A stretch of 64,000 bases of DNA from Sphingomonadaceae bacterium (GTDB lineage Bacteria > Pseudomonadota > Alphaproteobacteria > Sphingomonadales > Sphingomonadaceae), in NCBI GenBank assembly GCA_021732525.1, contig JAKFUU010000018.1, positions 186,001 through 250,000 on the forward strand. Reading direction: 5' to 3'. A program made the position numbers and the translations under genes. Positions 1-64,000 of the stretch are shown here, in pieces. Numbering within the stretch: position 1 is the stretch's first letter; every line of letters starts with the position of its first letter. The notes beneath the pieces are model-generated. The model searched no databases. It saw only the letters and a list, made by a program, of their open reading frames with translations, and was not told where the DNA came from.

Positions 1-516
1 TTCAGCAGTGGAAGTCGCATCGACATCAGTGTAACTGATCCCGTCCATCTGTGCTCGCTCGATAAGATGCGCAATTCTCTTGTTAATCCGATTGCGCAAT
101 TCATTCCATAGTTCTTCAATGTGCGGAATGGTTTGTGAAGTTTCCCACAAAATCTTAAGAATGTCTCGATTCTCTGACGCGAAGCTAATGACTTGTTGAG
201 TTGATTTAAAAAGCGATTTCGTGGGATATGCAGGTTCATAATGAACGTCTAAAAACGTTACGGCATAAGATTGTTCAAAGTAAAGAGCTATCAAATCATC
301 GAGAATATCTTCTTTGTCTTTAAAATATCTGTAAAAGGCTCCGAGAGAAAAGTTTGCTTCTGTTGTGATATCTTGGACGCGTGCGTTGACAAACCCCATC
401 CGACTGAATACCGACCTTGCTGCGGTCATCAATTCGGCCTTGGTTTTTAGTCCTTTTTTGCCCAACTGACGATTCGCGAACTCATCTTCAGTTTTTTGCG
501 TGCTGCTATACGCCAT
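1..516 (-). CDS. TetR-family transcriptional regulator, 3' end outside window
   Basis: Translation of the reverse strand gives 172 codons from an ATG at 516 that stay open to the window edge, so the ORF track missed it. The N-terminal third has the TetR helix-turn-helix pattern: a helix with TKAELMTAARSVFSRMGF, then VQDITTEANFSLGAFYRYFKDKEDIL, the classic recognition helix followed by the YRYFKDKE turn. The remainder is the ligand-binding domain, incomplete here. It is divergent from the NTF2-like gene at 867 across about 350 bp, so it may regulate that gene or itself. The DNA is AT-richer than the transfer region. The family call is firm; the ligand cannot be told. Confidence 0.85.
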   Translation of the reverse strand, partial: MAYSSTQKTEDEFANRQLGKKGLKTKAELMTAARSVFSRMGFVNARVQDITTEANFSLGAFYRYFKDKEDILDDLIALYFEQSYAVTFLDVHYEPAYPTKSLFKSTQQVISFASENRDILKILWETSQTIPHIEELWNELRNRINKRIAHLIERAQMDGISYTDVDATSTAE

Positions 517-832
517 CTACTGAGGACCCCTTTTTATGACATGCTGATCGTTCGTCTAGCGAAACTTGCTTGATAGATGCAAGCGCATTCTGGATAGTGG
601 TCGTTTACACGGCAGAACTCCCTTCCTGCGCTTTTTGGAGTTGGGAAAAAATTTATGCACGCCAAATCTATCCCTTCCTTGTCCAACAGATCCCGAGATT
701 TTTGGCGTTGACAGACGATTGATTTGTATGATGAAACGTTTGTCAAGGGTGCCGCTGGCAGCAAAGTTTTTGTCCACAACCGACGACATTGAAGACGATC
801 AGTTGACATAAGACCGATCTCGAAAGCGGTCG

Positions 833-860
833 TTGCTGAGGTTGCTGGTTATGCTATAAT
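833..860 (+). promoter_or_regulatory. sigma70-like promoter for the NTF2-like gene
   Basis: TTGCTG (833-838), a 16-bp spacer and a perfect TATAAT (855-860) stand just before the gene. Transcription would begin about 7 bp downstream, at or next to the ATG at 867, so the mRNA is predicted to be leaderless; no Shine-Dalgarno sequence precedes the ATG. The rest of 517-832 holds no gene I can support. Confidence 0.55.
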
Positions 861-866
861 GAAGTG

Positions 867-1286
867 ATGTCTAATGCTGATACACTCTTTCAACCGCATC
901 CGCAGACCGACGAAGATGCGACGGCCCTAGCAGAGGCGGTTCGTTGTATTGAAGCATTCACAAGCCGGTTCAACGCACGCGACCTAGCTGGGATGGATGA
1001 ACTTCTTCACTTTCCGCATATCATTCTGTCGGGAGAGCATCTTGTCGTCTGGGCGGAACCTGCCAATCTCCCCGCCTCATTTTTTGATGATCTTGAGCGT
1101 GACACGGGGTGGGCGGAATCGCGATACCAGCGCAAGGATGCTGTGCTGGTTAGCCCCCGTAAAGTTCATTTGGTAGTCGAGTACACCCGGAATCGCGCCG
1201 ATGGATCAGTAGCGAGCAGTCACAAGAATTTATGGGTCGTGACCTTCGCTGACGGTCGATGGGGCATCAAGCTGCGATCATATTGA
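867..1286 (+). CDS. NTF2-like (SnoaL/DUF4440-type) protein
   Basis: A 139-aa protein read from the ATG at 867; the ORF-track start at 864 is a GTG just before it. The pattern is that of a single-domain NTF2-like fold: an N-terminal helix with AVRCIEAFTSRFNARDLAGMDELLHFPH, and a C-terminal strand with NLWVVTFADGRWGIKLRSY. Such proteins serve as small enzymes (isomerases, cyclases) or ligand binders; no catalytic residues can be assigned, so the function is open. It is divergent from the TetR gene and stands outside the transfer backbone, next to the IS cluster. Confidence 0.7.
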   Translation: MSNADTLFQPHPQTDEDATALAEAVRCIEAFTSRFNARDLAGMDELLHFPHIILSGEHLVVWAEPANLPASFFDDLERDTGWAESRYQRKDAVLVSPRKVHLVVEYTRNRADGSVASSHKNLWVVTFADGRWGIKLRSY

Positions 1287-1600
1287 CCAGTAGGGATAAC
1301 GGCCGCTTTCGCACCCGCCGCGTTAAATCCGGACAGTCGGCAATCCCCAACTTTCCGGTCGTTTGAGCTTCGCATCGATTGGCTTCGTCCGTTCCGAGGT
1401 CAGCTGATGCACAATCCGTGCATAGACTTGTATCCGGTCGAGGCCGAAGCCGCGTACCATAATCCGTATTCACATCCCCGGATCGAGCAAAGGCGGATGC
1501 GGACCAAACTACTACTGGGCGTTTTCAGGCGCCATCAATCTTCCCGGTCACGCATCACACCAACCCGCGTCGCCTTATTGAGCCTGTTGCAACATAGGCA
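1287..1600. other. intergenic stretch before IS110 element, no gene recognised
   Basis: About 314 bp between the NTF2-like gene and the IS110 transposase stop. Short open frames exist on both strands but none has a ribosome-binding site or recognisable domain. The IS110 end on this side must lie somewhere in this stretch; IS110 elements lack clear terminal inverted repeats, so the boundary cannot be placed by eye. Confidence 0.4.
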
Positions 1601-2752
1601 TCAGGCGGCGCGGAGCTCGGCACCTTGCGGGACCAGACCGGTCTCCACAAAGCGCCAAAGCGCGATTAGCAATTTGCGGGCAAGCGCCACGATCCCAACC
1701 TTGGCAGCGCGTCCGCCGTTGCCCTTGAAGCGTTCACGATACCAGACCGCCAACTCGCTGCCAGGCTGATATCGCAGCCAACACCATGCAAGCTCGACCA
1801 TCAGCACGCGGGTGCCATGGTTGCCAGCCTTGCTGATGCCTTGATCGCGCGACACGTCTCCGCTGGCAAAGGGAGCCGGTGCCAAGCCAAGGAAAGCCGC
1901 GACGTGTCGTCGACTTTCAAACTTGCGGCAAAACACCTCAGCAACCAGCATCGCCGCGCTGTTTGCACCAATGCCCTTCAACTGTTCGAGGCGAACGGCC
2001 TTCTCGCGGCAGGGAAAGGTCGAAGCTTCGTGAAGCACAACCTCGGCGCGGTCTCGTTCGATGTCTTTGATCTGGTCGTTGAGCAACACGAGGCGGCTGA
2101 AACAGCGCTCAATCTGCCGACGAAGGTTCGGCGGCAGCAGCCGACCGTCGCCGGTTCGCATATCGTCGAGTTGCTTTGACCAGTCACCGCCGCTGACCGC
2201 TTTAACCGACTGGATGCCTTGTAAGGCCAGCAGCCCTCTGATCCGCGAAATAATCCGGGTGCGCTCGTGAACGAGATCGCCGCGCTCGCGCATCACGCGC
2301 CGCGCGTCTTCCTCTTCCGGCGTCGGCACGTCCACGACACGGCATACGCTTTTGTCGCCTGCGAGATAGGCTTTGAGGATACCGATCATTGCTTCGGCGT
2401 CGATCCGGTCGGTCTTCACGCGCCTGCCGCGCCGCGACACGAGAAAGCTGGCAGGGTCAAGGACATAGGTATCGACATCGTTCGCCAGCAACAATCGCGC
2501 GAGCCAAAAGCCATCGTAGCCGATCTCGAAGCACAAGCGAATAACTGCATGTTCGCCCAGACGGTCGCTGGTCCTGCGCTCAAGCTTTCGAAGATGAGCC
2601 AGCAAGGCTGCGCTGTCTCCAGCAGGAATCGTTCGCAGCGAGGGCTTGCATGCCCCAGGCGTCAGCGATGCCACAAGCCAATTGCGCTTGCTGAGTTCTA
2701 TGCTGACGACGACAGCGCTGTTAGGGGAATATTTTGATGATTGGTTCTCCAT
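1601..2752 (-). CDS. IS110-family transposase, apparently intact
   Basis: Start chosen at the ATG at 2752, preceded by GGAGAA about 8 bp upstream; the longer track ORF adds 43 unlikely residues. The 383-aa protein has the two IS110 domains: an N-terminal DEDD RuvC-like domain (VVVSIELSKRNW with the first Asp position replaced by Glu, ... CFEIGYDGFWLARLL ..., KTDRIDAEAMI) and a C-terminal transposase_20 domain (LKGIGANSAAMLVAEV, FLGLAPAPFASGD, ISKAGNHGTRVLMVELAW). The final serine-containing region is near GNHGTR. Members recombine DNA guided by an element-encoded bridge RNA. The usual first acidic residue of the DEDD set looks like Glu (SIELSK), worth checking for activity. Confidence 0.9.
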   Translation of the reverse strand: MENQSSKYSPNSAVVVSIELSKRNWLVASLTPGACKPSLRTIPAGDSAALLAHLRKLERRTSDRLGEHAVIRLCFEIGYDGFWLARLLLANDVDTYVLDPASFLVSRRGRRVKTDRIDAEAMIGILKAYLAGDKSVCRVVDVPTPEEEDARRVMRERGDLVHERTRIISRIRGLLALQGIQSVKAVSGGDWSKQLDDMRTGDGRLLPPNLRRQIERCFSRLVLLNDQIKDIERDRAEVVLHEASTFPCREKAVRLEQLKGIGANSAAMLVAEVFCRKFESRRHVAAFLGLAPAPFASGDVSRDQGISKAGNHGTRVLMVELAWCWLRYQPGSELAVWYRERFKGNGGRAAKVGIVALARKLLIALWRFVETGLVPQGAELRAA

Positions 2753-3239
2753 GATAAGTTCTCCGTGAAGGTTGACGGAGCAACGGCATAGCCGAATCCG
2801 ACCTGCATAGGATCTATTACCAGGGCGCATGCTGGCGAGAACAGGCCCGCTTCCATGCGAGAGGTTTCGACATTTGAGCATCTATCTACTCCGCCACCAG
2901 CCGACTGGCGATCTGCATGGTCTGACTGTGCTGAATGCCTAGATGACAAAACTCCCGCGAGTGCACAAGTAAAAATTATTAATGACATCATCTTATTTAA
3001 ATTTGCCAATCCTCGCTGCACGTACTGCCAGAGGACGCGAGAGCACTGAACGGCCAATTCGCGGCATTGGAATGGACAATCCGTTATCGAGATGGGCATT
3101 CCTCATCTGGACTGAAGTGTCGAGGAGCAATCGCGGCTCAGATGCTTGAATCGGGCCTTCAAAAAAGCCCTGACAGCCTGAAATTTAGTAAGTTAACTAT
3201 GCTAAGTATTCACAATTGTGCGGCTTACCATCACGCCAA
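2753..3239. other. non-coding stretch upstream of IS110 transposase, possible bridge-RNA locus
   Basis: About 490 bp with no credible gene. In IS110-group elements the non-coding DNA upstream of the transposase gene encodes the bridge RNA and forms the element end; in the IS1111 subgroup it is downstream. The part nearest the transposase (roughly 2753-3000) is therefore the place to look. I could not identify the RNA loops or the element end by eye. Confidence 0.3.
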
Positions 3240-3240
3240 A

Positions 3241-4190
3241 CTAGGTGTTTGGTCCCAGCATGTGATGGCTGGGTTTGACGATAAAGACATCGGGCTTTGA
3301 TTTCCAGAGTTCCTCGATGGCCTCGTATGGCGTCCTGAACTTCAGGGCCTTGAGCTGCTTGACGAAGTTGTAGGCAACCAGCCATTCGCTGACGTGTCGT
3401 CATAGTTCCTGGATTGAGGCTTAGTGGAAGGATTTGACGGTCGCCTCCTTGATCGTTCTGACCATTCGTTCGGCTTGGCCGTTGGTCAGGGGTGATAGGG
3501 TTTGGTGAGGCGATGCTTGATGCCGTTGCTCTGGCAGGTGCGCCCGAAGTTGTGGCCGATCCAGGTTTGCGAGACCCCTTGATAGCGATCGACGAACTGG
3601 ACGCCATTGTCGGTCAGGATAGTGTGGATCCTGTAGGGCGCGGTCCTGACCAGAACCTTGAGGAATGCGGCTGCGGCCAGCTTGGTAGCCTTGCGGTAGA
3701 TGCGGGCAAAGACCAGCTTCGAGGTGCGGTCTACCGCGACAAACAGGAAGCCTTTCCCGCCCTCGTAACGCAGTTCGGTAATATCGATGTGGAAGTAGCC
3801 GATCTCGTAGTTCTTGAACTTCTTTGGCTTCTCGCGGTCAGCTTTGGGCAGGCGGCTGATACCATGCCGTTGCAGGCAGCGATGTAAGGACGAGCGCGTT
3901 AGCTGCGGGATCACGCCCTTCAACGCGATGTAGACGTCGTCCAGTGGCAGCCGCGCCTGCACACGAAGCGCCACGATGGCAGCCTCTTCCATCGGTGAAA
4001 GCACGGTACTGCGGCGCTCCTTCGGTCCCATTGGCATGTCCTCCACAGACTGCCTATGCCGCTACTTCAGGACGGTCTTCTCGTTGATGCAAAACCGCTT
4101 CGCGAGGCTCGCGACCGAAGCTTGCGATCGCTGTAGCTCGCCTCGAATAGCGTGCGTCGTCTTGGCGCTGCCGTGTAGAATCTGTCCCAT
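3241..4190 (-). pseudogene. IS481-family transposase, frameshifted and with nonsense codons
   Basis: Reading from the ATG at 4190 (MGQILHGSAKTTHAIRGEL...) gives the usual N-terminal helix-turn-helix of IS481 transposases, then an rve integrase core (HIDITELRYEGG, AVDRTSKLVFARIY, LTDNGVQF). Damage: a TAG replaces a probable Trp codon near 4058 (after TVLKxR context), one base is missing after LTKPYHP near 3497, and TAA and TGA codons interrupt the C-terminal part (after VKSFH and QEL). Restored, it would be about 316 aa and end in SHHMLGPNT. Its stop codon lies beyond the IS end, in the ACTAGG target duplication. The catalytic DDE residues remain readable. Confidence 0.9.
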
Positions 4191-4246
4191 AGGTCCCTCC
4201 GCTGTAACGATGACAAATTTACACAATCACATGCTGGGACCAAACA
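3246..4246 (-). mobile_element. IS481-family insertion sequence with perfect 21-bp terminal repeats and 6-bp target duplication
   Basis: Left end TGTTTGGTCCCAGCATGTGAT (3246-3266) is the exact reverse complement of the right end at 4226-4246. The hexamer ACTAGG flanks both ends (3240-3245 and 4247-4252), as expected for a target-site duplication. The element is about 1.0 kb and carries one transposase gene, now dead. It is inserted immediately before what looks like the left end of an IS3-type remnant. Confidence 0.9.
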
Positions 4247-4252
4247 ACTAGG

Positions 4253-4402
4253 TTTTGACGTGCTCCCCTGAAATGTGACCAGAAGTGAGTAGAGTCCGAC
4301 ACGCAAGGAGTCGGAGGTATTAAGCGCAGCAGGTTCAGCGAAGAGCAGATTATTGGGATATTGAAGGAGCAAGAGGTCGGCATGCCGACGGTGGAGGTAT
4401 CC
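4253..4402 (+). pseudogene. IS3-family (IS407-like) OrfA remnant
   Basis: After a GGAGG at about 4312 the frame reads (I)KRSRFSEEQIIGILKEQEVGMPTVEV, the hallmark start of OrfA of IS3-type elements of the IS407/IS51 groups, but with ATT in place of the ATG and broken off before the helix-turn-helix (the usual VCRKHG). The DNA from 4253 to the frame looks like the element's left end. The rest of the element is missing. Confidence 0.7.
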
Positions 4403-4745
4403 GTCTGTAGTATTTGAGTTTGTTGAAGAAGCGCTCGACAAGGTTACGTCGCTTGTAGAGCCATGGCGAGAAGCAGATTGGAGCTTTGCGGCTTTTCTTT
4501 CGCGGGATTTTCGCCCATCCACGCTTCTCGAAGACCATATCGCGTAGCCATTCGGCATTATGGCGCGGTCAGCGAGCAGCATCTGGCTCTTGCGAATGTC
4601 ACTCAGCAGTTCGGCGGCAGCCTGAATGTCGTGCGTAAGTCCTGGTGTTAAAACCAAGCCGAGAGCACGGTCCTTGGCATCGCATCGGGTATGGAGTTTG
4701 GCAGTGAAGTCGCCGAGGAAGCCGCCAAGCGCATCGGTTCAACGC
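4403..4745 (-). pseudogene. IS5-family (IS427-like) transposase remnant
   Basis: Across two frames the reverse strand reads LGGFLGDFTAKLHTRCDAKDRALGLVLTPG, then HDIQAAAELLSDIRKSQMLLADRA, then MVFEKRGWAKIPRKKSRK and RRNLVERFFNKLKYYRR: the C-terminal half of an IS5/IS427 transposase, including the conserved final ERFFNK motif. Frame changes near 4540-4560 and a stop near 4650 break it, and it stops abruptly at the junction with the IS3 remnant. No intact copy or ends are visible. Confidence 0.75.
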
Positions 4746-4822
4746 ATTGTCGATGCGCACTCAGTCGTTAGTAGCCGCCGTTCCTCTTGGATGATCGCGC
4801 AAAACAAAATTCTGATAATCAG

Positions 4823-5026
4823 TCAGGGGTTGGCCGCCGCCCAATCGACGCTTATTCGATCAAACCCCGCCTGTGTGCCTTCGATTATAACCGACTGAGT
4901 TTGTGGAACCTCCACATCGTCACCGAAGTCGAGCACCCAGATCTTTTTTTCGGCAGTTTCGATTAAAAGTCCGCGACGGCTTTTGCGCAAATTTCCGGCT
5001 AGCCTGATCCTTGCCCGCTTTGTCAC
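4823..5026 (-). CDS. small DUF5818-like protein
   Basis: A 67-aa protein from a GTG at 5026 (MTKRARIRLAGNL...), preceded by GGGGAAAA; the track's GTG at 5056 would overlap the transglycosylase gene by 16 bp and is less likely. It reads as a small beta-barrel-like protein with a Trp-Val-Leu-Asp-Phe strand and a conserved VIIEGTQAGFDRISVDW ending, which I associate with the DUF5818 family of sphingomonads (from memory). It follows the transglycosylase by 14 bp on the same strand, so the two are probably co-transcribed. Function unknown. Confidence 0.6.
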   Translation of the reverse strand: MTKRARIRLAGNLRKSRRGLLIETAEKKIWVLDFGDDVEVPQTQSVIIEGTQAGFDRISVDWAAANP

Positions 5027-5040
5027 TGAATTTTCCCCAA

Positions 5041-5715
5041 TCAATTTAATGCCCACCGTTCTAGAACATTACGCACATATTCAGGCGTTTCGCCATTCAG
5101 CGGAATTCGTCCCAATCGTGAAACCGTGCCAGGACCGGCATTATAGGCAGCAACTGCCAGATGCACTACGCCAAATCGGTCAAGCATTTGTCGAAGATAT
5201 TGTGCCGCGCCAGTGATGTTGGCTTGCGGGTCGAAGCGGTTGTGTATGCCCAGATCTCTGGCCGTACCGGGCATGAGCTGACCAAGCCCAGCCGCCCCTG
5301 CGCTACTTACTGCACTGGGATTATATCGGGACTCAGCCCAGATAAGTGCATCAAGCAGGCCGTGTGGAATACCAAAGCGTGCTTCGGCCGCGTAAACATG
5401 ACCCAGAAACGTTGTCCGCCGGATGTTTGATTGAATTTTCCCAGATTTCTTTTGCCGGTGCGTGCGCTGGACGGAAAATACGGCTTCGTTGCCTAACAAC
5501 TGAGTTGGGAGCGGGCTGTGCATCGGCGACCAGTGGCCATGCTCGACGATCTGAAAATTGCCCCGCTCGCTGATTCGATACCCCTGTTCAATATTGGAAA
5601 CGGGTGCTGATGGCTGGTCCGAGGGCACGACATTTTGTTCAGAAGGCGCGGACGCCCTAGTAGATGTTGCTGATAGCAGGCCCATACCCAAAAACGCCAT
5701 AAGTAAGATTTTCAT
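5041..5715 (-). CDS. exported lytic transglycosylase (VirB1-like)
   Basis: Start taken at the ATG at 5715, which opens a signal peptide (MKILLMAFLGMGLLSATSTRASA); the track's extension upstream crosses the promoter. After a linker of about 90 residues comes an SLT domain of GH23 type: AEARFGIPHGLLDALIWAESRYNPSAVSSAGAAGLGQLMPGTA, with the catalytic Glu in WAESRYNP, followed by AAYNAGPGTV. It would cut peptidoglycan in the periplasm so that the transfer channel can pass. It is divergent from the primase-like gene; an exact SOS box at 5745-5759 sits 30 bp upstream, so DNA damage probably induces it. Confidence 0.92.
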   Translation of the reverse strand: MKILLMAFLGMGLLSATSTRASAPSEQNVVPSDQPSAPVSNIEQGYRISERGNFQIVEHGHWSPMHSPLPTQLLGNEAVFSVQRTHRQKKSGKIQSNIRRTTFLGHVYAAEARFGIPHGLLDALIWAESRYNPSAVSSAGAAGLGQLMPGTARDLGIHNRFDPQANITGAAQYLRQMLDRFGVVHLAVAAYNAGPGTVSRLGRIPLNGETPEYVRNVLERWALN

Positions 5716-5744
5716 TTTGCATTCCTTCGCGAGAACGAAGTAAA

Positions 5745-5759
5745 GAACATACAAGGAAC
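5745..5759 (-). promoter_or_regulatory. LexA-type SOS box upstream of lytic transglycosylase
   Basis: GAACATACAAGGAAC, that is GTTC-N7-GTTC on the minus strand, the binding site of alphaproteobacterial LexA. A third GTTC follows at 8-bp spacing (minus strand GTTCTTTACTTCGTTC). The site lies between the divergent transglycosylase (ATG at 5715) and primase-like gene (ATG at 5840) and may serve both. Confidence 0.75.
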
Positions 5760-5839
5760 ATTGACCTGACGGAATTGCTGTGGCTTATTTGAGAGCGGAG
5801 GCGGCGCACGGTTGCAGGTAGCAACAGCAGGACTTCACC

Positions 5840-6748
5840 ATGCCCAGCAGCAATTCTATTCTCCAATCTTCTCTTGAGACCCGGGCGCGTCAAATCGTCA
5901 AAGCCCTTGGTGGCCATTGGTCGCGCAAATCAGGCATGTGCCGGTGCCCAGCACATGATGACAGAACGCCGTCGCTCTCGGTCGGTGTCACCGGATCAGC
6001 AATATTGTTTCATTGTTTTGCTGGCTGCACGAGCGAGGAGGTGCTTGCAGGCTTTAAGCGGCACGGAATCCGGCCCCGCGACCTGTTCGATGGTAAGGGT
6101 GCTGTGGTTGTGCCGACTGCGAAGCCATTTGGACCTGACGCCAATGCTTTGAGACTGTGGCAGCAGGCTGTTCCGATCACAGATACGCTCGGTGAGCAAT
6201 ATCTCACTAAGCGTTCCATATTGCTTCCTTCTACCGAACTGCGGTTTCTGGATCGAACGCCTTTGGGGCGCGCACCAGACGTCCGGTTCCTTCCTGCGCT
6301 TATTGCAGCTGTCCGAATGGATATCGGCATAGTTGCTATCCAGCGTACATTTATTGAACGCACCACAGCCTCAAAGGCCGATTTTTTCAAGCCCAAGCGC
6401 GCGCTTGGGCAATTGGGGGTAGGTGCTGTCCGCCTTTCGGAGCCGGTCGAAGGCAGGCTGGGTCTTGCTGAAGGATCGGAAAGCGCACTTTCTGCACAAA
6501 CGCTATTTGGCGTTCCGTGCTGGGCCACGCTCGGCAATGAGCGGTTCGGCATAGTCGCTATACCCGAACGCATCACCGAACTGCATCTGTTTGTAGACGC
6601 TGACAAAGGCGGCGAACTAGCTTTGAAGCGCGGGATTGAGGCTTATGCGCGCCCCGGACGAATGATCATTCCGCACAAGCCTGACCGTCCGGATAATGAT
6701 TGGAATGATGAGCTTCGGGAAAGAGATGACAGCCATGCGGCTGCCTGA
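5840..6748 (+). CDS. zinc-finger/Toprim primase-like protein
   Basis: A 302-aa protein. Near residues 36-62 it has a CHC2-type zinc-finger signature (CRCPAHDDRTPSLSV ... FHCFAGC) as in DnaG and plasmid primases. From about residue 205 a Toprim fold follows, with EGSESALSAQTLFGVPCWATLG carrying the acidic Glu and LHLFVDADKGG carrying the DxD pair. Such proteins on conjugative elements prime synthesis of the complementary strand after transfer or assist element replication. It is the first of a plus-strand pair with the large helicase 90 bp downstream. There is no C-terminal helicase domain, so it is a short stand-alone version. Confidence 0.85.
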   Translation: MPSSNSILQSSLETRARQIVKALGGHWSRKSGMCRCPAHDDRTPSLSVGVTGSAILFHCFAGCTSEEVLAGFKRHGIRPRDLFDGKGAVVVPTAKPFGPDANALRLWQQAVPITDTLGEQYLTKRSILLPSTELRFLDRTPLGRAPDVRFLPALIAAVRMDIGIVAIQRTFIERTTASKADFFKPKRALGQLGVGAVRLSEPVEGRLGLAEGSESALSAQTLFGVPCWATLGNERFGIVAIPERITELHLFVDADKGGELALKRGIEAYARPGRMIIPHKPDRPDNDWNDELRERDDSHAAA

Positions 6749-6815
6749 CGGCAGCCCAGAGTTGAGGAGGCGGTTCGTTTTCTGAGGCCCGATCGGCATT
6801 CCCGCGAAGATCGCT

Positions 6816-6833
6816 GGCCTCTTGTCGGAGGCC
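6816..6833 (+). promoter_or_regulatory. hairpin overlapping the Shine-Dalgarno of the large helicase gene
   Basis: GGCCTC (6816-6821), a 6-nt loop and GAGGCC (6828-6833) form a perfect 6-bp stem. The GGAGG ribosome-binding site (6827-6831) of the gene starting at 6840 is partly in the stem, so translation may depend on opening it. Confidence 0.5.
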
Positions 6834-6839
6834 AACCCC

Positions 6840-9800
6840 ATGAACCAGCCAGCATTCAATCTAGAATTCTCTCGCAACGAAGTTCCGGCGATCACCGCTG
6901 CGCGCAGCCTTGCCGAGGATCTTGCTGCCAATGTGCCAATCACGCGCAAACATCTCTCAGAGACCTTCACCCGGCTGACGGGCGCTACCGATGCGGACAA
7001 TCGCTGGTCGCTTTCTGATACCCATGCTTCGGTGGAGCTGGCGCAACTCCTCTACTTGCAAGCTACATCCAAGATCACTCCGGGCAGCAACATGGCAGAA
7101 GCCTTCGATTGCTTTGACAGAATCGAAACCCTTACCCCAATCCAGTATAACCGGTCCGAAGAACAAGTCCGCTTCCAGCAATTCTCGACGCCATTACGCC
7201 TCGCCTGGATCACGGCCCGTGCAGCCGCATTCTCGAGTGGCAATCTCACGCTCGAACCGTCGGCCGGAACCGGCATGCTCGCCTTCTGGGCCAGGCAGTG
7301 CGGCTCCAAACTTGCGCTCAATGAAATCCATGTCCTGCGGCGCGATGCGCTGCAGGCATTATTTCCCGATGTACGGGTTTCGATGCACGATGGCGAGCTC
7401 ATCGATGAGGTCCTGGATCCTGCGATCTGCCCTGACACGGTGCTTATCAACCCACCCTATTCGGTCGGGCTCGAGCGCGGCGAAGATGGTCGCACTGGCA
7501 CCCGGCATTTGCGTTCGGCCATTGCACGGTTGGCGCCGGGTGGCAGGGCAGTGGCTATCATGCCTTTATCGTTCGACGTCCATGCTTTGGTCGAGCGCGC
7601 GCGGATACCGCTGGCCGTGCGGCTCAACGTATCGATGGATCGAGCATTTGCGCGAGCGGGAACCTCGATTTCGACGCGCCTTATTGTCATCGATAAGGTT
7701 GACGATGCCCTTGCCCCGGTTTCTGCCCATGTCGGCGATCTCAAAGAGCTACTGTCGCTCGTCGATGCCTTGCCGGTCCGCGTGCCGCATCCATTTCCGT
7801 CCGTGCCCGCCCGACCGTTCAAACGGGCGCACCGGGTGGCACCCCGATCGCTTGGCCGCCCTGTCGCGCCGGTTTCGGCGATATCGCGCAATTTAGGTGA
7901 ACCTTGTGCCCTGGAATTTTCGCCGCTCGATCAAGCGGCACCGATTTCCGAGCAGATTGGTCATTACCTCCCATACCGGCCCAGCCGCATGACCATTCCT
8001 GGTGCGCGCAACCATCCAACGCCGCTTGTGGAGTCGGTTGCAATGGGCTCGATCGCTGCGCCTATTCCGCGCATCCAGCCGTTGGTTATGCCAAGTTGTG
8101 TTGCTGACGGACTGCTTTCAGATGCGCAACTTGAAACGCTGGTCTATGCTACCAACGCTTTTGCGCGCGACCTTCCCGGAAGCTATCTGCCCCATGATAA
8201 TGGCTGCACGTTGCAGCCTCATGCTGACGGTGCGGTCTATCGCTGCGGATATTTTCTTGGAGACGGAACCGGAGCCGGAAAGGGGAGGCAGGTCGCCGCC
8301 ATCTTCCTGGACCGCTGGCTGCGCGGTGAGCGACGTCATATTTGGTTGTCGAAGAATGAAGCGCTTTTGGAAGACGCGCGTCGCGACTGGAGCGCGCTTG
8401 GCGGGCTGCCGCTCGACGTCCAACCCCTGGCGCAATGGAAACTGGGCCAGGCCGTGACGATGGGCGAGGGCATATTGTTCGTAACCTACCCGACGCTTCG
8501 ATCAGGCCGGACAGACGCTACGCGTCTGCAGCAGATCCTCGACTGGGCGAGCGCCGACTTTGACGGTGTGATCGCCTTCGATGAAGCCCATGCGATGGCT
8601 AATGCTGCGGGCGGCGAGGGAAGCCGCGGCAAGGTAAAAGGTAGCGAGCAGGGTGTCGCTGGCGTGCGGCTTCAAAATCTGCTTCCGCGCGGCGGAGTGC
8701 TTTATGTGTCTGCCACCGGCGCGTCCGATGTGAATAATTTGGCCTATGCCGCGCGTCTCGGTCTGTGGGGGCCGGAAACCGCCTTTGCGACCCGCGAACG
8801 ATTTGTCGATGACATCCGCAAAGGCGGCATCGCTGCTATGGAGCTGGTTGCACGCGATCTCAAATCGCTTGGCCTCTACACTGCACGTGCGCTGTCATTT
8901 GCAGGTGTCGAATATGATATACTCGAGCATGAGCTGACCGACGCGCAGATCAAGGTCTATGATGCTTATGCGCAAGCTTGGGCCATCATTCACAGCAATC
9001 TGGGCGAAGTCCTTGAAGCCACCCGTATCGTCGATGCGGACAGCGGCAATACGCTAAATAAGGGTGCAAAGGCTGCCGCGCTCTCTATCTTTGAAGGGAC
9101 CAAGCAGCGCTTCTTTGCCCAGCTTCTGCTTTCGATGAAGCTGCCGAGCCTGTTACCGGCAATCGATCAGGTGTTGGAGGACGGTCATTCTGCCGTGATC
9201 CAGCTTGTCTCGACCGCTGAAGCCATGCTCAACCGGCGACTTGCCGATCTGAGCCCGGAAGAGCGTGAACATCTTGAAATCGATCTCTCCCCGCGTGAAT
9301 ATGTCGTCGATTATCTGGTGCAAAGTTTCCCCGTCCGTTTGATGCAAGTCTTCGTCGATGAAAATGGCGATGCGCGTTCCGAGCCAATGAGTGATGCCGA
9401 CGGCAATCCAGTCCTGTGCCGCGCCGCCGTCGCTGCCCGAGACTCGATGATCGAACGATTGTGCGCACTTCCGCCTGTGGCAACCGCGCTTGATGCAATT
9501 ATTGAGCGGTTCGGTGTTGACGCGGTGGCCGAAGTGACAGGACGTTCGCGGCGATTGGTGGTGGGCCAGGATGGCAGTCAGAAGCTGCAATCGCGTTCGC
9601 CTCGGTCAAACGTAATCGAAACCCAGGCATTCATGGACGGCGACAAGCGCATCCTCGTGTTTTCCGATGCCGGAGGAACTGGGCGCAGCTATCATGCAGA
9701 TCTGGATGCCAGGAACCGCGAGCGCCGCATCCATTTCCTGCTGGAACCGGGATGGCGTGCGGATGCTGCTATCCAAGGTCTCGGCCGCACCAATCGAACC

Positions 9801-11084
9801 AATCAGGCATCGGCGCCGCTGTTCCGGCCAGTCACCACCAATGTTCGCGGCGAACGGCGCTTCATTTCGACCATCGCCCGGCGTCTCGACAGTCTCGGCG
9901 CGCTCACACGTGGCCAGCGCCAAACCGGCGGACAGAATTTGTTCGATCCAGCGGATAATCTCGAAAGCATCTATGCAAAAGACGCGCTCGCCCGCTGGTT
10001 CTACTTGCTCTTCCAAGGCAAGCTCGAAGCGGTCAGCCTTGACCGCTTTCAAGTATTGTCGGGTCTAAAAATCGAAGCAGAAGATGGCGGTTTGCTTGAC
10101 GACCTGCCGACCATCCAGCGCTGGCTCAATCGTATCCTCGCATTTCCGATCCACTTGCAGAACGGCATATTCGATGAATATCTGGGCCTTGTTGAAGCCC
10201 GTGTCGACGCGGCGCGCAACGCGGGCACCCTCGATCTTGGCCTCGAAACGATCCTCGTTGAGGATTTCCGAATTCTGTCTGATCAATTGCTTCGAACCGA
10301 CGCTGCGTCTGGAGCCACGACACATCTGTTGGAGATCGAGATCGCGCGCCGTCAGCGTCCGCTCTCCTTTGACGATCTGGCCAAAATCCATGATTTGGCG
10401 GATGCTCGCGTCCGCCCCATGCGTAACCAGCGCGCGGAGCGCGTAGCGCTTGCGGTTCGCGCGCGCGGACTACTCACCGACGAGGGCGAGCGTATTGAGC
10501 GATTTGAACTTGTCCGACCCTTGCGTGCGGAATATCTGACATCCGATCAGCTTTCTGAAAGCAATTGGCAACGGGTTGATGCCTCAGAATTCGAGCAAGC
10601 CTGGCGGATCGAAGCTAACGAGGCATTGGCAACGCCTAAGCTTGAGCGTCTGCATCTGGCAACCGGCCTTCTGCTGCCGATCTGGGACAAGCTTCCCGGC
10701 GATTATGTTCGCGTGAGCCGGATTGCGGCAAAGGATGGTCGCTCGCTTTTGGGCCGTGAAATCGGTGTGGGCGATATCCCCCAGCTGGCAAAAGCGCTTG
10801 GCACCGATATTGATCAATCGCTGGAACCAGACGATTTAGCGTCGGTCGTCATGAAAACGGGCAAATCCTTGCCATTTCGGAGCGTAGAAGCGCTGACAGT
10901 CAAGCGCTCGCTGGTCAATGGCAGCCAGCGGCTTGAGCTGACGGGATGGTCAGCCGATCGGCTCGATTGGTATAAGGCGCAAGGGTGCTTCACCGAGATT
11001 ATCCGTTATCATACGCGCTTGTTTGTGGCACCTGAAACAGCCGACGAGGTTTTGCGCAAACTCGAACCAGCGGCGTCCCGATAA
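6840..11084 (+). CDS. methyltransferase / strawberry-notch helicase fusion
   Basis: Start at the ATG at 6840 with GGAGG 8 bp upstream; the track begins six codons earlier at a TTG. The 1414-aa protein has an N-terminal methyltransferase domain (LEPSAGTGMLAFWA, then NPPYSVG near residue 203, the N6-adenine type motif). From about residue 465 comes a superfamily-2 ATPase of the strawberry-notch type: GDGTGAGKGRQVA (Walker A), DEAH near residue 580, and a helicase C domain with GGTGRSYHADLDA and QGLGRTNRTNQ near 945-975. Large proteins of this build are common on alphaproteobacterial conjugative elements, but their role is not settled; DNA modification of the incoming strand or chromatin-like remodelling are guesses. 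It follows the Toprim gene on the same strand. Confidence 0.85.
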   Translation: MNQPAFNLEFSRNEVPAITAARSLAEDLAANVPITRKHLSETFTRLTGATDADNRWSLSDTHASVELAQLLYLQATSKITPGSNMAEAFDCFDRIETLTPIQYNRSEEQVRFQQFSTPLRLAWITARAAAFSSGNLTLEPSAGTGMLAFWARQCGSKLALNEIHVLRRDALQALFPDVRVSMHDGELIDEVLDPAICPDTVLINPPYSVGLERGEDGRTGTRHLRSAIARLAPGGRAVAIMPLSFDVHALVERARIPLAVRLNVSMDRAFARAGTSISTRLIVIDKVDDALAPVSAHVGDLKELLSLVDALPVRVPHPFPSVPARPFKRAHRVAPRSLGRPVAPVSAISRNLGEPCALEFSPLDQAAPISEQIGHYLPYRPSRMTIPGARNHPTPLVESVAMGSIAAPIPRIQPLVMPSCVADGLLSDAQLETLVYATNAFARDLPGSYLPHDNGCTLQPHADGAVYRCGYFLGDGTGAGKGRQVAAIFLDRWLRGERRHIWLSKNEALLEDARRDWSALGGLPLDVQPLAQWKLGQAVTMGEGILFVTYPTLRSGRTDATRLQQILDWASADFDGVIAFDEAHAMANAAGGEGSRGKVKGSEQGVAGVRLQNLLPRGGVLYVSATGASDVNNLAYAARLGLWGPETAFATRERFVDDIRKGGIAAMELVARDLKSLGLYTARALSFAGVEYDILEHELTDAQIKVYDAYAQAWAIIHSNLGEVLEATRIVDADSGNTLNKGAKAAALSIFEGTKQRFFAQLLLSMKLPSLLPAIDQVLEDGHSAVIQLVSTAEAMLNRRLADLSPEEREHLEIDLSPREYVVDYLVQSFPVRLMQVFVDENGDARSEPMSDADGNPVLCRAAVAARDSMIERLCALPPVATALDAIIERFGVDAVAEVTGRSRRLVVGQDGSQKLQSRSPRSNVIETQAFMDGDKRILVFSDAGGTGRSYHADLDARNRERRIHFLLEPGWRADAAIQGLGRTNRTNQASAPLFRPVTTNVRGERRFISTIARRLDSLGALTRGQRQTGGQNLFDPADNLESIYAKDALARWFYLLFQGKLEAVSLDRFQVLSGLKIEAEDGGLLDDLPTIQRWLNRILAFPIHLQNGIFDEYLGLVEARVDAARNAGTLDLGLETILVEDFRILSDQLLRTDAASGATTHLLEIEIARRQRPLSFDDLAKIHDLADARVRPMRNQRAERVALAVRARGLLTDEGERIERFELVRPLRAEYLTSDQLSESNWQRVDASEFEQAWRIEANEALATPKLERLHLATGLLLPIWDKLPGDYVRVSRIAAKDGRSLLGREIGVGDIPQLAKALGTDIDQSLEPDDLASVVMKTGKSLPFRSVEALTVKRSLVNGSQRLELTGWSADRLDWYKAQGCFTEIIRYHTRLFVAPETADEVLRKLEPAASR

Positions 11085-11137
11085 GCAATCCTGGCAGCCC
11101 TGTGCTTGGACCGGATCATCTGAAGTGCGCTCGGCGC

Positions 11138-12388
11138 TTACAGCTTATCCACCACTGCGATGATTGCATCATGGACTTGCGCAAGATCGCTTTCGTCAAT
11201 GCAGTATGGCGGCATGACATAGACAGTGTTCCCAAGCGGACGCAGCAATATATCTTTATATGTGAACGTTGCCTTGAGCCGAGGCCCCAGTTCGGAGAGA
11301 TAGCCATCTTCCCTCGCTGTCACATCCACCGCAATTATTGTCCCTAGCTGCCGCGGATTGATAATAATTGGATGCGCGGAGAGTCGCTCGAGACCTGCCG
11401 CTTGCCGCTTACTCAATTCGGATATCCGCTCCAATACTGGTTCTTCGCGCCAGATTACCAGATTGGCATTGGCTGCTGCACAGGCGATAGGGTTGGCAGT
11501 ATAGCTGGAGGAGTGGAAAAACTGCAGGGTGCGGTCGGTTGAATAATGTGCTGCAAATATTGCGGGTGACGCCATGGTTACCGCTAGCGGCAGCGAACCA
11601 CCGGTTAGTCCCTTCGACAGACAAAGGATGTCAGGCACGATATTGGCCTGCGCGCAGGCTAGGAGGCTTCCGGTGCGTCCCCAAGCGGTCATGACCTCGT
11701 CGGCGATGAACAGCACTCCGTGACTTTCACAAATCGTGCGCATTTGGCCTAGGACCTTTGCGGAATAGATCAGCATCCCGCCGGCGCCGAGTATCAGCGG
11801 TTCAACGATGAACGCCGCAGCATCGCCTTTCGCACAGGCGCGATCAAGAGCATCCAGCGTTGCCTGCTCCGCGCCTTCAGAAGGGAAGGGGATGGTCTCC
11901 ACGTCAAACAGCAGCGGCGCATAAGCGCTGTTGAACACACCGCGTGCGCCAACCGACATGCCGCCGATGGTGTCGCCATGATAGCTGTGCTCAAGAACGA
12001 TAATACGGTGGCGGGGCTCGCCGCGATTGTGGAAGTAGCCCAGCGCCATTTTGAGCGCGACCTCGACACTGGTTGATCCCGAATCCGAGAAGAACACATA
12101 TTCGAGCGGTCGCGGCGTAATACGGACCAGTTCGGCGGCGAGGTTTTCGGCCGGCTCATGCGTCCAGCCCGCGAAGATGAGCTGGTCTAGCCGTTCGGTC
12201 TGCTCGCGGATGGCCGACATGATCCGCGGGTGGCAATGGCCGTGCGTGGTCACCCACCAACTTGATATGGCATCGATGATCCGGCGGCCATCAGCGGTAT
12301 AAATTGCAGCGCCCTCGGCGTGGGTTACCAATGGTATTGGTTCACCAAGCCCGTGCTGGTGGAAAGGATGCCAGACAGGAGAAGTCAT
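11138..12388 (-). CDS. bioA: adenosylmethionine-8-amino-7-oxononanoate aminotransferase
   Basis: A 416-aa class III PLP aminotransferase of full length. It converts 7-keto-8-aminopelargonate to 7,8-diaminopelargonate in biotin synthesis. Recognisable parts: the start WHPFHQHG, SSWWVTTHGHCHPRI, FSDSGSTSVEVALKMALGYF, YHGDTIGGMSVG, and the PLP-binding lysine in LSKGLTGGSLPLAVT. The ATG overlaps the bioD stop (ATGA), so translation is coupled. It is the last gene of bioF-bioD-bioA and converges on the large helicase gene with only 53 bp between. bioB and the early genes (bioC, bioH) are not in the window. Confidence 0.95.
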   Translation of the reverse strand: MTSPVWHPFHQHGLGEPIPLVTHAEGAAIYTADGRRIIDAISSWWVTTHGHCHPRIMSAIREQTERLDQLIFAGWTHEPAENLAAELVRITPRPLEYVFFSDSGSTSVEVALKMALGYFHNRGEPRHRIIVLEHSYHGDTIGGMSVGARGVFNSAYAPLLFDVETIPFPSEGAEQATLDALDRACAKGDAAAFIVEPLILGAGGMLIYSAKVLGQMRTICESHGVLFIADEVMTAWGRTGSLLACAQANIVPDILCLSKGLTGGSLPLAVTMASPAIFAAHYSTDRTLQFFHSSSYTANPIACAAANANLVIWREEPVLERISELSKRQAAGLERLSAHPIIINPRQLGTIIAVDVTAREDGYLSELGPRLKATFTYKDILLRPLGNTVYVMPPYCIDESDLAQVHDAIIAVVDKL

Positions 12389-13005
12389 AACAGGTCCGTG
12401 CGGATATGATCGCGAAATGAACCCGCCAACGTATCGGCGGTCAGTGGATCGAGCATCGGCAAGCGACCGAGATGGCGAGCTCTACCAAGTGTGATGATTG
12501 CCGTTTCGCTTGCTCGGTTTTCTTCACCGACAAAAGCAATACCATGCACCGGAATTTTGCGCGCGTTGAGCGCTTCTAGGGAAAGCAGGCTGTGGTTGAT
12601 TGTTCCAAGCGATGTTCGTGCAACCATAATCACAGGCAGCTCCCAAACCGCGAATAGATCGGCCGCAAGCAGATTGTCAGTAAAGGGCACAAGTACACCG
12701 CCAGCGCCTTCGACCACCAGTGGCCCGTCGCCTGCCGGCAGAGCCAGCCTTTCAATGTCGATCACCACACCGTCAATTCTTGCGGCTTCGTGCGGTGAGC
12801 AGGGGGTGCGCAATATATATGTTTCGGGGAGGACATCGGCCCGCCCGTTTGAAAGCAGTCGAACCTGCGCGGAATCGGTTCCGCCGTCGGTCCCTGCCTG
12901 TACCGGCTTCCAGTAGCGCGCGCCAAGATGTCCGGCGAGGCCTGCGGCAAACACTGTCTTCCCGACGTCGGTATCCGTTCCGGTTATGATGTAGCGCCCG
13001 GTCAT
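12385..13005 (-). CDS. bioD: dethiobiotin synthetase
   Basis: A 206-aa P-loop carboxylase that closes the ureido ring of dethiobiotin from diaminopelargonate, CO2 and ATP. The diagnostic N-terminal loop GTDTDVGKTVFAAGLA is present, followed by KPVQAGTDGG and VVEGAGGVLVPF (the Mg/substrate loop), and ARTSLGTINHSLLSLEAL. Length fits the family. ATG at 13005 overlaps the bioF stop (ATGA) and its own stop overlaps the bioA start. Confidence 0.95.
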   Translation of the reverse strand: MTGRYIITGTDTDVGKTVFAAGLAGHLGARYWKPVQAGTDGGTDSAQVRLLSNGRADVLPETYILRTPCSPHEAARIDGVVIDIERLALPAGDGPLVVEGAGGVLVPFTDNLLAADLFAVWELPVIMVARTSLGTINHSLLSLEALNARKIPVHGIAFVGEENRASETAIITLGRARHLGRLPMLDPLTADTLAGSFRDHIRTDLL

Positions 13006-14138
13006 GCAGCGATGGTCAAGTCCGCGACCAGATCGGCCAGTGCAACGATCTGCTCTTCGCTTGTATTGTTGGTGATTGTTATTCTGAGTCTCGATGTACC
13101 TGCAGGAACTGTCGGCGGCCGAATGCCGCGTACGTCGAATCCAGCTTTCCGGATGTTAGTCGCAAGCGCCATTGTCAGTGCATCGTCGCCTATGATCAGG
13201 GGGAGAATCTGCGTGCCCTTAACCGTCGCTCCAAGAGGCGCTAAGACTTCTTCAGCAAGCCGGATGCGCCGCCACAAACTGTCGCGCAGTTCGGGCGCAT
13301 TTTGGAGCAACCCCAGGCTCGCGCGGACGACCGCTGCCATGAGTGGCGACGGGGCGGTCGAGAAGATGAACCCGCGACCCCGGTTGACTAGAAAGTCTGC
13401 AACAACTGCCGGACCACAAATCAGTGCGCCTTCGCAGCCCAATGCCTTCCCGCAGGTACGCAAGGTGACTACATTGCCGCGGCCGTCCAGATGGGCTGCC
13501 AGCCCCCGTCCGTCGGGTCCGAACACCCCGGTTGCATGCGCTTCATCCACCAGCAAAACTGCGTCATGACGGTCAGCGATATTGATGAGGTCATTGAGTG
13601 GTGCGATGTCACCATCCATCGAATACAGGCTTTCGACCGCTAGCCAGACTTGTCCTCTGCCACCCGATGTTCGCCATTGCCGGATAGCGTCCTCAAACGC
13701 CTGTGCGCAATTATGTTTGACCCCGACACGCTCTGCTCTGCCGATCCGCAATCCTTCATGAGCGCTCGCGTGGATAAGCTCGTCATGGATCACGAAGTCG
13801 CCCCGCTGGGGCAAAGTAGAAAATAATGTCTCGTTCGCGGCAAAGCCACTTGAAAACCACAGCGATCGCTCACAGCCGAAAAATGATGCAGCCTCTGTTT
13901 CCAATGCTTCATGCTCCGGATCATTGCCGCGTAGCAGTCGTGATCCACCAGAACCGACGGCGACCCCGCGCGCCATTGCCTGACATGCAGCCTCGACCAG
14001 CAATGGCGAGCTGGCGAGACCCAAATAATCATTCGAGCTGAAATCGATGCCAGTCTGTTCTGAAAGCGTCCTACGGCGCGATTGAACGGAAAGCCGCGCC
14101 AAGTCTGCTTCTTGTCGTTCAAAAACCATATTGGTCAT
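13002..14138 (-). CDS. bioF: 8-amino-7-oxononanoate synthase
   Basis: A 378-aa alpha-oxoamine synthase joining pimeloyl thioester and alanine. The track starts at 14186, but MTNMVFERQ at 14138 (or MVFERQ at 14129) fits the family better; no strong ribosome-binding site decides it. Motifs: FSSNDYLGLASSPLL, GSGGSRLLRGNDPEHEALE, SLYSMDGDIAPLNDL, LLVDEAHATGVFGPDGRG, and the PLP lysine in TCGKALGCEGAL. It leads the bioFDA operon. No BioR-type palindrome (TTATCTATAA-like) was seen in the 150 bp upstream, so its control is unclear. Confidence 0.93.
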   Translation of the reverse strand: MTNMVFERQEADLARLSVQSRRRTLSEQTGIDFSSNDYLGLASSPLLVEAACQAMARGVAVGSGGSRLLRGNDPEHEALETEAASFFGCERSLWFSSGFAANETLFSTLPQRGDFVIHDELIHASAHEGLRIGRAERVGVKHNCAQAFEDAIRQWRTSGGRGQVWLAVESLYSMDGDIAPLNDLINIADRHDAVLLVDEAHATGVFGPDGRGLAAHLDGRGNVVTLRTCGKALGCEGALICGPAVVADFLVNRGRGFIFSTAPSPLMAAVVRASLGLLQNAPELRDSLWRRIRLAEEVLAPLGATVKGTQILPLIIGDDALTMALATNIRKAGFDVRGIRPPTVPAGTSRLRITITNNTSEEQIVALADLVADLTIAA

Positions 14139-14291
14139 GTCGCTCGCTGCGGTTCGAATGTTGCAGGGATAGAAGACGAAGGTCAATCAAAGGTCATTCC
14201 AGTTTTCACGCGGATGCTTCCGCGCATCGCCTCTATAGCGACATGCGCGCAAAAGATACCCCGGATTGGGAGCGCGGCTCGCGGAATTGGT

Positions 14292-15152
14292 TCAGCTGGC
14301 GGCGGAAGAGATAAGCTTGTCGAGCTTTGCCATGAAGAAGCGCTTACCCCAAAGTTCCACCGAACGAAGCTCCGCTGGTCGTAGGAACCGCGCGACATCG
14401 TCACCTGCCTCCTTCCAGTCAATCTTGGCGATTACGTTGGAAAGCGCCGCTTTCAGCCATCCGATATCGACCGAAATCGTCGTGTCTCCCTCCCATGGAC
14501 CTTTCTGGATGAGCGCATTGCGCAACAGCGCAAGATTGGGAGAGACGTCACGCGATACATACCAGGAAAAATCAAACCAGTCGCGCCCCTTCAAAAAGCC
14601 GCGACACAAGAGGGCATGGATCTTGAGTGCAAAATTCGACGGCAGATCTTGATGCCGAACTTCATAATCGACCGGAAAATCGAGAAAGGTCGTGGTTTCT
14701 CCCGATCCCAAGGGTGGATTGACGTCGATCTCAAGCTTGATCCGGATTGTCTTTTGCCTACCCTGGCCTGCAAAGGACAGGTCCAGCTGATTGGCAATGG
14801 AATCGTTCTTCAGCAATGCTGCATGGATCGCCCTGTCCATATTGGCAGGCGGCTGCGCGTCGAGCTTGACGCCAAATTCAGCAGCCACTTGGGTGAGGGC
14901 GCTCAGATAAGGCGACCAGTCGAACTTTGGGTCAGGCTCGCGCAGGAGAAAATCGAGATCTTCGGAAAATCGGGGCAGGCCGTGCAGGATACGAAGGCTG
15001 GTACCGCCCTGGAACAAGGCGACATTGAAAAAGTCACCGCGCCATAGTGCATAAAGTGCGATTTCCTGGAGGATTTCCTTGACCGCATTTTCCTCTTCGA
15101 GCGGATTTACGGCAGGATATCGGCGCAGCCGCTCCTTGATCAGGTCAATCAT
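14292..15152 (-). CDS. abiEii: AbiEii-type nucleotidyltransferase toxin
   Basis: Start set at the ATG at 15152, which has GGAG 8 bp upstream and overlaps the antitoxin stop; the track uses a GTG three codons earlier. The 286-aa protein has the DNA-polymerase-beta-like nucleotidyltransferase signature of AbiEii/MenT toxins: FQGGTSLRILHGLPRFSEDLDF, with GG-S and the DxD pair, followed by KLEIDVNPP and, near residues 185-210, FALKIHALLCRGFLKGRDWFDFSWY (the KxxALxxR.kgRDxyD type motif). Such toxins modify tRNA or another nucleotide target and abort phage infection. It is paired with the AbiEi antitoxin. Confidence 0.9.
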   Translation of the reverse strand: MIDLIKERLRRYPAVNPLEEENAVKEILQEIALYALWRGDFFNVALFQGGTSLRILHGLPRFSEDLDFLLREPDPKFDWSPYLSALTQVAAEFGVKLDAQPPANMDRAIHAALLKNDSIANQLDLSFAGQGRQKTIRIKLEIDVNPPLGSGETTTFLDFPVDYEVRHQDLPSNFALKIHALLCRGFLKGRDWFDFSWYVSRDVSPNLALLRNALIQKGPWEGDTTISVDIGWLKAALSNVIAKIDWKEAGDDVARFLRPAELRSVELWGKRFFMAKLDKLISSAAS

Positions 15153-15831
15153 GTTTTGCACTCCGCTGTCGTGACGTCTTGCCGCTCATCAGCGCGACTT
15201 CGAGTTGCTCGAGAAACGTATTGGCGGCCTTATGTTTGTAGACGGGCTTCAATGTAGCAAAATCCGCTCGCTTGAGCGCAAACAGTTTCGCTTCGTCGAT
15301 CCGCATGCCGCTCGTCAGCCAATCCAGACCTTGCCATCGCTGCTTGCGCAATGCCACGAGATCGAGAATGGCCCGCAAAGGTTGGGCAACGAGAGCTGTC
15401 AGTTTACCGAGGGCCACCCGGTCTACACCGGTTAGCAGACGATAATCATGGATGGCGAGTGGGTGAAAAGCAAAAGCGCCAAATGCGTCGGTTTCATATT
15501 CTAGCGTCTTGCGACCCGGCGAAACACTTGCAGTCGTAAACACGCTTTCCGGGATCCATCCATGATAGGCAAGCGCGGTTTCGAAAGAGACGTAACTGCC
15601 CGGAAGTAGGCTTTGCGCGACGGCAAATGGATGAACGGGATCTGCACGATCTTCAGCGCTGAGCACATATAGCCCGCGCCTGATGCGAATAAGCGCGCCC
15701 TCCTTGATCGCACGGTTGACCAGCCCGTAACGGCGGGCGGCGCTCCCGCCAACAAGCTCGGCCAGCTGTCGCTCGTCAAGGATGCGAGAGCTAAGACCTG
15801 CGGCTGAAATTTCTTTTACCAAAACCGTCAT
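15145..15831 (-). CDS. abiEi: AbiEi-type antitoxin / transcriptional repressor
   Basis: Start moved from the track's 15996 to the ATG at 15831 (MTVLVKEISAAG), which has GGGAA upstream. The 228-aa protein has an N-terminal winged helix (ELVGGSAARRYGLVNRAIKEGALIRIRRGLYVLS) as in the AbiEi_4 family, then a C-terminal domain (YVSFETALAYHGWIPE, TASVSPGRKTLEYETDAFGAF) typical of the antitoxin. It should repress its own operon and block the AbiEii toxin. An imperfect inverted repeat, CTTCCA-ATATA-TGAAAG, lies about 15 bp upstream of the start and could be its operator. Confidence 0.9.
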   Translation of the reverse strand: MTVLVKEISAAGLSSRILDERQLAELVGGSAARRYGLVNRAIKEGALIRIRRGLYVLSAEDRADPVHPFAVAQSLLPGSYVSFETALAYHGWIPESVFTTASVSPGRKTLEYETDAFGAFAFHPLAIHDYRLLTGVDRVALGKLTALVAQPLRAILDLVALRKQRWQGLDWLTSGMRIDEAKLFALKRADFATLKPVYKHKAANTFLEQLEVALMSGKTSRQRSAKHD

Positions 15832-16013
15832 GAAATTCCCAATACTTCCAATATATGAAAGTTTCAAGAATTTTATAAAAATAAGCTGGCTGCTTTGCGC
15901 AATGCGGACTGATTGCGCTTCGACGACCCCATCGAAGAGGGGAGGGGACTCTGAGTGGATGAGCTCTGGCGGCCGAATGGCGGTACGTCGGCTCAAACTT
16001 ACGGAGAGATCCC

Positions 16014-18065
16014 ATGATCAAGTCAATTCCACTGAACAAGCTTGTCGCTTCGCCCCGAAACGTACGCAAGCGCTCCGACCCGGCGGCCGATGCCGAACTC
16101 AAGGCGAGCGTTGCAGCGCACGGCCTTTTGCAGAACCTTGTAGTCCGTGAAGGCAAGAAGGGACAGTTCGAGGTCGAGGCAGGCGAACGGCGCCGCAAAG
16201 CCTTGCTCGCCCTTGCGGCTGACAAACATCTGTCGCGAACGTTTCCCATCATGTGCTTGGTTTTGGACGGCAGTGAAACGCAGGTTCGCGAAGCCAGCCT
16301 TGCCGAGAATTTCCATACGCTGAAAATGAACCCCGCCGATGAAGCGCAAGCATTTGCGAGCATCGTCGAAACCGGTGCAACGCCAGAGGATGTGGCGCGG
16401 CGCTTTGGCCTGACGGTGCGCTTTGTCGAGGGCCGTCTGCGTCTCGCATCGCTTGCAGCGGTTGTCTTCGAGGCGCTGGCAGCAGGAGAAATCACGCTCG
16501 ACATCGCCAAGGCCTATGGCGCGACCTCCGATCAGGCGATCCAAGCGCGCGTCTATGACGAAGTGGTCCAGTCCTGCTACCGCGCTTCGCCTGACAGCAT
16601 CCGCCGGATGGTTTTGAACAGCACGGTACGTGGCAGCGATCCCCGTGCGAAACTGGTCGGCAAGGATGCCTATGTCGCCGCAGGCGGACGCGTTGACCGC
16701 GAACTGTTCGACGATGAAGAAAATGAATCCTGGCTTGATGTCGCGCTTCTGGAAAATCTCGCGACCGCAAAGATGGAGGAGGCAGCCGCCAGCGTTGCAG
16801 CAGAGCAAGGTCTTGCTTGGGTCAAGCCGACGCTCGAGGTCTATGTCAGCCACGATCTTGTCCAAGGCCTGCACCGTGTTCCCGTTCCGCCGCGTGTTTA
16901 CACCGACGAGGAAATGGCGCGCATCGAAGAGCTCGATGCAGCCTATGACGCTCAGGCGGTCGTTCTTGAAGATGAAGATGCAAGCGAGGCCGACACCCGA
17001 GTCGCGTCGGAAGCGATCGAACGGATCGATGCCGAGGTTGCAGCTATCCGCGACCGTCCGGTCGAGCTTGATCCGGACATCAAGCGTGAAAGCGGGATGA
17101 TCCTTACGCTAGGTCGCGACGGCCTGCCCACTCTCCAGCCGCAATATTTTACGGAAGTGCTTGTCGTGACGTCGGACGACGAGAGCGCAATCGAGGTCGT
17201 CGGCAGCGGACCGGGTGACAAGCCAGCGCGCTCGGTGATGTCGCAGCGGCTTGTCGATGAACTCGCCATGCAGCGACGCGACGTGCTAGCGCTTCATGTT
17301 GCAAGCGATCCTGCACTCGCGCTCGACCTGTTCGTGTTCACTCTGGCCGAAGCGGACACCTATCGTTGGTCCTCATCGCCAGGCCTTACGATCCGCGGCT
17401 CTGCAGCTTCGGGACCTGCGCACGGCTTTGAAGCGAACGATGCAGCGGCAACCGCCGCCATCGCCGAGCTTCGTGGCGGGCTCGATGAAAGCTGGCGTGC
17501 TGGGACAAGCATTTGCGAACGCTTCGAGCTGTTCCGGACGCTGGACGACGAATCCCGTTCGGGATGGCTTGGCTGGGTGGTCGGACGCACGCTTGAGGCG
17601 AGCCTCAATGTGAGCGGCAATCGCGGCAATATCTTCCACGACCATCTTGGGCACATAACCGGGATCGACATGGCGGCTTGGTGGCGTCCGACTGCAGCCA
17701 ATTATTTCGACCGGGTGTCGAAGGCCGTGATCCTCGAGGCGCTGACTGACGTGGGCGGGCCCACGCTTGCATCGCGCTTCTTGGCATCAAAGAAGGGCGA
17801 ACTGGCGGCGAGTGCTGAACGGATATTTGCCGGCAATTTCATCACCGAGGTTGAAGTCAAAGATCGCGCACTTGCATGGCTGCCGGCAGCCATGCGGTTT
17901 GCGGACATGTCCGACGCCATACCGGCGGGCGAGATGAATGCTGACGAAACGGGGGATGCATTGGCAGATACGCAATCGGATGCAACTGGCGATTCACAAC
18001 CGGATGCCGATGCGAACGTCGATGATACAAATTCAAGCAATGCAGGCGTCGATCTCGCTGCCTGA
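16014..18065 (+). CDS. ParB/RepB/Spo0J-family protein, long plasmid form
   Basis: A 683-aa protein starting at an ATG with GGAGAG upstream. The first 90 residues are a ParB N-terminal nuclease-like domain: IPLNKLVASPRNVRKRSD, HGLLQNLVVREGK, EVEAGERRRKALLAL, and REASLAENFHTLKMNPADEAQAF. A helix-turn-helix follows (ATPEDVARRFGLTVRFVEGRLRLASL). The long acidic C-terminal part has no family I can name and ends in a Asp/Ala-rich low-complexity tail (about residues 640-683). No ParA gene is next to it, so a classical partition role is doubtful; proteins of this type accompany ArdC and SSB on sphingomonad elements. A terminator follows at 18101. Confidence 0.85.
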   Translation: MIKSIPLNKLVASPRNVRKRSDPAADAELKASVAAHGLLQNLVVREGKKGQFEVEAGERRRKALLALAADKHLSRTFPIMCLVLDGSETQVREASLAENFHTLKMNPADEAQAFASIVETGATPEDVARRFGLTVRFVEGRLRLASLAAVVFEALAAGEITLDIAKAYGATSDQAIQARVYDEVVQSCYRASPDSIRRMVLNSTVRGSDPRAKLVGKDAYVAAGGRVDRELFDDEENESWLDVALLENLATAKMEEAAASVAAEQGLAWVKPTLEVYVSHDLVQGLHRVPVPPRVYTDEEMARIEELDAAYDAQAVVLEDEDASEADTRVASEAIERIDAEVAAIRDRPVELDPDIKRESGMILTLGRDGLPTLQPQYFTEVLVVTSDDESAIEVVGSGPGDKPARSVMSQRLVDELAMQRRDVLALHVASDPALALDLFVFTLAEADTYRWSSSPGLTIRGSAASGPAHGFEANDAAATAAIAELRGGLDESWRAGTSICERFELFRTLDDESRSGWLGWVVGRTLEASLNVSGNRGNIFHDHLGHITGIDMAAWWRPTAANYFDRVSKAVILEALTDVGGPTLASRFLASKKGELAASAERIFAGNFITEVEVKDRALAWLPAAMRFADMSDAIPAGEMNADETGDALADTQSDATGDSQPDADANVDDTNSSNAGVDLAA

Positions 18066-18100
18066 TCTCCTCCTGACAGGACGGGATTGAACCTGCGTTG

Positions 18101-18141
18101 GAAGCGGCCCCCTTGGCAATCAAGGGTGCCGCTTCTTTTTT
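18101..18141 (+). terminator. rho-independent terminator after the ParB-like gene
   Basis: GAAGCGGC-CCCCTTG-GCAAT-CAAGGG-TGCCGCTTC followed by TTTTTT: a long stem with a small bulge and a T-run, 36 bp after the stop codon. It separates the ParB-like gene from ardC, so ardC should have its own promoter. Confidence 0.9.
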
Positions 18142-18218
18142 CGGTGAGGATGAGAGGAGAGGGAGCCTGTGGCGGGTGTCGATTGCCGGAAAGGTCCGGC
18201 CGGCATTCAGGAGTATCC

Positions 18219-19151
18219 ATGATGGCTTATCAATCGAAGTGCACCAGCCTGTCGCCCGGGGCGCGCATCACCAAACAGATTATCGAACGGCTTGAAGCTG
18301 GAACCAAACCCTGGGTCAAACCGTGGCGCGGTCTGCCGGTCTCGCGACCGTTGCGCAGCTGCGGCACACCCTATCGCGGCATGAATGTGTTCTGGCTCTG
18401 GATGGTCGCCGATATGAACGGCTATGCCTCACCCTATTGGATGACCTATGTGCAGGCCAACAAGCTGGGAGGGCAGGTGCGCAAAGGCGAAAAATCTACG
18501 ATCGCGATATTCTACAAAAGCTATTCCAAAGAGGTTGAAGCAAACGAGGCAGGCGAGGCCAGCGAAGAAAGCCGCCGTGTGCTTCGCGCCTATGCCGTTT
18601 TCAACGCCGATCAGATTGAAGGTTTGCCCGAGCATTATCATCCTTCGCAAAACCTTGTGCTCGTCGAGCCCGAAGGCCGGAAAGCCGATCACGATGCTTT
18701 CTTCGGCCGGATTCCGGCGGCACTTCGCCATTCGGGCTCTGCAGCCTATTATGAACCCGTTGCTGACCGCATCACCATGCCTCCGACCGAACTGTTTACT
18801 GATTTCGATCATTATTACGCGACGCTCGCCCATGAGCTATCGCACTGGACTGGACATGGTTCGCGGCTTGATCGGAATCTCAAAAATCGGTTTGGAAGTG
18901 CCGCTTATGCCGCTGAGGAATTGATCGCCGAATTGTCGAGCGCAATTTTGGGCGCCGAACTCGGGCTTCCGGTTGCACATCTCGACAATCATGCGAGCTA
19001 TATTGGTAATTGGCTCAAGCTGCTGCGCGACGATGATCGCGCGATCCTCACTGCCGCTGCGCGGGCCGAAGAAGCAAGCGCATTGCTTCTGGTGTTGGGC
19101 GGGCGGCAAATCGAAGTCGAGGAGGCTGAACCCATTTCCGAAGCTGGCTGA
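18219..19151 (+). CDS. ardC: ArdC-like antirestriction protein (ssDNA-binding domain plus zincin)
   Basis: Start at the ATG at 18219, preceded by TTCAGGAG; the track's earlier start lies in the leader. The 310-aa protein has an N-terminal ArdC/DUF1738 domain (ITKQIIERLEAGTKPWVKPWR, YRGMNVFWLWMV, WMTYVQANKLGGQVRKGEKSTIAIFY), then a zincin-like metallopeptidase domain with the HELSHWTGHGSRLDR zinc site and AEELIAELSSAILGAELG. ArdC proteins bind single-stranded DNA and protect entering plasmid DNA from restriction in the recipient. The gene points toward the mobilisation region, as expected for a leading-region gene. A 6-bp hairpin (18185-18200) sits just before its ribosome-binding site. Confidence 0.88.
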   Translation: MMAYQSKCTSLSPGARITKQIIERLEAGTKPWVKPWRGLPVSRPLRSCGTPYRGMNVFWLWMVADMNGYASPYWMTYVQANKLGGQVRKGEKSTIAIFYKSYSKEVEANEAGEASEESRRVLRAYAVFNADQIEGLPEHYHPSQNLVLVEPEGRKADHDAFFGRIPAALRHSGSAAYYEPVADRITMPPTELFTDFDHYYATLAHELSHWTGHGSRLDRNLKNRFGSAAYAAEELIAELSSAILGAELGLPVAHLDNHASYIGNWLKLLRDDDRAILTAAARAEEASALLLVLGGRQIEVEEAEPISEAG

Positions 19152-19251
19152 GCCTTGAGGGACGTATTTGATTGCTGCATTCGTTGATAGACCATCGCCT
19201 TCTTTGTGCCCTAGGGAAGTTTAGCGGACACCGACAATCGTAAATATGACT

Positions 19252-19267
19252 ATTCATTTGAATGAAT
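19252..19267. promoter_or_regulatory. operator-like palindrome before the Xre-RES operon
   Basis: ATTCATT-TG-AATGAAT, arms of 7 bp, 34 bp upstream of the antitoxin start; a further half-site-like AAATGAA follows at 19283. A TAATAT -10 candidate lies between (19272-19277). Xre antitoxins normally repress their own operon through such sites. Confidence 0.55.
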
Positions 19268-19300
19268 ATGTGTAATATCGTCTAAATGAAAGGATTGAGC

Positions 19301-19678
19301 ATGGCTACGAGCTTCAAAGCAGATGCAAATGAAGATGCGCGTGTCCTCAGCTCAGCGGTATCAAAAATCGCAGAATTTTGGGGGTTGAGCAACGCAAAGC
19401 TGGGGATAGTGCTGGGCCTGTCGCAGGCCACAGTTTCGCGGTTGCGCTCGGGTCAGACTACACTCGACCCAGCGTCCAAATCCTTTGAAGCCGGCCAGTT
19501 CCTACTGCGTCTGTTTCGCAGCCTTGACGCGCTGCTTGGAAGCGATGACGCGGCTTCGCGTCGCTGGCTGGATGTCGCCAATCTCGATCTTGATGCACGT
19601 CCGATAGACCTCATCGATAGCTTCAAAGGCCTGCTTACAGTTTGCGATTATGTTGACGCCCACCGCGCTCGCGTCTGA
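19301..19678 (+). CDS. Xre/MbcA/ParS-type antitoxin
   Basis: Start at the ATG at 19301 (MATSFKADANED) with AAAGGA upstream; an ATG five codons earlier is possible. The 125-aa protein has an N-terminal helix-turn-helix (FWGLSNAKLGIVLGLSQATVSRLRSGQTTL) and a C-terminal toxin-binding DUF2384-type domain (FLLRLFRSLDALLGSDDAASRRWLDVANLDLDARPIDLIDS). It neutralises the RES toxin encoded 29 bp inside its end and should autoregulate through the palindrome at 19252. Confidence 0.9.
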   Translation: MATSFKADANEDARVLSSAVSKIAEFWGLSNAKLGIVLGLSQATVSRLRSGQTTLDPASKSFEAGQFLLRLFRSLDALLGSDDAASRRWLDVANLDLDARPIDLIDSFKGLLTVCDYVDAHRARV

Positions 19679-20384
19679 AGCACGGCGCTACGAGGGTACG
19701 GTTTGGCGGGTCGTTGAGGCGCAACACCGGATTTCGACCAACAGGCTTGCCGCATCGCTTGAAGATCAAGCTCGGCTTGAAGCATTGGCCGAAGCTGCAA
19801 AACCCGACCTTCCCAAGGAGGCACGGGGACTTCACTTTCTTCTTTCATCGCCATTTCGCTATGGCCATCGCAGCGCTAGCCGGTTTCGCAGGGCCGATGA
19901 ACGGCCTGGTATCTTCTATGCCAGCGAAGCCGAAAGCACTGCAATTGCCGAGACAGCCTATTGGCGGTTACGGTTCTTTCTGCGTTCGCCGGGCTTTATT
20001 CCGCCATCGACAACGACTGAACATTCCAGCTTTACGGCCAAGGTTCGCACACAGCGTGCGATTGATCTGACACTTGCTCCTTTCGTCGCCGATACTGCGC
20101 TTTGGATGCACAAAAGCGATTACACCGCGTGCCGGGAACTTGCATCACTGGCCCGGACAGCGGAGATCGAACTGATCCGCACGACCTCTGCCCGCGATCT
20201 GGCAGGTGGCTGCAACATCGTCATTCTGTCCCCCACAGCTTTTCAGTCCAAGCCACCGGTGCCGCAGCGAACCTGGCATTTGCGCTTCGAGGATGGCCGC
20301 TTGACTGCCTATGCTGCATTTCCAGCGACGGAGCGGTTGGTGTACACCGCTGAGTTATTTGGTCTTGGGACGGTCACTGACTGA
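19650..20384 (+). CDS. RES-domain toxin (NAD+-degrading type)
   Basis: A 244-aa RES-domain protein overlapping the antitoxin gene by 29 bp. The family name residues are visible: YEGTVWRVVEAQHRISTNRL near the start (the Arg), GIFYASEAESTAIAETAYWRLRF (the Glu), and a later serine region, ILSPTAFQS. RES toxins of Xre-RES pairs deplete NAD+. The C-terminal strand WHLRFEDGRLTAY is typical. The pair probably helps keep the element in the population. The usual RES toxin is nearer 150-230 aa, so this is on the long side. Confidence 0.88.
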   Translation: MLTPTALASEARRYEGTVWRVVEAQHRISTNRLAASLEDQARLEALAEAAKPDLPKEARGLHFLLSSPFRYGHRSASRFRRADERPGIFYASEAESTAIAETAYWRLRFFLRSPGFIPPSTTTEHSSFTAKVRTQRAIDLTLAPFVADTALWMHKSDYTACRELASLARTAEIELIRTTSARDLAGGCNIVILSPTAFQSKPPVPQRTWHLRFEDGRLTAYAAFPATERLVYTAELFGLGTVTD

Positions 20385-20461
20385 CCAATTGCACGGCGTT
20401 AGCACTGAATATTTTAGCCGAAGACACTGCAGCGCGGGGTCCGCCATTCGAGAGAGGCCCT

Positions 20462-20603
20462 GGGCCAGCAGTTCTGATTGCGCAACCCGCCCGGGCAGGC
20501 CCGTGTTGTCCAGCCGGTGGCTGTCCTGCCCGCGCCAGCCTTGCCCTTGGCAGGTTTCCCGGAAGCAAAGCTCCGGTGCGCAATCAGTCCTGAAAGCTGG
20601 CCC
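20462..20603 (+). ncRNA. structured non-coding element, copy 1 (leader of DUF2493 gene)
   Basis: A 142-nt stretch that can fold into a branched structure. Closing stems: GGGCCAGC (20462-20469) with GCTGGCCC (20596-20603), then CTGATTGCGCA (20474-20484) with TGCGCAATCAG (20577-20587), 11 bp perfect. Inside: CGGGCAGG (20492-20499) with CCTGCCCG (20525-20532) enclosing hairpin CAGCC-GGT-GGCTG; hairpin CTTGCC-CTT-GGCAGG (20540-20554); hairpin CCGGA...TCCGG (20559-20576). It shares TTGCCCTTGGCAGG, GGTTTCCCG and GCAACCC ... GGTGC with copy 2 before ssb. It could act as RNA or as folded single-stranded DNA. No known riboswitch class was recognised. Confidence 0.6.
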
Positions 20604-20662
20604 TGACGGGCTCTCGCTGGCGGAATTCCCGCTTGGCTTGAGCACATTCAGGAGAAAAAATC

Positions 20663-21616
20663 ATGCAATCCACTTTTGCCGACCAATTGGCAGGTCTTGA
20701 CCTTGCCGGTTTCACCATCGGGCCGCCGCCTGTTACCTCAACCGATTATCCGTCGACCGATGCAATTACGCAGACACTTGTTGGTGTGTGGTCCGATCTC
20801 TTTGCGATGCTGGTCGATACAGCGCTTGAAGCCGACGCCGAAGATATTGGCTGGGGCCTGGTCAATCTGTTCCACCGCGCCGCGCAGCGCAAATCATCCG
20901 CTGTTGACCGGGCAACCGACGAAGTTCGCGCGCTCGTTGCCACCAACGACGGCTCAGAGGTTCTGACCCATGATCTGGAAACCCAGATCGAGCGGGCGCA
21001 ATGTGCCGAAGCCAGCATGGTTGCGCTTGAAGCGATCCGCGAAGTTGCAGCAAGTCTGTTCCTCAACGAGTTTGGATTGTCGTGGAAGCCGGTGTCAAGT
21101 TCGAGGTTCAATCATGGCGCAATGCTCACCTCCGCCGTTGTGCAGGGTCGCGATTTTCTTCGCGCGCGTTCTGCCTCTAAGCGCAAGGCAGCAATGCCGG
21201 AAGGTACACCCGTTGTCTTTGCCGGCGGTCGTAACCGTTTTCCAACTGACGAGGATGCCAAGTCATTTGCAAGCAATGTCTGGGCTACCTTGGACAAGGT
21301 CTATAACCGGGTACCAGACATGGTTTTGATCCATGGCGGCGACACTAAGGGCGTTGACCGCCTGGCTGCATCATGGGCCGAACGTCGCGGTGTGGTGCAA
21401 CTGACCTTTGCACTCGATATGCGGCTTGGTGCACGCGCCGGGTTCAAGCGTAACGAGCAAATGCTCTCACTTGATCCACGCTATATCATAGCGTTTCCCG
21501 GCAATGGTGTTCTGGAGCGTTTGGTCATCGATGCAAAGGCTCGGCGCATTACCGTTGTCGATCGCCGTGGTCCGATCGGAACTTGCCCTAAAGCGGTTAA
21601 TCAAACCCAGTCCTGA
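20663..21616 (+). CDS. DUF2493 (SLOG-superfamily) protein
   Basis: A 317-aa protein with TTCAGGAG before the ATG. The first 190 residues are helical and unassigned. The C-terminal 120 residues form a DUF2493 domain of the SLOG (LOG/TIR-associated nucleotide-binding) superfamily: VVFAGGRNRFPTDEDAKSF, PDMVLIHGGDTKGVDRLAASWAERRGV and YIIAFPGNG. It probably binds a nucleotide or derivative. It is common in the leading regions of sphingomonad plasmids, next to ssb and DUF6878/DUF6915 genes as here. Structured element copy 1 fills its 278-bp upstream region. Confidence 0.8.
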   Translation: MQSTFADQLAGLDLAGFTIGPPPVTSTDYPSTDAITQTLVGVWSDLFAMLVDTALEADAEDIGWGLVNLFHRAAQRKSSAVDRATDEVRALVATNDGSEVLTHDLETQIERAQCAEASMVALEAIREVAASLFLNEFGLSWKPVSSSRFNHGAMLTSAVVQGRDFLRARSASKRKAAMPEGTPVVFAGGRNRFPTDEDAKSFASNVWATLDKVYNRVPDMVLIHGGDTKGVDRLAASWAERRGVVQLTFALDMRLGARAGFKRNEQMLSLDPRYIIAFPGNGVLERLVIDAKARRITVVDRRGPIGTCPKAVNQTQS

Positions 21617-21633
21617 TAGCACCCAGTTCATTG

Positions 21634-21657
21634 CGCCAGCGCATATTTGCGCTGGCG
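21634..21657 (+). promoter_or_regulatory. strong hairpin between DUF2493 and DUF6878 genes
   Basis: CGCCAGCGCA-TATT-TGCGCTGGCG, a perfect 10-bp stem 17 bp after the DUF2493 stop. It lacks a T-run, so it is not a standard terminator; it may stabilise the upstream mRNA end or be part of the leader of the next gene. A second hairpin, GCTGCG-N7-CGCAGC (21698-21716) inside a GAAC/GTTC outer pair, precedes the ribosome-binding site of the next gene. Confidence 0.6.
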
Positions 21658-21742
21658 TATCTGGCGAGAGCGAAGGCGTCTTTTGTGCGTTCGAACGGCT
21701 GCGGATGGTTCGCAGCAGGTTCATGCAAAGGAGGAGTTTATC

Positions 21743-22177
21743 ATGACCGATTTCTCGCAGCTTGCGGCAGATTATCTCGCAGGCCAGGCTGAACGTAATG
21801 CATCTGTAGATATGGAAATAGCAGCGATGAAGGCGTTGTTGCTGCTGCATTTCAAAGCGCATGGAATTGCCACGGTCGAGATCCGTTTCGATGGCTACGG
21901 CGACAGTGGCGCGATCGAACAAACGACCTTCTTTGGTGCCGATGGAACGGTGGTCGAATGCCCAGACATTGCCGTTTCGCGCGAGGGCAGGGATGATGTC
22001 AAACTGGCCTCGCTGCTAGAAGACTTCGCCTATGAAGTGCTCGAGCGGCATCATGATGGCTGGGAGATCAATGATGGTGGATTCGGCGAATTGCTGATCG
22101 ACGTTGGCGAAGAGAGTTTCCAGCTCGACTGCAATCTTCGCTTCACGTCCTATGACAGCCATTCAACCGAATTTTGA
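21743..22177 (+). CDS. DUF6878-like protein
   Basis: Start at the ATG at 21743 with AAGGAGGAG upstream; the track's start 32 codons earlier lies in the hairpin leader. The 144-aa acidic protein contains TVEIRFDGYGDSGAIEQ, the hallmark I associate with DUF6878 in alphaproteobacterial plasmids, and a C-terminal DGGFGELLIDVGEESFQLDCNLRF. No catalytic motif is seen. It is 12 bp upstream of the DUF6915 gene, and the two are probably one transcription unit. Function unknown. Confidence 0.75.
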   Translation: MTDFSQLAADYLAGQAERNASVDMEIAAMKALLLLHFKAHGIATVEIRFDGYGDSGAIEQTTFFGADGTVVECPDIAVSREGRDDVKLASLLEDFAYEVLERHHDGWEINDGGFGELLIDVGEESFQLDCNLRFTSYDSHSTEF

Positions 22178-22189
22178 AGGGAGCGCGTC

Positions 22190-22582
22190 ATGGCACATTG
22201 TTATTATCATGCGCTGTCATCGGTTCGCAAATGGGGTGGGACGTGCGATGATTATCTTGCACTCCACCAATGGTTCGACGAGTCTAAAGCAATTTTTGCA
22301 GACCCTAGGCACCGCGCGTTGCGCCATCATGCCGAAGGCATATTCATGCTCGAGACATTGTTTGGTGCAACCATTACGAACTCGGACGGCAAGGTTGTTC
22401 CGGTTCGGCTCATCGGCGAACAGCATGTCATTGAGGACTTGGGGTTCATCCCTTCCTTTGCCGATTGGGGCCGCCTGATCCAGCCGCAGACATGGATGCT
22501 CAAAGGACGCAGATTGGACCAGCCGACGAGCGATGAACCGACCGAACAAACGCCAGCGGTGCCAGTCAGCCTTGCAGCATAA
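22190..22582 (+). CDS. DUF6915-like protein
   Basis: A 130-aa protein with GGGAGCG before the ATG. The pattern YYHALSSVRKWGGTCDDYLALHQWFDESK, then RHRALRHHAEGIFMLETLFG and RLIGEQHVIEDLGFIPSFADW, is that of the DUF6915 family, frequent next to DUF6878 and ssb on sphingomonad elements. It has many His residues (HAL, HRALRHH, QHV) that might bind a metal, but this is a guess. Co-transcribed with the preceding gene. Confidence 0.75.
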   Translation: MAHCYYHALSSVRKWGGTCDDYLALHQWFDESKAIFADPRHRALRHHAEGIFMLETLFGATITNSDGKVVPVRLIGEQHVIEDLGFIPSFADWGRLIQPQTWMLKGRRLDQPTSDEPTEQTPAVPVSLAA

Positions 22583-22743
22583 GCCCCCTTTGAGTTCAGG
22601 CGGACTTGTTACAAATCATGGATGTTCGCCGCGGTTTGACGGGTTGAATAGGCAATCACCCAACTTCCGAGAATATGTGCTTTGGGTATTCGCCGATACC
22701 TCACATCTGGGACAAATCCGGCTGTGTGCGCGAACCTCCGGAT

Positions 22744-22885
22744 GAATCAGCCAGCAGTCTCTTGCAACCCCAACGCTGCCGGCCGTGTTGCCCTTGGCAG
22801 GGCTGCCCGCACCACCCGGCGCTAAAGGGGTTTCCCGCAGGTTCTGCGGTGCAAGTGCCTGCCGCCCGCTCCTCCTGTCTGGTTC
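22744..22885 (+). ncRNA. structured non-coding element, copy 2 (leader of ssb)
   Basis: A 142-nt stretch related to copy 1. Outer stem GAATCAG (22744-22750) with CTGGTTC (22879-22885, one G-T pair); inner stem CTTGCA (22761-22766) with TGCAAG (22850-22855). Inside: CTGCC (22776-22780) with GGCAG (22796-22800) or the shared hairpin TTGCC-CTT-GGCAG, and CCGCAG-GTT-CTGCGG (22835-22849). The shared blocks with copy 1 (GCAACCC, TTGCCCTTGGCAGG, GGTTTCCCG, CGGTGC) occur in the same order while the stem sequences differ, as expected for covariation. A hairpin CCGGGA-TGG-TCCCGG (22890-22904) follows before the ssb ribosome-binding site. Confidence 0.6.
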
Positions 22886-22927
22886 GCAGCCGGGATGGTC
22901 CCGGATGCAAAATTCAGGAGAATACCC

Positions 22928-23320
22928 ATGACAAATCTTGTTATCCTCGTTGGCCGTATCGCCCGCGATCCAGAAACCCGCAGTACACAAAGCGGCTCGT
23001 CAATCACCTCGATCAGCGTTGTTACCGACCGCCCGGCGCGCAACAAAGACGGGAAGACGTACAAGGACGAGAATGGCTATACCGCCAAGGACAGCGAATT
23101 CCACCGGGTCACATGCTTCAATGGCCTCGGCCAGAATGTCGCCAAATATTGCACCAAGGGTCAGCTGGTGTCGCTCGAAGGCCGGATCCATTATTCGCAG
23201 TGGGAAGATGCCGAAGGCAACAAGCGCTACGGCTGCGAAATTTACGCCGACAAGGTCGACTTCCTGACCAAATCGCGCGAAAGTAACAATGAAGGTGCGC
23301 CGCCCATCGACGAAGATTGA
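22928..23320 (+). CDS. ssb: single-stranded DNA-binding protein
   Basis: Start at the ATG at 22928, after TTCAGGAG. The 130-aa protein is a single OB fold: NLVILVGRIARDPETRSTQSGSSITSISVVTDR, FHRVTCFNGLGQNVAKYCTKGQLVSLEGRIHYSQWED and YGCEIYADKVDFL. It coats the single strand that enters the recipient. The tail is very short and ends in PPIDED; the usual DDxPF acidic-aromatic tip that recruits host repair proteins is missing, so it may bind DNA without recruiting them. A terminator follows. Position and orientation fit a leading-region gene. Confidence 0.93.
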   Translation: MTNLVILVGRIARDPETRSTQSGSSITSISVVTDRPARNKDGKTYKDENGYTAKDSEFHRVTCFNGLGQNVAKYCTKGQLVSLEGRIHYSQWEDAEGNKRYGCEIYADKVDFLTKSRESNNEGAPPIDED

Positions 23321-23344
23321 TTGGCAAATCGCTTCCTGAAATCA

Positions 23345-23381
23345 GGCCCCGATGGCACGTGCCGCCGGGGCCTTTTCTTTT
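23345..23381 (+). terminator. rho-independent terminator after ssb
   Basis: GGCCCCG (23345-23351), a 14-nt loop, CGGGGCC (23366-23372), then TTTTCTTTT. It is 24 bp after the ssb stop codon. Confidence 0.9.
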
Positions 23382-23441
23382 GCTTGGGTTCCAAGCACGG
23401 CGGCACAGGGCATCGAGCCCCATGCCGCCGTCATTTGTGCT

Positions 23442-23672
23442 TCAAGGCGCAGAAAGTCTACTGAGCGCTGTATCGATTCCCAACGTCATCGATGCACGGA
23501 TAAGCTGCTTGAGTTTTGCCGGTTCGATCGAAGCTGTATCACCATTGATCAGCAATCTGCCGAGTTCAGCCGCTGCTTCTTCACGTAAAGCTGCTTCGCG
23601 GGCGTCAAGTAGGCGGCGTTCTTCGCCGAGCTTCCTTAAAGCCTCGAGCGCATTGGGTTTGGACCGGGCCAT
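23442..23672 (-). CDS. small coiled-coil protein (DUF6437-like)
   Basis: A 76-aa protein with many Glu, Ala, Leu and Arg residues: NALEALRKLGEERRLLDAREAALREEAAAELGRLL, a likely coiled coil, then a short C-terminal helix (LKQLIRASMTLGIDTALSRL). I associate the pattern with DUF6437; its build is also like the small TraC/TraD accessory proteins of rhizobial transfer systems. It is the only minus-strand gene between ssb and the nuclease, and it is divergent from the 78-aa gene across the 336-bp non-coding region. It has a good GGA-type site (AAAGGAAC) before the ATG. Confidence 0.6.
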   Translation of the reverse strand: MARSKPNALEALRKLGEERRLLDAREAALREEAAAELGRLLINGDTASIEPAKLKQLIRASMTLGIDTALSRLSAP

Positions 23673-24008
23673 TTAAGTTCCTTTCACTGGCCATAGTCCC
23701 CTCCACCACACCTTTTGGCAGGCGTTTAGCCTGTAGGAAAATGTTTTCTAGCGCTGGGTTGTGAGGGGCTCGGTCTCCGAGAGTGGGAGGTTTCTATCAC
23801 AGATTTATAAGTGTGATGCGCGCTTGGGGGCCGCCTCAAGGACGACGGGGCCCCACCATTTTTCCGCCAGCCGACTGTGTCGCCTGCCGAAAAAATCGTT
23901 GCCCCCATCGCCGCTGGCGCGGCCGCGCTAGGGCGCGGTCCTTGACCCGTCCCGTCGCACGCATCCGCAATTCGCCTGTTGTTTCACAACAAACTTCAGG
24001 AGGATATT
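23673..24008. other. 336-bp non-coding region with inverted repeats; weak oriT candidate
   Basis: No gene here. Visible structure: ATCACA (23796-23801), a 10-nt AT-rich centre, TGTGAT (23812-23817), followed by GCGCGC; a long-range repeat TCAAGGAC (23836-23843) with GTCCTTGA (23938-23945) enclosing very GC-rich DNA; and TGTTGT-TTC-ACAACA just before the next ribosome-binding site. AT-rich repeat plus flanking GC-rich hairpins between divergent small genes could be an origin of transfer or a leader like those of the other plus-strand genes. Confidence 0.3.
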
Positions 24009-24245
24009 ATGAAAGGTTCACAAGCACTTTCCAGTACCGACCGGCAGGCCGACGAGCAGGCGATGATTGCAGCGCATAATTGTGCGGTTGCACGGTCGTT
24101 CCACAGCTACTTCAATCAATATATCCTAACCGATCATGAGCGTGGATATATCGTCATCGACGAAGGTGATTATGGCGCTCTGCCGCAGCATCTGATGGAC
24201 CGCGTGGTCGATTCAGTGCCGAGCAAGATGATCGACGAACATTGA
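24009..24245 (+). CDS. small hypothetical protein (78 aa)
   Basis: Start at the ATG at 24009 with TTCAGGAGG upstream. The acidic protein has a helical N-terminal part (DRQADEQAMIAAHNCAVARSFHSYFNQYI) and a short strand region (GYIVIDEGDYGALPQHLMDRVV). I do not recognise the family. It shares its hairpin-TTCAGGAG leader style with ardC, the DUF2493 gene and ssb, and a terminator follows it, so it forms its own unit at the end of the probable leading region. Confidence 0.65.
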   Translation: MKGSQALSSTDRQADEQAMIAAHNCAVARSFHSYFNQYILTDHERGYIVIDEGDYGALPQHLMDRVVDSVPSKMIDEH

Positions 24246-24259
24246 GCTTAATGCCACGA

Positions 24260-24292
24260 GGAGGAAGTCCATCCGGGCTTCCTCCTTTTTTC
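24260..24292 (+). terminator. rho-independent terminator
   Basis: GGAGGAAG (24260-24267), loop TCCATCCGGG, CTTCCTCC (24278-24285), then TTTTTTC. It lies 15 bp after the 78-aa gene. Confidence 0.9.
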
Positions 24293-24340
24293 TTGTTCAT
24301 CTCCCCAAAATCGAGAAAATATCGGAAGGTCCGGAAGAAG

Positions 24341-25237
24341 CTAACGAGCCAGTGCCTTTTCGATGAGATATGCAAGCCGGACGCCAGCTTGACGTAAACG
24401 CTTTTCAACCACAGGGCCGTTAGATGAAATGTAATCCTGGTTGATTGAGATGCGCGGCTCGGTAGGTTTGGAGCATTGCGTATTTGACAGGTTCATAGTG
24501 CAATATAGCGTATTTTCCTTCAGAGTGATCGCGTAAGATTCTTGAGCCCATTGCCATGGCTGAGATGACGTCCATTGCATTTTTTCAGCAGAAGAAGTGA
24601 GCGGTACAAGGCGGTCCACCGCGCGGTATGTCACCGTAAATCCAGCCCAGTCTCTGCTCAGATTTGTACCCAACACAAACTTTTCGACCAAGCACTTGTC
24701 CCAGACTGAGTGCAGATTAGATTTTTGCCCTGAACCACAAAGTCCCTTTACTAGTAAATAATTCCCGCCCCGATCATCTGCGAAAGAGATGTGTAATGGC
24801 TGATGAATGTCGCCGACCCAATGCCCAAGACCGAGTAGCGCTTTTGCGCGTGCCTTTGCTGGCTTGGAACGATCCGAAAGGATGGCCAAATCCCGTTCGA
24901 TGCCCTGCAAAATACAGCTGTCATTCTGGGGACAATCAGCGTTGACGATTGATCGTTGATTGCGGGCGTAGTTGATGAAATGGTCGTCCGGATTTTTCCG
25001 CGGAAAGTCATCTTCTTCGACGCATCCATAATTGAAAGAGCTGTATTCGCCGTCTGCTTTCAAAAGAGCGTTGATATCCGCGCGAACGTCATCACTCACT
25101 GTGCGATACGCGTAATCGCACACCGTCAAATGACCAGCTTTGCTCCACGCTAGAGCTTCGCTAGGGTAAAGAGAAACCATGCTCCCGGCAATCAGCGCCA
25201 GCATCGGCAACATCGACAGTCGTCTAATATTCATCAT
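24341..25237 (-). CDS. exported S1/P1-type nuclease
   Basis: Start at the ATG at 25237 with GGGAGG upstream; the track adds 15 residues. A signal peptide (LPMLALIAGSMVSLYPSEALA) is followed by a mature N-terminus beginning WSKAGH, where the Trp and His are zinc ligands in this family. Further zinc-site residues: DDHFINYAR, LGHWVGDIHQPLHISFADDRGGNYLLV and HSVWDKCLV. Total about 298 aa, usual for bacterial S1/P1 nucleases. These zinc enzymes cut single-stranded DNA and RNA outside the cell. The gene is AT-richer than its neighbours and opposes the flanking genes, so it looks like a separate insertion between the leading region and the mobilisation operon. Confidence 0.9.
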   Translation of the reverse strand: MMNIRRLSMLPMLALIAGSMVSLYPSEALAWSKAGHLTVCDYAYRTVSDDVRADINALLKADGEYSSFNYGCVEEDDFPRKNPDDHFINYARNQRSIVNADCPQNDSCILQGIERDLAILSDRSKPAKARAKALLGLGHWVGDIHQPLHISFADDRGGNYLLVKGLCGSGQKSNLHSVWDKCLVEKFVLGTNLSRDWAGFTVTYRAVDRLVPLTSSAEKMQWTSSQPWQWAQESYAITLKENTLYCTMNLSNTQCSKPTEPRISINQDYISSNGPVVEKRLRQAGVRLAYLIEKALAR

Positions 25238-25593
25238 GTTCTTCCTCCCAACAGAACTTAATAATATCATGCTCGATTTCATTTACACGTGACGGGCATC
25301 ACGTTGTTTTCAGCCCGTCGAATGCCACCTAGAATATAGCGATTCGCACGCTCGAGTTAATGGTTTGCAGGACTCCCCAATTGGTTCAATCCAGTTTTCT
25401 GGATCCATGTTAGAAGCAGGAAACGTAAGCACACCGTACGCGATGAATCGCAGGTTGAAATTGTCATATTCTCAATAGGTTGTAGCGAAAAATGGCGGAT
25501 GGCAGCTTTACAATTGGAAATGATTTGGGGATATTCGTTGCATTGAATTCAAATCACTCACTGCCATAACCCCGTATAATTGCGGCATTTGAT
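25238..25593. other. intergenic region upstream of the mobilisation operon, probable site of oriT
   Basis: No gene in this AT-rich 356 bp. A perfect hairpin ATCCAG-TTTT-CTGGAT lies at 25389-25404. In R388 the origin of transfer lies directly upstream of trwA-trwB-trwC, which is the order of the RHH, TraD and TraI genes here, and MobF relaxases recognise a short-loop hairpin a few bases from the nick site. On that basis this region is the better oriT candidate in the window, but no nick sequence was recognised. Confidence 0.35.
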
Positions 25594-25626
25594 GTTCTTG
25601 ACATGTTCCTATTCATGACTTAAATA
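25594..25626 (+). promoter_or_regulatory. promoter of the mobilisation operon with an SOS box over its -35
   Basis: TTGACA (25598-25603), a 17-bp spacer and TAAATA (25621-25626) form a strong sigma70-like promoter. The exact SOS box GTTCTTGACATGTTC (25594-25608, GTTC-N7-GTTC) contains the -35 hexamer inside its spacer, so bound LexA would block RNA polymerase. Confidence 0.85.
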
Positions 25627-25652
25627 TAAAGCTGCCTTTCGCAAGTGTGACC

Positions 25653-25676
25653 GGGCTCCTTTTTTGAAAGGAGTCC
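25653..25676 (+). promoter_or_regulatory. hairpin hiding the Shine-Dalgarno of the RHH gene
   Basis: GGGCTCCTTT (25653-25662), loop TTTG, AAAGGAGTCC (25667-25676): a 10-bp stem with one G-T pair. The AAGGAG ribosome-binding site of the gene at 25680 is in the 3' arm. It may limit translation, or the DNA palindrome may be the RHH protein's own operator. Confidence 0.65.
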
Positions 25677-25679
25677 ACA

Positions 25680-26006
25680 ATGGCACGTCCATTGTCGTTA
25701 CAAATCTATGTATCGCGCGAGCTTGCCGGGCGCGTGCGAGCCGCCGCTGCTCGAAATGATCTGAGCGTCAGCGAATGGGTCCGCACGCTCGTCACATCGG
25801 CCTGCGATCAATCTGAAAATGCCGGTCAGCACGATAAGGTCATCGAGCGAATTCACCGCCAATCGGTCTTCATCATGGTGGGCCTGGATGCTCTATTGGC
25901 AGGGCATCCTGATCATGGTCTGCGAGACCGTGCTCACCAGGCTTATGGTCGTAAATGCAAGCAGCTTGGGATCACATCGAGCACATCGGAAGGATCTTCA
26001 ACATGA
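25680..26006 (+). CDS. ribbon-helix-helix relaxosome accessory protein (TrwA/MobC-like)
   Basis: A 108-aa protein. The start LSLQIYVSRELAGRVRAAAARNDLSVSEWVRTLVTSAC has the ribbon strand and two helices of an RHH DNA-binding domain. The C-terminal helices could mediate tetramer formation. Its stop overlaps the traD start (ATGA). The order RHH-TraD-TraI matches trwA-trwB-trwC of R388, where the RHH protein binds oriT, assists the relaxase and represses the operon. A similar role is inferred. Control: SOS box over the promoter and a hairpin over the ribosome-binding site. Confidence 0.82.
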   Translation: MARPLSLQIYVSRELAGRVRAAAARNDLSVSEWVRTLVTSACDQSENAGQHDKVIERIHRQSVFIMVGLDALLAGHPDHGLRDRAHQAYGRKCKQLGITSSTSEGSST

Positions 26007-28372
26007 AGCGGAACCTTCTTAATTTTACCCGCGGCAGCCAGTTGCTGGGCCACTTTGGTTTCATGTTTGCAGCCGGGTTGAAAGGTCCGATCATGGTCGC
26101 CGTCGCAACCATTGCAGGCATGACATATTGGATGCTGTCAGACGGGCTTTCCGATCACGACCGCTATCTCGTCTGGATGCGCATCTATGCCGCCATTTAT
26201 GGTTTTATGGAGCTCGATCCGCAGAAATTGATCGCGCTCGAAACAGGACTTGGCGGAACGATGCAGCTGCCTGTTTCAGAATTGGCATCCTTCCCGACGG
26301 TGGCGCGCGCATGGGACCAGATGGCCGAATTAATGGGTGCGGCTTTAACACGGTCTGCTTTGCTGTTGGTACCGGCACTGATCGCCTTTTATTGGTTTGC
26401 CGCGCGCTTCGGGAGCCGTTCGAAAGAACGCAAACATGAGCGCGGCGCCATGCTCGTCACACTGCATGAGCTGGTCGAGGAAGTGCGCGTTCACAACAAT
26501 AAGGAACGAGCTCGCGAGTTGACAGCAGCAATGGGAAGCAAGTGGCGACTGACCCTTCCGAGCGAGATCGCAAAAGTCTTTCCTTATCGCCCTTCGCATC
26601 TGGCGCAGGTCACCTATCCATGGCGACTTGAGCAAAGCCATGCGATGCTAATCGGTACAACCGGTATGGGGAAGACCGTGGCGCTTTCGGACATGCTGGA
26701 AGAAGCGCGCGTCAATGGCCAGCGCGCGGTTGTCTTTGACCTCACCGGTACTTTCATCGAGCATTTCTACGAGAGCGATCTAGACATTATATTGAACCCG
26801 CTCGATGCACGGTGTCCGCAATGGAGCGTGTTTGACGAGTGCCGTGACGAGGCAGAATTTTCGGCTGCTGCGGAAGCGTTGGTACCCCATGACGGCGGCG
26901 GCTCGGAACAATTCTGGGTACTCGCGGCGCGGCTGCTGTTCGTAGAAATGTGTCTCCGGTTGCGTGCCGATGGCATAGGCACCAACCAGGCATTGGCAAG
27001 CGAGTTGATGACCGCCGATCTCTCGGCGGTGCATAAATTGATGCGCGGTACGATTGCCGATCCACTGACCGCACCGGAAGCCGCGCGGATGGCGGAATCG
27101 ATCCGCGCGGTGTTCAATGCCAACGCCAAAGCGCTCAAACTTTTACCGCGCTCGGGTCCAAAATTCTCGGTCCGTGATTGGGTCGAAGCAGAAGACAGAC
27201 CGAGCTCGATCCTGTTCATATCAGCGCGCTATGTCGACATGAGCGTATGCTCGCAATTGCTCACCGTATGGCTCGATACCGCGATGAACACATTGATGGC
27301 AATGGACCGATCGGCCGACTTGCGCCTGTGGTTTTTCATAGATGAAATGGGCGCGCTTCACCGCCTGCCAGCGCTTGAAAAAGGCCTTCAGACGGCGCGT
27401 AATTTCGGCGGGGCCATCGTCACCGGCATCCATGCTTATGCCAAACTCAAAGAGGTTTACGGAGAGAATATGGCAATGACCTTGTCATCTCTCGCCCGCA
27501 CCAAACTGATCCTGGGAACCGCAGACCGCGAGACCGCAACCTGGTGCTCGGACTTCATTGGCCACCGTCAGGTCCGGGATATGGAAGAAGGCTATACTTA
27601 TGGGTACAATAATGCGCGCGATGCCGTTAGCTTGACGCCGCGCAAGAATATCGAACCCTTACTCTTGCCCGACCAATTGATGAACTTGCCGCGGCTTTCG
27701 GGTTATCTCAAATTCCCCGACGGCTTTCCTGCAGCTCCCGTCAAACTGTCACCCGTTACACGCAAACGCCGCGCAAAATCATTTATCAGGCGGGCGGAGG
27801 ATCGCGACTATAATATTGGCGGTGAACCATATCTGGTAGCACCACATGACCCAAAGCCCGGCAGCGATGACAGCAATACACACCCATCATCCAATGACGA
27901 CGGCGCTGGCAAACCGGTCGCTCCCAAACAAGGCGAACTGATACTCAAACAACCAGAAGATCAGCCCGACCGAAAGACGGGTAAAAAAGGTCGTAAGCCA
28001 GTAGCGAACGACCCTGAGAAAATGCGGCAGCAACTAGCCGACCGGCGAGGAGCGAAAAGCAAAAGCGCTGGTAGCAAAGCACCCATTGGGCATCAAACAA
28101 AGGCACAGGACTCGCCCCTAACGCGTTCCTCGATACCCTTGCCATCTGTTGTGCGTGCGGAGGCGGCAGAGGCCGAACAGTCCGCACTCGTTAGCCAGAC
28201 TACCACCGGAAAACTGGCAGGCTCGCAGGCGCAACACCAACTGGTGGAAAAGCCAGCACAGCAAGCAGCTAATCAAAATCGCACTGCAAATGATGCCCGG
28301 AAACTGATGCTGGAAGACGGCCTGAGCGAACGCGAGGCGGTCGACCTTGGCGACGTCGATATGGATATGTGA
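26003..28372 (+). CDS. traD: type IV coupling protein TraD
   Basis: Start at the ATG at 26003, overlapping the RHH stop; the track starts 16 codons earlier inside the RHH gene. The 789-aa protein begins with two membrane segments (about residues 22-45 and 105-130). The ATPase has Walker A GTTGMGKTVA near residue 217, FDLTGTFIEHFY, and Walker B LWFFIDEMGALHRLP near 441, then SLARTKLILGTADRETATW. A long, Lys/Pro/Gln-rich, low-complexity tail of about 200 residues probably contacts the relaxosome. It delivers the relaxase-DNA complex to the type IV channel at the inner membrane. TraI follows 35 bp downstream. Confidence 0.93.
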   Translation: MKRNLLNFTRGSQLLGHFGFMFAAGLKGPIMVAVATIAGMTYWMLSDGLSDHDRYLVWMRIYAAIYGFMELDPQKLIALETGLGGTMQLPVSELASFPTVARAWDQMAELMGAALTRSALLLVPALIAFYWFAARFGSRSKERKHERGAMLVTLHELVEEVRVHNNKERARELTAAMGSKWRLTLPSEIAKVFPYRPSHLAQVTYPWRLEQSHAMLIGTTGMGKTVALSDMLEEARVNGQRAVVFDLTGTFIEHFYESDLDIILNPLDARCPQWSVFDECRDEAEFSAAAEALVPHDGGGSEQFWVLAARLLFVEMCLRLRADGIGTNQALASELMTADLSAVHKLMRGTIADPLTAPEAARMAESIRAVFNANAKALKLLPRSGPKFSVRDWVEAEDRPSSILFISARYVDMSVCSQLLTVWLDTAMNTLMAMDRSADLRLWFFIDEMGALHRLPALEKGLQTARNFGGAIVTGIHAYAKLKEVYGENMAMTLSSLARTKLILGTADRETATWCSDFIGHRQVRDMEEGYTYGYNNARDAVSLTPRKNIEPLLLPDQLMNLPRLSGYLKFPDGFPAAPVKLSPVTRKRRAKSFIRRAEDRDYNIGGEPYLVAPHDPKPGSDDSNTHPSSNDDGAGKPVAPKQGELILKQPEDQPDRKTGKKGRKPVANDPEKMRQQLADRRGAKSKSAGSKAPIGHQTKAQDSPLTRSSIPLPSVVRAEAAEAEQSALVSQTTTGKLAGSQAQHQLVEKPAQQAANQNRTANDARKLMLEDGLSEREAVDLGDVDMDM

Positions 28373-28407
28373 TGCCCGGCAGCGGTTCGAACAAAGGCTA
28401 TTGAGAT

Positions 28408-31338
28408 ATGCTTTCGGTTGCCAATGTCCGAACCGCAGGCGGCGCTGCCAATTATTTTGCAGCTGACAATTATTATACCCGCGCCGATGCCGACCGCTCG
28501 GGCGAGTGGGTTGGCAAAGGTGCTGAGATGCTTGGTCTCGATGGGCGGGTCGACGCCAAGCAGTTCGAGGCAATATTGAAAGGCTTGCTCCCCGACGGCA
28601 ATCGCGTCGGCAGTGAAGGCCGCGATCATAGACCAGGGACCGACCTGACCTTTTCAATGCCCAAAAGCTGGTCACTCATTGCGCTGGTTGGAGGTGATAA
28701 CCGCATCATCGATGCGTACCGCGACGCAGTCAAAGAGACGCTTCATTGGGCCGAAAAGAACTTGGCTGAGACCCGAATGGAGGTCAGAGGCCGCGAGAAA
28801 GTTGTGCCCACGGGTAACTTGCTCGTGGGCCTTTTCCAGCACGACACCAACCGCAACCAAGAACCCAATGCGCATTTCCATGCGGTTGTTGCCAATGTCA
28901 CCCAAGGCCCAGACGGTAAATGGCGTGCGCTGCGAAACGACAAATTATGGACACATAATACTTTGTTGAATGCGATGACGATGGCGCGTTTCAGACTATC
29001 GGTTGAAAAACTCGGATATGAAATTGGTGAGCAATCCAAGCACGGCAATTTTGAAGCAGCAGGCATTACGAAAGAGCAGCGCGATGCATTTAGTTCAAGG
29101 CGTGCCGAGATATTGAATGCGCTTGGCGGCATGGCCACCGGCGGGCTGGCAGCGCGCAACGCCGCCAACCTGATGACCCGGGTTCCCAAAGCAACGATTG
29201 AGGACCGCGCTGGTTTGGGACGTGCATGGGGCCAAAAAGCAGACGAAATGGGACTGAACGCTACTGCTTTGATAGCACGCGCTAACGCACGCGCAGCGTC
29301 GGATATTGGCGGCGTCCCGACCTTGAGCGACAAGGTCCAACAGCTCGCGGCGCACGGAAAAGAATGGGCAACGGCGATTGCTGAACGACTTGGCGTAAAG
29401 CAGGGAGACCAGCTGGTGCCACGCGACTTGAGCCGACGGTCACCAAGCGAAATTGCTGCAGTTCACGCTGTTGCGTCTGCAATCCGGCAATTGGGCGAGC
29501 GCGAGGCAGCCTTTGCCAAAACCGATATTTACAAAGCGGCGCTCGACTTTGGCTTGCCGACCGCCATGCCGCAAATCGAGCAACGCGTCGGTCAGCTGTT
29601 GCGCCAAGGCCAGCTGCTCAAGGGCAAAGGGGCGGACCGGCATTTGGTCACTACTGCCGATGCGCTTGCGGCAGAACAGCGGATATTAGCGTCGGTCGAT
29701 CAAGGCAGGGGAGCTGCGCCAGCAGTAGTTTCGACAGAGGTCGCCGGAGAACGGCTGCAGGCACTGTCGCAGCTTCAATATGGCATTACGCTCAATCCCG
29801 GTCAGGAAGGGGCAGGGCGGCTGATATTAAGTTCGCATAACCGCATCATTGCGGTTCAGGGTATTGCGGGCGCGGGCAAAAGCACATTGCTCAAACCGGT
29901 TGGCGATATATTGCGTGAAGAAGGCCGCAATGTTCTCGGGCTGGCAGTCCAGAATACGCTGGTCCAGATGCTCGAACGCGATACCGGCATTTCTTCGATG
30001 ACGGTAGCGCGGTTTATCAGGCAGCACGGTCCATTGCTCGACACCCGCGATCCGTTCAAACTCGCAGAAGCACGCTCAAACATGCGTGGCACCGTCGTGA
30101 TGCTGGACGAGGCCTCGATGGTCGGCAACGCCGACAAGGACAAGCTGCTTCGTCTTGCCAATCTCTTGGAGCTCGACCGTTTTGTCAGCATCGGTGACAA
30201 GAAACAGCTGGGCGCGGTCGATGCAGGCAAACCATTTGACGTGATGCAGCGGGCAGGCACCGAGACTGCGATCATGAATTTGAATATCCGTGCGCGTGAC
30301 CGCATGCTTCGCAATGCCCAATATGCAGCGCAAGGCGGCCAGATTGAAGTGGCACTGCGGCATCTGGGGCCACATGTGGTCGAGGTTCCTGAAAATGCTG
30401 CATTGGCGGCGGCAGCTGCATGGCTGTCGTTGGCGCCGCAAGAGCGCGGTAGCACTGCGATCTATGCGTCAGGCCGCGCGTTGCGGGGGCAGGTCAATGA
30501 AGCGGTGCAAACCGGACTCAAGGCTAATGGCGAATTGGGAGACAGGGTGTTTGCAACCGATACGCTCTCGCGGATTAACACTACCCGCGAAGAACTTCGC
30601 TACGCTAAGACCTATGTTCCCGGCATGGTGGTCGAGGTCGATCGGCGGCAACGCAGTCAGGCCATCGGGCAGGGGCGCTATGAAGTGGTCGCTGTCGATG
30701 CAGCGCGTGGACGGGTAACGCTTGAAAATGCGCGCGGCCGCCAATTCGAGTTGAAGCCAGGCCAGTTGCGGCCACAAGGCGAGGCCGATCCATTGCGGCT
30801 GTTCGAACTTAAGTCGCTCGAGTTATATGCAGGCGACCGCATCCGCTGGACGGATACCGATCATAAGCGCGGTCTGCTGAATGCCGATCAGGCGCAAATA
30901 TTGGATATTGGCGACAAGGGAATAGCGCTCAAAACGTCGGCTGGCATCGAACATCTGCTGAAACCGGATAATCCCATGTTGAAGCGGCTTGATCTGGCAT
31001 ATGCGCTGAATGCCCATATGGCACAGGGTCTGACCTCGGATCGCGGCATCGCTGTGATGGACAGCCGCGAGAAGAATCTCTCGAACCAGCAGACGTTTCT
31101 GGTGACGATTACCCGTCTACGTGATGGTCTGACCTTATATGTCGATAATGCCAGCAAGCTCGAGAAAGCGGTCGAACAGAACACGGGCTTGAAGCGCTCG
31201 GCATTGGAGACAACCGGTTTGCTGAAAGATGCGGCGGCTGCTGGCGTTGCCAAAGGCAAAACTAAAGAGCCGGCGCAGGGCCGCGAACCGCCCGAGCGCG
31301 ACCGCTCCATCGTCAAGCCGTTTGAAATAGGGATATGA
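28408..31338 (+). CDS. traI: MobF relaxase-helicase TraI/TrwC
   Basis: A 976-aa protein, close to TrwC (966 aa) and much shorter than F TraI. The relaxase part has the N-terminal tyrosines (GGAANYFAADNYYTRAD; Y16, Y22, Y23), RPGTDLTFSMPKSWSL, and the HUH metal site HDTNRNQEPNAHFHAVVAN near residue 150. From about residue 440 comes a superfamily-1 helicase: GIAGAGKST (Walker A, near 485), VVMLDEASMVG, SIGDKKQLGAVDAG and, near the end, YALNAHMAQGLTSDRG and TRLRDGLTLYVD. It nicks oriT, stays bound to the 5' end and unwinds the strand. Last gene of the mobilisation operon. Confidence 0.95.
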   Translation: MLSVANVRTAGGAANYFAADNYYTRADADRSGEWVGKGAEMLGLDGRVDAKQFEAILKGLLPDGNRVGSEGRDHRPGTDLTFSMPKSWSLIALVGGDNRIIDAYRDAVKETLHWAEKNLAETRMEVRGREKVVPTGNLLVGLFQHDTNRNQEPNAHFHAVVANVTQGPDGKWRALRNDKLWTHNTLLNAMTMARFRLSVEKLGYEIGEQSKHGNFEAAGITKEQRDAFSSRRAEILNALGGMATGGLAARNAANLMTRVPKATIEDRAGLGRAWGQKADEMGLNATALIARANARAASDIGGVPTLSDKVQQLAAHGKEWATAIAERLGVKQGDQLVPRDLSRRSPSEIAAVHAVASAIRQLGEREAAFAKTDIYKAALDFGLPTAMPQIEQRVGQLLRQGQLLKGKGADRHLVTTADALAAEQRILASVDQGRGAAPAVVSTEVAGERLQALSQLQYGITLNPGQEGAGRLILSSHNRIIAVQGIAGAGKSTLLKPVGDILREEGRNVLGLAVQNTLVQMLERDTGISSMTVARFIRQHGPLLDTRDPFKLAEARSNMRGTVVMLDEASMVGNADKDKLLRLANLLELDRFVSIGDKKQLGAVDAGKPFDVMQRAGTETAIMNLNIRARDRMLRNAQYAAQGGQIEVALRHLGPHVVEVPENAALAAAAAWLSLAPQERGSTAIYASGRALRGQVNEAVQTGLKANGELGDRVFATDTLSRINTTREELRYAKTYVPGMVVEVDRRQRSQAIGQGRYEVVAVDAARGRVTLENARGRQFELKPGQLRPQGEADPLRLFELKSLELYAGDRIRWTDTDHKRGLLNADQAQILDIGDKGIALKTSAGIEHLLKPDNPMLKRLDLAYALNAHMAQGLTSDRGIAVMDSREKNLSNQQTFLVTITRLRDGLTLYVDNASKLEKAVEQNTGLKRSALETTGLLKDAAAAGVAKGKTKEPAQGREPPERDRSIVKPFEIGI

Positions 31339-31375
31339 GGTCGCGAGATTGAAAATGCGAATATAGGAAGACGAT

Positions 31376-31405
31376 TAAAAAAGACCCGCCGGTGAGGGCG
31401 GGTCT
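31376..31405 (-). terminator. rho-independent terminator for minus-strand transcription (S24 gene)
   Basis: On the minus strand AGACCCGCC-CTCACC-GGCGGGTCT is followed by TTTTTTAAT. It lies between the convergent traI and S24 repressor genes; without a T-run on the plus strand it serves mainly the S24 transcript, though the stem may also hold back the traI transcript. Confidence 0.85.
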
Positions 31406-31574
31406 GGAAGGTGAAAGAACTCTGCGTCGCTAAACGTCGAGCCCTTCGGGTCGCAGCTCCTATATGCGCCTGAATGTGTGAATATCCTTGCACGGAATCG
31501 TCTTGGCTCAAAAATTGATTTGGCATTTTCGGCCAAGCGTCTGGATTGTCACCGAATTGAATTGCGGCGAACGG

Positions 31575-32219
31575 CTATTGCAGCTTGCGCCCAAACCACA
31601 GCACCCGGCCAACGATGTTGATCGAGCGGCGTTCCATGCTCTGCCAGGTGGGATAAGAGGGATTGTCGCTAATCACCGATATCTGGCGGCCTTTTGGTTC
31701 GATTGCGATCCGTTTCACATTGAGCATATCATCCATTCGCAGCACATAGATCCCGTCGCGCAAGCGGGACTGGCCATCACCCAGATCGACCATGACCTCG
31801 TCACCATCGAACAATGTCGGTTCCATGGAATCGCCCAGCACGCGAATGATCGACAGACTTGCCGCTTTGCTCTGGGTCAGCTTTTTGAGCCAATCCTCAT
31901 CAAACCCGAACTGTGCGGTTTTGGACTCCATTTCGGCAAGCGCGCCGTGACCAGCCGAAGCAGCGACATCCAGCACCGGAACATGGACCAGATCGACGAC
32001 AGGGCCGCTTCGCCGTGTCGGGCCGCCGAGAATAACTTCATCCACGCCAAAATAGCGGGCGAGCACTGCCCGGTCGCGTTCATCCAACGACCGGGGTGAG
32101 CCGCGTTTAATATATTGCTGGATATAAGCAGCATTGCGCCCAAGCAGCCGCGAGATGCCCGAATAATCATCGTGGTTCTTGCGGATCAGTTCATCGAGCG
32201 CTGTTCTGGGGTCGTCCAT
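31575..32219 (-). CDS. S24-family LexA/CI-like repressor
   Basis: A 214-aa protein. The N-terminal 75 residues are a DNA-binding domain with DDYSGISRLLGRNAAYIQQYIKRGSP as helix-turn-helix. A linker with LDVAASAGHGALAE offers an Ala-Gly bond of the kind cut in LexA/CI self-cleavage. The S24 peptidase domain has the nucleophile in VLGDSMEPTLFDGDEVMVD and the general-base lysine in MLNVKRIAIEP. Such proteins are inactivated when RecA filaments form. Upstream are the TAGGA/TCCTA operator (32243-32267) and an SOS box (32282-32296), so it probably represses itself and may be the element's own switch. It is divergent from the 57-aa gene. Confidence 0.88.
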   Translation of the reverse strand: MDDPRTALDELIRKNHDDYSGISRLLGRNAAYIQQYIKRGSPRSLDERDRAVLARYFGVDEVILGGPTRRSGPVVDLVHVPVLDVAASAGHGALAEMESKTAQFGFDEDWLKKLTQSKAASLSIIRVLGDSMEPTLFDGDEVMVDLGDGQSRLRDGIYVLRMDDMLNVKRIAIEPKGRQISVISDNPSYPTWQSMERRSINIVGRVLWFGRKLQ

Positions 32220-32242
32220 TTTGCCGGTCCTTCTGTCACCAT

Positions 32243-32267
32243 TAGGATTTAATCCTAGACTCTAGGA
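32243..32267. promoter_or_regulatory. tripartite operator TAGGA-N5-TCCTA-N5-TAGGA upstream of the S24 repressor
   Basis: TAGGATTTAATCCTAGACTCTAGGA contains two overlapping perfect palindromes, TAGGATT-T-AATCCTA (32243-32257) and TCCTAG-ACT-CTAGGA (32253-32267), so three alternating half-sites are spaced exactly 10 bp apart. It is 24 bp upstream of the repressor start and is the obvious site for autoregulation. Confidence 0.75.
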
Positions 32268-32281
32268 AATCGCCCTATTAC

Positions 32282-32296
32282 GAACAAAACAAGAAC
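32282..32296 (-). promoter_or_regulatory. LexA-type SOS box upstream of the S24 repressor
   Basis: GAACAAAACAAGAAC, GTTC-N7-GTTC on the minus strand. It is 63 bp upstream of the S24 start and 21 bp upstream of the 57-aa gene on the other strand, so either or both may be SOS-controlled. Confidence 0.75.
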
Positions 32297-32316
32297 ACAA
32301 GCTGGAATTGAGTCGG

Positions 32317-32490
32317 ATGCAAACGCAACTTTTGGAACAAATCGAGCAATATCTTGTGCGGACAAAACTGTCGCCGACGCGCTTTGGGCGGATGGCGGTT
32401 CATGATCCGAGATTCGTAACGGACTTGCGGGCAGGCCGCAAACCTCGGCAGCGGACAATGGAAACGGTGTCGGCATATCTAGCGAAGTAG
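32317..32490 (+). CDS. small HTH-like protein (57 aa)
   Basis: Start at the ATG at 32317; the track's TTG is three codons earlier and the ribosome-binding site is weak (GGAATTGAG). The sequence MQTQLLEQIEQYLVRTKLSPTRFGRMAVHDPRFVTDLRAGRKPRQRTMETVSAYLAK reads as a compact helical domain of the type often annotated as a small hypothetical in alphaproteobacteria. The RFGRMAVHDPRFVTDLRAG part resembles an XRE-like turn. It is divergent from the S24 repressor and shares its operator region, a Cro/CI-like arrangement, but a Cro role is only an inference. Confidence 0.55.
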   Translation: MQTQLLEQIEQYLVRTKLSPTRFGRMAVHDPRFVTDLRAGRKPRQRTMETVSAYLAK

Positions 32491-32794
32491 AGATGCAACG
32501 GGTTTCTAGACAACTTTTTTGCCTCCAACATTGGCAATCTTGGACTGACTCGAGAGTGAAATCAGCCCCAAGGTAAACGCGAAGATGCCCGAATTGGCAT
32601 GCTCTCATCTCCGTCCTCTGAGATTAAGCGCGTTATGAAATTGAGCAATTCGTGGCATTCACTTAGCGTAGGCCCTGACGAAAAATGATATAGACTGACT
32701 TGAATACAAAGCTGCGTAAGTTGACGGATTTCAATTATGTAACTTCTCTTTCGTGATTGAACTACTAAAGTGACGCTAACAAGGAGGGGGCTTT
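32491..32794. other. intergenic region at the left edge of the defence island
   Basis: 304 bp with no supported gene. It is AT-rich near the right end, where TTGACG (about 32718) could be a -35 hexamer for the MBL gene; no clear -10 was chosen. GGAGGGGG stands before the MBL start. Confidence 0.35.
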
Positions 32795-34102
32795 ATGAAG
32801 TTGAAATCCTGTTTCGCGGTATTACTGCTCAGCACAACTGTACTTCCGACTGCTCCCGTCATCGCCAATGACATTGCCCCAAGTGCGCGCGTGTCGAGCG
32901 CGGTTCTGGTTCGCGAAGGACCATCTACGAATACTGCCATTATCGCACGCCTGAGGCCCGGCGAAACCGCAACCTTGGTTGACCAAATTAGCGGCTGGTA
33001 CATAATTCAGCTTGCCGATGGCACTCGTGGTTATGTCAGTAAGGCGTGGACCATCATTAAAGTCGATGCAGGTGACGAACCGCTGATTGCCGGGAGCCAC
33101 AAGATCCACGTGATTGATGTCGGAACGGGACTTGCCGTCTTCGTCGAAGGACCGGAATTCGCCCTGCTTTATGACGCTGGTAGCCAGGATGATCTCCACG
33201 GCGGCGAGGAAAACAGGGTCGTCTCTTACATACGTGCAGTCCGGCCAGACCTTTCGCGTATCGACCATCTCATTCTCAGTCATCCCCACAAGGACCACCT
33301 CCAGCTCATGCCTGCGGTCTTTGACACTTATCAGGTTCGCAACATCTGGGAGTCGGGTAGAGTGAATAAGACCGACGGTTATTGTCATTTTTTAAAGGCG
33401 GCCATGACCGAGCAAGGCGCGCGGTACCATGATGCCATCGCTTCCAATGCAACCCGCAGTGTTACGTTTACCGGAAGTGGTTGCAATGGGACCGTGAATG
33501 TTAGGCAAGCCGATATGATGAGCACTGTACCTGTTGAGCTTGGCGTTACAGCGAAGATGCAGTTCCTTTATCGCGATGCGCATCCCTACGCCGATCCAAA
33601 CGGTAACAGCGTCGTTGTTCGTCTGGATCTTGGAGGAAAAAGAATTTTGCTTGCAGGCGATGCAGAGGGAGGAGAGCGGGAATTGCCGTCTACGTCTCCT
33701 AGTCCACGCAGCATCGAAGCAAAGCTACTCGATTGCTGCGCCAGCGAATTGAAAGCCGATGTGCTTGTCGTCGGACACCATGGCAGCTTGACATCGTCGC
33801 GGGCGGAATTTCTCGATGCGGTGAATGCATCAATCTACGCAATATCGTCGGGTACATACGCCTACCGTAAAGTGCGCCTTCCCGATGCCGAAATTGTGGC
33901 GGAACTCGAAAGTCGTGGTCAAGTGCTTCGAACAGACCGAGGCGATGCCTTTCGTATCGCAGACGAATCCCGTGCGTGTGAGATGCGAGAACGGAAGATA
34001 GGTCCCGATGCAGACGAAACGCCCGGCGGATGCGACAATATAGTTATCACGATTGAGGAAAACAGCCCGATCACCGCAAAGTACTCGGGGCTAGTCGATT
34101 GA
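32795..34102 (+). CDS. exported SH3b / metallo-beta-lactamase-fold hydrolase (ComEC C-domain-like)
   Basis: A 435-aa protein with a strong AAGGAGGGGG site. A signal peptide (LKSCFAVLLLSTTVLPTAPVIA) is followed by a bacterial SH3 domain (VLVREGPSTNTAIIARLRPGETATLVDQISGWYIIQLADGTRGYVSKAW), about residues 30-90. The rest is an MBL fold of the ComEC/Rec2 C-domain type: IHVIDVGTGLAVFVEGPEFALLYDAG, the metal-site LILSHPHKDHLQLMP, ILLAGDAEGG, and VLVVGHHGSLTSS. Such domains act on nucleic acids or phosphodiesters at the cell envelope. It leads a plus-strand series (DUF2235 and the 599-aa gene). A role in degrading incoming DNA or in signalling is inference. Confidence 0.82.
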   Translation: MKLKSCFAVLLLSTTVLPTAPVIANDIAPSARVSSAVLVREGPSTNTAIIARLRPGETATLVDQISGWYIIQLADGTRGYVSKAWTIIKVDAGDEPLIAGSHKIHVIDVGTGLAVFVEGPEFALLYDAGSQDDLHGGEENRVVSYIRAVRPDLSRIDHLILSHPHKDHLQLMPAVFDTYQVRNIWESGRVNKTDGYCHFLKAAMTEQGARYHDAIASNATRSVTFTGSGCNGTVNVRQADMMSTVPVELGVTAKMQFLYRDAHPYADPNGNSVVVRLDLGGKRILLAGDAEGGERELPSTSPSPRSIEAKLLDCCASELKADVLVVGHHGSLTSSRAEFLDAVNASIYAISSGTYAYRKVRLPDAEIVAELESRGQVLRTDRGDAFRIADESRACEMRERKIGPDADETPGGCDNIVITIEENSPITAKYSGLVD

Positions 34103-34130
34103 ACTACAGCGCCTACCAGTTGAAGGGACA

Positions 34131-35414
34131 ATGATGGTTCGGACGGCAGCGTCGACGAAAACAGAACGTGCAACTACGCGCAATAATTCGCTAAAGGGAC
34201 GCAACATTGTCATCCTCTGCGATGGCACTGGCAACGAACTCGGCGGAGCACTGTCACAGCACGTTCGCGACATCCGAATTTCCAATGTGCTGAAGCTGTT
34301 TCGTATAGCCCAAAAGGGTCAGAGGCAGCTCGTATATTATTCACAGGGTATAGGGACGATTGGACGACCTAATTGGCTTATGCGGTTCCGCCAGAAAACA
34401 GCTGGCGTCATCGGTTTAGTGACTGGATACGGTCTCGATGACAATGTTCTTGGCGCATACCGCTTCCTTGTAGAAAATTGGGAAGAGGGAGATCGCATTT
34501 ACCTCTTCGGGTTCAGTCGCGGCGCGTGGACCGTGCGGGTTCTCGCGGGACTGCTGCACCTTGTTGGACTTTTACGCCCTTCGCAGCTCAATCTCTGCGA
34601 CAATGCGCTGGCGACCTATAAGCGAGCAGCTACGGACAATGCGCTACCGATAGCGTGGCATTTTGCGCGCGTGATGGGTACACGCTTCCCATCGATACAC
34701 TTCATGGGCTGCTGGGACACCGTTGCCTCGGTCATCGTCCCCCGATCTGACCGCGTGTGGGTTCCTAGCCTCGAAACCTTACCCTTCACAAAGGCTAATC
34801 CGTCGGTAAAAGTCTTCCGGCACGCGCTTGCATTAGATGAGCGACGGCGGATGTTTCGCGTAGCAGAGTGGGAGCAACCGCAAGATCATGTACCGAACCG
34901 CTTCGAACCAGACGACGTTGTTGGACAGGATATCGAGCAGCGATGGTTTCCTGGTGTCCATTCTGATATTGGCGGTGGTTATGCCGAAAATGAGAGTGCA
35001 CTCTCGAAGATTCCGCTGATCTGGATGATAGAGGCGGCGGTGAAGTCGGGATTGATCATAACGCAATCCAACCTTCATCAACTAGCATATGGAAAGCCGA
35101 AGCCGAACGCGCCGCAAACAGGTCCAAACGCGCAGCACGAATATGTCGAACCCAGCGCGCTTGGGCCAATCCACAAGTCGCTTGGGTTTGGCTGGATGCC
35201 TCTCGAGGTCATGCCGAAACGCACAAAATATATCGAAACGAGAAGTGCGAAGTTCTTTGGCTTTTATATTCCGTTGGCCGAGGCGCGCCGTCTTCGTCGC
35301 GAACATGTGATCGACGCCGCCGTTTATTGTCGCCAATCCCGCTTAAAAACATATAGGCCGAAGGCAGAAATCCCTCCAGCGTCTCCGGGCACGTCAATCT
35401 GCGCGTACGATTAA
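34131..35414 (+). CDS. DUF2235 alpha/beta-hydrolase (Tle1-like lipase domain)
   Basis: A 427-aa protein starting 28 bp after the MBL gene. Features of DUF2235: NIVILCDGTGNELGG near residue 27, VYYSQGIGTIG, YRFLVENWEEGDRIYLFGFSRGAWTVRVLAGLLHLVGLL with the nucleophile serine in GFSRGA, CWDTVASV, HALALDERRRMF, and FPGVHSDIGGGY with catalytic Asp/His candidates. Type VI secretion effectors of the Tle1 phospholipase group share this domain, but there is no VgrG, PAAR or type VI gene near. As an intracellular lipase next to other defence genes it could damage membranes as an abortive effector; this is inference. Confidence 0.85.
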   Translation: MMVRTAASTKTERATTRNNSLKGRNIVILCDGTGNELGGALSQHVRDIRISNVLKLFRIAQKGQRQLVYYSQGIGTIGRPNWLMRFRQKTAGVIGLVTGYGLDDNVLGAYRFLVENWEEGDRIYLFGFSRGAWTVRVLAGLLHLVGLLRPSQLNLCDNALATYKRAATDNALPIAWHFARVMGTRFPSIHFMGCWDTVASVIVPRSDRVWVPSLETLPFTKANPSVKVFRHALALDERRRMFRVAEWEQPQDHVPNRFEPDDVVGQDIEQRWFPGVHSDIGGGYAENESALSKIPLIWMIEAAVKSGLIITQSNLHQLAYGKPKPNAPQTGPNAQHEYVEPSALGPIHKSLGFGWMPLEVMPKRTKYIETRSAKFFGFYIPLAEARRLRREHVIDAAVYCRQSRLKTYRPKAEIPPASPGTSICAYD

Positions 35415-35489
35415 ATTCCCGTATGCTTTACGGACGCTCGTGCATTTTGGCCTGGCAACGACGTTTGAAGACAACCTCAGGAGAGATCA

Positions 35490-35519
35490 ATGAAGCTGCT
35501 AAAATCAAGAAAGGCTTGA
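35490..35519 (+). CDS. possible 9-codon upstream peptide (leader)
   Basis: ATG-AAG-CTG-CTA-AAA-TCA-AGA-AAG-GCT-TGA encodes MKLLKSRKA with a good site (CAGGAGAGATCA) at correct spacing. It ends 3 bp before the ATG of the 599-aa gene, so translating ribosomes could reinitiate there. Too short to be sure it is translated. Confidence 0.35.
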   Translation: MKLLKSRKA

Positions 35520-35522
35520 ATC

Positions 35523-37322
35523 ATGACATTTGATCTTGCCCAATTGCGGCCTTTTATAGCGCCTGTATTTCTCGAGGCAGTGGGCCCACTACGAGATGCT
35601 GCCTTGCTGACGCGACTGATGAACGACGTGAAAGTCATCGCAAAGCGAAATTCTTCAAGCACGACGCGAAGAATACTATTCACCAGCCCAGTCGATGAAA
35701 CCGAAAGCCATTTTTATCAGGCTATTATCTACCGGGAGAAAACCACACCTGCCTGGTCAACGAGGTCGCCGGTTGAAGATGAGGGGCATGAATTGATCAT
35801 TATTTCCGTGCGCGGAAAAATTGCCACGATCTGTGCGTCCGATGGTTCGATGCGAGACCGACTGGTTAAGGACATCAAATCTTGTCGCAGGATATCACGC
35901 GAGCGCTTAAATGCGTTTGTTGGCGGGGCAGCCAAGGCATTGTGGCTGAATGGTGTCCATACACCAACCGCATCCAAAGCCGACACGAAGGCGATTACTG
36001 GGACAGCTCTGGAATATGCGCTCGATCCGCTTGGCGATCAAACCTACTACTATAATGCAGTCCGTAGCGTGCCCGAAATTGTTGGCTTACTGAAGGCAGG
36101 CAAGAAAGCCGTGATTGGAGCAGCGCCAGGCGGAGCGAGGATTTGGGTGCGTCGTGCTGAAAGCTGGGATGACTTCAAAAGGGTGATGGCAATATTGATT
36201 GATCATGCTGTTAATGGAGTAATCGCCGACAACCCCTTTTCATCGCTATCCCAACCGATCGATAACGGAGTCGATATCAAGGATGCTTACGGTCTTTCGG
36301 TAGCACCCGGAGAACTTCTGTCCGAAGACACGGTCGCTGAAGCTGCATACGAAATCGCTCGGCGCTGGGCTTTCGATGCCGATTTTGAAGTAACCGCCCT
36401 TGTCGGTCCTTCCTTGAGCGCGGTTGTCAGCCTCGACAGTGACGCAATAGGTACAGCGGAAATTTCAGTGACGATAGACGACGGCATCGCCAGTACGGCT
36501 GTAGCTTGGACCAATGTGGTGGCTGGAAAAGTCGCGCAGCGCGCGGAATGCGAAAGCTTTCTCGCCAATGCGGAACGCATCAAGATCTACTATGACAGCG
36601 GCCATACCATAGCCCAGGGCCGATGTTATGTGGGTGGCTATTCTGACCAGCCCTTCGACTGGGATTTCCGCTCCTTTGCCGGCTATGAAGTAAATAGGGA
36701 AAAGCCCGAAGTGCCTGCGGGTTCGACGCTTGCGGCAGCAATAGGAGAAAATAACGAGAAATCACTATTTGCTTATGTTTTAGAAAAAATGTTCGTCGAC
36801 GATCAGGGATCAGCAAAGGGTTGGCTTGCAAGCGATGACGGTTCAATGGAACTGGCCGATTTTATCCATATCGACCCAAATGATCGCGTTGTCACGCTGG
36901 TGCATGTGAAGGCATCCAGTTGGGACACGCCTGATCGGGGAGCGAAGCCCGGCGACTATGAACTTGTCGTTGCGCAAGCCATCAAGAATTTGCGCCATCT
37001 TGATCGGCGCAATCTTCACGACGAGATGAAAAAGGGCAAAGGCAAGAAGATCGGTAGCGCGGTCTGGCTAGACGGCGTGCGGCAGGCAAACCGAGATGGT
37101 TTTCTGGCCGCGGCTAAAAAACTTCCACGCAGCCATCGGACGGTCTTGGTCGTCCTTCAGCCTTCTGTTACCAAGATGGAAAGGGACAAATGTCTCGCCG
37201 ACAAAGCGCCACCCACTTATGCTATGCGCATGCGGCAAATCGATACACTTCTATTATCCGCCCGAGCATCGGCGCTCGCTTGCGGGGCCTCGTTTATAGG
37301 AATTGGCGATCTCGGTACGTGA
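35523..37322 (+). CDS. unknown 599-aa protein with a C-terminal PD-(D/E)xK-like nuclease region
   Basis: I do not recognise the family. Residues 1-170 contain IKSCRRISRERLNAFVGGAAKALWLNGVHTPTASKADTKAITGTALEYALDPLGDQTYYYNAVR, a dense stretch of conserved-looking residues; 210-380 look like a mixed alpha/beta middle domain. Near residues 435-500 the pattern SDDGSMELADFIHIDPNDRVVTLVHVKASS followed by YELVVAQAIKNLRHL resembles a PD-(D/E)xK nuclease core (Glu/Asp, then VHxK) with a following Q-A helix, as seen in the nuclease ends of some defence helicases. No transmembrane segment. It follows the DUF2235 gene by 108 bp and precedes the Hachiman genes, so a defence role is likely but unproven. Confidence 0.65.
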   Translation: MTFDLAQLRPFIAPVFLEAVGPLRDAALLTRLMNDVKVIAKRNSSSTTRRILFTSPVDETESHFYQAIIYREKTTPAWSTRSPVEDEGHELIIISVRGKIATICASDGSMRDRLVKDIKSCRRISRERLNAFVGGAAKALWLNGVHTPTASKADTKAITGTALEYALDPLGDQTYYYNAVRSVPEIVGLLKAGKKAVIGAAPGGARIWVRRAESWDDFKRVMAILIDHAVNGVIADNPFSSLSQPIDNGVDIKDAYGLSVAPGELLSEDTVAEAAYEIARRWAFDADFEVTALVGPSLSAVVSLDSDAIGTAEISVTIDDGIASTAVAWTNVVAGKVAQRAECESFLANAERIKIYYDSGHTIAQGRCYVGGYSDQPFDWDFRSFAGYEVNREKPEVPAGSTLAAAIGENNEKSLFAYVLEKMFVDDQGSAKGWLASDDGSMELADFIHIDPNDRVVTLVHVKASSWDTPDRGAKPGDYELVVAQAIKNLRHLDRRNLHDEMKKGKGKKIGSAVWLDGVRQANRDGFLAAAKKLPRSHRTVLVVLQPSVTKMERDKCLADKAPPTYAMRMRQIDTLLLSARASALACGASFIGIGDLGT

Positions 37323-37581
37323 TGTAAATGACGCCGACTTTTTCCATAGGCAAACGTCTAGTTCAGGTATTTTTCTGTCGAGAATTCGTAGCAGGCACTG
37401 AGGTAGTCACTACTTTATTTTGATGGTGCCTTTGGCTGACAAGGCGGACGCACACGGTTCAAAATCCGTTTTTCGAAATCGGCCATCGGTTTATCATCGA
37501 ATGAGCCCAGAGGATGACACATTTGGGGCAGCTTACTGACTGGCAGCTTTAGGTCGTAAGCTCGACAAATAAGACCTTTGT

Positions 37582-37890
37582 TTAAGGGAAGGTTGGTTTG
37601 ATCTGCACGCACGCTTTGTGCGAAAACTTCTCCGTTGATCCATCGATCCGGTTCACCCAAAAGCATTTGGTTCCGAAATCCGCGCTGCGCACGCTAAACC
37701 CGGCAACGCCACAACCGAACTTTTCCTTGCCTTCGGGATGGTGCGCGAGGGCCGCCAGCAAGATCTCTCCATCAACGGCGCTGACCTTGTCGCCAACATC
37801 ATATTTCTGCAAAATGGCGTTCAGGTGGGCCACTGCATCGCCCTTTTTGGCGAAGTGCAAGTTGCCATAACTGATCGGTTGTGCGGGCAT
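37582..37890 (-). CDS. DCL-family (DUF3223) domain protein, short
   Basis: Start at the ATG at 37890 with AAAGGAGGATGT upstream. The 102-aa protein reads ISYGNLHFAKKGDAVAHLNAILQKYDVGDKVSAVDGEILLAALAHHPEGKEKFGCGVAGFSVRSADFGTKCFWVNRIDGSTEKFSHKACV, the DCL/DUF3223 domain known from the plant plastid protein DCL and many bacterial mobile elements. Relatives often carry a longer C-terminal part; a stop falls right after the domain. It begins 23 bp after the helicase stop on the same strand, so it is probably the third gene of the Hachiman transcript. Function unknown. The 259 bp downstream (37323-37581) hold no supported gene. Confidence 0.75.
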   Translation of the reverse strand: MPAQPISYGNLHFAKKGDAVAHLNAILQKYDVGDKVSAVDGEILLAALAHHPEGKEKFGCGVAGFSVRSADFGTKCFWVNRIDGSTEKFSHKACVQIKPTFP

Positions 37891-37912
37891 ACATCCTCCT
37901 TTTTCCGACGTT

Positions 37913-40525
37913 TTAAGGCGTAGTGATTGCAATTTCGTCATCGCTGTCCGGCAGCAACTTCTCGCGAATTTCGCGAAGGATGATTGCCGGAATGGCCATC
38001 ATTTCGAACTGGCTCTCGCGATCGACAGCCCAGGCAAGACAACCTTCCTTGGTAAGATCGTCCCTTGCGATCTTCTCATAGAGCGTAACAGCGCTCATTC
38101 TCGATAGACCCAGCTCCATGAGCGATAAAAGTGTCACCGACGAGATGCCAAATTCGAGCTGCGTTCCGATATCGAGACCGGACGCGATCTGGTCTTCCCG
38201 ACCCGTTTCGCGAAGGTAAAGGTTTAGGATGTCCATATAGGCGGCGAAGTATTTGGGCGCGCGGAACCGCGCCGTTTGTTCCACGAGTTCCATGGTGTGC
38301 CGAATGAGCACCGGCAACTTGAACGGCTTGTTGTGATCCCGGTGATATTGGATATTACGTCGGATCATTGCTGCGAGCGAAAAGCCCTTCAGCCATTGCA
38401 CGACAATCAAAGCGTGGAGCGGGATTAGCCCTTGCGGAAGAAATGCCGGATAGAGGTGTTCGTTGATCCGCCGCATGATGGTGACGAAGCGGTCGTAGCT
38501 ATCCTGACTCTCGACCGCAGCAGGCAACAGGTTATCGATCTCACCCTTATAGCCGCGAAACGCTTCGAGCAGCCGCTGGAGACCGAGTGCGCTGACGCCG
38601 GGATGGCGGTCGGCGATTTCAGGCCGGATTTCGATTTGTGCGGCAATGGTTGCGAGGCTTTCTTCCAGTTTTTCGATCATCGCCGGACTGTGCCTTTTGG
38701 CGAGACCGGCTTGCGCGATCGAACCAAGGCGCAGGTAAGTCGCGAGCAGATAGGCACCGACCTGCTCGTATTTTCCGACATCTTCGAGTTCCGCTACCGG
38801 TGTCGTTGCACGCCTATCGAGATAGGCTGCCATGCCGTCTCCTAAATCCAGGACGGCATCGCTTTCCCGACGGATGGGATAGCGTGAGCGCGCGGGCACC
38901 CCAGTTGGCCAGGCGGCGCTATCCTGTGGGTCGATGCAAACAATGTTGCCTTGGAATTCATTGCCCCAGCGACCGGCCCGGCCCGCTAGATTCCAGAAAT
39001 CATGCGGCTCCATCGGATGCCCAATGCCTTTGCGCGGCCCTCGTACAACAATGGTGCGGCAGGAAAGATTGACGCCTTCAATCAGCGTCGAGGTGCATAC
39101 CAGGAACCTTATCTTGCTGTGTCGAAACAAGCGCTCGACCTCCAGCCTGATCAGCGAGGGCATGTTGCCATAATGAAAGGCTACCCCCCGCTCGACGAGC
39201 GATGCCAGCGTAAAATTGGGATGAACACCTTTTCGTGCCAAGTCGGCGAGCTCGCTTAACTCGGTGTCAGGCTCGGAAAGAGCCGGAATAAGCTGGCTAA
39301 TGAGATCGGCGACTTCTTCGGCTTCTCCGGCGCCGTTCGCATAAACTAGCGTGCCGCCACGCTCGCCAACCGCTGCCGATATGAAGGCGAGCTTTTTGCG
39401 GAGTGTACCTGGCGAGCTGCCAAGCTGCAGAAGGCCGACGGGCAATGATGCTCCGGTCTGGCGGACTGACAAATTCCATTGCTTTGGCTTTCCCGGGACT
39501 TGCTCAGCCAGGATGAGATTTTGTAGTACGGTGGGAAAATCGCTGTCGACCGCTACGGTGCTCGCCGACTTAGGAGCGTCGGCGAGCAACTCCTCGGGAT
39601 TCTGGGTCGCGGGACTGATGAATACCACTTTAAGCTGGGAATTGCCCCGTTCCAATCGCTCGACAGCATCCTGCAGAATGACCCCGCGTTGACTGTCTCC
39701 GATCTTGTGCGCCTCGTCGACGATAAGGAGGTCTACTCCAGCGGCGTCACCCAAAGCGTTTGCTAGCAGGTGCAGGCGCTCTTGGGTGAAAACGAGAATT
39801 AGTTTCAGCCCACCTGCACGGGCAGCATCGTATTTCTCGCGCAGGGGCAGCGACGAGACCGCTATTCCGCTGTTCTTTCCGAGCAGCGATGCGAGTTCAG
39901 CTTCAATCTCCGAAACCAGCGCCCGCGTCGGTGCCAAGTATACCGCGACGCGTGCATCGGTCGATCTTAGATGATCGACTAGCCATTGCAGGACCAAGAA
40001 GGTCTTGCCCGAAGCCGTAGGAGCGGAAGCGGAAAGCCAGTTATGACTGTTGGCATCGTTCCAGAACTGCTGCTGAAAGTTGTTGACCGAAAGCCACCGA
40101 CCGTTCGATTCTACTAAGACAGAATGATCCACCTGGCGACGTTGCATTTCCATGCGTAGCGCCATGCCGAGCCGCGTTTCGAGGCCCGACTTCAGCAGTT
40201 CGCGATCATGGGCGAGGCCGACGGCCCGAAAGTTCGACAGTTTGTCGAGGAGCACCGCACCGGCGTCCTTTACTGGCTGAGTGTTGTCCATCGTTACTGC
40301 GGCAGTGGCAATCCTTAGTGCCGTTTCCTGCTCGGGGCGCAGCGCCGAACGCGCTAATATGCTTCCTGCGAGCAGAAGCCTCGTCCAGTCGATTTCAGGG
40401 AACCCACCGCCGGGATCGGGCGCGAGATTATCGAGTTCGGTCCGCACAGTAAGGCGCGTCACAGCGTCAACATCCGACCGGACGCCGTCGCTCATCAACC
40501 AAGCATTGAGGGCCGTCAACGTCAT
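37913..40525 (-). CDS. hamB: Hachiman helicase HamB
   Basis: Start at the ATG at 40525, which overlaps the hamA stop (ATGA), replacing the track's longer start. The 870-aa superfamily-2 helicase has SASAPTASGKTFLVLQWL (Walker A, near residue 168), VYLAPTRALVSEIEAEL, LLIVDEAHKIGDSQRG (DEAH, near 267), VFISPATQNPEEL, then the C-terminal half with GVAFHYGNMPSLIRLEVERLF, CTSTLIEGVNLSCRTIVVRGP and FWNLAGRAGRWG. The helical C-terminal part matches Ski2-like helicases. With HamA it forms Hachiman, in which the helicase senses damaged or single-stranded DNA and unleashes the nuclease. Confidence 0.92.
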   Translation of the reverse strand: MTLTALNAWLMSDGVRSDVDAVTRLTVRTELDNLAPDPGGGFPEIDWTRLLLAGSILARSALRPEQETALRIATAAVTMDNTQPVKDAGAVLLDKLSNFRAVGLAHDRELLKSGLETRLGMALRMEMQRRQVDHSVLVESNGRWLSVNNFQQQFWNDANSHNWLSASAPTASGKTFLVLQWLVDHLRSTDARVAVYLAPTRALVSEIEAELASLLGKNSGIAVSSLPLREKYDAARAGGLKLILVFTQERLHLLANALGDAAGVDLLIVDEAHKIGDSQRGVILQDAVERLERGNSQLKVVFISPATQNPEELLADAPKSASTVAVDSDFPTVLQNLILAEQVPGKPKQWNLSVRQTGASLPVGLLQLGSSPGTLRKKLAFISAAVGERGGTLVYANGAGEAEEVADLISQLIPALSEPDTELSELADLARKGVHPNFTLASLVERGVAFHYGNMPSLIRLEVERLFRHSKIRFLVCTSTLIEGVNLSCRTIVVRGPRKGIGHPMEPHDFWNLAGRAGRWGNEFQGNIVCIDPQDSAAWPTGVPARSRYPIRRESDAVLDLGDGMAAYLDRRATTPVAELEDVGKYEQVGAYLLATYLRLGSIAQAGLAKRHSPAMIEKLEESLATIAAQIEIRPEIADRHPGVSALGLQRLLEAFRGYKGEIDNLLPAAVESQDSYDRFVTIMRRINEHLYPAFLPQGLIPLHALIVVQWLKGFSLAAMIRRNIQYHRDHNKPFKLPVLIRHTMELVEQTARFRAPKYFAAYMDILNLYLRETGREDQIASGLDIGTQLEFGISSVTLLSLMELGLSRMSAVTLYEKIARDDLTKEGCLAWAVDRESQFEMMAIPAIILREIREKLLPDSDDEIAITTP

Positions 40526-41514
40526 GGTTTCATGCCCATTGCCCTTAGAAAGGCGTCTCGGAATGCTTCGGCTGAAGGCAGGGGGATGCAAAAGAATTCA
40601 ATCTCAATCTGGTCGAGCTTTTCGGCTGCAATCCGGTCCCCGAGGCTCTTTTTCCAGCTTTCCAACCCGGTGCGGGTCGCGGCAATGATGTCGTCCGCCA
40701 CGGCCTTGACATCGTCGCCGGGATAAAAGTCGGCGTCGAAGCCGACCAGCGCCACCCCACAATACTGGACTCGTTTAGACTGTATCGCGCTCTTATCGAA
40801 GTAGCGCCGCAGCGCGTCGGTTAAATGGGGATTGTTCAAATCCGCCTTGTCGCTCAGCAATACAAGGTCGCGCTCGCGGTCGGCTCCTTCATGCTCGGGT
40901 TCGATCAAGAATGGAGCAAGGGATGCAAGGCAATCGCGAATGGCATCAGACGCGGATTTATAGACTTTTGATTCGCCCCAATACAGCTTGAGAAGCCCGT
41001 CGTCGCTGATGCCTGCATATACGCCATCCGCACCGTGATAGTGCATCCGCGTGTCGGTCTTCAGGTCCATCTTGCAGAGAATCTGCGGAAGCTGAAGAAA
41101 GCGCTCTGCGAGGAGGAATAGCAGCATTTCGCCGCCTTCGCCGGTCTTGGCTAGGTCCGTGAAGGAACGGCGCGCCTCTTCAAGCAAACCGCCGACAGCT
41201 TCTGTGCTGTTGTATTTCGTGTCACGCGCCTTGGCCTGCGCCAGCTTCGACCGCGGTATTGCGTAATCGGCCACGGCGTTGCGCATGAATTCCGCAAGGC
41301 GTTGTGGCTGAACTCGGCCGTTACCGTCTACAGTCAAACAGTGGCAGTGAATCTTGATCTGGTGACCGTCGATGACCACATCGCGCTCTACCAGTTCGAG
41401 ATGAACCTCAAGCGCTTCGGGGTTACCGGTCAGCGCTGACGTCAAATCGGATGCGGTTATACTTGACAGATTGCCCCCCCTTTCACCTCTCACTCCCAAC
41501 CTAGCAGGCCTCAT
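40522..41514 (-). CDS. hamA: Hachiman nuclease HamA (DUF1837)
   Basis: The track runs from a TTG at 41595; I prefer the ATG at 41514 because a promoter with a palindrome fits at 41555-41582, but the start is uncertain. The 330-aa protein is a DUF1837 family member: GEGGEMLLFLLAERFLQLPQILCKMDLKTDTRMHYHGADGVYAG, then LLKLYWGESKVYKS, giving the E...D...ExK residues of a PD-(D/E)xK nuclease. In Hachiman, HamA is held by HamB and degrades DNA when set free. The overlapping start of hamB ensures coupled synthesis. Confidence 0.9.
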   Translation of the reverse strand: MRPARLGVRGERGGNLSSITASDLTSALTGNPEALEVHLELVERDVVIDGHQIKIHCHCLTVDGNGRVQPQRLAEFMRNAVADYAIPRSKLAQAKARDTKYNSTEAVGGLLEEARRSFTDLAKTGEGGEMLLFLLAERFLQLPQILCKMDLKTDTRMHYHGADGVYAGISDDGLLKLYWGESKVYKSASDAIRDCLASLAPFLIEPEHEGADRERDLVLLSDKADLNNPHLTDALRRYFDKSAIQSKRVQYCGVALVGFDADFYPGDDVKAVADDIIAATRTGLESWKKSLGDRIAAEKLDQIEIEFFCIPLPSAEAFRDAFLRAMGMKP

Positions 41515-41554
41515 CTTAGCTAAATCGAAAATTCTTGTCGTTCGATATTTGCAG

Positions 41555-41582
41555 TTATTAGCCGAGTCTAATACTCGTCCAA
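41555..41582 (-). promoter_or_regulatory. candidate Hachiman promoter with internal palindrome
   Basis: On the minus strand TTGGAC (41577-41582), a 16-bp spacer and TAATAA (41555-41560). The inverted repeat TATTAG-N6-CTAATA (41556-41573) fills the spacer and the -10, so a repressor there would block transcription. Transcription would start about 30 bp before the ATG at 41514. Confidence 0.5.
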
Positions 41583-41748
41583 ATACTTTGTCCAAGCGGA
41601 CCGACTGGCTGCCTCACTGTACCTTTTCAGGCAGTTCGCAACGTGCAGCTCAGCGGCTATGCGCACTAGCGTGTTCTTCATACGATCGATGTCTGCCTTT
41701 GGCTCGCCGGTCAGCGCAATGAACGACCGAGTTTAGGGCGCGTAGCTG

Positions 41749-41856
41749 TCATCGCATAATGGTGTACCTTGCGGCAGCTCTTCGCAAATGGCGCTTCAAA
41801 GCCTGCCGTTCCGGATCATCCAACGTTACGGTCATTCGGATCAACGATGTTGTCAT
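41749..41856 (-). CDS. possible 35-aa protein or gene fragment
   Basis: ATG at 41856 gives MTTSLIRMTVTLDDPERQALKRHLRRAAARYTIMR. The start looks like the ribbon strand of an RHH protein (MTVTLDDPERQALK), too short for a full domain. It begins 4 bp after the Excalibur gene stop on the same strand, with no good ribosome-binding site. It may be a fragment; 41583-41748 holds no other gene. Confidence 0.25.
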   Translation of the reverse strand: MTTSLIRMTVTLDDPERQALKRHLRRAAARYTIMR

Positions 41857-41860
41857 CGAA

Positions 41861-42148
41861 TTATTCGCAACCGACACCATCTCCATCCCTGTCAAGATGT
41901 CGGCCATATCCCGGCTGGCCTAACCGTACAGGAGCAGCGCCAGCCGCACGTGCAGACGCGCAATTGGGAAAATACAGCGATCCGCTAAAAGCTCTTTGGG
42001 GTGGAGATGGTGGGCCGCCATTGCCACGATGACAATGCCGTCCGCCATTTTTCTTATCATTATGACAGCCATCTGCCGCCAGTCCGCCGCCGTGTGCCCA
42101 AAGGCCGGTTGGCATTGCTGCAAAAGCCAAGGCCGCAATCACAGTCAT
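41861..42148 (-). CDS. exported Excalibur-domain protein
   Basis: Start at the ATG at 42148 (MTVIAALAFAAMPTGLWA, a signal peptide); the track's start 18 residues earlier is less likely. The mature protein begins HGGGLAADGCHNDKKNGGRHCHRG, a His-rich YHYH-like segment, then ends with an Excalibur calcium-binding motif, YFPNCASARAAGAAPVRLGQPGYGRHLDRDGDGVGCE, with the DRDGDGVGCE loop. Total 95 aa. Such proteins often accompany thermonuclease genes, as here, and are thought to act outside the cytoplasm. Function unknown. Confidence 0.8.
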   Translation of the reverse strand: MTVIAALAFAAMPTGLWAHGGGLAADGCHNDKKNGGRHCHRGNGGPPSPPQRAFSGSLYFPNCASARAAGAAPVRLGQPGYGRHLDRDGDGVGCE

Positions 42149-42301
42149 GTACTGCACGTTCGCTCGCACCTTCGGCGCGATGATGCTGCACAAAGATCCC
42201 ATTATCGAGTCAACAACCTCAAAATAAAGTCAAACACTTAGTTGGCGCTGGTAACATTAAAAATCGAATAAGGCACTGCCACGCTGGCTGCAAACTAATG
42301 C

Positions 42302-42499
42302 CTATTGGACTGAACCAATCGGTTCCATCCTTTGAATCTCTACAACGCGCGCCAGAATGGCCTTGAACATATTGTGGCCATCGAGATCGCCGGCTTCAAG
42401 CAGCGCATCAGCACGCAATGAAGTTTGAAACCATGCGTCTTCACCGTGTTGCGTGATGAGCGTATTTGCGCAGGCCCAGATGTGGCGTTCCGGTGTCAT
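42302..42499 (-). CDS. DUF6961-like small protein
   Basis: The track gives 42302-42640, but the real start is the ATG at 42499, overlapping the thermonuclease stop (ATGA). The 65-aa protein MTPERHIWACANTLITQHGEDAWFQTSLRADALLEAGDLDGHNMFKAILARVVEIQRM is helical and matches the DUF6961 pattern (aromatic start, HGEDAWxxxxxRADALLxAGD) known from sphingomonads and their plasmids. Translationally coupled to the nuclease gene. Function unknown. Confidence 0.75.
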   Translation of the reverse strand: MTPERHIWACANTLITQHGEDAWFQTSLRADALLEAGDLDGHNMFKAILARVVEIQRMEPIGSVQ

Positions 42500-42927
42500 T
42501 GACAACGATGACCGCGCCAATATTTTTGCCACTTTGCAGCCCATCCACCGTTTATCATGTTGCACGACACATCGCCTGATTGCGGTGACTGGCAAAATGC
42601 CGCTGTTCTGCGTCCGCCTGCGCCGCCATCCGATACACAAGTCATACGCGGTCCTTTGACCAGGATATGCCCCTCACGCGATACGCCGATAGAGCGACCG
42701 ATTAGACTTACCAACGCATCACGTGCTTCTACTGGATCTGCGGTCGGGCAGGGATGGCCCACACTGCAGGTTCCGTTGATTTCGCGCGCTGCAACGCCCG
42801 ATAACCTGACATGCGGCCCTTCGGCGCACCAAATCGGGCCGTCGCCATCCCAAACGCGTATGGGCGTACATTGAAACGATTGGCCGGAAGGAATGACGGC
42901 AGCGGCAAGAAGTAGTGCGAAGCTCAT
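42496..42927 (-). CDS. thermonuclease-like (SNase-fold) exported protein
   Basis: A 143-aa protein with a short signal peptide (FALLLAAAVIPSGQS). The pattern FQCTPIRVWDGDGPIWCAEGPHVRLSGVAAREINGTC is the OB-fold start of staphylococcal-nuclease relatives, with DGDGP and RLSGVAARE holding the usual Asp, Arg and Glu positions. It ends WAAKWQKYWRGHRCQ, as in the plasmid-borne thermonuclease family of sphingomonads. Cysteines are plentiful, suggesting disulfides. Probably degrades or binds DNA in the periplasm. A perfect inverted repeat covers its start codon. Confidence 0.8.
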   Translation of the reverse strand: MSFALLLAAAVIPSGQSFQCTPIRVWDGDGPIWCAEGPHVRLSGVAAREINGTCSVGHPCPTADPVEARDALVSLIGRSIGVSREGHILVKGPRMTCVSDGGAGGRRTAAFCQSPQSGDVSCNMINGGWAAKWQKYWRGHRCQ

Positions 42928-42943
42928 GTAATGAGGATTACAT
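42926..42943. promoter_or_regulatory. palindrome at the thermonuclease start
   Basis: ATGTAAT-GAGG-ATTACAT, arms of 7 bp, overlapping the start codon (42925-42927). In the mRNA it would form a stem just before and over the ATG; in DNA it could be an operator. Confidence 0.5.
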
Positions 42944-43146
42944 CATATTTTTGTGCGTGCAGCCACAATTGATATGGATGTGACCCTTTTACCTATGGTC
43001 ATCGTTGTAAATTTATAAGGTTAGGAGAAACTGCACCCAACCGGATTTTGCCATTGTTGCACAAAGTTTGCAATTACGTGTTGTGAGAGAACTGCTGGCT
43101 GCTATTGACGCCGCGCCGAAAGGCTCGGTCTCCCGGTCCCCACAGT

Positions 43147-43257
43147 TTACGACGATAACCAATTATATAATGGCCAACCTATGATCGAGGCCCAGAACGC
43201 AATCATCAGTGCTGCAAACTCGATTTTTAATTTCCGTTCTTTCACCGCTTCACCCAT
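43147..43257 (-). CDS. small single-span membrane protein (36 aa)
   Basis: ATG at 43257 gives MGEAVKERKLKIEFAALMIAFWASIIGWPLYNWLSS: a charged N-terminus and one membrane helix (about residues 14-33). It overlaps the end of the SRAP gene by 16 bp, which suggests coupling within the SOS-controlled operon. Too short for a family call. The rest of 42944-43146 holds nothing I can support. Confidence 0.45.
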   Translation of the reverse strand: MGEAVKERKLKIEFAALMIAFWASIIGWPLYNWLSS

Positions 43258-43850
43258 AAATCGCTGGTTCGGTTCTCGTTTAACTTGCCTGAATATGGGA
43301 TGCAAAGCGACTTTGCGTCGTCGACCGTTCCTGACAGCCAAGAACTGTAAGCGTTTGGCTCAAGGATTACCGGCATTCGGTCATGGATGCGCTCCACTAC
43401 GCCTGAGGCTTCCGTCATTACCATTGAATAGACATTTCCCCATTCGGCGCTGTCCCGCCATATCCCGGCGCAGTGGAATTGCTCGCCGTCAGGCATTGAA
43501 AACCATGTTCGCGTCATAGCTCCTTTTGTACCTTCAGCTTCGACAAACCGATCAAGCGGAATGAGGCATCGTCGCTCGCAAACGCTTGCGCTCCAAAACG
43601 GGCTACCCAACTTGTCGGTACGGGCATTGTTGACCGGCTTCGGCTTCAGCGGTTGCCCCTCTTTGCCCTTCAGTACCAACGGGAAACCCCAAGTCATTTT
43701 GCGCGCGGTCTTGTCCGAGGTGATCACAATGCCGGGACTGGCAGGATAAACGTCAGCAGGCGGTAAGTTCGCGCCCGCCATCACTTCGGCAAGGCTTTTA
43801 CCAAATACGTTGTTCCAGCTTTCAATGCGGAGCGTGTATAGGTTGCACAT
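43242..43850 (-). CDS. SRAP-domain protein (YedK/HMCES type)
   Basis: The track starts at 44195, but the real protein starts with MCNLYTLRI at 43850: removal of Met exposes Cys2, the catalytic residue that bonds to abasic sites. The 202-aa protein has ADVYPASPGIVIT, MTWGFPLVLKGKEGQP, KPVNNARTDKLGSPFW, RRCLIPLDRFVEAEG and FHCAGIWRD, the standard SRAP set (Cys, Asn, Glu, His-like positions). SRAP proteins protect abasic sites in single-stranded DNA during SOS. It lies in an operon whose promoter has an exact SOS box at 44466, fitting its name. Confidence 0.92.
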   Translation of the reverse strand: MCNLYTLRIESWNNVFGKSLAEVMAGANLPPADVYPASPGIVITSDKTARKMTWGFPLVLKGKEGQPLKPKPVNNARTDKLGSPFWSASVCERRCLIPLDRFVEAEGTKGAMTRTWFSMPDGEQFHCAGIWRDSAEWGNVYSMVMTEASGVVERIHDRMPVILEPNAYSSWLSGTVDDAKSLCIPYSGKLNENRTSDLWVKR

Positions 43851-43860
43851 ATCTGGCCCC

Positions 43861-44214
43861 TTAAGACCGTTGCCGGTTGACGATCCGCTTCCATGTATAA
43901 TGATCCGGCCCCGGCAGCAAAGGGCCTTTAGGTTCTTCGCTGGTTTGCTCAACTTTTGGCTGGCGCACTTTGATACCCGACCTTTTGAAACACTGGCTGC
44001 AATGCAATCGTCGCACAAATGCGGCGATACTATCGCTGAGGCCTTTCTGCTCACACCGCCACCAATGGCCAGGCGCATCCATGGTGACGCTATGTTTACA
44101 CTGCCAGCACGTGACCCGGAGATAGCGCTTGTATAGCGCACATTCAAATAGTGTGCGGATCGGGCGGTAGTTTTCTTTCCCGGGCACCCAGCCATATGGC
44201 GGCTCCCGGCTCAC
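43861..44214 (-). CDS. hypothetical zinc-ribbon-like protein
   Basis: A 117-aa protein from a GTG at 44214 that overlaps the previous stop (GTGA). It has Cys pairs: VTCWQCKHSVTMDAPGHWWRCEQ and RLHCSQCFKRSG, which could bind zinc, plus an N-terminal basic region (PYGWVPGKENYRPIRTLFECALYKRYLR). I do not recognise a named family, though similar Cys-rich proteins occur on sphingomonad elements. It is the second gene of the SOS-controlled operon, 10 bp before the SRAP gene. Confidence 0.6.
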   Translation of the reverse strand: MSREPPYGWVPGKENYRPIRTLFECALYKRYLRVTCWQCKHSVTMDAPGHWWRCEQKGLSDSIAAFVRRLHCSQCFKRSGIKVRQPKVEQTSEEPKGPLLPGPDHYTWKRIVNRQRS

Positions 44215-44453
44215 CTCACTGCACGAGGCACTTCCTGAAATAATGATGCCTGCTGTCTTGCATCAAAGCCAAGGTCTGAACCGGATATCTCAAAACGTCC
44301 AAGACGATCAGCGAGGTGCTGCGCCAGAGTGAATGTCGCACGTCGGCGGCGCTGACTGTCACTGTCTTGCAGTGCGGCTAAGGTATCGAGCGGCGCACAT
44401 GTGAGAGCTACCTCAATGTGCGTGGCGAGAGCATCTGGGTCGATTCGGGTCAT
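44211..44453 (-). CDS. hypothetical protein, first gene of the SOS-controlled SRAP operon
   Basis: Start at the ATG at 44453 because the SOS box and -10 lie just upstream; the track's ATG at 44516 is inside the promoter. The 80-aa protein (MTRIDPDALATHIEVALTCAPLDTLAALQDSDSQRRRRATFTLAQHLADRLGRFEISGSD) is helical with no recognised domain. Its stop overlaps the start of the next gene (GTGA). Transcription would begin about 10 bp before the ATG, leaving almost no leader. Confidence 0.6.
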   Translation of the reverse strand: MTRIDPDALATHIEVALTCAPLDTLAALQDSDSQRRRRATFTLAQHLADRLGRFEISGSDLGFDARQQASLFQEVPRAVR

Positions 44454-44465
44454 GCAGGCTTTATG

Positions 44466-44480
44466 GAACAAATATAGAAC
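44466..44480 (-). promoter_or_regulatory. LexA-type SOS box over the promoter of the SRAP operon
   Basis: GAACAAATATAGAAC, GTTC-TATATTT-GTTC on the minus strand. The spacer contains the -10 hexamer TATATT, and TTGACC lies 18 bp upstream of it, so the box covers the core promoter 13 bp before the first gene. Confidence 0.85.
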
Positions 44481-44896
44481 AATTAGCAAGGGGGGGTCAA
44501 AATTTGAAAAGTTCATGATAAGCGGGATTGTTGCTCGACGCGCTCTGATTTCGCACGCTCAATCAGGGCGCGGCGTCTTAGAGCTGACCCGCTGGCACTC
44601 TTGCCTCTCTCCTTGCCGGACGCCCGCTGTCGCCCAGACCCGCGCGCAGGGCATCCGGCAGCGTCGCGCCGTTGCAAGGGTGCCGTTTTTGAGTTGGCTC
44701 GCTGTGCGAGCAGATGCAACTCAGGCAATATGTCGCTTTTCTGTTTTAATCATATCGCCTGAATACGGCGACATTTTCTGGTTGTTGCGATGCAAATGTG
44801 GCACGCTCAATCCGTTGCACATTGCCTTAAGCGGCTAGCTTCAGCGAGTAGAGTTGAGGCTGCCGCGAAGGGGCGAGCAGAGCACGGAGACTGAAG
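44481..44896. other. intergenic region between SRAP operon and the 74-aa gene
   Basis: About 415 bp. A minus-strand frame (44513-44728, 71 aa, Arg/Ser/Ala-rich) overlaps the promoter and is not convincing. Near the right side there are related half-sites: ATGTCGC (44730-44736), ATATCGC (44752-44758) and GCGACAT (44768-44774), the outer two forming a 7-bp inverted repeat; a regulator may bind there. Confidence 0.4.
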
Positions 44897-45121
44897 ATGA
44901 CCATTCAGAACGATATAGACAGCAGTGAACCTCACGATCAAAATGGCACCGGCCAATGGAAGGGTTTAGCTGAAATTGATCAAGCAATTCATGAGAATCG
45001 TCTAACCGAATATCGGATGAAGAAGGCTTGGGCGGACCCTTGGGGAAAGCGACTGTTTTTGATGATTGGCGCGATCTTTATTGGATTCGCTATTTTTGTA
45101 GTAGTTCAAGACGTACTCTGA
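44897..45121 (+). CDS. small single-span membrane protein (74 aa)
   Basis: GGAGACTGAAG precedes the ATG. The N-terminal 50 residues are soluble and charged (GQWKGLAEIDQAIHENRLTEYRMKKAWADPWGKR), followed by one membrane helix (LFLMIGAIFIGFAIFVVVQDVL) at the C-terminus, a tail-anchored layout. No family recognised. It converges with traG, ending 11 bp from its stop. Confidence 0.6.
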   Translation: MTIQNDIDSSEPHDQNGTGQWKGLAEIDQAIHENRLTEYRMKKAWADPWGKRLFLMIGAIFIGFAIFVVVQDVL

Positions 45122-45132
45122 TCGCGCACTAG

Positions 45133-47844
45133 CTATTTCCATTCCTTAACGCGATCTGCCGACTCCTCACTTGCGCCCCTGGCATCTTGAGTCACATCGC
45201 CCAAATACCTCCGCACTGTTTCAATCCGCGCTTTGCCCGATTGATGCGCCTGGCCAACTTCATCGCGAATGTTCTCGTTATCGATTTCCGGGCTGATCGA
45301 CTCTCGATTTCCACCCACACCTACAGCTGATTTTCCCCGGACATCGGAAGCGCTGGCAACATTTGGCCGCACAACCGGCTGACCAGGAGCAAGGACGAGT
45401 TGATCTTGAATGTCGCTGCGCAACTCATCGGCATAGCCGTCGATAAACCGTGCTTGGAGTGCTTGTCCTTGCGCGCCCAACTGGAAGTCGATGTCGTCAA
45501 AGCGGACATTTCCATAATAATCACGGTTGCGCTCGATTTCGCCCAGACCCCATTCGCGGTAAGCCTGCGATAGATTGAGGCTGCCATTGGCGCTGTTGCC
45601 TTCGAAGAACGACGCTTGTTGCTCCAGCCGGTTTGCGATTTCTTCAGACCTTCGGGCTTCGCGGGTATAGCTTTGCGCCTCGGTCAGCGAGGCGTTCATG
45701 CCGCTGGCACTGGTCGACACCGAGGAACTGCTTGACGAACTGACCGTCCGAACAAATCCATCGCGCGTGCTCGACCAGTTGCGGCTGTCCGATATCTGCT
45801 GGAGGCTACCCATGATGCGCGAACGGTCTTCTGACGCAATGCCAATATCGCTGTCGGTCCACGACTGATTTCGGCCGCCTTTCACACCAATGCTCGCTTT
45901 GCCGGACCCTATCGACCCAGCCATCCCAGCGCCCGCTTCCCCATTGAGAAACCATGAGGTCGTGATATCGTCGGCGGCTCTGCGGGACAGGCCGTAGGTG
46001 CGTTGCAGATTGCTGGATGCCTGATCGACTTCGTTGAACGCGGTTTGCACGCTGTCGGAATTGTTCTGTCCTGTCGCGGTCTCAAAGCTACTGCCTTTGC
46101 TGATCTGGTTTCTGAGCTCGCGAAACTGGGTGACCGCGCTCGAAGTCGATTGCTGCGCAAGGTTCGAGAAGGTTTCGCTGTTCCCGCGGCTGTGGCTCGC
46201 CATATTGGACAGCCGCGATGTGAACTCCTGACCGAGCGTTGGCGTGAATGGATAGTTCGATGTCGGCAGCTGATCATAGCTGCCCTCGGCAAAGCTTGTC
46301 GAAAGCGTTCCGCTGCCCGAATAGCCCTTCGTCTGAGCCGCACCATAAGTGAATGAGGGTGCCGTGGTTCCTTGGGCAAATTGCCGTGTCATCACGCTCG
46401 AATTTTCAAAGCTGGTATTGCCGAGCGAGACATTGCCGGTGCTGGCTTCGCGCGCGGCTTCTTCGGCCGCATTCTGGCTCGGGTTCAAATAAGAAGTAGC
46501 ATGGTGCGAGATTGCCATCGCTCCCTTAGCGACGCCGCCCGCCAAAAAGGGGACAGATGCAATCAGATAGCCAGCAAGTATTCCGATATCGCTGTTGACG
46601 TCGGCCATACCGGTAAAGCTTGCGAGCGTCATGCCGCCGGTTCCGGTAGCCGCCGTCATATCGGCGGCTCCCTTGAACATCAGCATCATATGCAGGATGA
46701 CGAACAGCGGTCCCCATGCAGCCAGATAGAAAAAACCGGTCACATAGCCTTTGAGCGCGAGAGGTCCGGTCTTGGGCATCAGGAATAATGGAAACAGCAC
46801 CGGAAAAAGTGCGTAAAACAACACAGTAAGAACGACATTTAAGAGCGGTACCCATTTCATGGCGTTGTTCGCAATCGAGCTATAAGTGCGCTCGGTCTGG
46901 ATATCTGCGCGCGTTTGCGCATAGACATCGACATTGCTCGCCCCGCTCGATCCGCCAAAGCCATGCATCGCCTGGCTCATCGCGTTGATAGTCAGTGTCT
47001 GTTTGAAGATGTCGGTGGCGTTGGTCGAGACGCCGGTCAAATATTGATAGGCAACGGGTAGATCTGCAAACAACTTGGCTTTGGCAAGGGCTGCCGTCTG
47101 GTTCGGATAGAGCTGGCGCCCGAACACCTGTCCCATGCCGTCGATCAAGCCGGTCCAATGGGTATTGAGGTTGGCGTAGGCTTCACGGCAGGTGACGATA
47201 CTGGCACTGACCGTGCGGCTGCTCGCGTCGCGTGTCAGGAACTTTTGCGCGCGCGCCTGGCTACCGGGCGCGATATTCGTCCAGATGTCGTTGCTATCGG
47301 CGAGTTGCTTCATCGAATAGCGGCCGAGCAGAACGTCATAAAAAACGCATTGCCGGAAATGCTCGTCGAGATTGGCGGCAAATTCAGGGTCAGAAATGCG
47401 CAAGCTCCGCGTCGCGTCGTAGAGCCGTGAGCCATAGATCATGCCGTTTTTGGTGTAATTGAGATCGCCGGGCAGGCCAAACACGACCTCGGATGCGTCG
47501 GTCAAATAATCGCCAATCTGGCTGGTGAAGCTGGCCATGAGGGCAAGGCCCAAAGGCACGTTACTGATTTGCGCAGGCGCAAGGCTTGGGTTCAACCGGT
47601 CGGTGACATGCACATCCAGTCTTGGGACCATGAGGCAGGTGTACATGAGGGTCGCACCCAGAAACCAGTTGATCCACGCGCGCCAGTCCTGGTTGAAAGC
47701 AAGGGTCACTGCAGACAGAGCCAGGCCCATAACCATCACGACTTGAAGCAGGCTCTTATAGCCGCCGTCGCCGGTCCAGGCAGCAACGGCCTGAAAGACA
47801 TTGACCAGATAATCGCCGCCACCAACCGTATAGATTTCGACCAT
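45133..47844 (-). CDS. traG: conjugal transfer protein TraG (mating-pair stabilisation)
   Basis: Start at the ATG at 47844 (MVEIYTVGGGDYLVNVF) with GGAGCAGCTTC upstream; the track's extra 68 residues overlap traH. The 903-aa protein has the TraG_N domain: several membrane segments in the first 110 residues and in about 395-520, with LNPSLAPAQISNVPLGLALMASFTSQIGDYL between. The long C-terminal region, rich in Ser, Gln and Asn, is periplasmic or cytoplasmic and in F acts in entry exclusion and mating-pair stabilisation. It is the last gene of the traA operon. Longer low-complexity segments (SSSSSVSTSAS) are normal for the family. Confidence 0.9.
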   Translation of the reverse strand: MVEIYTVGGGDYLVNVFQAVAAWTGDGGYKSLLQVVMVMGLALSAVTLAFNQDWRAWINWFLGATLMYTCLMVPRLDVHVTDRLNPSLAPAQISNVPLGLALMASFTSQIGDYLTDASEVVFGLPGDLNYTKNGMIYGSRLYDATRSLRISDPEFAANLDEHFRQCVFYDVLLGRYSMKQLADSNDIWTNIAPGSQARAQKFLTRDASSRTVSASIVTCREAYANLNTHWTGLIDGMGQVFGRQLYPNQTAALAKAKLFADLPVAYQYLTGVSTNATDIFKQTLTINAMSQAMHGFGGSSGASNVDVYAQTRADIQTERTYSSIANNAMKWVPLLNVVLTVLFYALFPVLFPLFLMPKTGPLALKGYVTGFFYLAAWGPLFVILHMMLMFKGAADMTAATGTGGMTLASFTGMADVNSDIGILAGYLIASVPFLAGGVAKGAMAISHHATSYLNPSQNAAEEAAREASTGNVSLGNTSFENSSVMTRQFAQGTTAPSFTYGAAQTKGYSGSGTLSTSFAEGSYDQLPTSNYPFTPTLGQEFTSRLSNMASHSRGNSETFSNLAQQSTSSAVTQFRELRNQISKGSSFETATGQNNSDSVQTAFNEVDQASSNLQRTYGLSRRAADDITTSWFLNGEAGAGMAGSIGSGKASIGVKGGRNQSWTDSDIGIASEDRSRIMGSLQQISDSRNWSSTRDGFVRTVSSSSSSSVSTSASGMNASLTEAQSYTREARRSEEIANRLEQQASFFEGNSANGSLNLSQAYREWGLGEIERNRDYYGNVRFDDIDFQLGAQGQALQARFIDGYADELRSDIQDQLVLAPGQPVVRPNVASASDVRGKSAVGVGGNRESISPEIDNENIRDEVGQAHQSGKARIETVRRYLGDVTQDARGASEESADRVKEWK

Positions 47845-47866
47845 GAAGCTGCTCCTTAGGTTTTGC

Positions 47867-49303
47867 TTAGTTGACGAGTGCGCGGTTCTGGACCGCGCGC
47901 GACCAGTCGAGCGAGGCTGCCATGCCGGGCGACATCTGAGCCGCGAGCACATTCTCAATGAAAGCGGTCTTCTCGATGATCTGCATGATCGCATTGACGC
48001 GCAGATGCGTGTTGGTCTGGCGGTCAGCGAGACTTTGGCGTACCGCATTCATCTGGCCCTGCCACATTGCGATCTTGGCTTCGTCAGCGCCGATAAAGCT
48101 CGACATCGAGCGGCCTGCCTCACCCACAATCCGGTCGAGAACAGCAAAGAGCAGATCGACGCTGGCAATCTCGGCCAAGGTCTCGCGGTCATCGGTCGGC
48201 ATGCCGCGGCCATAAGCCGCTTGTACCGTCAGAATTTTGTATAATGGCACTGATGCGACCTGAAGCAGTTCCTTTTGCGCCTCGGTGATCGGCGTATCAT
48301 CGCGGATGGCTTGAACCATGCCTTCGATGAGTGCGGCAACCCGTGGACGAAGCGCTTTCGATGTTGGCAGGCTCAATGATTTGAATGTCGGGTTGAGACA
48401 CTTGTCGGGTTCATCGCAGTCGAAAATCTTGATTGCACTGCCTTGTGTGCCGTCGAGCAGGGCGGTCACCAATGTCGACGAGGCGTCGCCGGCAAATGGT
48501 ACGAATTTACCCGGCTCGTCATCCTTTGGCGGCACATAGATAATCGTGCCGATCAGCGTCATTGCATATTCGGCAAGTTCGCGGTCGAATGTCCCGTTTG
48601 GCGAAAAGAACGCCGACTTTTTGAGAATGGTCCAGGTGTAATTTCGCGGCACCCCTGTGTTTACATCGTCATATTTGCCAGCGCCTTGTTCGGTTGTGCT
48701 TGTTCGCTGCCCGCGTGTGCCGCAGCCATGTTTGGCAGCGGCATAGTCGGTGAAGATGCCTTCGCTGTTGCCAATGGCTTCGCAGATCGCCTTGTCGGCC
48801 AGATCGCCTTTGGGCCAGATACCGCCGACCAGGCCTTGGGCCATTTCGCAGCTGTTGATGTTGAGATTGTTCATCAACTGCGCTTTCTGGCTGAACTCCT
48901 GCATGATCTTCGAGCATTCAGGACAGACGGTATCGATGGCGAGGCTAAAGGCGAAGCCAACCGCGTTGTTGGCGACGGCTTTCAGCATCGCGACAATCTC
49001 GCTCGCGTTGATAAAGCTGAAGCTGCCAGCAAAGATATCGATGCCGCCACAGCCAGCCCGCGCGCGCGGCAGTTGCAGATTGGCAATGTTGGTCGTCTTT
49101 TGCGGATAGCGCGTCCAGACATTGCCGAGGCTATAATAGCCTGCAGCCTGTCCCTGAAACGCAGTTGGGCCAGTGACGTTGGCGGCCGCGCCAACATCAG
49201 TCAGGAAGTTATCCATCGAGCTTCCGACATCGGCCGACACTGCTTGAAAGGGCAGGGCGGCGATGAGCAATGCCGCAGTTGCGCGCTTGAACCTAAAAAT
49301 CAC
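47867..49303 (-). CDS. traH: conjugal transfer protein TraH
   Basis: Start at a GTG at 49303 (VIFRFKRATAALLIAALPFQAVSA), with GGAAG 7 bp upstream; the ATG used by the track lies 24 codons inside traF. The 478-aa protein has a signal peptide and the TraH pattern: MDNFLTDVGAAANVTGPTAFQGQAAGYYSLGNVWTR, CGGIDIFAGSFSFINASEIVAMLKAVANNAVGFAFSLAIDTVCPECSKIMQEF and NINSCEMAQGLVGG. It works with TraF, TraU, TraW, TrbC and TraN in pilus extension and retraction at the outer membrane. The start overlaps the end of traF by 11 bp. Confidence 0.92.
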   Translation of the reverse strand: MIFRFKRATAALLIAALPFQAVSADVGSSMDNFLTDVGAAANVTGPTAFQGQAAGYYSLGNVWTRYPQKTTNIANLQLPRARAGCGGIDIFAGSFSFINASEIVAMLKAVANNAVGFAFSLAIDTVCPECSKIMQEFSQKAQLMNNLNINSCEMAQGLVGGIWPKGDLADKAICEAIGNSEGIFTDYAAAKHGCGTRGQRTSTTEQGAGKYDDVNTGVPRNYTWTILKKSAFFSPNGTFDRELAEYAMTLIGTIIYVPPKDDEPGKFVPFAGDASSTLVTALLDGTQGSAIKIFDCDEPDKCLNPTFKSLSLPTSKALRPRVAALIEGMVQAIRDDTPITEAQKELLQVASVPLYKILTVQAAYGRGMPTDDRETLAEIASVDLLFAVLDRIVGEAGRSMSSFIGADEAKIAMWQGQMNAVRQSLADRQTNTHLRVNAIMQIIEKTAFIENVLAAQMSPGMAASLDWSRAVQNRALVN

Positions 49304-50147
49304 GTCCGGCTTCCTTTGTGGTGAGGAGGTAAATGCGGTCGAGCAGTTCATCTGCCGACATGACGCCGTATCCAATGGGAATGGCGCGGCGCAGCTCTGC
49401 GTCCCACAGCACGACTGCGGGTGTTACTTTCGGCTCAAGCCCCATCTTGCTGCGCTGCGTGGTCTCGACGGTGTAGTTGGGGAAATGGCGTGACGGGCCG
49501 CCGTCGGTTGAAATCGCGCGGACGGTGATCGACCAGGAACCGGCAACCGATTGGACGATCGGCGACATGACCTCGCAGGCACCGCAACTTTGGGCGAAGA
49601 AATAAAAGAGCCCGTAACGACGCCCGAGATTTTGCATAACGTTGTTACGTTCGCTGGTGCGCGCGTCCTGCCATTGCCGCTTGCCCAAGGTCGAGACCGG
49701 ACGCTGCAATGTGTAATCCAAATCGGGATCCTGCCAGATCGCCCTCTGCCAGACATCACTGAACAGAGAAGCTCTATCGAGCTGCGCCCGCTGGAAGCGC
49801 ACATAAGCAGTTACGTTCTCGTTGGTAGGTTCGAGAATGGCACGTGCCTTGAGTTCGCGCAGCTCGGCGGTAATCGCATCGAGCCGGCTTACTGCATTTG
49901 GTGGCGGCGCTTGCGGTTCTGCCTTTGGCGCGGCTTTCGGCTTTTCGCAGTAGAACCAATAGCCAAGCTTGCGGTTCTGGCAGTAGAAGACATCACTGCT
50001 TGCTGTGCTTTCGGCAACAGGTTTGTCTGCTGTCTGGCCAAGCGCTAGCTGTGGACTGGCGCACTTTATGCAAATTGCGATTGCGAATATGGTTCGGCTC
50101 AAGCGCGGGTAGCTTTGTGACCGGCGTTCAATTGCCATGGGTTGCAT
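49293..50147 (-). CDS. traF: conjugal transfer pilus assembly protein TraF (thioredoxin-like)
   Basis: Start at the ATG at 50147 with GAGG upstream; MAIERR at 50138 is an alternative. The start overlaps the end of traN by 20 bp. The 284-aa protein has a hydrophobic N-terminus and a conserved DVFYCQNRKLGYWFYCEKPK segment, then the thioredoxin-like domain: GLFYFFAQSCGACEVMSPIVQSV with a CxxC pair and VTPAVVLWDAELRRAIPIGYGVMSADEL with the cis-Pro. F TraF lacks the CxxC; here it is present, so this copy may be redox-active together with the DsbC-like protein upstream. Confidence 0.92.
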   Translation of the reverse strand: MQPMAIERRSQSYPRLSRTIFAIAICIKCASPQLALGQTADKPVAESTASSDVFYCQNRKLGYWFYCEKPKAAPKAEPQAPPPNAVSRLDAITAELRELKARAILEPTNENVTAYVRFQRAQLDRASLFSDVWQRAIWQDPDLDYTLQRPVSTLGKRQWQDARTSERNNVMQNLGRRYGLFYFFAQSCGACEVMSPIVQSVAGSWSITVRAISTDGGPSRHFPNYTVETTQRSKMGLEPKVTPAVVLWDAELRRAIPIGYGVMSADELLDRIYLLTTKEAGRDF

Positions 50148-51849
50148 AATAATCCTCGATCTTTTGCTGGATATCCTGGGTCGCCTGCATCTCGTCGGGC
50201 AGGCGTGCGGCATCGGTGAACTCGGCATAGACTTCGGAGAAATCCATCTGGCTGAGATCGATCCGTGCAAACTCGTCGATGGTAAAGCCTGCGCAGCTCT
50301 CGGTTTTTGGCTTGCCCCAAGGCTTGTTCAGTTGCTGTCGGCCCTGTTCCTGCAGGATGCGCGACAGTTTCGATTCAAAGCAGCAATAGGCCTTCTTCTT
50401 GGTGAGGCAGACGCCGAGCACGCTGTCCGAGCAATAGCTGCCGACATAGGCGCACAGCCCTTGTGCATCGCGCTCGTGCAACAGCAGTTCTTGCGAGTTG
50501 CAGCCCAAGGCTACGAGCAAACTTATGCCGGGAATGAGCGGAAAGCCTTTGCCCTTGCAGCAATTGAGGACACCGAACACCTTGGACGCGCAAGTGCCGC
50601 GCTCGCCTTTGAACAGCGTAAGCGTGTTCGGATCGAACTCGCGGCGGGCCTGGTCCATCCCGTTCAGAGCAACGACCGCATCTTTGAACTCATCATTGGC
50701 TTCGCGCTCGATGGTTTCGCAAGAGCCATCAATGCAATAGACATCCCCGTCGCAGATATATTGATTGGTAGCAGAAGGCACCTGTGGCAGCGGGCAATCG
50801 AACACGCGTTCCCATGTCCGGCAAGGCTCTCCTGTGAGGCAATCCTCGCGCGCCAATGTACATCCGGGTGTTGTCTCAAGCTGCGTGCAGTCCTGCGCCG
50901 TTGTGACTGACCGGCAGGAATAGTCGCGTGTCCAGGCCCAGCAGGGCTGGGTCACAGATATGCCGCCTACAATACGGGTGACCGGATCGCTGTCGGTACA
51001 TATTTCAGCCGATTGTACGCAGCTCGCATCGGCTGCGATCGCAGTGCATCCACTTTCGTCGCGAGCTATGTTGACTGTATTGGATTGCGTGGTGCTGCGG
51101 AGCGAGCCGGTTGGTATCGGTTCAGTGCAGGTGATAACCGAAATCGGGTCGCCCGGCTCTACACAATAAGGGCGTCCGCCATTTTCAGACCATTGCAGAC
51201 ACTTACCGGGGCGTGATCCGGTCTGTCTGCACTGAGGCCCGGCGTATAAGGCACAATCATCGGTGCCATTTTCCTGATTGAACGGGCTTTCATTGCACCA
51301 GTAGATATAATTGGTCTGCAATGTGACCGTGACGTTTAGTGCGGCCGCGCATCTTCTCGTCTCCTCGGTCGCGGTAAATCCAGTGTTACAGGTAGCGAAA
51401 TAGCGGCCAGCCGACACATTGCCCGAAGGCAGAGGAACACAGCGACCTTGCGCGCCAGTCACCGTCATGCCGCTGGTATAGTTTAGCGGATCGGCGCTCA
51501 CTTCCTGCGCGCGGGCAATTGTTGCGTCCAGATCAACGGGCGCAAAGCGAACACGCTGGTTTGCTGACGTGCGCATAGCTTGATAGCCATCGTGCGCACT
51601 GGATTGCGCACCCGATTCCGGCGCCAGGCGATCCGGCTCATCAAAATAGGCTGATTGGCCGGGAATGCCGCCAAAGTTTGGAACGGTCGAAGCGTCCGGC
51701 TCCCGCGTCGATGCATCCTGAGCGCGCGTCCCCTGCGTCCGGCCAAACGTCTTGCCTTCCGCCTTGGCGCTTTCGGTAGGTGTCTGGGCGTGCAGCGGGG
51801 CGAGGCCAATCAGTGCAAAGACCGGCAGCAGTGATTTTATCAAGCGCAT
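50128..51849 (-). CDS. traN: conjugal transfer mating-pair stabilisation protein TraN
   Basis: Start at the ATG at 51849, sharing a base with the trbC stop (TGATG). The 573-aa protein opens with a signal peptide (LIKSLLPVFALIGLAPLHA) and is rich in cysteine (more than 30), for example CLQWSENGGRPYCVEPGDPISVITC and CTLAREDCLTGEPCRTWERVFDCPLP. The C-terminal part with CCKGKGFPLIPG, ALGCNSQELLLHERDAQGLCAYVGSYCS and KKAYCCFESKLSRILQEQGRQQL is the most conserved part of the family. TraN is the outer-membrane adhesin that contacts the recipient; the many disulfides explain the thiol-oxidase genes in this operon. Confidence 0.92.
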   Translation of the reverse strand: MRLIKSLLPVFALIGLAPLHAQTPTESAKAEGKTFGRTQGTRAQDASTREPDASTVPNFGGIPGQSAYFDEPDRLAPESGAQSSAHDGYQAMRTSANQRVRFAPVDLDATIARAQEVSADPLNYTSGMTVTGAQGRCVPLPSGNVSAGRYFATCNTGFTATEETRRCAAALNVTVTLQTNYIYWCNESPFNQENGTDDCALYAGPQCRQTGSRPGKCLQWSENGGRPYCVEPGDPISVITCTEPIPTGSLRSTTQSNTVNIARDESGCTAIAADASCVQSAEICTDSDPVTRIVGGISVTQPCWAWTRDYSCRSVTTAQDCTQLETTPGCTLAREDCLTGEPCRTWERVFDCPLPQVPSATNQYICDGDVYCIDGSCETIEREANDEFKDAVVALNGMDQARREFDPNTLTLFKGERGTCASKVFGVLNCCKGKGFPLIPGISLLVALGCNSQELLLHERDAQGLCAYVGSYCSDSVLGVCLTKKKAYCCFESKLSRILQEQGRQQLNKPWGKPKTESCAGFTIDEFARIDLSQMDFSEVYAEFTDAARLPDEMQATQDIQQKIEDYYATHGN

Positions 51850-52613
51850 CACGGCGCATCCTTTCTGAGACGGGCGAGATGAAGCTCGGCAATTCGTGCG
51901 CCTGGGCCGCCGCCAGCGCCGAACGTGGACAGCGCATGCTCGGCGGTTACATTGCCGCTCATCCTGTCGTGCGGCGGGACCTGGCTTGTGCAATCAAAAC
52001 CGTCGCACAGCTCGAAGTCGCTGGCAGCAACGACATAGGCGGGCACCGCCTCGATACCAAAAGCGCGGAACAGTCTGGGGTCGATCCCGACACCGTCATA
52101 GCTTTCGTCTTGATGCATGACTTTGGCGAGTGCGGCGGTCAGGGTCTTCGCGCTGCCGCCAGGCAGCCCGCGCAACACCACCAAGCCGCCAGCGCGCCCT
52201 ACATCGGATATCATCGCGCGCAGCGATTGCGGCGGCATCGACGTGCTGGCAAAAGCGATGAAGCGCGGCGCTCCTTCAAAGCCGCCCTCGGCGATCCGCC
52301 CGGCATCAGCAACAATACTATCGAAATCGAACGCCACGTCGGGCGATGCAGGGACGGCCGCCTTTGCATTTGCCGCATATTGTCGGCCATTGTTGCTCGC
52401 CTGTGCCTCCAATTGGCTGGCATCGCTGTGAAGTTGCTCGCTTCTCTTGCGCGCGCTTTCAGCCAGTGCCTCGGCGTCACTCGTCTGTTCGCGGGCGCGC
52501 CCCCGGATAGCTTCGAGATCAAGCCCGGGATCAAGCGACTGGGCTGCTGCGCCGCATATCGCGGCGCTGACAGAAAACAGAGCTATTACAGAAAGATGAT
52601 GGAGCTTATTCAT
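51849..52613 (-). CDS. trbC: type-F conjugative transfer pilus assembly protein TrbC
   Basis: Start at the ATG at 52613, overlapping the traU stop (ATGA). The 254-aa protein has a signal peptide (LHHLSVIALFSVSAAICGAAA), a charged helical region (residues 40-80), and the TrbC_Ftype domain: FIAFASTSMPPQSLRAMISDVGRAGGLVVLRGLPGGS, then DPRLFRAFGIEAVPAYVVA. The fold is thioredoxin-like without a CxxC. It supports pilus assembly with TraW and TraU. In some systems TraW and TrbC are fused; here they are separated by traU. Confidence 0.92.
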   Translation of the reverse strand: MNKLHHLSVIALFSVSAAICGAAAQSLDPGLDLEAIRGRAREQTSDAEALAESARKRSEQLHSDASQLEAQASNNGRQYAANAKAAVPASPDVAFDFDSIVADAGRIAEGGFEGAPRFIAFASTSMPPQSLRAMISDVGRAGGLVVLRGLPGGSAKTLTAALAKVMHQDESYDGVGIDPRLFRAFGIEAVPAYVVAASDFELCDGFDCTSQVPPHDRMSGNVTAEHALSTFGAGGGPGARIAELHLARLRKDAP

Positions 52614-53638
52614 AATGCACAGCAATTTCGTTTGCGCCAGACAAGGTAGCCCATGTCCTCACCAATGGCGGGATAGACCTGTCCTGCTGACATGAAGGTG
52701 GTGGAGGCACCGATTGGCGCGCAGGCATAGCGGCCCTTGGTTTGCGGGTTGGGATTGGTTGCCTGAAAACGATATTGCTGCTTGCGCATCACCGGCATCA
52801 GATATTTGCCGCAAAGACCTTTGCTGCCCATCGTGCCCCAGGAAACGAGCTCGCGGTGGAGCTTGTAGGCAAAGCGCGACAGCACAAGCCGTGAGGCTTG
52901 CACATGCCCGATTGTGGCCGATACATTGCCGTTGAGCGGATACATCGAACCCTGACAGCCAGCGCACCAGAACAAAGCGTCCGATGGCAGTTTGGTTGTT
53001 GCAAGCACGCAATCAGCGGCGCAGGCTGCCAGCGCGAGGGGATTGGCAAATAACACCGCTTCCGGATTGATGATCGCGGTCAGCTCGCTGTCCTGCCAGA
53101 GCGGATCGATCTCGGTTATATAGAGAATATCGATGGAGCCTGTTTCAAGGCACAGGAAATCGGCGACCAATTCCATCCAGTAAATGAGCGGATAGGCGTA
53201 CCAATGGACATGCCACTGCGAGTTATATTGCGTAGCGCCACCCACTGCTGATGGTCCCGCCATCGTTTTGAAACCGATATCGAAGCCCGGATCGAGCTTC
53301 AATCCGCCCAGATTGACAAAACACCAGGGCTTCATCGAGACATCGGCCAATCGTACCGGTTCCCAAAAGCCCATGGCGATGCCGGGTCTTATCCCGCACA
53401 GACAGACGGGCAGATCGGGATTGTCAGGGTCGGGTCTGCTTGACGGCCAGATTTTGAGGCCGCCGACCGAAATCGGGAAGAGGCATGACCAGCAAATGTC
53501 GGTGATCGGGTTTACAAATTTCCCCGTGCAGCGGCCTGGCCCCGCATCCGCGCGGGCAGGGTTCATGGTCGCCATCAACATAAGGATCGACAGAAGAAGT
53601 GTAATATATCTCGTTGAAGTTGGCTGTATTGACGTCAT
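52610..53638 (-). CDS. traU: conjugal transfer protein TraU
   Basis: A 342-aa protein, start at 53638 overlapping the traW stop (ATGA). After a signal peptide come the typical TraU blocks: CTGKFVNPITDICWSCLFPISVGGLKI, CLCGIRPGIAMGFWEPVRLADVSMKPWCFVNLGG, HVHWYAYPLIYWMELVADFLC, LFWCAGCQGSMYPLNG and GKYLMPVMRKQQYRFQATNP. It is rich in cysteine and works in the periplasm in DNA transfer and pilus assembly. Length is as in F. Confidence 0.95.
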   Translation of the reverse strand: MTSIQPTSTRYITLLLSILMLMATMNPARADAGPGRCTGKFVNPITDICWSCLFPISVGGLKIWPSSRPDPDNPDLPVCLCGIRPGIAMGFWEPVRLADVSMKPWCFVNLGGLKLDPGFDIGFKTMAGPSAVGGATQYNSQWHVHWYAYPLIYWMELVADFLCLETGSIDILYITEIDPLWQDSELTAIINPEAVLFANPLALAACAADCVLATTKLPSDALFWCAGCQGSMYPLNGNVSATIGHVQASRLVLSRFAYKLHRELVSWGTMGSKGLCGKYLMPVMRKQQYRFQATNPNPQTKGRYACAPIGASTTFMSAGQVYPAIGEDMGYLVWRKRNCCAL

Positions 53639-54270
53639 GACATCTTCCTTCGGGCAGGCATGACGGGATGTTCGGTAATAAGCAGCAAACGCCCTTGTTG
53701 TTTGACCGTTGCGGGCACCGCCTTGATGTTGAAATGACGCACCAGCTTGCCGCCCTGATCGAAAAAGAAGCGGCGCTGTTTGCCGCGCATCAGTTGGAGC
53801 GGTGCGCCGCCCACGAGGATCAATTTGGCCGAAGAAGCCTGAAAGGACTTCGTCGCCCAGTCGAGCTGGGCCGGATCATCGCCGTCCAAGAACACGAGCG
53901 TCTGGCGCAAGGGAACGGTATCGAGCGGATTGACCCTAGTTCCCGCCGCCATGATGAGGCGGCCTTTGCGGTCGCTGATATCTTCTGCCACCGAAATCGT
54001 CGGATCGAACGCCCAGCTTCGTATCGTGGTGGCAACACTGATGCCGCTCACCGGCATTGGCCGGTTGACCTTGGCAATCGTGCGCCTTTTCAAATCCTCG
54101 TTGAGCCGAGCGGTGGCGCCGCTCGCCTGCAGAGCCATCAGCTTTCGCTGGATCTGTTCGAGCAGATCGGGCTCGGTTATCGGGAAAAGCGTGCCTTGCT
54201 GGCCGTAATCCCGCGCATGTGCAGGTGCAGCGACGAGGCAGGCGGCGATGAAGTAGCCCAGCGCTCTCAT
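53635..54270 (-). CDS. traW: conjugal transfer protein TraW
   Basis: Start at the ATG at 54270 (MRALGYFIAACLVAAPAHA, a signal peptide), overlapping the stop of the S26 peptidase gene (ATGA). The 211-aa protein matches TraW: RDYGQQGTLFPITEPDLLEQIQRKL, WAFDPTISVAEDISDRKGRLIMAAGTRVNPLDTVPL, LVFLDGDDPAQLDWA and HFNIKAVPATVKQQGRLLLI. It is periplasmic and required for pilus assembly. Confidence 0.93.
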   Translation of the reverse strand: MRALGYFIAACLVAAPAHARDYGQQGTLFPITEPDLLEQIQRKLMALQASGATARLNEDLKRRTIAKVNRPMPVSGISVATTIRSWAFDPTISVAEDISDRKGRLIMAAGTRVNPLDTVPLRQTLVFLDGDDPAQLDWATKSFQASSAKLILVGGAPLQLMRGKQRRFFFDQGGKLVRHFNIKAVPATVKQQGRLLLITEHPVMPARRKMS

Positions 54271-54791
54271 AATATCGGTCTTCCAACGCCAAATATGCGC
54301 GGGCGGCATATCCAGCCAATTGCCGCATAGCGGCTATCGAACCCGTCTTTATGCGACGTGGCTACAAATACGCAGCCGGGCGGTATGACGCCGGTCGGTC
54401 CAAGTTCAAGTGGTTCGCCGCGCTTACTGTGGGTTTTGGCCGTGGCGACTGGCTTACCGTTTACATAGAATATCCGTTTGTTTTCAGTGACCCGGTCGCC
54501 AGCAACGCCCATGACATGTTTGCCAAAAGGCTTTGGCTCTTTGCCAAAATGCTTTTCGAGAAGCTCAGACGGCGGCGGATCGAACAAGATGATGTCGCCG
54601 CGTTTGGGTGTCGCCGTGCGGTCGAGCCATATCGCCCAATAAGGAAGGCTTGGCGATATGTTGATCATCAACGCGTGATCGCGGGCAAAAGCCGACAGGC
54701 TATTGAGGGCAAGCACGATTGCGCCTAACCCCGCCCAGATTGCGAGCCGACGCGGTAGAACAGCCTTGAGGTCGCGGCTAACGCTTGCCAT
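54267..54791 (-). CDS. S26-family (TraF/LepB-like) signal peptidase in the tra operon
   Basis: Start at the ATG at 54791; it overlaps the end of trbI by 14 bp. The 174-aa protein has one N-terminal membrane segment (LAIWAGLGAIVLALNSLSAFA), then the S26 core: LMINISPSLPYWAIWLDR with the nucleophile Ser, KRGDIILFDPP, and GKHVMGVAGDRV with the general-base Lys; the end PGCVFVATSHKDGFDSRYAAIGWI is typical. The RP4 TraF peptidase of this type cuts and cyclises the pilin. F itself has no such gene, so it probably processes TraA here; cyclisation is inference. Confidence 0.88.
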   Translation of the reverse strand: MASVSRDLKAVLPRRLAIWAGLGAIVLALNSLSAFARDHALMINISPSLPYWAIWLDRTATPKRGDIILFDPPPSELLEKHFGKEPKPFGKHVMGVAGDRVTENKRIFYVNGKPVATAKTHSKRGEPLELGPTGVIPPGCVFVATSHKDGFDSRYAAIGWICRPRIFGVGRPIL

Positions 54792-55194
54792 CTGCTCGGC
54801 TTTCCATCCGCTTACCCACATCCGCCCGGACGGCGTCGGTCAGATCGGGCGTACTGCCCGCGACCACCGCTTCGGCGACAAGCACCGTGCGACCCTCACG
54901 TCCCAGCGCTTCAACCGAAGCCTGGATCGCGGTGAGATATTGTTCGACGCGGCGCTTCATATCTTCAGGGCTGCGACCGCTGCGCGCTTCGGCTTCGACA
55001 AAGTCGTCCATGATAGTCGACAGTTCAACGGTTACGACCTCGCGTTTTTGAAGGTCGAGCAGCTTGTCGGTCGCCCAACCTGTCCACAGGCCTGTGGCGA
55101 GGACTGTGGCAAAGGCCGCCAAAGTCGTAGCGGAATAGCCACCGAAGCGCCTTGTAGGCACTTCGGTGGGAGATGCTGCTGATATGTTCTCCAT
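54778..55194 (-). CDS. trbI: type-F conjugative transfer protein TrbI
   Basis: Start at the ATG at 55194, sharing a base with the preceding stop (TAATG) and preceded by GGAGC. The 138-aa protein has one membrane helix (YSATTLAAFATVLATGLWTGWATDKLL), then the TrbI_Ftype pattern VVTVELSTIMDDFVEAEARSGRSPEDMKRRVEQYLTAIQASVEAL. It sits in the inner membrane and influences pilus outgrowth and retraction. Confidence 0.88.
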   Translation of the reverse strand: MENISAASPTEVPTRRFGGYSATTLAAFATVLATGLWTGWATDKLLDLQKREVVTVELSTIMDDFVEAEARSGRSPEDMKRRVEQYLTAIQASVEALGREGRTVLVAEAVVAGSTPDLTDAVRADVGKRMESRADGKR

Positions 55195-55592
55195 TATACT
55201 TGCTCCGGAGTGTCGAGTACGCGGCTCATGTCGCGGACAAATCGCGGGATCCGCCACAAAGCGATGAGCGAAGCAATCCCGAAAAAGCCGATCTTGAGTT
55301 CATCGGAAAAGGCCAGTTGCCGGGCGCCATCTGCTGCAATGTAGCGTGACGCGAGATTGTCGATCTGGAGGAACAACAGGTCCATATTCCACCCAGACAG
55401 AAGCAAAAAGAAGAACAAAGGTAAGCCTAAGGTCATCAGGAAGGTCGAAACCGCAAATCCTGCGGCTTTGATGGTGATGAAGCAGCTATCCGAAATACAG
55501 GCGGGCAGTTTGAATCCCCGCTTTGCTTGTGGTGGGTTCTCCCGCGCTTCGTCCAGCGCGCGGTCAATCGAAGTGACTAGATTTAAGGACAT
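55194..55592 (-). CDS. hypothetical inner-membrane protein of the tra operon
   Basis: A 132-aa protein with two membrane segments (AAGFAVSTFLMTLGLPLFFFLLLSG and, shorter, IGFFGIASLIALWRI), between traC and trbI. I know no named family for it, but the place is occupied by a similar small membrane protein in related sphingomonad operons. Its stop overlaps the trbI start. Probably an inner-membrane part of the channel. Confidence 0.7.
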   Translation of the reverse strand: MSLNLVTSIDRALDEARENPPQAKRGFKLPACISDSCFITIKAAGFAVSTFLMTLGLPLFFFLLLSGWNMDLLFLQIDNLASRYIAADGARQLAFSDELKIGFFGIASLIALWRIPRFVRDMSRVLDTPEQV

Positions 55593-55621
55593 GAGTTTTG
55601 GTCTTTCATTGGCGGTGGGGG

Positions 55622-58165
55622 TTAGAATTTCGGAAAGGCGATGCGCTCGATGGCGTCTGCCAATTGATGCCCGCGGGCGAGTTCGGCATCGATCGCAGCG
55701 AAGGTCTGCGGCGAGCTCGAAAACAGCGTCGCGGAATAGTCATCGAGGACCAGCCTGCCGATGGTTTCGGTCTCGGGGCCTTTGATGAAGACTTCGCTAT
55801 AATCCGACCCGCTGCGCTTGAGGCTCCGGATCAAAGTTTCAGTGCGGTCGTCCATGTCGAGCCTTCCTGCCTTTTTGAAATCGGCAATGGTTTCGGGTTT
55901 TTGCTGGAGAATGAGCATCCAGTCGCTGTTCTCGAGCGCGGCTGTTGCGCCGTCCGATTTATAATAATCGTTGAGCGACTGGGTAGCGGTTGCCAGCGCG
56001 CCGCCATATTTGCGGCAGGTGCGGGCATAGGTTTCGACAAACTCACCCATCGACCCGCCTTTGAGCATGCTCCAGGCTTCGTCGATCAACAGCAATTTGC
56101 GAACCGAACGCGGCGTCCGCGTCATCGCCTGGCTGGTCATGAACATGATCGCAGACAAAACGACGCTTCGCAGTTCCTCGCGAGCGGCCAAATCGGACAT
56201 TTCAAAGACGGTGAAATCATGGCTTAAGTCAAGCGTTGCTTCACCTTCAAAGAACGCTCCATAAGTGCCGCCCTTCATGAACGGTGCGAGCGAAGTTGCC
56301 AGATCAGCAGGGGCATCGTTTCCGAGCGCCTGCAATGCCTCACCAATATGCGTAACCTGTGCATTGGAACGGCGGGCTTCCCAGACCTGATTGACTGCGC
56401 GGTCGATGAGACCGCGCTCGGTATCCGAAAGCGGCGCAGAATGCCGTGCCATTTGCGCGATGATCGCTTTGACCATGCCAAAGCAGTCGAGCCGGTAATC
56501 TTCATCTTCTTCGGCGCGCGCCGCATCGATCATCGAAAAGGGATTGAGGCAGAAGCCCGCCTTCAGTGTGAACTCGACAAAATGGCCGCCTTGCAGCTTG
56601 ACCGAACGTTCAAAGCTGCGGCCGTCGTCGATGACCACGACCTTGGCCCCGGCACCGCGCAAAGCTGCACACATTTCTTGCAAGAGCACTGACTTGCCCG
56701 AGCCCGACTTGCCGCAGATCGCGACATTATGGTTGCCGGCATCATTCTCGAAGGGTGACCAGAAGAAGGGCTGTCCGCGTCTGCCAACGAAAATCAGATG
56801 CGGCACATGGCCGCCGAGATATTCACCCTGCATCGGCGCGATATTGGCAGCCGTCGTCGACAGCAGCGTCTTCATGCGTTTCAGACGCACCATGTCTTTC
56901 GCAAGGCCATCGGCGAGCGTGAGCGGCATCGCGGCGAGCAGGCCCTGGATTTGCAGGAAGCGCTCGTCGATCAGATCCCAGCCGGCTGCCTTATAGATCG
57001 ACTTGATCGCACGTTCGTTGCGGTCGCCATCGCCGAGCGGCGACCAGGCCGTGAGGCCATAGAAAACCTGCACGATCTTGCGTCCATCCTGCAATTCGGC
57101 CTGAACATGCTGCCATTCGGCTGATTGCTCGGCGATCTTGGGCAGGAAGCGCGCGCTTTTGGTTGCAGCGAGACTCGTAGTGCGCATGAACTTGAACCCT
57201 GCACGTGCGCCTGCGGCTTCCTGGTCGGGATAGACCAGGCAAAGCATGGTCGCTGCGGGACAAGGAAAGCGCAATTTGTCGGTGAACAGATCGCCGATGA
57301 GGCGTGCGCATTCCCACGGGGCCCAGCGCTGCGGCATGTTGCGGACGCCGTAATGGCGCACGTCGAAGCAGTCGGGATAGACTGTACCGATTTCAGGAAC
57401 GCCCTGTTCGCTGTTGCCGGTGGCCCGGAACCGTTCGGTGCGCAGCAGCATCCGGTCTTCATGGACGACGAGTTCGATATCGCGGCGGATTGCTTGCGCA
57501 GCAATCGGATCAAGCGGATTATAGGGAACGGCATCGTCCTGCGGTGCCGTCGTTGGCGATGTCAGGTCGTCAACGAGCGCGATCAGATCCTGGGGGTGCA
57601 GTTCGCTGACCCCCAAATTGAGCGAACGGAGCATCGACATCATTCCGTCGCGGCACTGGACAAGCTCCTCATTGCTGACCTTGCTTGCGCTCGGCACACC
57701 CAAAGAGATGATCACCTGATGATGGCGGGTATGGAAGGGCGCGTCGGCCGATCCTGAATTCCAGACCAGATCGTAAAGCCGTGCCGCCCGGTGGCGCGCA
57801 ATGGCTTCATAGATCCCGCCTTGTGCATAGCGCGGCGAAAACCACGGGGCGACAATCCGGCTAATACGGGGCGATGCGTGATGGAGCACCTGCAGGCAGG
57901 CACCAGATGGCAGCCCTTCTGAAAAGAAGGATCCCAATATCTCGCCCGTGCGCTCATCGGCTCCAATAAGCGGGGTGACCGAAAGAATGAAGCCCTTCGA
58001 GCCGCTGTTAAAATAGAGCCGGTTGGTCGTATCAAAGACGCGGTAGGGCAGCCAGTCCGACAACATATCGAGCATGAAGGCGGGACGGCCATTTTCTGCC
58101 TGCTCGGCGTCGCCGAGCAAGCCCGACAAAAGGCTGTCCTTGAGGGTGCGAAAGCTGATGCCCAT
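55622..58165 (-). CDS. traC: type IV secretion ATPase TraC (VirB4 family)
   Basis: Start at the ATG at 58165, sharing a base with the traV stop (TGATG); the track uses the GTG one codon earlier. The 847-aa protein has the TraC_F_IV N-terminal domain (LSDWLPYRVFDTTNRLYFNSGSKGFILSVTPLIGADE), then the VirB4 ATPase: AICGKSGSGKSVLLQEM (Walker A, near residue 484), VVVIDDGRSFERSVKLQGGHFVEF, and LLLIDEAWSMLKGGSMGEFVETYARTCRKYGGALATATQSLNDYY (Walker B and following). It powers pilus assembly at the inner membrane. Confidence 0.95.
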   Translation of the reverse strand: MGISFRTLKDSLLSGLLGDAEQAENGRPAFMLDMLSDWLPYRVFDTTNRLYFNSGSKGFILSVTPLIGADERTGEILGSFFSEGLPSGACLQVLHHASPRISRIVAPWFSPRYAQGGIYEAIARHRAARLYDLVWNSGSADAPFHTRHHQVIISLGVPSASKVSNEELVQCRDGMMSMLRSLNLGVSELHPQDLIALVDDLTSPTTAPQDDAVPYNPLDPIAAQAIRRDIELVVHEDRMLLRTERFRATGNSEQGVPEIGTVYPDCFDVRHYGVRNMPQRWAPWECARLIGDLFTDKLRFPCPAATMLCLVYPDQEAAGARAGFKFMRTTSLAATKSARFLPKIAEQSAEWQHVQAELQDGRKIVQVFYGLTAWSPLGDGDRNERAIKSIYKAAGWDLIDERFLQIQGLLAAMPLTLADGLAKDMVRLKRMKTLLSTTAANIAPMQGEYLGGHVPHLIFVGRRGQPFFWSPFENDAGNHNVAICGKSGSGKSVLLQEMCAALRGAGAKVVVIDDGRSFERSVKLQGGHFVEFTLKAGFCLNPFSMIDAARAEEDEDYRLDCFGMVKAIIAQMARHSAPLSDTERGLIDRAVNQVWEARRSNAQVTHIGEALQALGNDAPADLATSLAPFMKGGTYGAFFEGEATLDLSHDFTVFEMSDLAAREELRSVVLSAIMFMTSQAMTRTPRSVRKLLLIDEAWSMLKGGSMGEFVETYARTCRKYGGALATATQSLNDYYKSDGATAALENSDWMLILQQKPETIADFKKAGRLDMDDRTETLIRSLKRSGSDYSEVFIKGPETETIGRLVLDDYSATLFSSSPQTFAAIDAELARGHQLADAIERIAFPKF

Positions 58166-58914
58166 CACTGCGGATCCTTGCGCGAAGGTACGGTGTCCGC
58201 ATTCGACCTCGATTTGGCAGCCTCGATGGCTTCAATCGTCGGATAGTTATGCAGTGCTTCGTCATTTGAGGATCGAGGGGTCCGAACATGCAGGGGAGAA
58301 GACATGTCGAACCCCTCGACCGCCGGTGCTATCGCACCGGCAATGGCCTCGCGCGCCGTGGAGGGGAGGACCAGCGGCGGGGCCAAGGGGAAAAGAAGAG
58401 CGTCGGAAATGGGGGAATCGGGAACTGTCTCGAGGTCAGTTTCGAATCCGATTTCGCCCAAGGACATCGGTGTCGTATCAGGTGCATCGGTAGTTACGTG
58501 CTTTTGCTTCAGGCTTTGCCGCAGTCGGCTATTCACCGACTGTTTTGAATCGACCGGGCCACGGCGAAGCGCTGCGGCCCAATCGGCCTGTTCAACTACT
58601 GCCCAAGCCACCGCTTCGTCGCGCAGCGTTCCCTGATTATCGATATGGGCGGGAAAAACGATCTTGAGCGTACGCTCGCCGGTGCGGGAAATATCGCCAG
58701 GTACGATGCCAGCGCGAGCGCGAAGCGGGGTAAGTTCTAAATCGCTGGCGGGTGCTGCAGCGGTGGCTGCCGCGTCAATCGCTCCCGTTGGTGCGCATCC
58801 ACCTTTTGGTGCACGGCAGCTAAAGTCGCCGGCAACATTGGTTCCAAGCGTGGCGCATGCCGAAAGACTGGCCAGCATGATGGGAAATGCGAGATTTATA
58901 GGTTTGATGCTCAT
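58165..58914 (-). CDS. traV: outer-membrane lipoprotein TraV
   Basis: A 249-aa protein with a lipoprotein signal: LAFPIMLASLSAC, lipobox LSAC at Cys20. It continues with the family hallmark GDFSCRAPKGGCAP. In F, TraV (VirB7-like) forms the outer-membrane core with TraK and TraB. The rest is low in pattern; the middle segment contains VPGDISRTGERTLKIVFPAHIDNQGTLRDEA. It lies 3 bp after the DsbC-like gene and overlaps traC. Confidence 0.9.
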   Translation of the reverse strand: MSIKPINLAFPIMLASLSACATLGTNVAGDFSCRAPKGGCAPTGAIDAAATAAAPASDLELTPLRARAGIVPGDISRTGERTLKIVFPAHIDNQGTLRDEAVAWAVVEQADWAAALRRGPVDSKQSVNSRLRQSLKQKHVTTDAPDTTPMSLGEIGFETDLETVPDSPISDALLFPLAPPLVLPSTAREAIAGAIAPAVEGFDMSSPLHVRTPRSSNDEALHNYPTIEAIEAAKSRSNADTVPSRKDPQ

Positions 58915-58917
58915 GGC

Positions 58918-59793
58918 TCAGCCTCCAGTGCGCTTGGGGTTCACGTTCAGAAATTTTCTCAGGTCGGATGCACTGCGGTAACCTTCGATGACCGCGCCGT
59001 CTGACGGCCGCACGATCACCGGCGTCCCGCCAAATCCATGCTTTTTGGCAAAGGCTTCATTGGCATCAAGACCGCTGGTATCGCACGGCCTGGCGCTGAC
59101 GAGCGCGAGCCCGCCATATGCCGAATGCAAAGCGGCTGCAGGGTTGGCCGAGCAATAGACCTGTTCGGATAGCTTACGGCTTGCCGCGCCGAATATCGAA
59201 ATCGGCCGCTCTTCAACGCGGACGCCGAGCGATTTGAGTTCCTCGGATAATTTGCGGCAGTAGCTGCACTGGAAATCGGAAAAGACGATCAGCTTTGGAC
59301 CATTTGCGGGCCCCCAGTGGATGGCGCCTTTGGTAGGAAGCTCGGCTAATGAAATTTTTGTGGGGCTCGCGGGCCGACGCGGTTGCTCTGAGCGGTCACG
59401 AGCATCGCTGCGTGCGGCACCTGCGGTCAACAGATCGGGATTAAGCGCCAGCAACCGCGCTGCAGTCAGATCCTGACGCGCCTCCATGTCATAGATGCGG
59501 CCGATGACCAGATATTTGGCTTTGGTGTCGACGTAGAAAAGCGTGGTTTTGGAAACCACCTCGCACAGGCCGCCATGGCCCACACAGTCAAGCGCATCGA
59601 TCGGTGTTTTGGGCAGGCGCAATTTGAGCGCTGTGCGCAACTGGTCGACATTCTGGCTTTTGATCTGGGTAGAGGCAAAGGTCGCTGCACCCCATCCGGT
59701 GGCGGCGGACAGGCTAACGAGCGCGCCGAGGCCGGCGACGAGTCTCAACCAGCGGCGTGGGCGCTTGGCGTTGGTTTCTTGTTGCTCGATCAT
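58918..59793 (-). CDS. DsbC-like thiol:disulfide isomerase
   Basis: A 291-aa protein. One membrane anchor (WLRLVAGLGALVSLSAATGWGAATFA), then an N-terminal dimerisation domain of DsbC type (LKLRLPKTPIDALDCVGHGGLCEVVSKTTLFYVDTKAKYLVIGRIYDM), then a thioredoxin fold with KLIVFSDFQCSYCRKLSEEL, CxxC being CSYC, and HGFGGTPVIVRPSDGAVIEGY with the cis-Pro. It would correct disulfides in the Cys-rich TraN, TraU and TraH proteins. In F the comparable gene is trbB, but this copy is longer and DsbC-like. It sits directly between traB and traV. Confidence 0.9.
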   Translation of the reverse strand: MIEQQETNAKRPRRWLRLVAGLGALVSLSAATGWGAATFASTQIKSQNVDQLRTALKLRLPKTPIDALDCVGHGGLCEVVSKTTLFYVDTKAKYLVIGRIYDMEARQDLTAARLLALNPDLLTAGAARSDARDRSEQPRRPASPTKISLAELPTKGAIHWGPANGPKLIVFSDFQCSYCRKLSEELKSLGVRVEERPISIFGAASRKLSEQVYCSANPAAALHSAYGGLALVSARPCDTSGLDANEAFAKKHGFGGTPVIVRPSDGAVIEGYRSASDLRKFLNVNPKRTGG

Positions 59794-61116
59794 TTAAGAG
59801 TTCCTCACAAAGACGCCGTCGAGAAAGACGATTTCAACGTCGATGCCCGTGGGCATCTCGACAACAGGTTGATATTGTTCGGCGCGTTCGATGAGATATT
59901 TGCTCACCGTATCGGCGGCATCGCCTGCACCCTGCCCAAGCCCGCCGCCCAATATATCGCCGCCTGAGAGCTTCGAGCGCTCGCCTGACGCATTTGTTGT
60001 GACGCCGGAAAACACGCTGTTGGCATTGGCTGAAAAGCCCCGGCCAAAGCCGCCGATGATGCCCGCAAGCAGTGCTTGCGAAATTAAGCTGCCTTCGCGG
60101 CTAACGACGCGGCCGCGCACACCCGATTTGCCAGCAAAGCTGATAAAGCCTTTGACCTCGGAGACCGCAACGCGCCCGCCGGGCTGGTCGCAGGTCATCT
60201 TGGCGAGCTTCACATAGACTTTCTCCGAAGAGAGATCGCCGCGTGCAGCGCCGTTGACCACGCATCCGGTGATCCGGGTGGTGAGGATCTTGCCGTTCTT
60301 CATCACAGAACGGGCAGGACCCGTAATCCGCAAAACGACGGGCAGGGGATCGGTCTGGCTCGAAACGCCCGCCGATGCATCGACCCCCACAATCACGCGC
60401 GCAGGCGCATAGGAATTGGGCGGCAAATAATCGGGCGAATCTTCGACAACCAGCGGCGAAACTTCAGGCCGCTGCGCGCGATTGCCGGTTCCACCCTTGT
60501 CGGCTGCGCCAAAGCTCAGGAGTTTGACTTCGCCCGGCGACAGGCTGTCGGTTGGCGCCCCGCCCGTATTGGGTATCGGCGAACCCGGGGGGCGCCCGCG
60601 TGCATCATAGCCGCCTGCCTGCGGCCCGTAAGCAGGTAGCGCTGCAGGAGGCGGGGCGGATGCCTGTACCGCAATCTGGCTTTTGAGTGCGGCATTTTCA
60701 GCAGAAACGGCATCGATGGCTGCTTGCCCGTCGATCCGCATCGCCTGGTTCTCGGCTTTGAGTGCTGCCAATTGAGCTTCGACACCTTCGAGCGGGGCTT
60801 GCGCTTCCTTCAGTGCTTTCTGCTCGCGGGTGACCGCATCGAGCCGGTTGCCATAGACCGCGACAAATTCACGCTGCGACAGGTCGCGGTTGACCAGACC
60901 CGCCGTCTCGATGGTTTGCGCAGCCTTGGGGTCTGCGCCGTCGGCGCTATCGTCCGATCCGAAGATAAACCAGCTGGCACCGCCCAAAAGCACCGCGCCG
61001 ACGCCTGCGAGCAGCAACTGCTGGCGTTTGGCGGTTCGGGCATTGAGCGAGGCGAGGCCCGACTGCTGTGTTTCGCGCAGGTCAGTGGCGGCGGCTTTGT
61101 TATCTGGCTCAGTCAT
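59794..61116 (-). CDS. traB: conjugal transfer protein TraB (VirB10-like)
   Basis: Start at the ATG at 61116 (MTEPDNKAAATD); it overlaps the end of traK by 8 bp. The 440-aa protein has a cytoplasmic N-terminus, one inner-membrane helix (LLLAGVGAVLLGGASWFIFG, about residues 35-54), a coiled coil (about 85-140), a Pro/Gly-rich linker and the TraB/VirB10 beta-barrel: YAPARVIVGVDASAGVSSQTDPLPVVLRITGPA, TGCVVNGAARGDLSSEKVYVKL, SEVKGFISFAGKSGVRGRVVSREGSLISQALLAGIIGGFG. It spans the periplasm and joins inner and outer membrane complexes. Confidence 0.94.
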   Translation of the reverse strand: MTEPDNKAAATDLRETQQSGLASLNARTAKRQQLLLAGVGAVLLGGASWFIFGSDDSADGADPKAAQTIETAGLVNRDLSQREFVAVYGNRLDAVTREQKALKEAQAPLEGVEAQLAALKAENQAMRIDGQAAIDAVSAENAALKSQIAVQASAPPPAALPAYGPQAGGYDARGRPPGSPIPNTGGAPTDSLSPGEVKLLSFGAADKGGTGNRAQRPEVSPLVVEDSPDYLPPNSYAPARVIVGVDASAGVSSQTDPLPVVLRITGPARSVMKNGKILTTRITGCVVNGAARGDLSSEKVYVKLAKMTCDQPGGRVAVSEVKGFISFAGKSGVRGRVVSREGSLISQALLAGIIGGFGRGFSANANSVFSGVTTNASGERSKLSGGDILGGGLGQGAGDAADTVSKYLIERAEQYQPVVEMPTGIDVEIVFLDGVFVRNS

Positions 61117-61846
61117 TTGAGGTCTCGCTATTGGCACCGACCAGATAGGCAGTGGTGGTTGCGCCGGATTTGAGTGTGGTGGTGGAAAGGCTCACTGCGA
61201 CGCTGTCGCGCGGTGCAATGTCGCGTTCGGTGATATTCAGCGCTTCGGCGCTTCTGTTGGTGAGCCGAATGACTTTGCCGAGCAGGCCGCTGCCGCGATA
61301 TTCCGCAATTAGCTGGACTTCGAGATCGCCAACGCGGGACGGCGGGGCAGATGCTTGCCGGATAGCATATCCCGGTACGTTCTGGTTGTTCGCCATCGCC
61401 TGGATGAGACGAACCGCTGCTTCGCCGCGCGGCATTTCCGCTTCCCAATCCGCCGCATCGGACTTTGCCAGCGCAGGATTATTAATGAATATTTGCTGGG
61501 CGTCGACCGGCTCAGCGCGACAGCTGAATTTGTAGACAAACCCCTTCTTCGTAGTGGCAAAGAAGCTGATGGTTGCAGCCGCATAGGTGTCGGGTACCGA
61601 CAGATAAATATCGCCGCGCACCGGCTCGTTGGTCACCGCAAAATCATTATACGGATAGCCGGTCGAGATTTTCGAGACGCTCGCAAACTGGTCGCCAATG
61701 AGGCTGATGCGTGTCAGCTCACGTTTCGATACAATGCACTCGATCGCGCCGCCGTCGGCGGTTTGTTTATATTGCTCCGCGTGTAACGGGCTGGCGACGG
61801 CGAGCAAGGACAGCGTCGCGGCAATGGGTTTTATCTTAAGCATCAT
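61109..61846 (-). CDS. traK: conjugal transfer protein TraK (VirB9/secretin-like)
   Basis: A 245-aa protein starting MMLKIKPIAATLSLLAVASPLHA, a signal peptide; its ATG overlaps the traE stop (ATGA). The TraK pattern follows: GGAIECIVSKRELTRISLIGDQFASVSKIS, GDIYLSVPDTYAAATISFFATTKKGFVYKFSCRAEPVDAQQIFI, and a C-terminal DLEVQLIAEYRGSGLLGKVIRLTNRSAEALNITERDI. It forms the outer-membrane core with TraV and TraB. Confidence 0.93.
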   Translation of the reverse strand: MMLKIKPIAATLSLLAVASPLHAEQYKQTADGGAIECIVSKRELTRISLIGDQFASVSKISTGYPYNDFAVTNEPVRGDIYLSVPDTYAAATISFFATTKKGFVYKFSCRAEPVDAQQIFINNPALAKSDAADWEAEMPRGEAAVRLIQAMANNQNVPGYAIRQASAPPSRVGDLEVQLIAEYRGSGLLGKVIRLTNRSAEALNITERDIAPRDSVAVSLSTTTLKSGATTTAYLVGANSETSND

Positions 61847-62415
61847 TGGGTTTCCTTCGATGGGTCTTCGCTTGCGATTTGTGCGAAGCCGGAAAGGCCG
61901 AGGCGCAAACCCTGATAGGTCCAGCTAAAGCGGAAGCTGCGGTCGTCGCTGGCAATGACTTGCGCGCCGACAAAGGTTTTGAGGGTGCCGCGAACCTCGG
62001 ACGCGAGGCCTTGGGGATCGACCGTCATGCTCTTGATGACGAAGGCCTGTGTGACGTCCGAACCGCGTTGCTCGTCGACAATCCGGACGAGCTCAGACTT
62101 CAGCGAACCATGCGATTTGGGATCAGCCAGTTCGAGGATCTGCGCCATCCAGTAATCGAGATTTTCTGGACTCCGGTTAAGCAGCATCAAAGCCGCATCA
62201 CGTGTTACAAGTTCGAGATAATCAGCAGTGATTTCGCCGCTCGAAATCCTGAGCGATTTGGAAGCTGTCGGTACCAATACAACTTCACGGTCGCGGGTGG
62301 CGGCAAGCCCGGTCGCGACTATAAGCGCGATACCGAGAGCGGCACTTGTGAGCGCCAGCATATTGCGCTGACGTAGCAGGCTCTGCGAGCGTTCGTGAGA
62401 AATATCGAAATGCAT
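61843..62415 (-). CDS. traE: conjugal transfer protein TraE
   Basis: Start at the ATG at 62415 (MHFDISHERSQSLLRQRNMLALTSAALGIALIVATGLAATRDREVVLVP), replacing the track's longer frame. The 190-aa protein is a single-pass inner-membrane protein with the TraE pattern: ISSGEITADYLELVTRDAALMLLNRSPENLDYWMAQILELADP, then SMTVDPQGLASEVRGTLKTFVGAQVI and FRFSWTYQGLRLGLSGF. It is the VirB8-like part of F-type channels. Confidence 0.92.
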   Translation of the reverse strand: MHFDISHERSQSLLRQRNMLALTSAALGIALIVATGLAATRDREVVLVPTASKSLRISSGEITADYLELVTRDAALMLLNRSPENLDYWMAQILELADPKSHGSLKSELVRIVDEQRGSDVTQAFVIKSMTVDPQGLASEVRGTLKTFVGAQVIASDDRSFRFSWTYQGLRLGLSGFAQIASEDPSKETQ

Positions 62416-62426
62416 GGATGTCTCCC

Positions 62427-62714
62427 TCAACCCGCCAACAGGCGGCAATAAGAGGGCGGCGTGCATTTCAGACCGGTCAGTCCGTACGGCAAATACCAAT
62501 AGGCGGCGTGCCGGACCCATGAACTTGCCCGCCCTGCCTTTGCCTTTCGCAAGGTGAACCAGGCTCCAAAAGCCAATGCGATGCCTATGAAAATGTGCTG
62601 CGTCAGAATGCCCCAGGCAAAGGGGACAATCAGCCCGGCAAACTCGTCGAGTGTCCAGAACCCAATGAGTTCAGGATCGTCCAGTCTGCGGGGAACAATA
62701 TACCGGTCTGTCAT
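62427..62714 (-). CDS. traL: conjugal transfer protein TraL (VirB3-like)
   Basis: Start at the ATG at 62714 with GAGGG upstream. The 95-aa protein begins YIVPRRLDDPELIGFWTLDEFAGLIVPFAWGILTQHIFIGIALAFGAWF, the TraL pattern with two closely spaced membrane helices, and ends HAAYWYLPYGLTGLKCTPPSYCRLLAG, where HAAYWYLP is typical. It helps pilus assembly at the inner membrane. Confidence 0.92.
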   Translation of the reverse strand: MTDRYIVPRRLDDPELIGFWTLDEFAGLIVPFAWGILTQHIFIGIALAFGAWFTLRKAKAGRASSWVRHAAYWYLPYGLTGLKCTPPSYCRLLAG

Positions 62715-62739
62715 GATGCCGCCCTCCGTCAGTTCGCCG

Positions 62740-63054
62740 TCAGATGATGGCCGTGACGACGGACGTGACGATCGGCACACCGGTGCCAACACCGATGCCA
62801 ACGCCCACGGGCACGGCGATCTGGGACAGCGTGAAGCGCCCCGATGCGAGACCAATGAGGCCGCCGGCCAGGCTCAATACGGTGATGATCTTGCCGCCCG
62901 AGCCTTCGAGAAAGTCAGTGAATTTCGTCAGGGCAGGGGCGAATGTCGTGTCTGCACCTGCAAAAGCTGCAGATGCAGCCAGCACGGCGATGGCAACCGG
63001 CAATACGATTGCACCAACGCCAATGCGGCGGGGTTTAAGCGATAAAGTAGTCAT
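62740..63054 (-). CDS. traA: conjugative pilin TraA
   Basis: Start at the ATG at 63054 with GGAG 10 bp upstream. The 104-aa prepilin has a long leader (LKPRRIGVGAIVLPVAIAVLAASAAFA, cleavage before GADTT likely). The mature pilin of about 70 residues has two hydrophobic helices (IITVLSLAGGLIGLASG and IAVPVGVGIGVGTGVPIVTSVV) separated by a short polar loop, as in F-type pilins. It is the first gene of the 18-kb transfer operon. Control elements upstream: an SOS box (63091-63105) and an inverted repeat that would hide its ribosome-binding site in longer transcripts. Confidence 0.9.
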   Translation of the reverse strand: MTTLSLKPRRIGVGAIVLPVAIAVLAASAAFAGADTTFAPALTKFTDFLEGSGGKIITVLSLAGGLIGLASGRFTLSQIAVPVGVGIGVGTGVPIVTSVVTAII

Positions 63055-63057
63055 GGG

Positions 63058-63127
63058 TTCAATCTCCAACAGTCGAGGGGCAGCGATTACGTTCGCTGTT
63101 CGTTCTTACTGGGACTAGGAGATTGAA
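63058..63127 (-). promoter_or_regulatory. 10-bp inverted repeat around the traA leader, hiding the Shine-Dalgarno
   Basis: TTCAATCTCC (63058-63067) and GGAGATTGAA (63118-63127) are exact reverse complements 50 bp apart. In a minus-strand transcript starting beyond 63127, the traA ribosome-binding site GGAG would be paired with the upstream CTCC. A transcript starting inside the repeat would leave it free. The 63091 SOS box is between the arms. Confidence 0.55.
63091..63105 (-). promoter_or_regulatory. LexA-type SOS box of the traA operon
   Basis: GTTCGCTGTTCGTTC on the plus strand, GTTC-N7-GTTC, 37 bp upstream of the traA start. It contains a third GTTC inside at 7-bp offset, which may give a second, weaker register. 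Confidence 0.75.
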
Positions 63128-63311
63128 ATAGGAAAGCGGGAAACATCACTATGGAATTTTGGAGACAGAAATTGCACTGATGCGGCGTGTGCTGACCGGT
63201 AATGACGCGAAAAGTGCCTGATTATCGTTCCCGATTGGCCGGCGAATCGGCCACAAGCGGACGAGAATTGCGGCTTCATGTCGAATCGCCTCAAAATAGG
63301 AAATCTTATAT

Positions 63312-63326
63312 GTTCTAACTTTGTTC
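63312..63326 (+). promoter_or_regulatory. LexA-type SOS box upstream of the XRE regulator
   Basis: GTTCTAACTTTGTTC, GTTC-N7-GTTC, 74 bp upstream of the XRE regulator start and 258 bp from traA. With the site at 63091 it places both sides of this divergent region under LexA-type control. The rest of 63128-63399 holds no gene; the track's 63115-63411 minus frame lacks support. Confidence 0.75.
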
Positions 63327-63399
63327 TTTTTGCTTTCCTACAGTTGTGGAGTCGGAATATTACCTCGATTCGAACGCTGTACGCCAAGGAACAACGGGT

Positions 63400-63861
63400 A
63401 TGAACAACCAAATTGCCAAACCACCTGCTGTAGAAGATGTTCTCGCACGTACGCTTGCAAGGGCCATCGAGAATTCAGGCAGACCAAAACGCGACATTGC
63501 CAGCGAGACGGGGTTTCATAAAGATGCCTTATTACGCGTTATACGCGGGACACGCTCAGTTACCGTCGATGAAGCGCTGCGACTGTTTGAAGCTGCAGGT
63601 GTCCCAGCGCGCGGAACATTGTTCCTGGCACTTGCTGGAAAAGAGGAATTAGCAGCAAACTGGATGCATCATGAGATGGGAAAATTCTGGGATGAGCTTG
63701 TGTCGTCGATGCCGGGGACTTTGAATGATGCGCTCCAGGATAAGTTCAATGAGGTGCGTCCGCGTTGGGCGGTTGGCACGTCCAAATTGGTTGCGCGACT
63801 TGTATCGGAGCATATCGATGACATAGCGAGCCGCGATCTGTCGCTGGCTTTAGGGCGTTGA
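63400..63861 (+). CDS. XRE-like helix-turn-helix regulator
   Basis: Start at the ATG at 63400 (MNNQIAKPPAVEDVLARTL) with AAGGAAC upstream; the track's start is 18 codons earlier. The 153-aa protein has a helix-turn-helix (NSGRPKRDIASETGFHKDALLRVIRGTRSVTVDEALRLFEAAGV) near residues 25-65 and a helical C-terminal region (MHHEMGKFWDELVSSMPGTLNDALQDKFNEVRPRW). It is divergent from the traA operon and probably controls it. Its promoter region carries an SOS box. Confidence 0.8.
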   Translation: MNNQIAKPPAVEDVLARTLARAIENSGRPKRDIASETGFHKDALLRVIRGTRSVTVDEALRLFEAAGVPARGTLFLALAGKEELAANWMHHEMGKFWDELVSSMPGTLNDALQDKFNEVRPRWAVGTSKLVARLVSEHIDDIASRDLSLALGR

Positions 63862-63870
63862 GTTGGCGAT

Positions 63871-64000
63871 GTGACTAATCACCCGTCCAGCAAGCAACCA
63901 AGTATCCGTGAGTGTGCGCCAAATCGTCCATTGCGCTTAATTAGGTTGCCCGATGTGATAGCACGCGTCGGAATAAAACGTTCGATGATCTACCGTCTTA
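63871..64000 (+). CDS. AlpA-family regulator, 5' part only
   Basis: Not in the ORF track because it runs off the window. From a GTG at 63871 the frame stays open for 43 codons and contains RPLRLIRLPDVIARVGIKRSMIYRL, the start of an AlpA/excisionase-like MerR-type helix-turn-helix. It begins 10 bp after the XRE gene, so the two are probably co-transcribed. AlpA proteins control integrase or excision genes of prophages and integrative elements, hinting that an integrase gene or element end lies to the right. The GTG start is a guess. Confidence 0.65.
   Translation, partial: MTNHPSSKQPSIRECAPNRPLRLIRLPDVIARVGIKRSMIYRL

Follow-up and report, generated by a model that had tools for sequence, protein, structure and literature searches.

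In the 64,000-nucleotide stretch of sphingomonad DNA analyzed here (the window), a gene for an S24 repressor and a gene for a 57-aa helix–turn–helix (HTH) protein diverge from a short intergenic region that holds repeated TAGGA half-sites and an SOS box. Is this locus a phage-type CI/Cro switch, and which signals would it receive? The question was approached through the sequence and its conservation, protein families, predicted folds, phage relatives, and a look at whether the genome encodes LexA, GcrA, and a CcrM-like protein, all three of which it does. The features are collected in Table 1. Here, we propose, based on sequence comparisons and structure models, that the locus is probably a phage-type CI/Cro switch that was domesticated and re-mobilized, with LexA and CcrM/GcrA inputs on the Cro side.

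Table 1. Features of the switch locus and of its neighbors in the window
Feature	Position	Strand	Remarks
LexA box upstream of the traD-traI group	25594–25608	−	Identical 15-mer in four sister elements
TraD-type coupling protein	25955–28372	+	Neighbor of mobile copies; from family search
TrwC/TraI-type relaxase	28408–31338	+	Neighbor of mobile copies; from family search
S24 (LexA/CI-like) repressor, 214 aa	31575–32219	−	N-terminal four-helix HTH (S23..GRN..Y32.QQ35..)
Operator palindrome 1	32243–32257	none	TAGGA-TTTAA-TCCTA, half-sites 1 and 2
GACTC (GANTC site)	32258–32262	none	In the gap between the palindromes
Operator palindrome 2	32263–32277	none	TAGGA-AATCG-CCCTA, half-sites 3 and 4, the fourth imperfect
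Alphaproteobacterial LexA box	32282–32296	+	GAACAAAACAAGAAC (GAAC-N7-GAAC)
GAGTC (GANTC site)	32310–32314	none	TGAGTCG fits the GcrA-type YGAKTCK
57-aa protein	32317–32490	+	Predicted four-helix HTH fold (Cro-like); start codon uncertain

The S24 protein matched PF00717 (Peptidase_S24; E = 6e-19, above the curated cut-off) and a phage repressor family (phrog_4; E = 9e-37), and its predicted fold matched lambda CI, the 186 repressor, and LexA with E-values of 1e-6 to 1e-7. In the search for solved relatives, the S24 alignment matched LexA and UmuD, and the single S24 sequence gave no match. A cleavage motif (S88-A89-G90) and the catalytic residues S131 and K169 are present. Among 102 relatives, A89-G90 is kept in 100, S131 in all, and K169 in 101. 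The intact cleavage site, Ser, and Lys agree with the earlier note, which had described a LexA/CI-like, self-cleaving S24 repressor. The protein is not the LexA of the host: it did not match TIGR00498 (the LexA equivalog), and LexA is encoded by a separate gene on contig C4, scoring 162 bits, above the TIGR00498 cut-off. A second, partial LexA/UmuD-like S24 gene lies at G000:C15:2462–2842 (L186) and scores below the LexA cut-off.

The divergent gene appears in the list of open reading frames as 60 aa with an upstream TTG start. AlphaFold2 predicted the 57-aa product as a four-helix HTH protein (pLDDT 91). The best Foldseek matches include SinR, 434 Cro, and P22 c2, with E-values that are weak because the protein is short. 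No family was found for the protein in Pfam, NCBIfam, or PHROG, and the HTH alignment gave no solved relative by sequence. A profile comparison with the N-terminal domain of the S24 protein was not significant and scored no higher than the reversed control. In another S24 protein (L179:1480–2199), the N-terminus was weakly matched by the HTH family profile (E = 5e-6). Elsewhere, an HTH-family domain shares one frame with a fumarase-like protein (L171:1096–3108), and another occurs as a tandem duplicate (L181:1276–1716). Comparison with the closest relative (L012) gave a dN/dS of 0.006 for the S24 gene, indicating purifying selection on an almost unchanged protein. The value of 0.27 for the 57-aa open reading frame also indicates purifying selection, yet with much faster change than in S24. 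Both open reading frames thus evolve as coding genes.

The letters at 32243–32277, TAGGATTTAATCCTAGACTCTAGGAAATCGCCCTA, form two tandem 15-bp palindromes with TAGGA half-sites and GACTC between them. The stretch TAGGATTTAATCCTAGACTCTAGGA (32243–32267) matches TAGGA-N5-TCCTA-N5-TAGGA exactly, the pattern that the earlier note had read as a three-half-site operator. The pattern stands, but the number does not: CCCTA at 32273–32277, one mismatch from TCCTA, is a fourth half-site, and the resulting palindromes, TAGGA-N5-TCCTA and TAGGA-N5-CCCTA, are 20 bp apart. In L012, the fourth half-site is perfect, and the intergenic DNA is 95.9% identical to that of the window, above the identity of either gene. 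With up to one mismatch allowed, the two palindromes were matched and nothing else in the window was (0.46 matches expected). Because 8 of 100 shuffles also reached two matches, the case for the palindromes lies in their adjacency and conservation and not in the count alone. In the 3.0-Mb genome, TAGGA-N5-TCCTA-N5-TAGGA occurs exactly once, and its one-mismatch matches are limited to its own overlap and a paralogous locus on contig C1; no further exact TAGGA-N5-TCCTA was found in the genome besides the local operator. A chance repeat is untenable, since the operator is conserved across about 100 genomes of the family and is nearly unique in each. An S24 regulon of many sites is likewise unsupported, given one exact site in this genome and normally one core operator per genome.

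S24 relatives were found in 140 of 151 genomes of the host family, and an HTH gene is divergent to 102 of 105 distinct S24 loci. The core operator TTCCTAGACAAGTAGGAWWT, with up to two mismatches, was matched in 114 of the 151 genomes, nearly always once, and the reversed control gave almost no matches. The genome studied here has three S24/HTH pairs, in the window and on contigs C1 and C13. Where the flanks show either neighbor, core copies lie near a gene for a metallo-β-lactamase-fold hydrolase and mobile copies near traD-traI; no locus among the flanks examined has both. The 32 mobile copies all group together in the maximum-likelihood tree, to the exclusion of the core copies (clade support 99/87). 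A traI gene was present in the fetched flank of 15 of these 32 loci, and at L085 it lies about 7 kb away, beyond the cargo. In two genomes (G124 and G091), the module and traD-traI are in contigs of 3.7 and 3.5 Mb, so these copies are chromosomal. Judged by these genomes, the S24/HTH pair belongs as a module to the chromosomal core of the host family, normally with one operator per genome. The window copy, by its place in the tree and its neighbors, falls into the one clade that unites the mobile copies, which are found next to traD-traI on F-type conjugative elements. From the list of open reading frames, we take the tra genes at 45–62 kb of the window to be an F-type transfer system, of which traD and traI alone were family-searched. 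The picture of a switch grafted on a LexA-controlled element has to be adjusted accordingly: LexA boxes are found here and elsewhere on the element, but the switch is a family-wide core module whose mobile copies are one clade.

The operators of core and mobile copies have their own spacings. Relative to the second half-site, core half-sites lie at −9, 0, and +11 (in 48, 69, and 67 of 69 loci, respectively); mobile half-sites lie mainly at −9 to −12, 0, and +20, with a site at +10 in 12/32. The gap between the palindromes is mostly GACTC in mobile loci and GACAAG in core loci.

The DNA similarity between the window and L012 (about 90%) ends at approximately 32480, shortly before the HTH gene reaches its 3′ end. 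The cargo beyond this gene varies by element: Zorya follows the C1 copy, Hachiman lies further along in the window, and the spot looks like a hotspot for defense cargo. In the window, this Hachiman anti-phage system is encoded by HamA (DUF1837) and HamB helicase genes at 37913–41595 (− strand). Between the switch and Hachiman are genes for a protein with SH3 and metallo-β-lactamase folds (32795–34102, + strand) and a Tle1-like phospholipase-domain protein (PF09994; 34131–35414, + strand). On contig C1 of the same genome, Zorya A–D directly follow the paralogous S24/HTH pair (L075:11120–18961, + strand).

The region between the operator and the HTH gene contains two further kinds of sites. The SOS box that had been reported beside the operator is indeed there as a LexA box, and the two GANTC sites, at 32258–32262 (within the operator) and 32310–32314, had been overlooked. 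As the loci share ancestry, the following counts express conservation rather than independent events: a LexA box lies downstream of the operator in 32/32 mobile loci (0.09 expected from dinucleotide shuffles) and 26/68 core loci (0.16 expected); GANTC lies between the operator and the HTH gene in 32/32 mobile loci (7.4 expected) and 63/68 core loci (22.5 expected); and YGAKTCK on the same strand is found in 32/32 mobile loci (0.5 expected) and 42/68 core loci (3.0 expected). The exact LexA box is absent in 42 of the 68 core loci, and the LexA input is therefore not universal. The distance from the LexA box to the start of GANTC is 13 bp in 30 of the 32 mobile loci, as it is in the window. Over its full length, the window has eight GAAC-N7-GAAC sites, whereas 1.7 were expected and none of 100 shuffles reached eight. 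Further A/T-rich LexA-type boxes on the element are located at 5745, 25594, 44466, and 63312 of the window.

The genome encodes GcrA, LexA, and a RAMA-domain protein, which is judged to be CcrM-type from this domain only. Many promoters under cell-cycle control in Caulobacter carry a GANTC no more than 50 bp from the start (PMC4287350), and YGAKTCK is the GcrA-type consensus (PMC7987155). The locus resembles the GcrA/CcrM promoters of Caulobacterales in its conserved GANTC near the gene start, often as YGAKTCK (PMC4287350, PMC7987155). One described class of these promoters has GANTC between −35 and −10, whereas the window site is placed relative to the start codon only. It ends 2 bp before the annotated ATG, and a −35/−10 placement would thus fit only with a start codon located further downstream or with a leaderless mRNA. 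A sigma-70-type promoter scan gave no site in the intergenic region.

The conservation of GANTC could have a cause other than methylation, namely a constraint on the sequence of the start region, on a leader, or on an RNA, and the HTH gene would then not be methylation-controlled. Some mobile copies do have GANTC a few bases before the HTH start codon, and the phage-borne pairs described below mostly have none between the operator and the HTH gene. However, the conserved positions in core loci are the four palindromic bases with a flanking Y..G and nothing else, and each of the four letters occurs at the central N (T23, G19, A13, and C6). No other five-base palindrome of this type (XYNY′X′) is comparably frequent in core loci. 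We consider such a constraint somewhat unlikely; it concerns the third input only and is compatible with the rest of the proposed switch.

The same counts bear on the damage input. The S24 protein might not be cleaved and might sense a signal other than damage; the LexA box alone would then be the SOS input, and the pair would serve cell-cycle or copy-state control via GANTC. The higher frequency of GANTC than of the LexA box in core loci (63 versus 26 of 68) is in line with this idea. It is unlikely, however, in view of the near-perfect conservation of the Ala-Gly site and the catalytic Ser and Lys, and of the LexA boxes present in every mobile copy.

The phage relatives support a CI/Cro origin. 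The HTH profile found relatives outside the host family, several of them divergent to an S24 gene, and both phages and further alphaproteobacterial families have TAGGA half-sites beside S24 proteins with the GRN..Y.QQ helix. Temperate phages of Alphaproteobacteria have the same divergent pair with similar half-sites in the classical CI/Cro position. In the Bradyrhizobium phage-plasmid NZ_CP094518, which has integrase, portal, and capsid genes, the pair is located at the divide of the leftward and rightward operons, and the HTH gene heads the rightward operon, that is, the position of Cro. The pair is also found on IMG/VR contigs, alongside genes for RecT, replication, integrase, or exonuclease. 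The earlier note had likened the small divergent HTH-like protein to Cro in a CI/Cro pair, and the predicted Cro-like fold and the divergent phage pairs with TAGGA half-sites support this. In the intergenic regions of the phage-borne pairs, TAGGA-type half-sites are present, the LexA box is missing, and GANTC is mostly lacking from the stretch that separates operator and HTH gene. This difference supports a phage CI/Cro ancestry to which the LexA and GANTC inputs were added later, a direction of change that we infer from the sequence comparison. Four IMG/VR contigs (L194, L199, L210, and L226) end a few bases from the end of the S24 gene, beside a family-type operator; these ends may reflect the trimming of provirus ends.

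The phage layout also bears on whether the HTH protein opposes the S24 repressor at all. The S24 repressor could be autoregulated and the HTH protein a small co-repressor that aids repression by S24 or LexA, like DdrR with UmuDAb or GIL01 gp7 with LexA, and no bistability would arise. The literature reports LexA-like repressors that are modulated by small proteins, either phage or accessory ones (PMC11332147, PMC9437464), which provides a precedent. That the only operator found in the genome is the local one would suit such a co-repressor, as would the lack of a significant profile relationship between the 57-aa protein and the DNA-binding domain of S24. Against it, the 57-aa protein is predicted to adopt a DNA-binding HTH fold of the Cro/c2 type, the HTH gene takes the Cro position in the Bradyrhizobium phage-plasmid, and the same divergent layout is found in phage contigs among replication and recombination genes. 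We regard a co-repressor as improbable and retain the CI/Cro switch as the working model.

In the mechanism proposed for this CI/Cro switch, we infer the pairing of sites with proteins, the cleavage, the promoter positions, the effect of methylation, and the targets of the HTH protein. S24 dimers would bind the two tandem TAGGA palindromes, which are about two helical turns apart, and the bound repressor would silence both divergent promoters, its own and the one of the Cro-like HTH gene. From a position between the operator and the HTH gene, host LexA would act as a second block on the HTH gene only. Through the GANTC site just downstream, HTH expression may respond to CcrM methylation and GcrA, i.e., to replication and the cell cycle. 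Upon DNA damage, RecA filaments would promote LexA cleavage, and the S24 protein, whose cleavage apparatus is intact, would probably be cleaved as well. The HTH protein would be made only once both blocks, S24 and LexA, are lifted. In analogy to Cro and to CroS of SXT, it may subsequently keep the switch induced.

As in the CI–Cro systems of lambda, 434, and P22, an S24 repressor gene and a small HTH gene diverge here from tandem palindromic operators of 14–15 bp, and the predicted folds resemble lambda CI and 434 Cro. Lambda has three palindromes per operator region, whereas the window locus has two. Unlike these phage systems, it is located on chromosomes and conjugative elements and has host LexA and CcrM/GcrA-type sites on the Cro side. 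Among the systems described on conjugative elements, SetR/CroS of the SXT/R391 integrative and conjugative elements comes closest (PMC4542580). There, too, a CI-like S24 repressor (215 aa) and a Cro-like gene on a divergent transcript flank tandem intergenic operators, and SXT is induced through RecA (PMC4542580). SetR has four operators, in contrast to the two palindromes here, and leads to the master activator setCD (PMC4542580), whereas the sole exact operator of the window switch in the genome is the local one. SetR/CroS also differs in that the window switch contains a host LexA box and GANTC and that the family keeps a chromosomal core version. LexA-exploiting phages such as GIL01, which are discussed in PMC9437464, have a host LexA site at a phage-type switch promoter; the window locus differs in combining its LexA box with the element's own S24 repressor and GANTC. 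In the literature searched, GANTC was not found in combination with an S24 operator and a LexA box. A limited search, which is not proof of absence, found no description of the S24/HTH pair or of combined LexA/GANTC control in sphingomonads.

A further reading, which is speculative and which we consider improbable, is that a lysogeny switch was rewired as a combined sensor of damage and DNA methylation on a conjugative element. If this were true, the GANTC sites, one in the operator and one ahead of the Cro-like gene, would distinguish DNA that has just arrived unmethylated from DNA that is resident or freshly replicated. On newly arrived DNA, the Cro-like gene would be off and the repressor would be established first, and induction would require SOS together with the right replication state.

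For the phage-type CI/Cro switch proposed here, the operator TAGGA-N4/5-TCCTA and the protein pair are defined material for bench work in harmless sphingomonads. A phage-derived switch has apparently been kept family-wide in the core genome, with sites for cell-cycle methylation and often SOS in one short promoter, and the version on conjugative elements keeps both inputs, the LexA box and GANTC, in every copy examined. The locus offers a testable case in which SOS and CcrM/GcrA control could combine to time the transfer of elements that carry anti-phage defense cargo.
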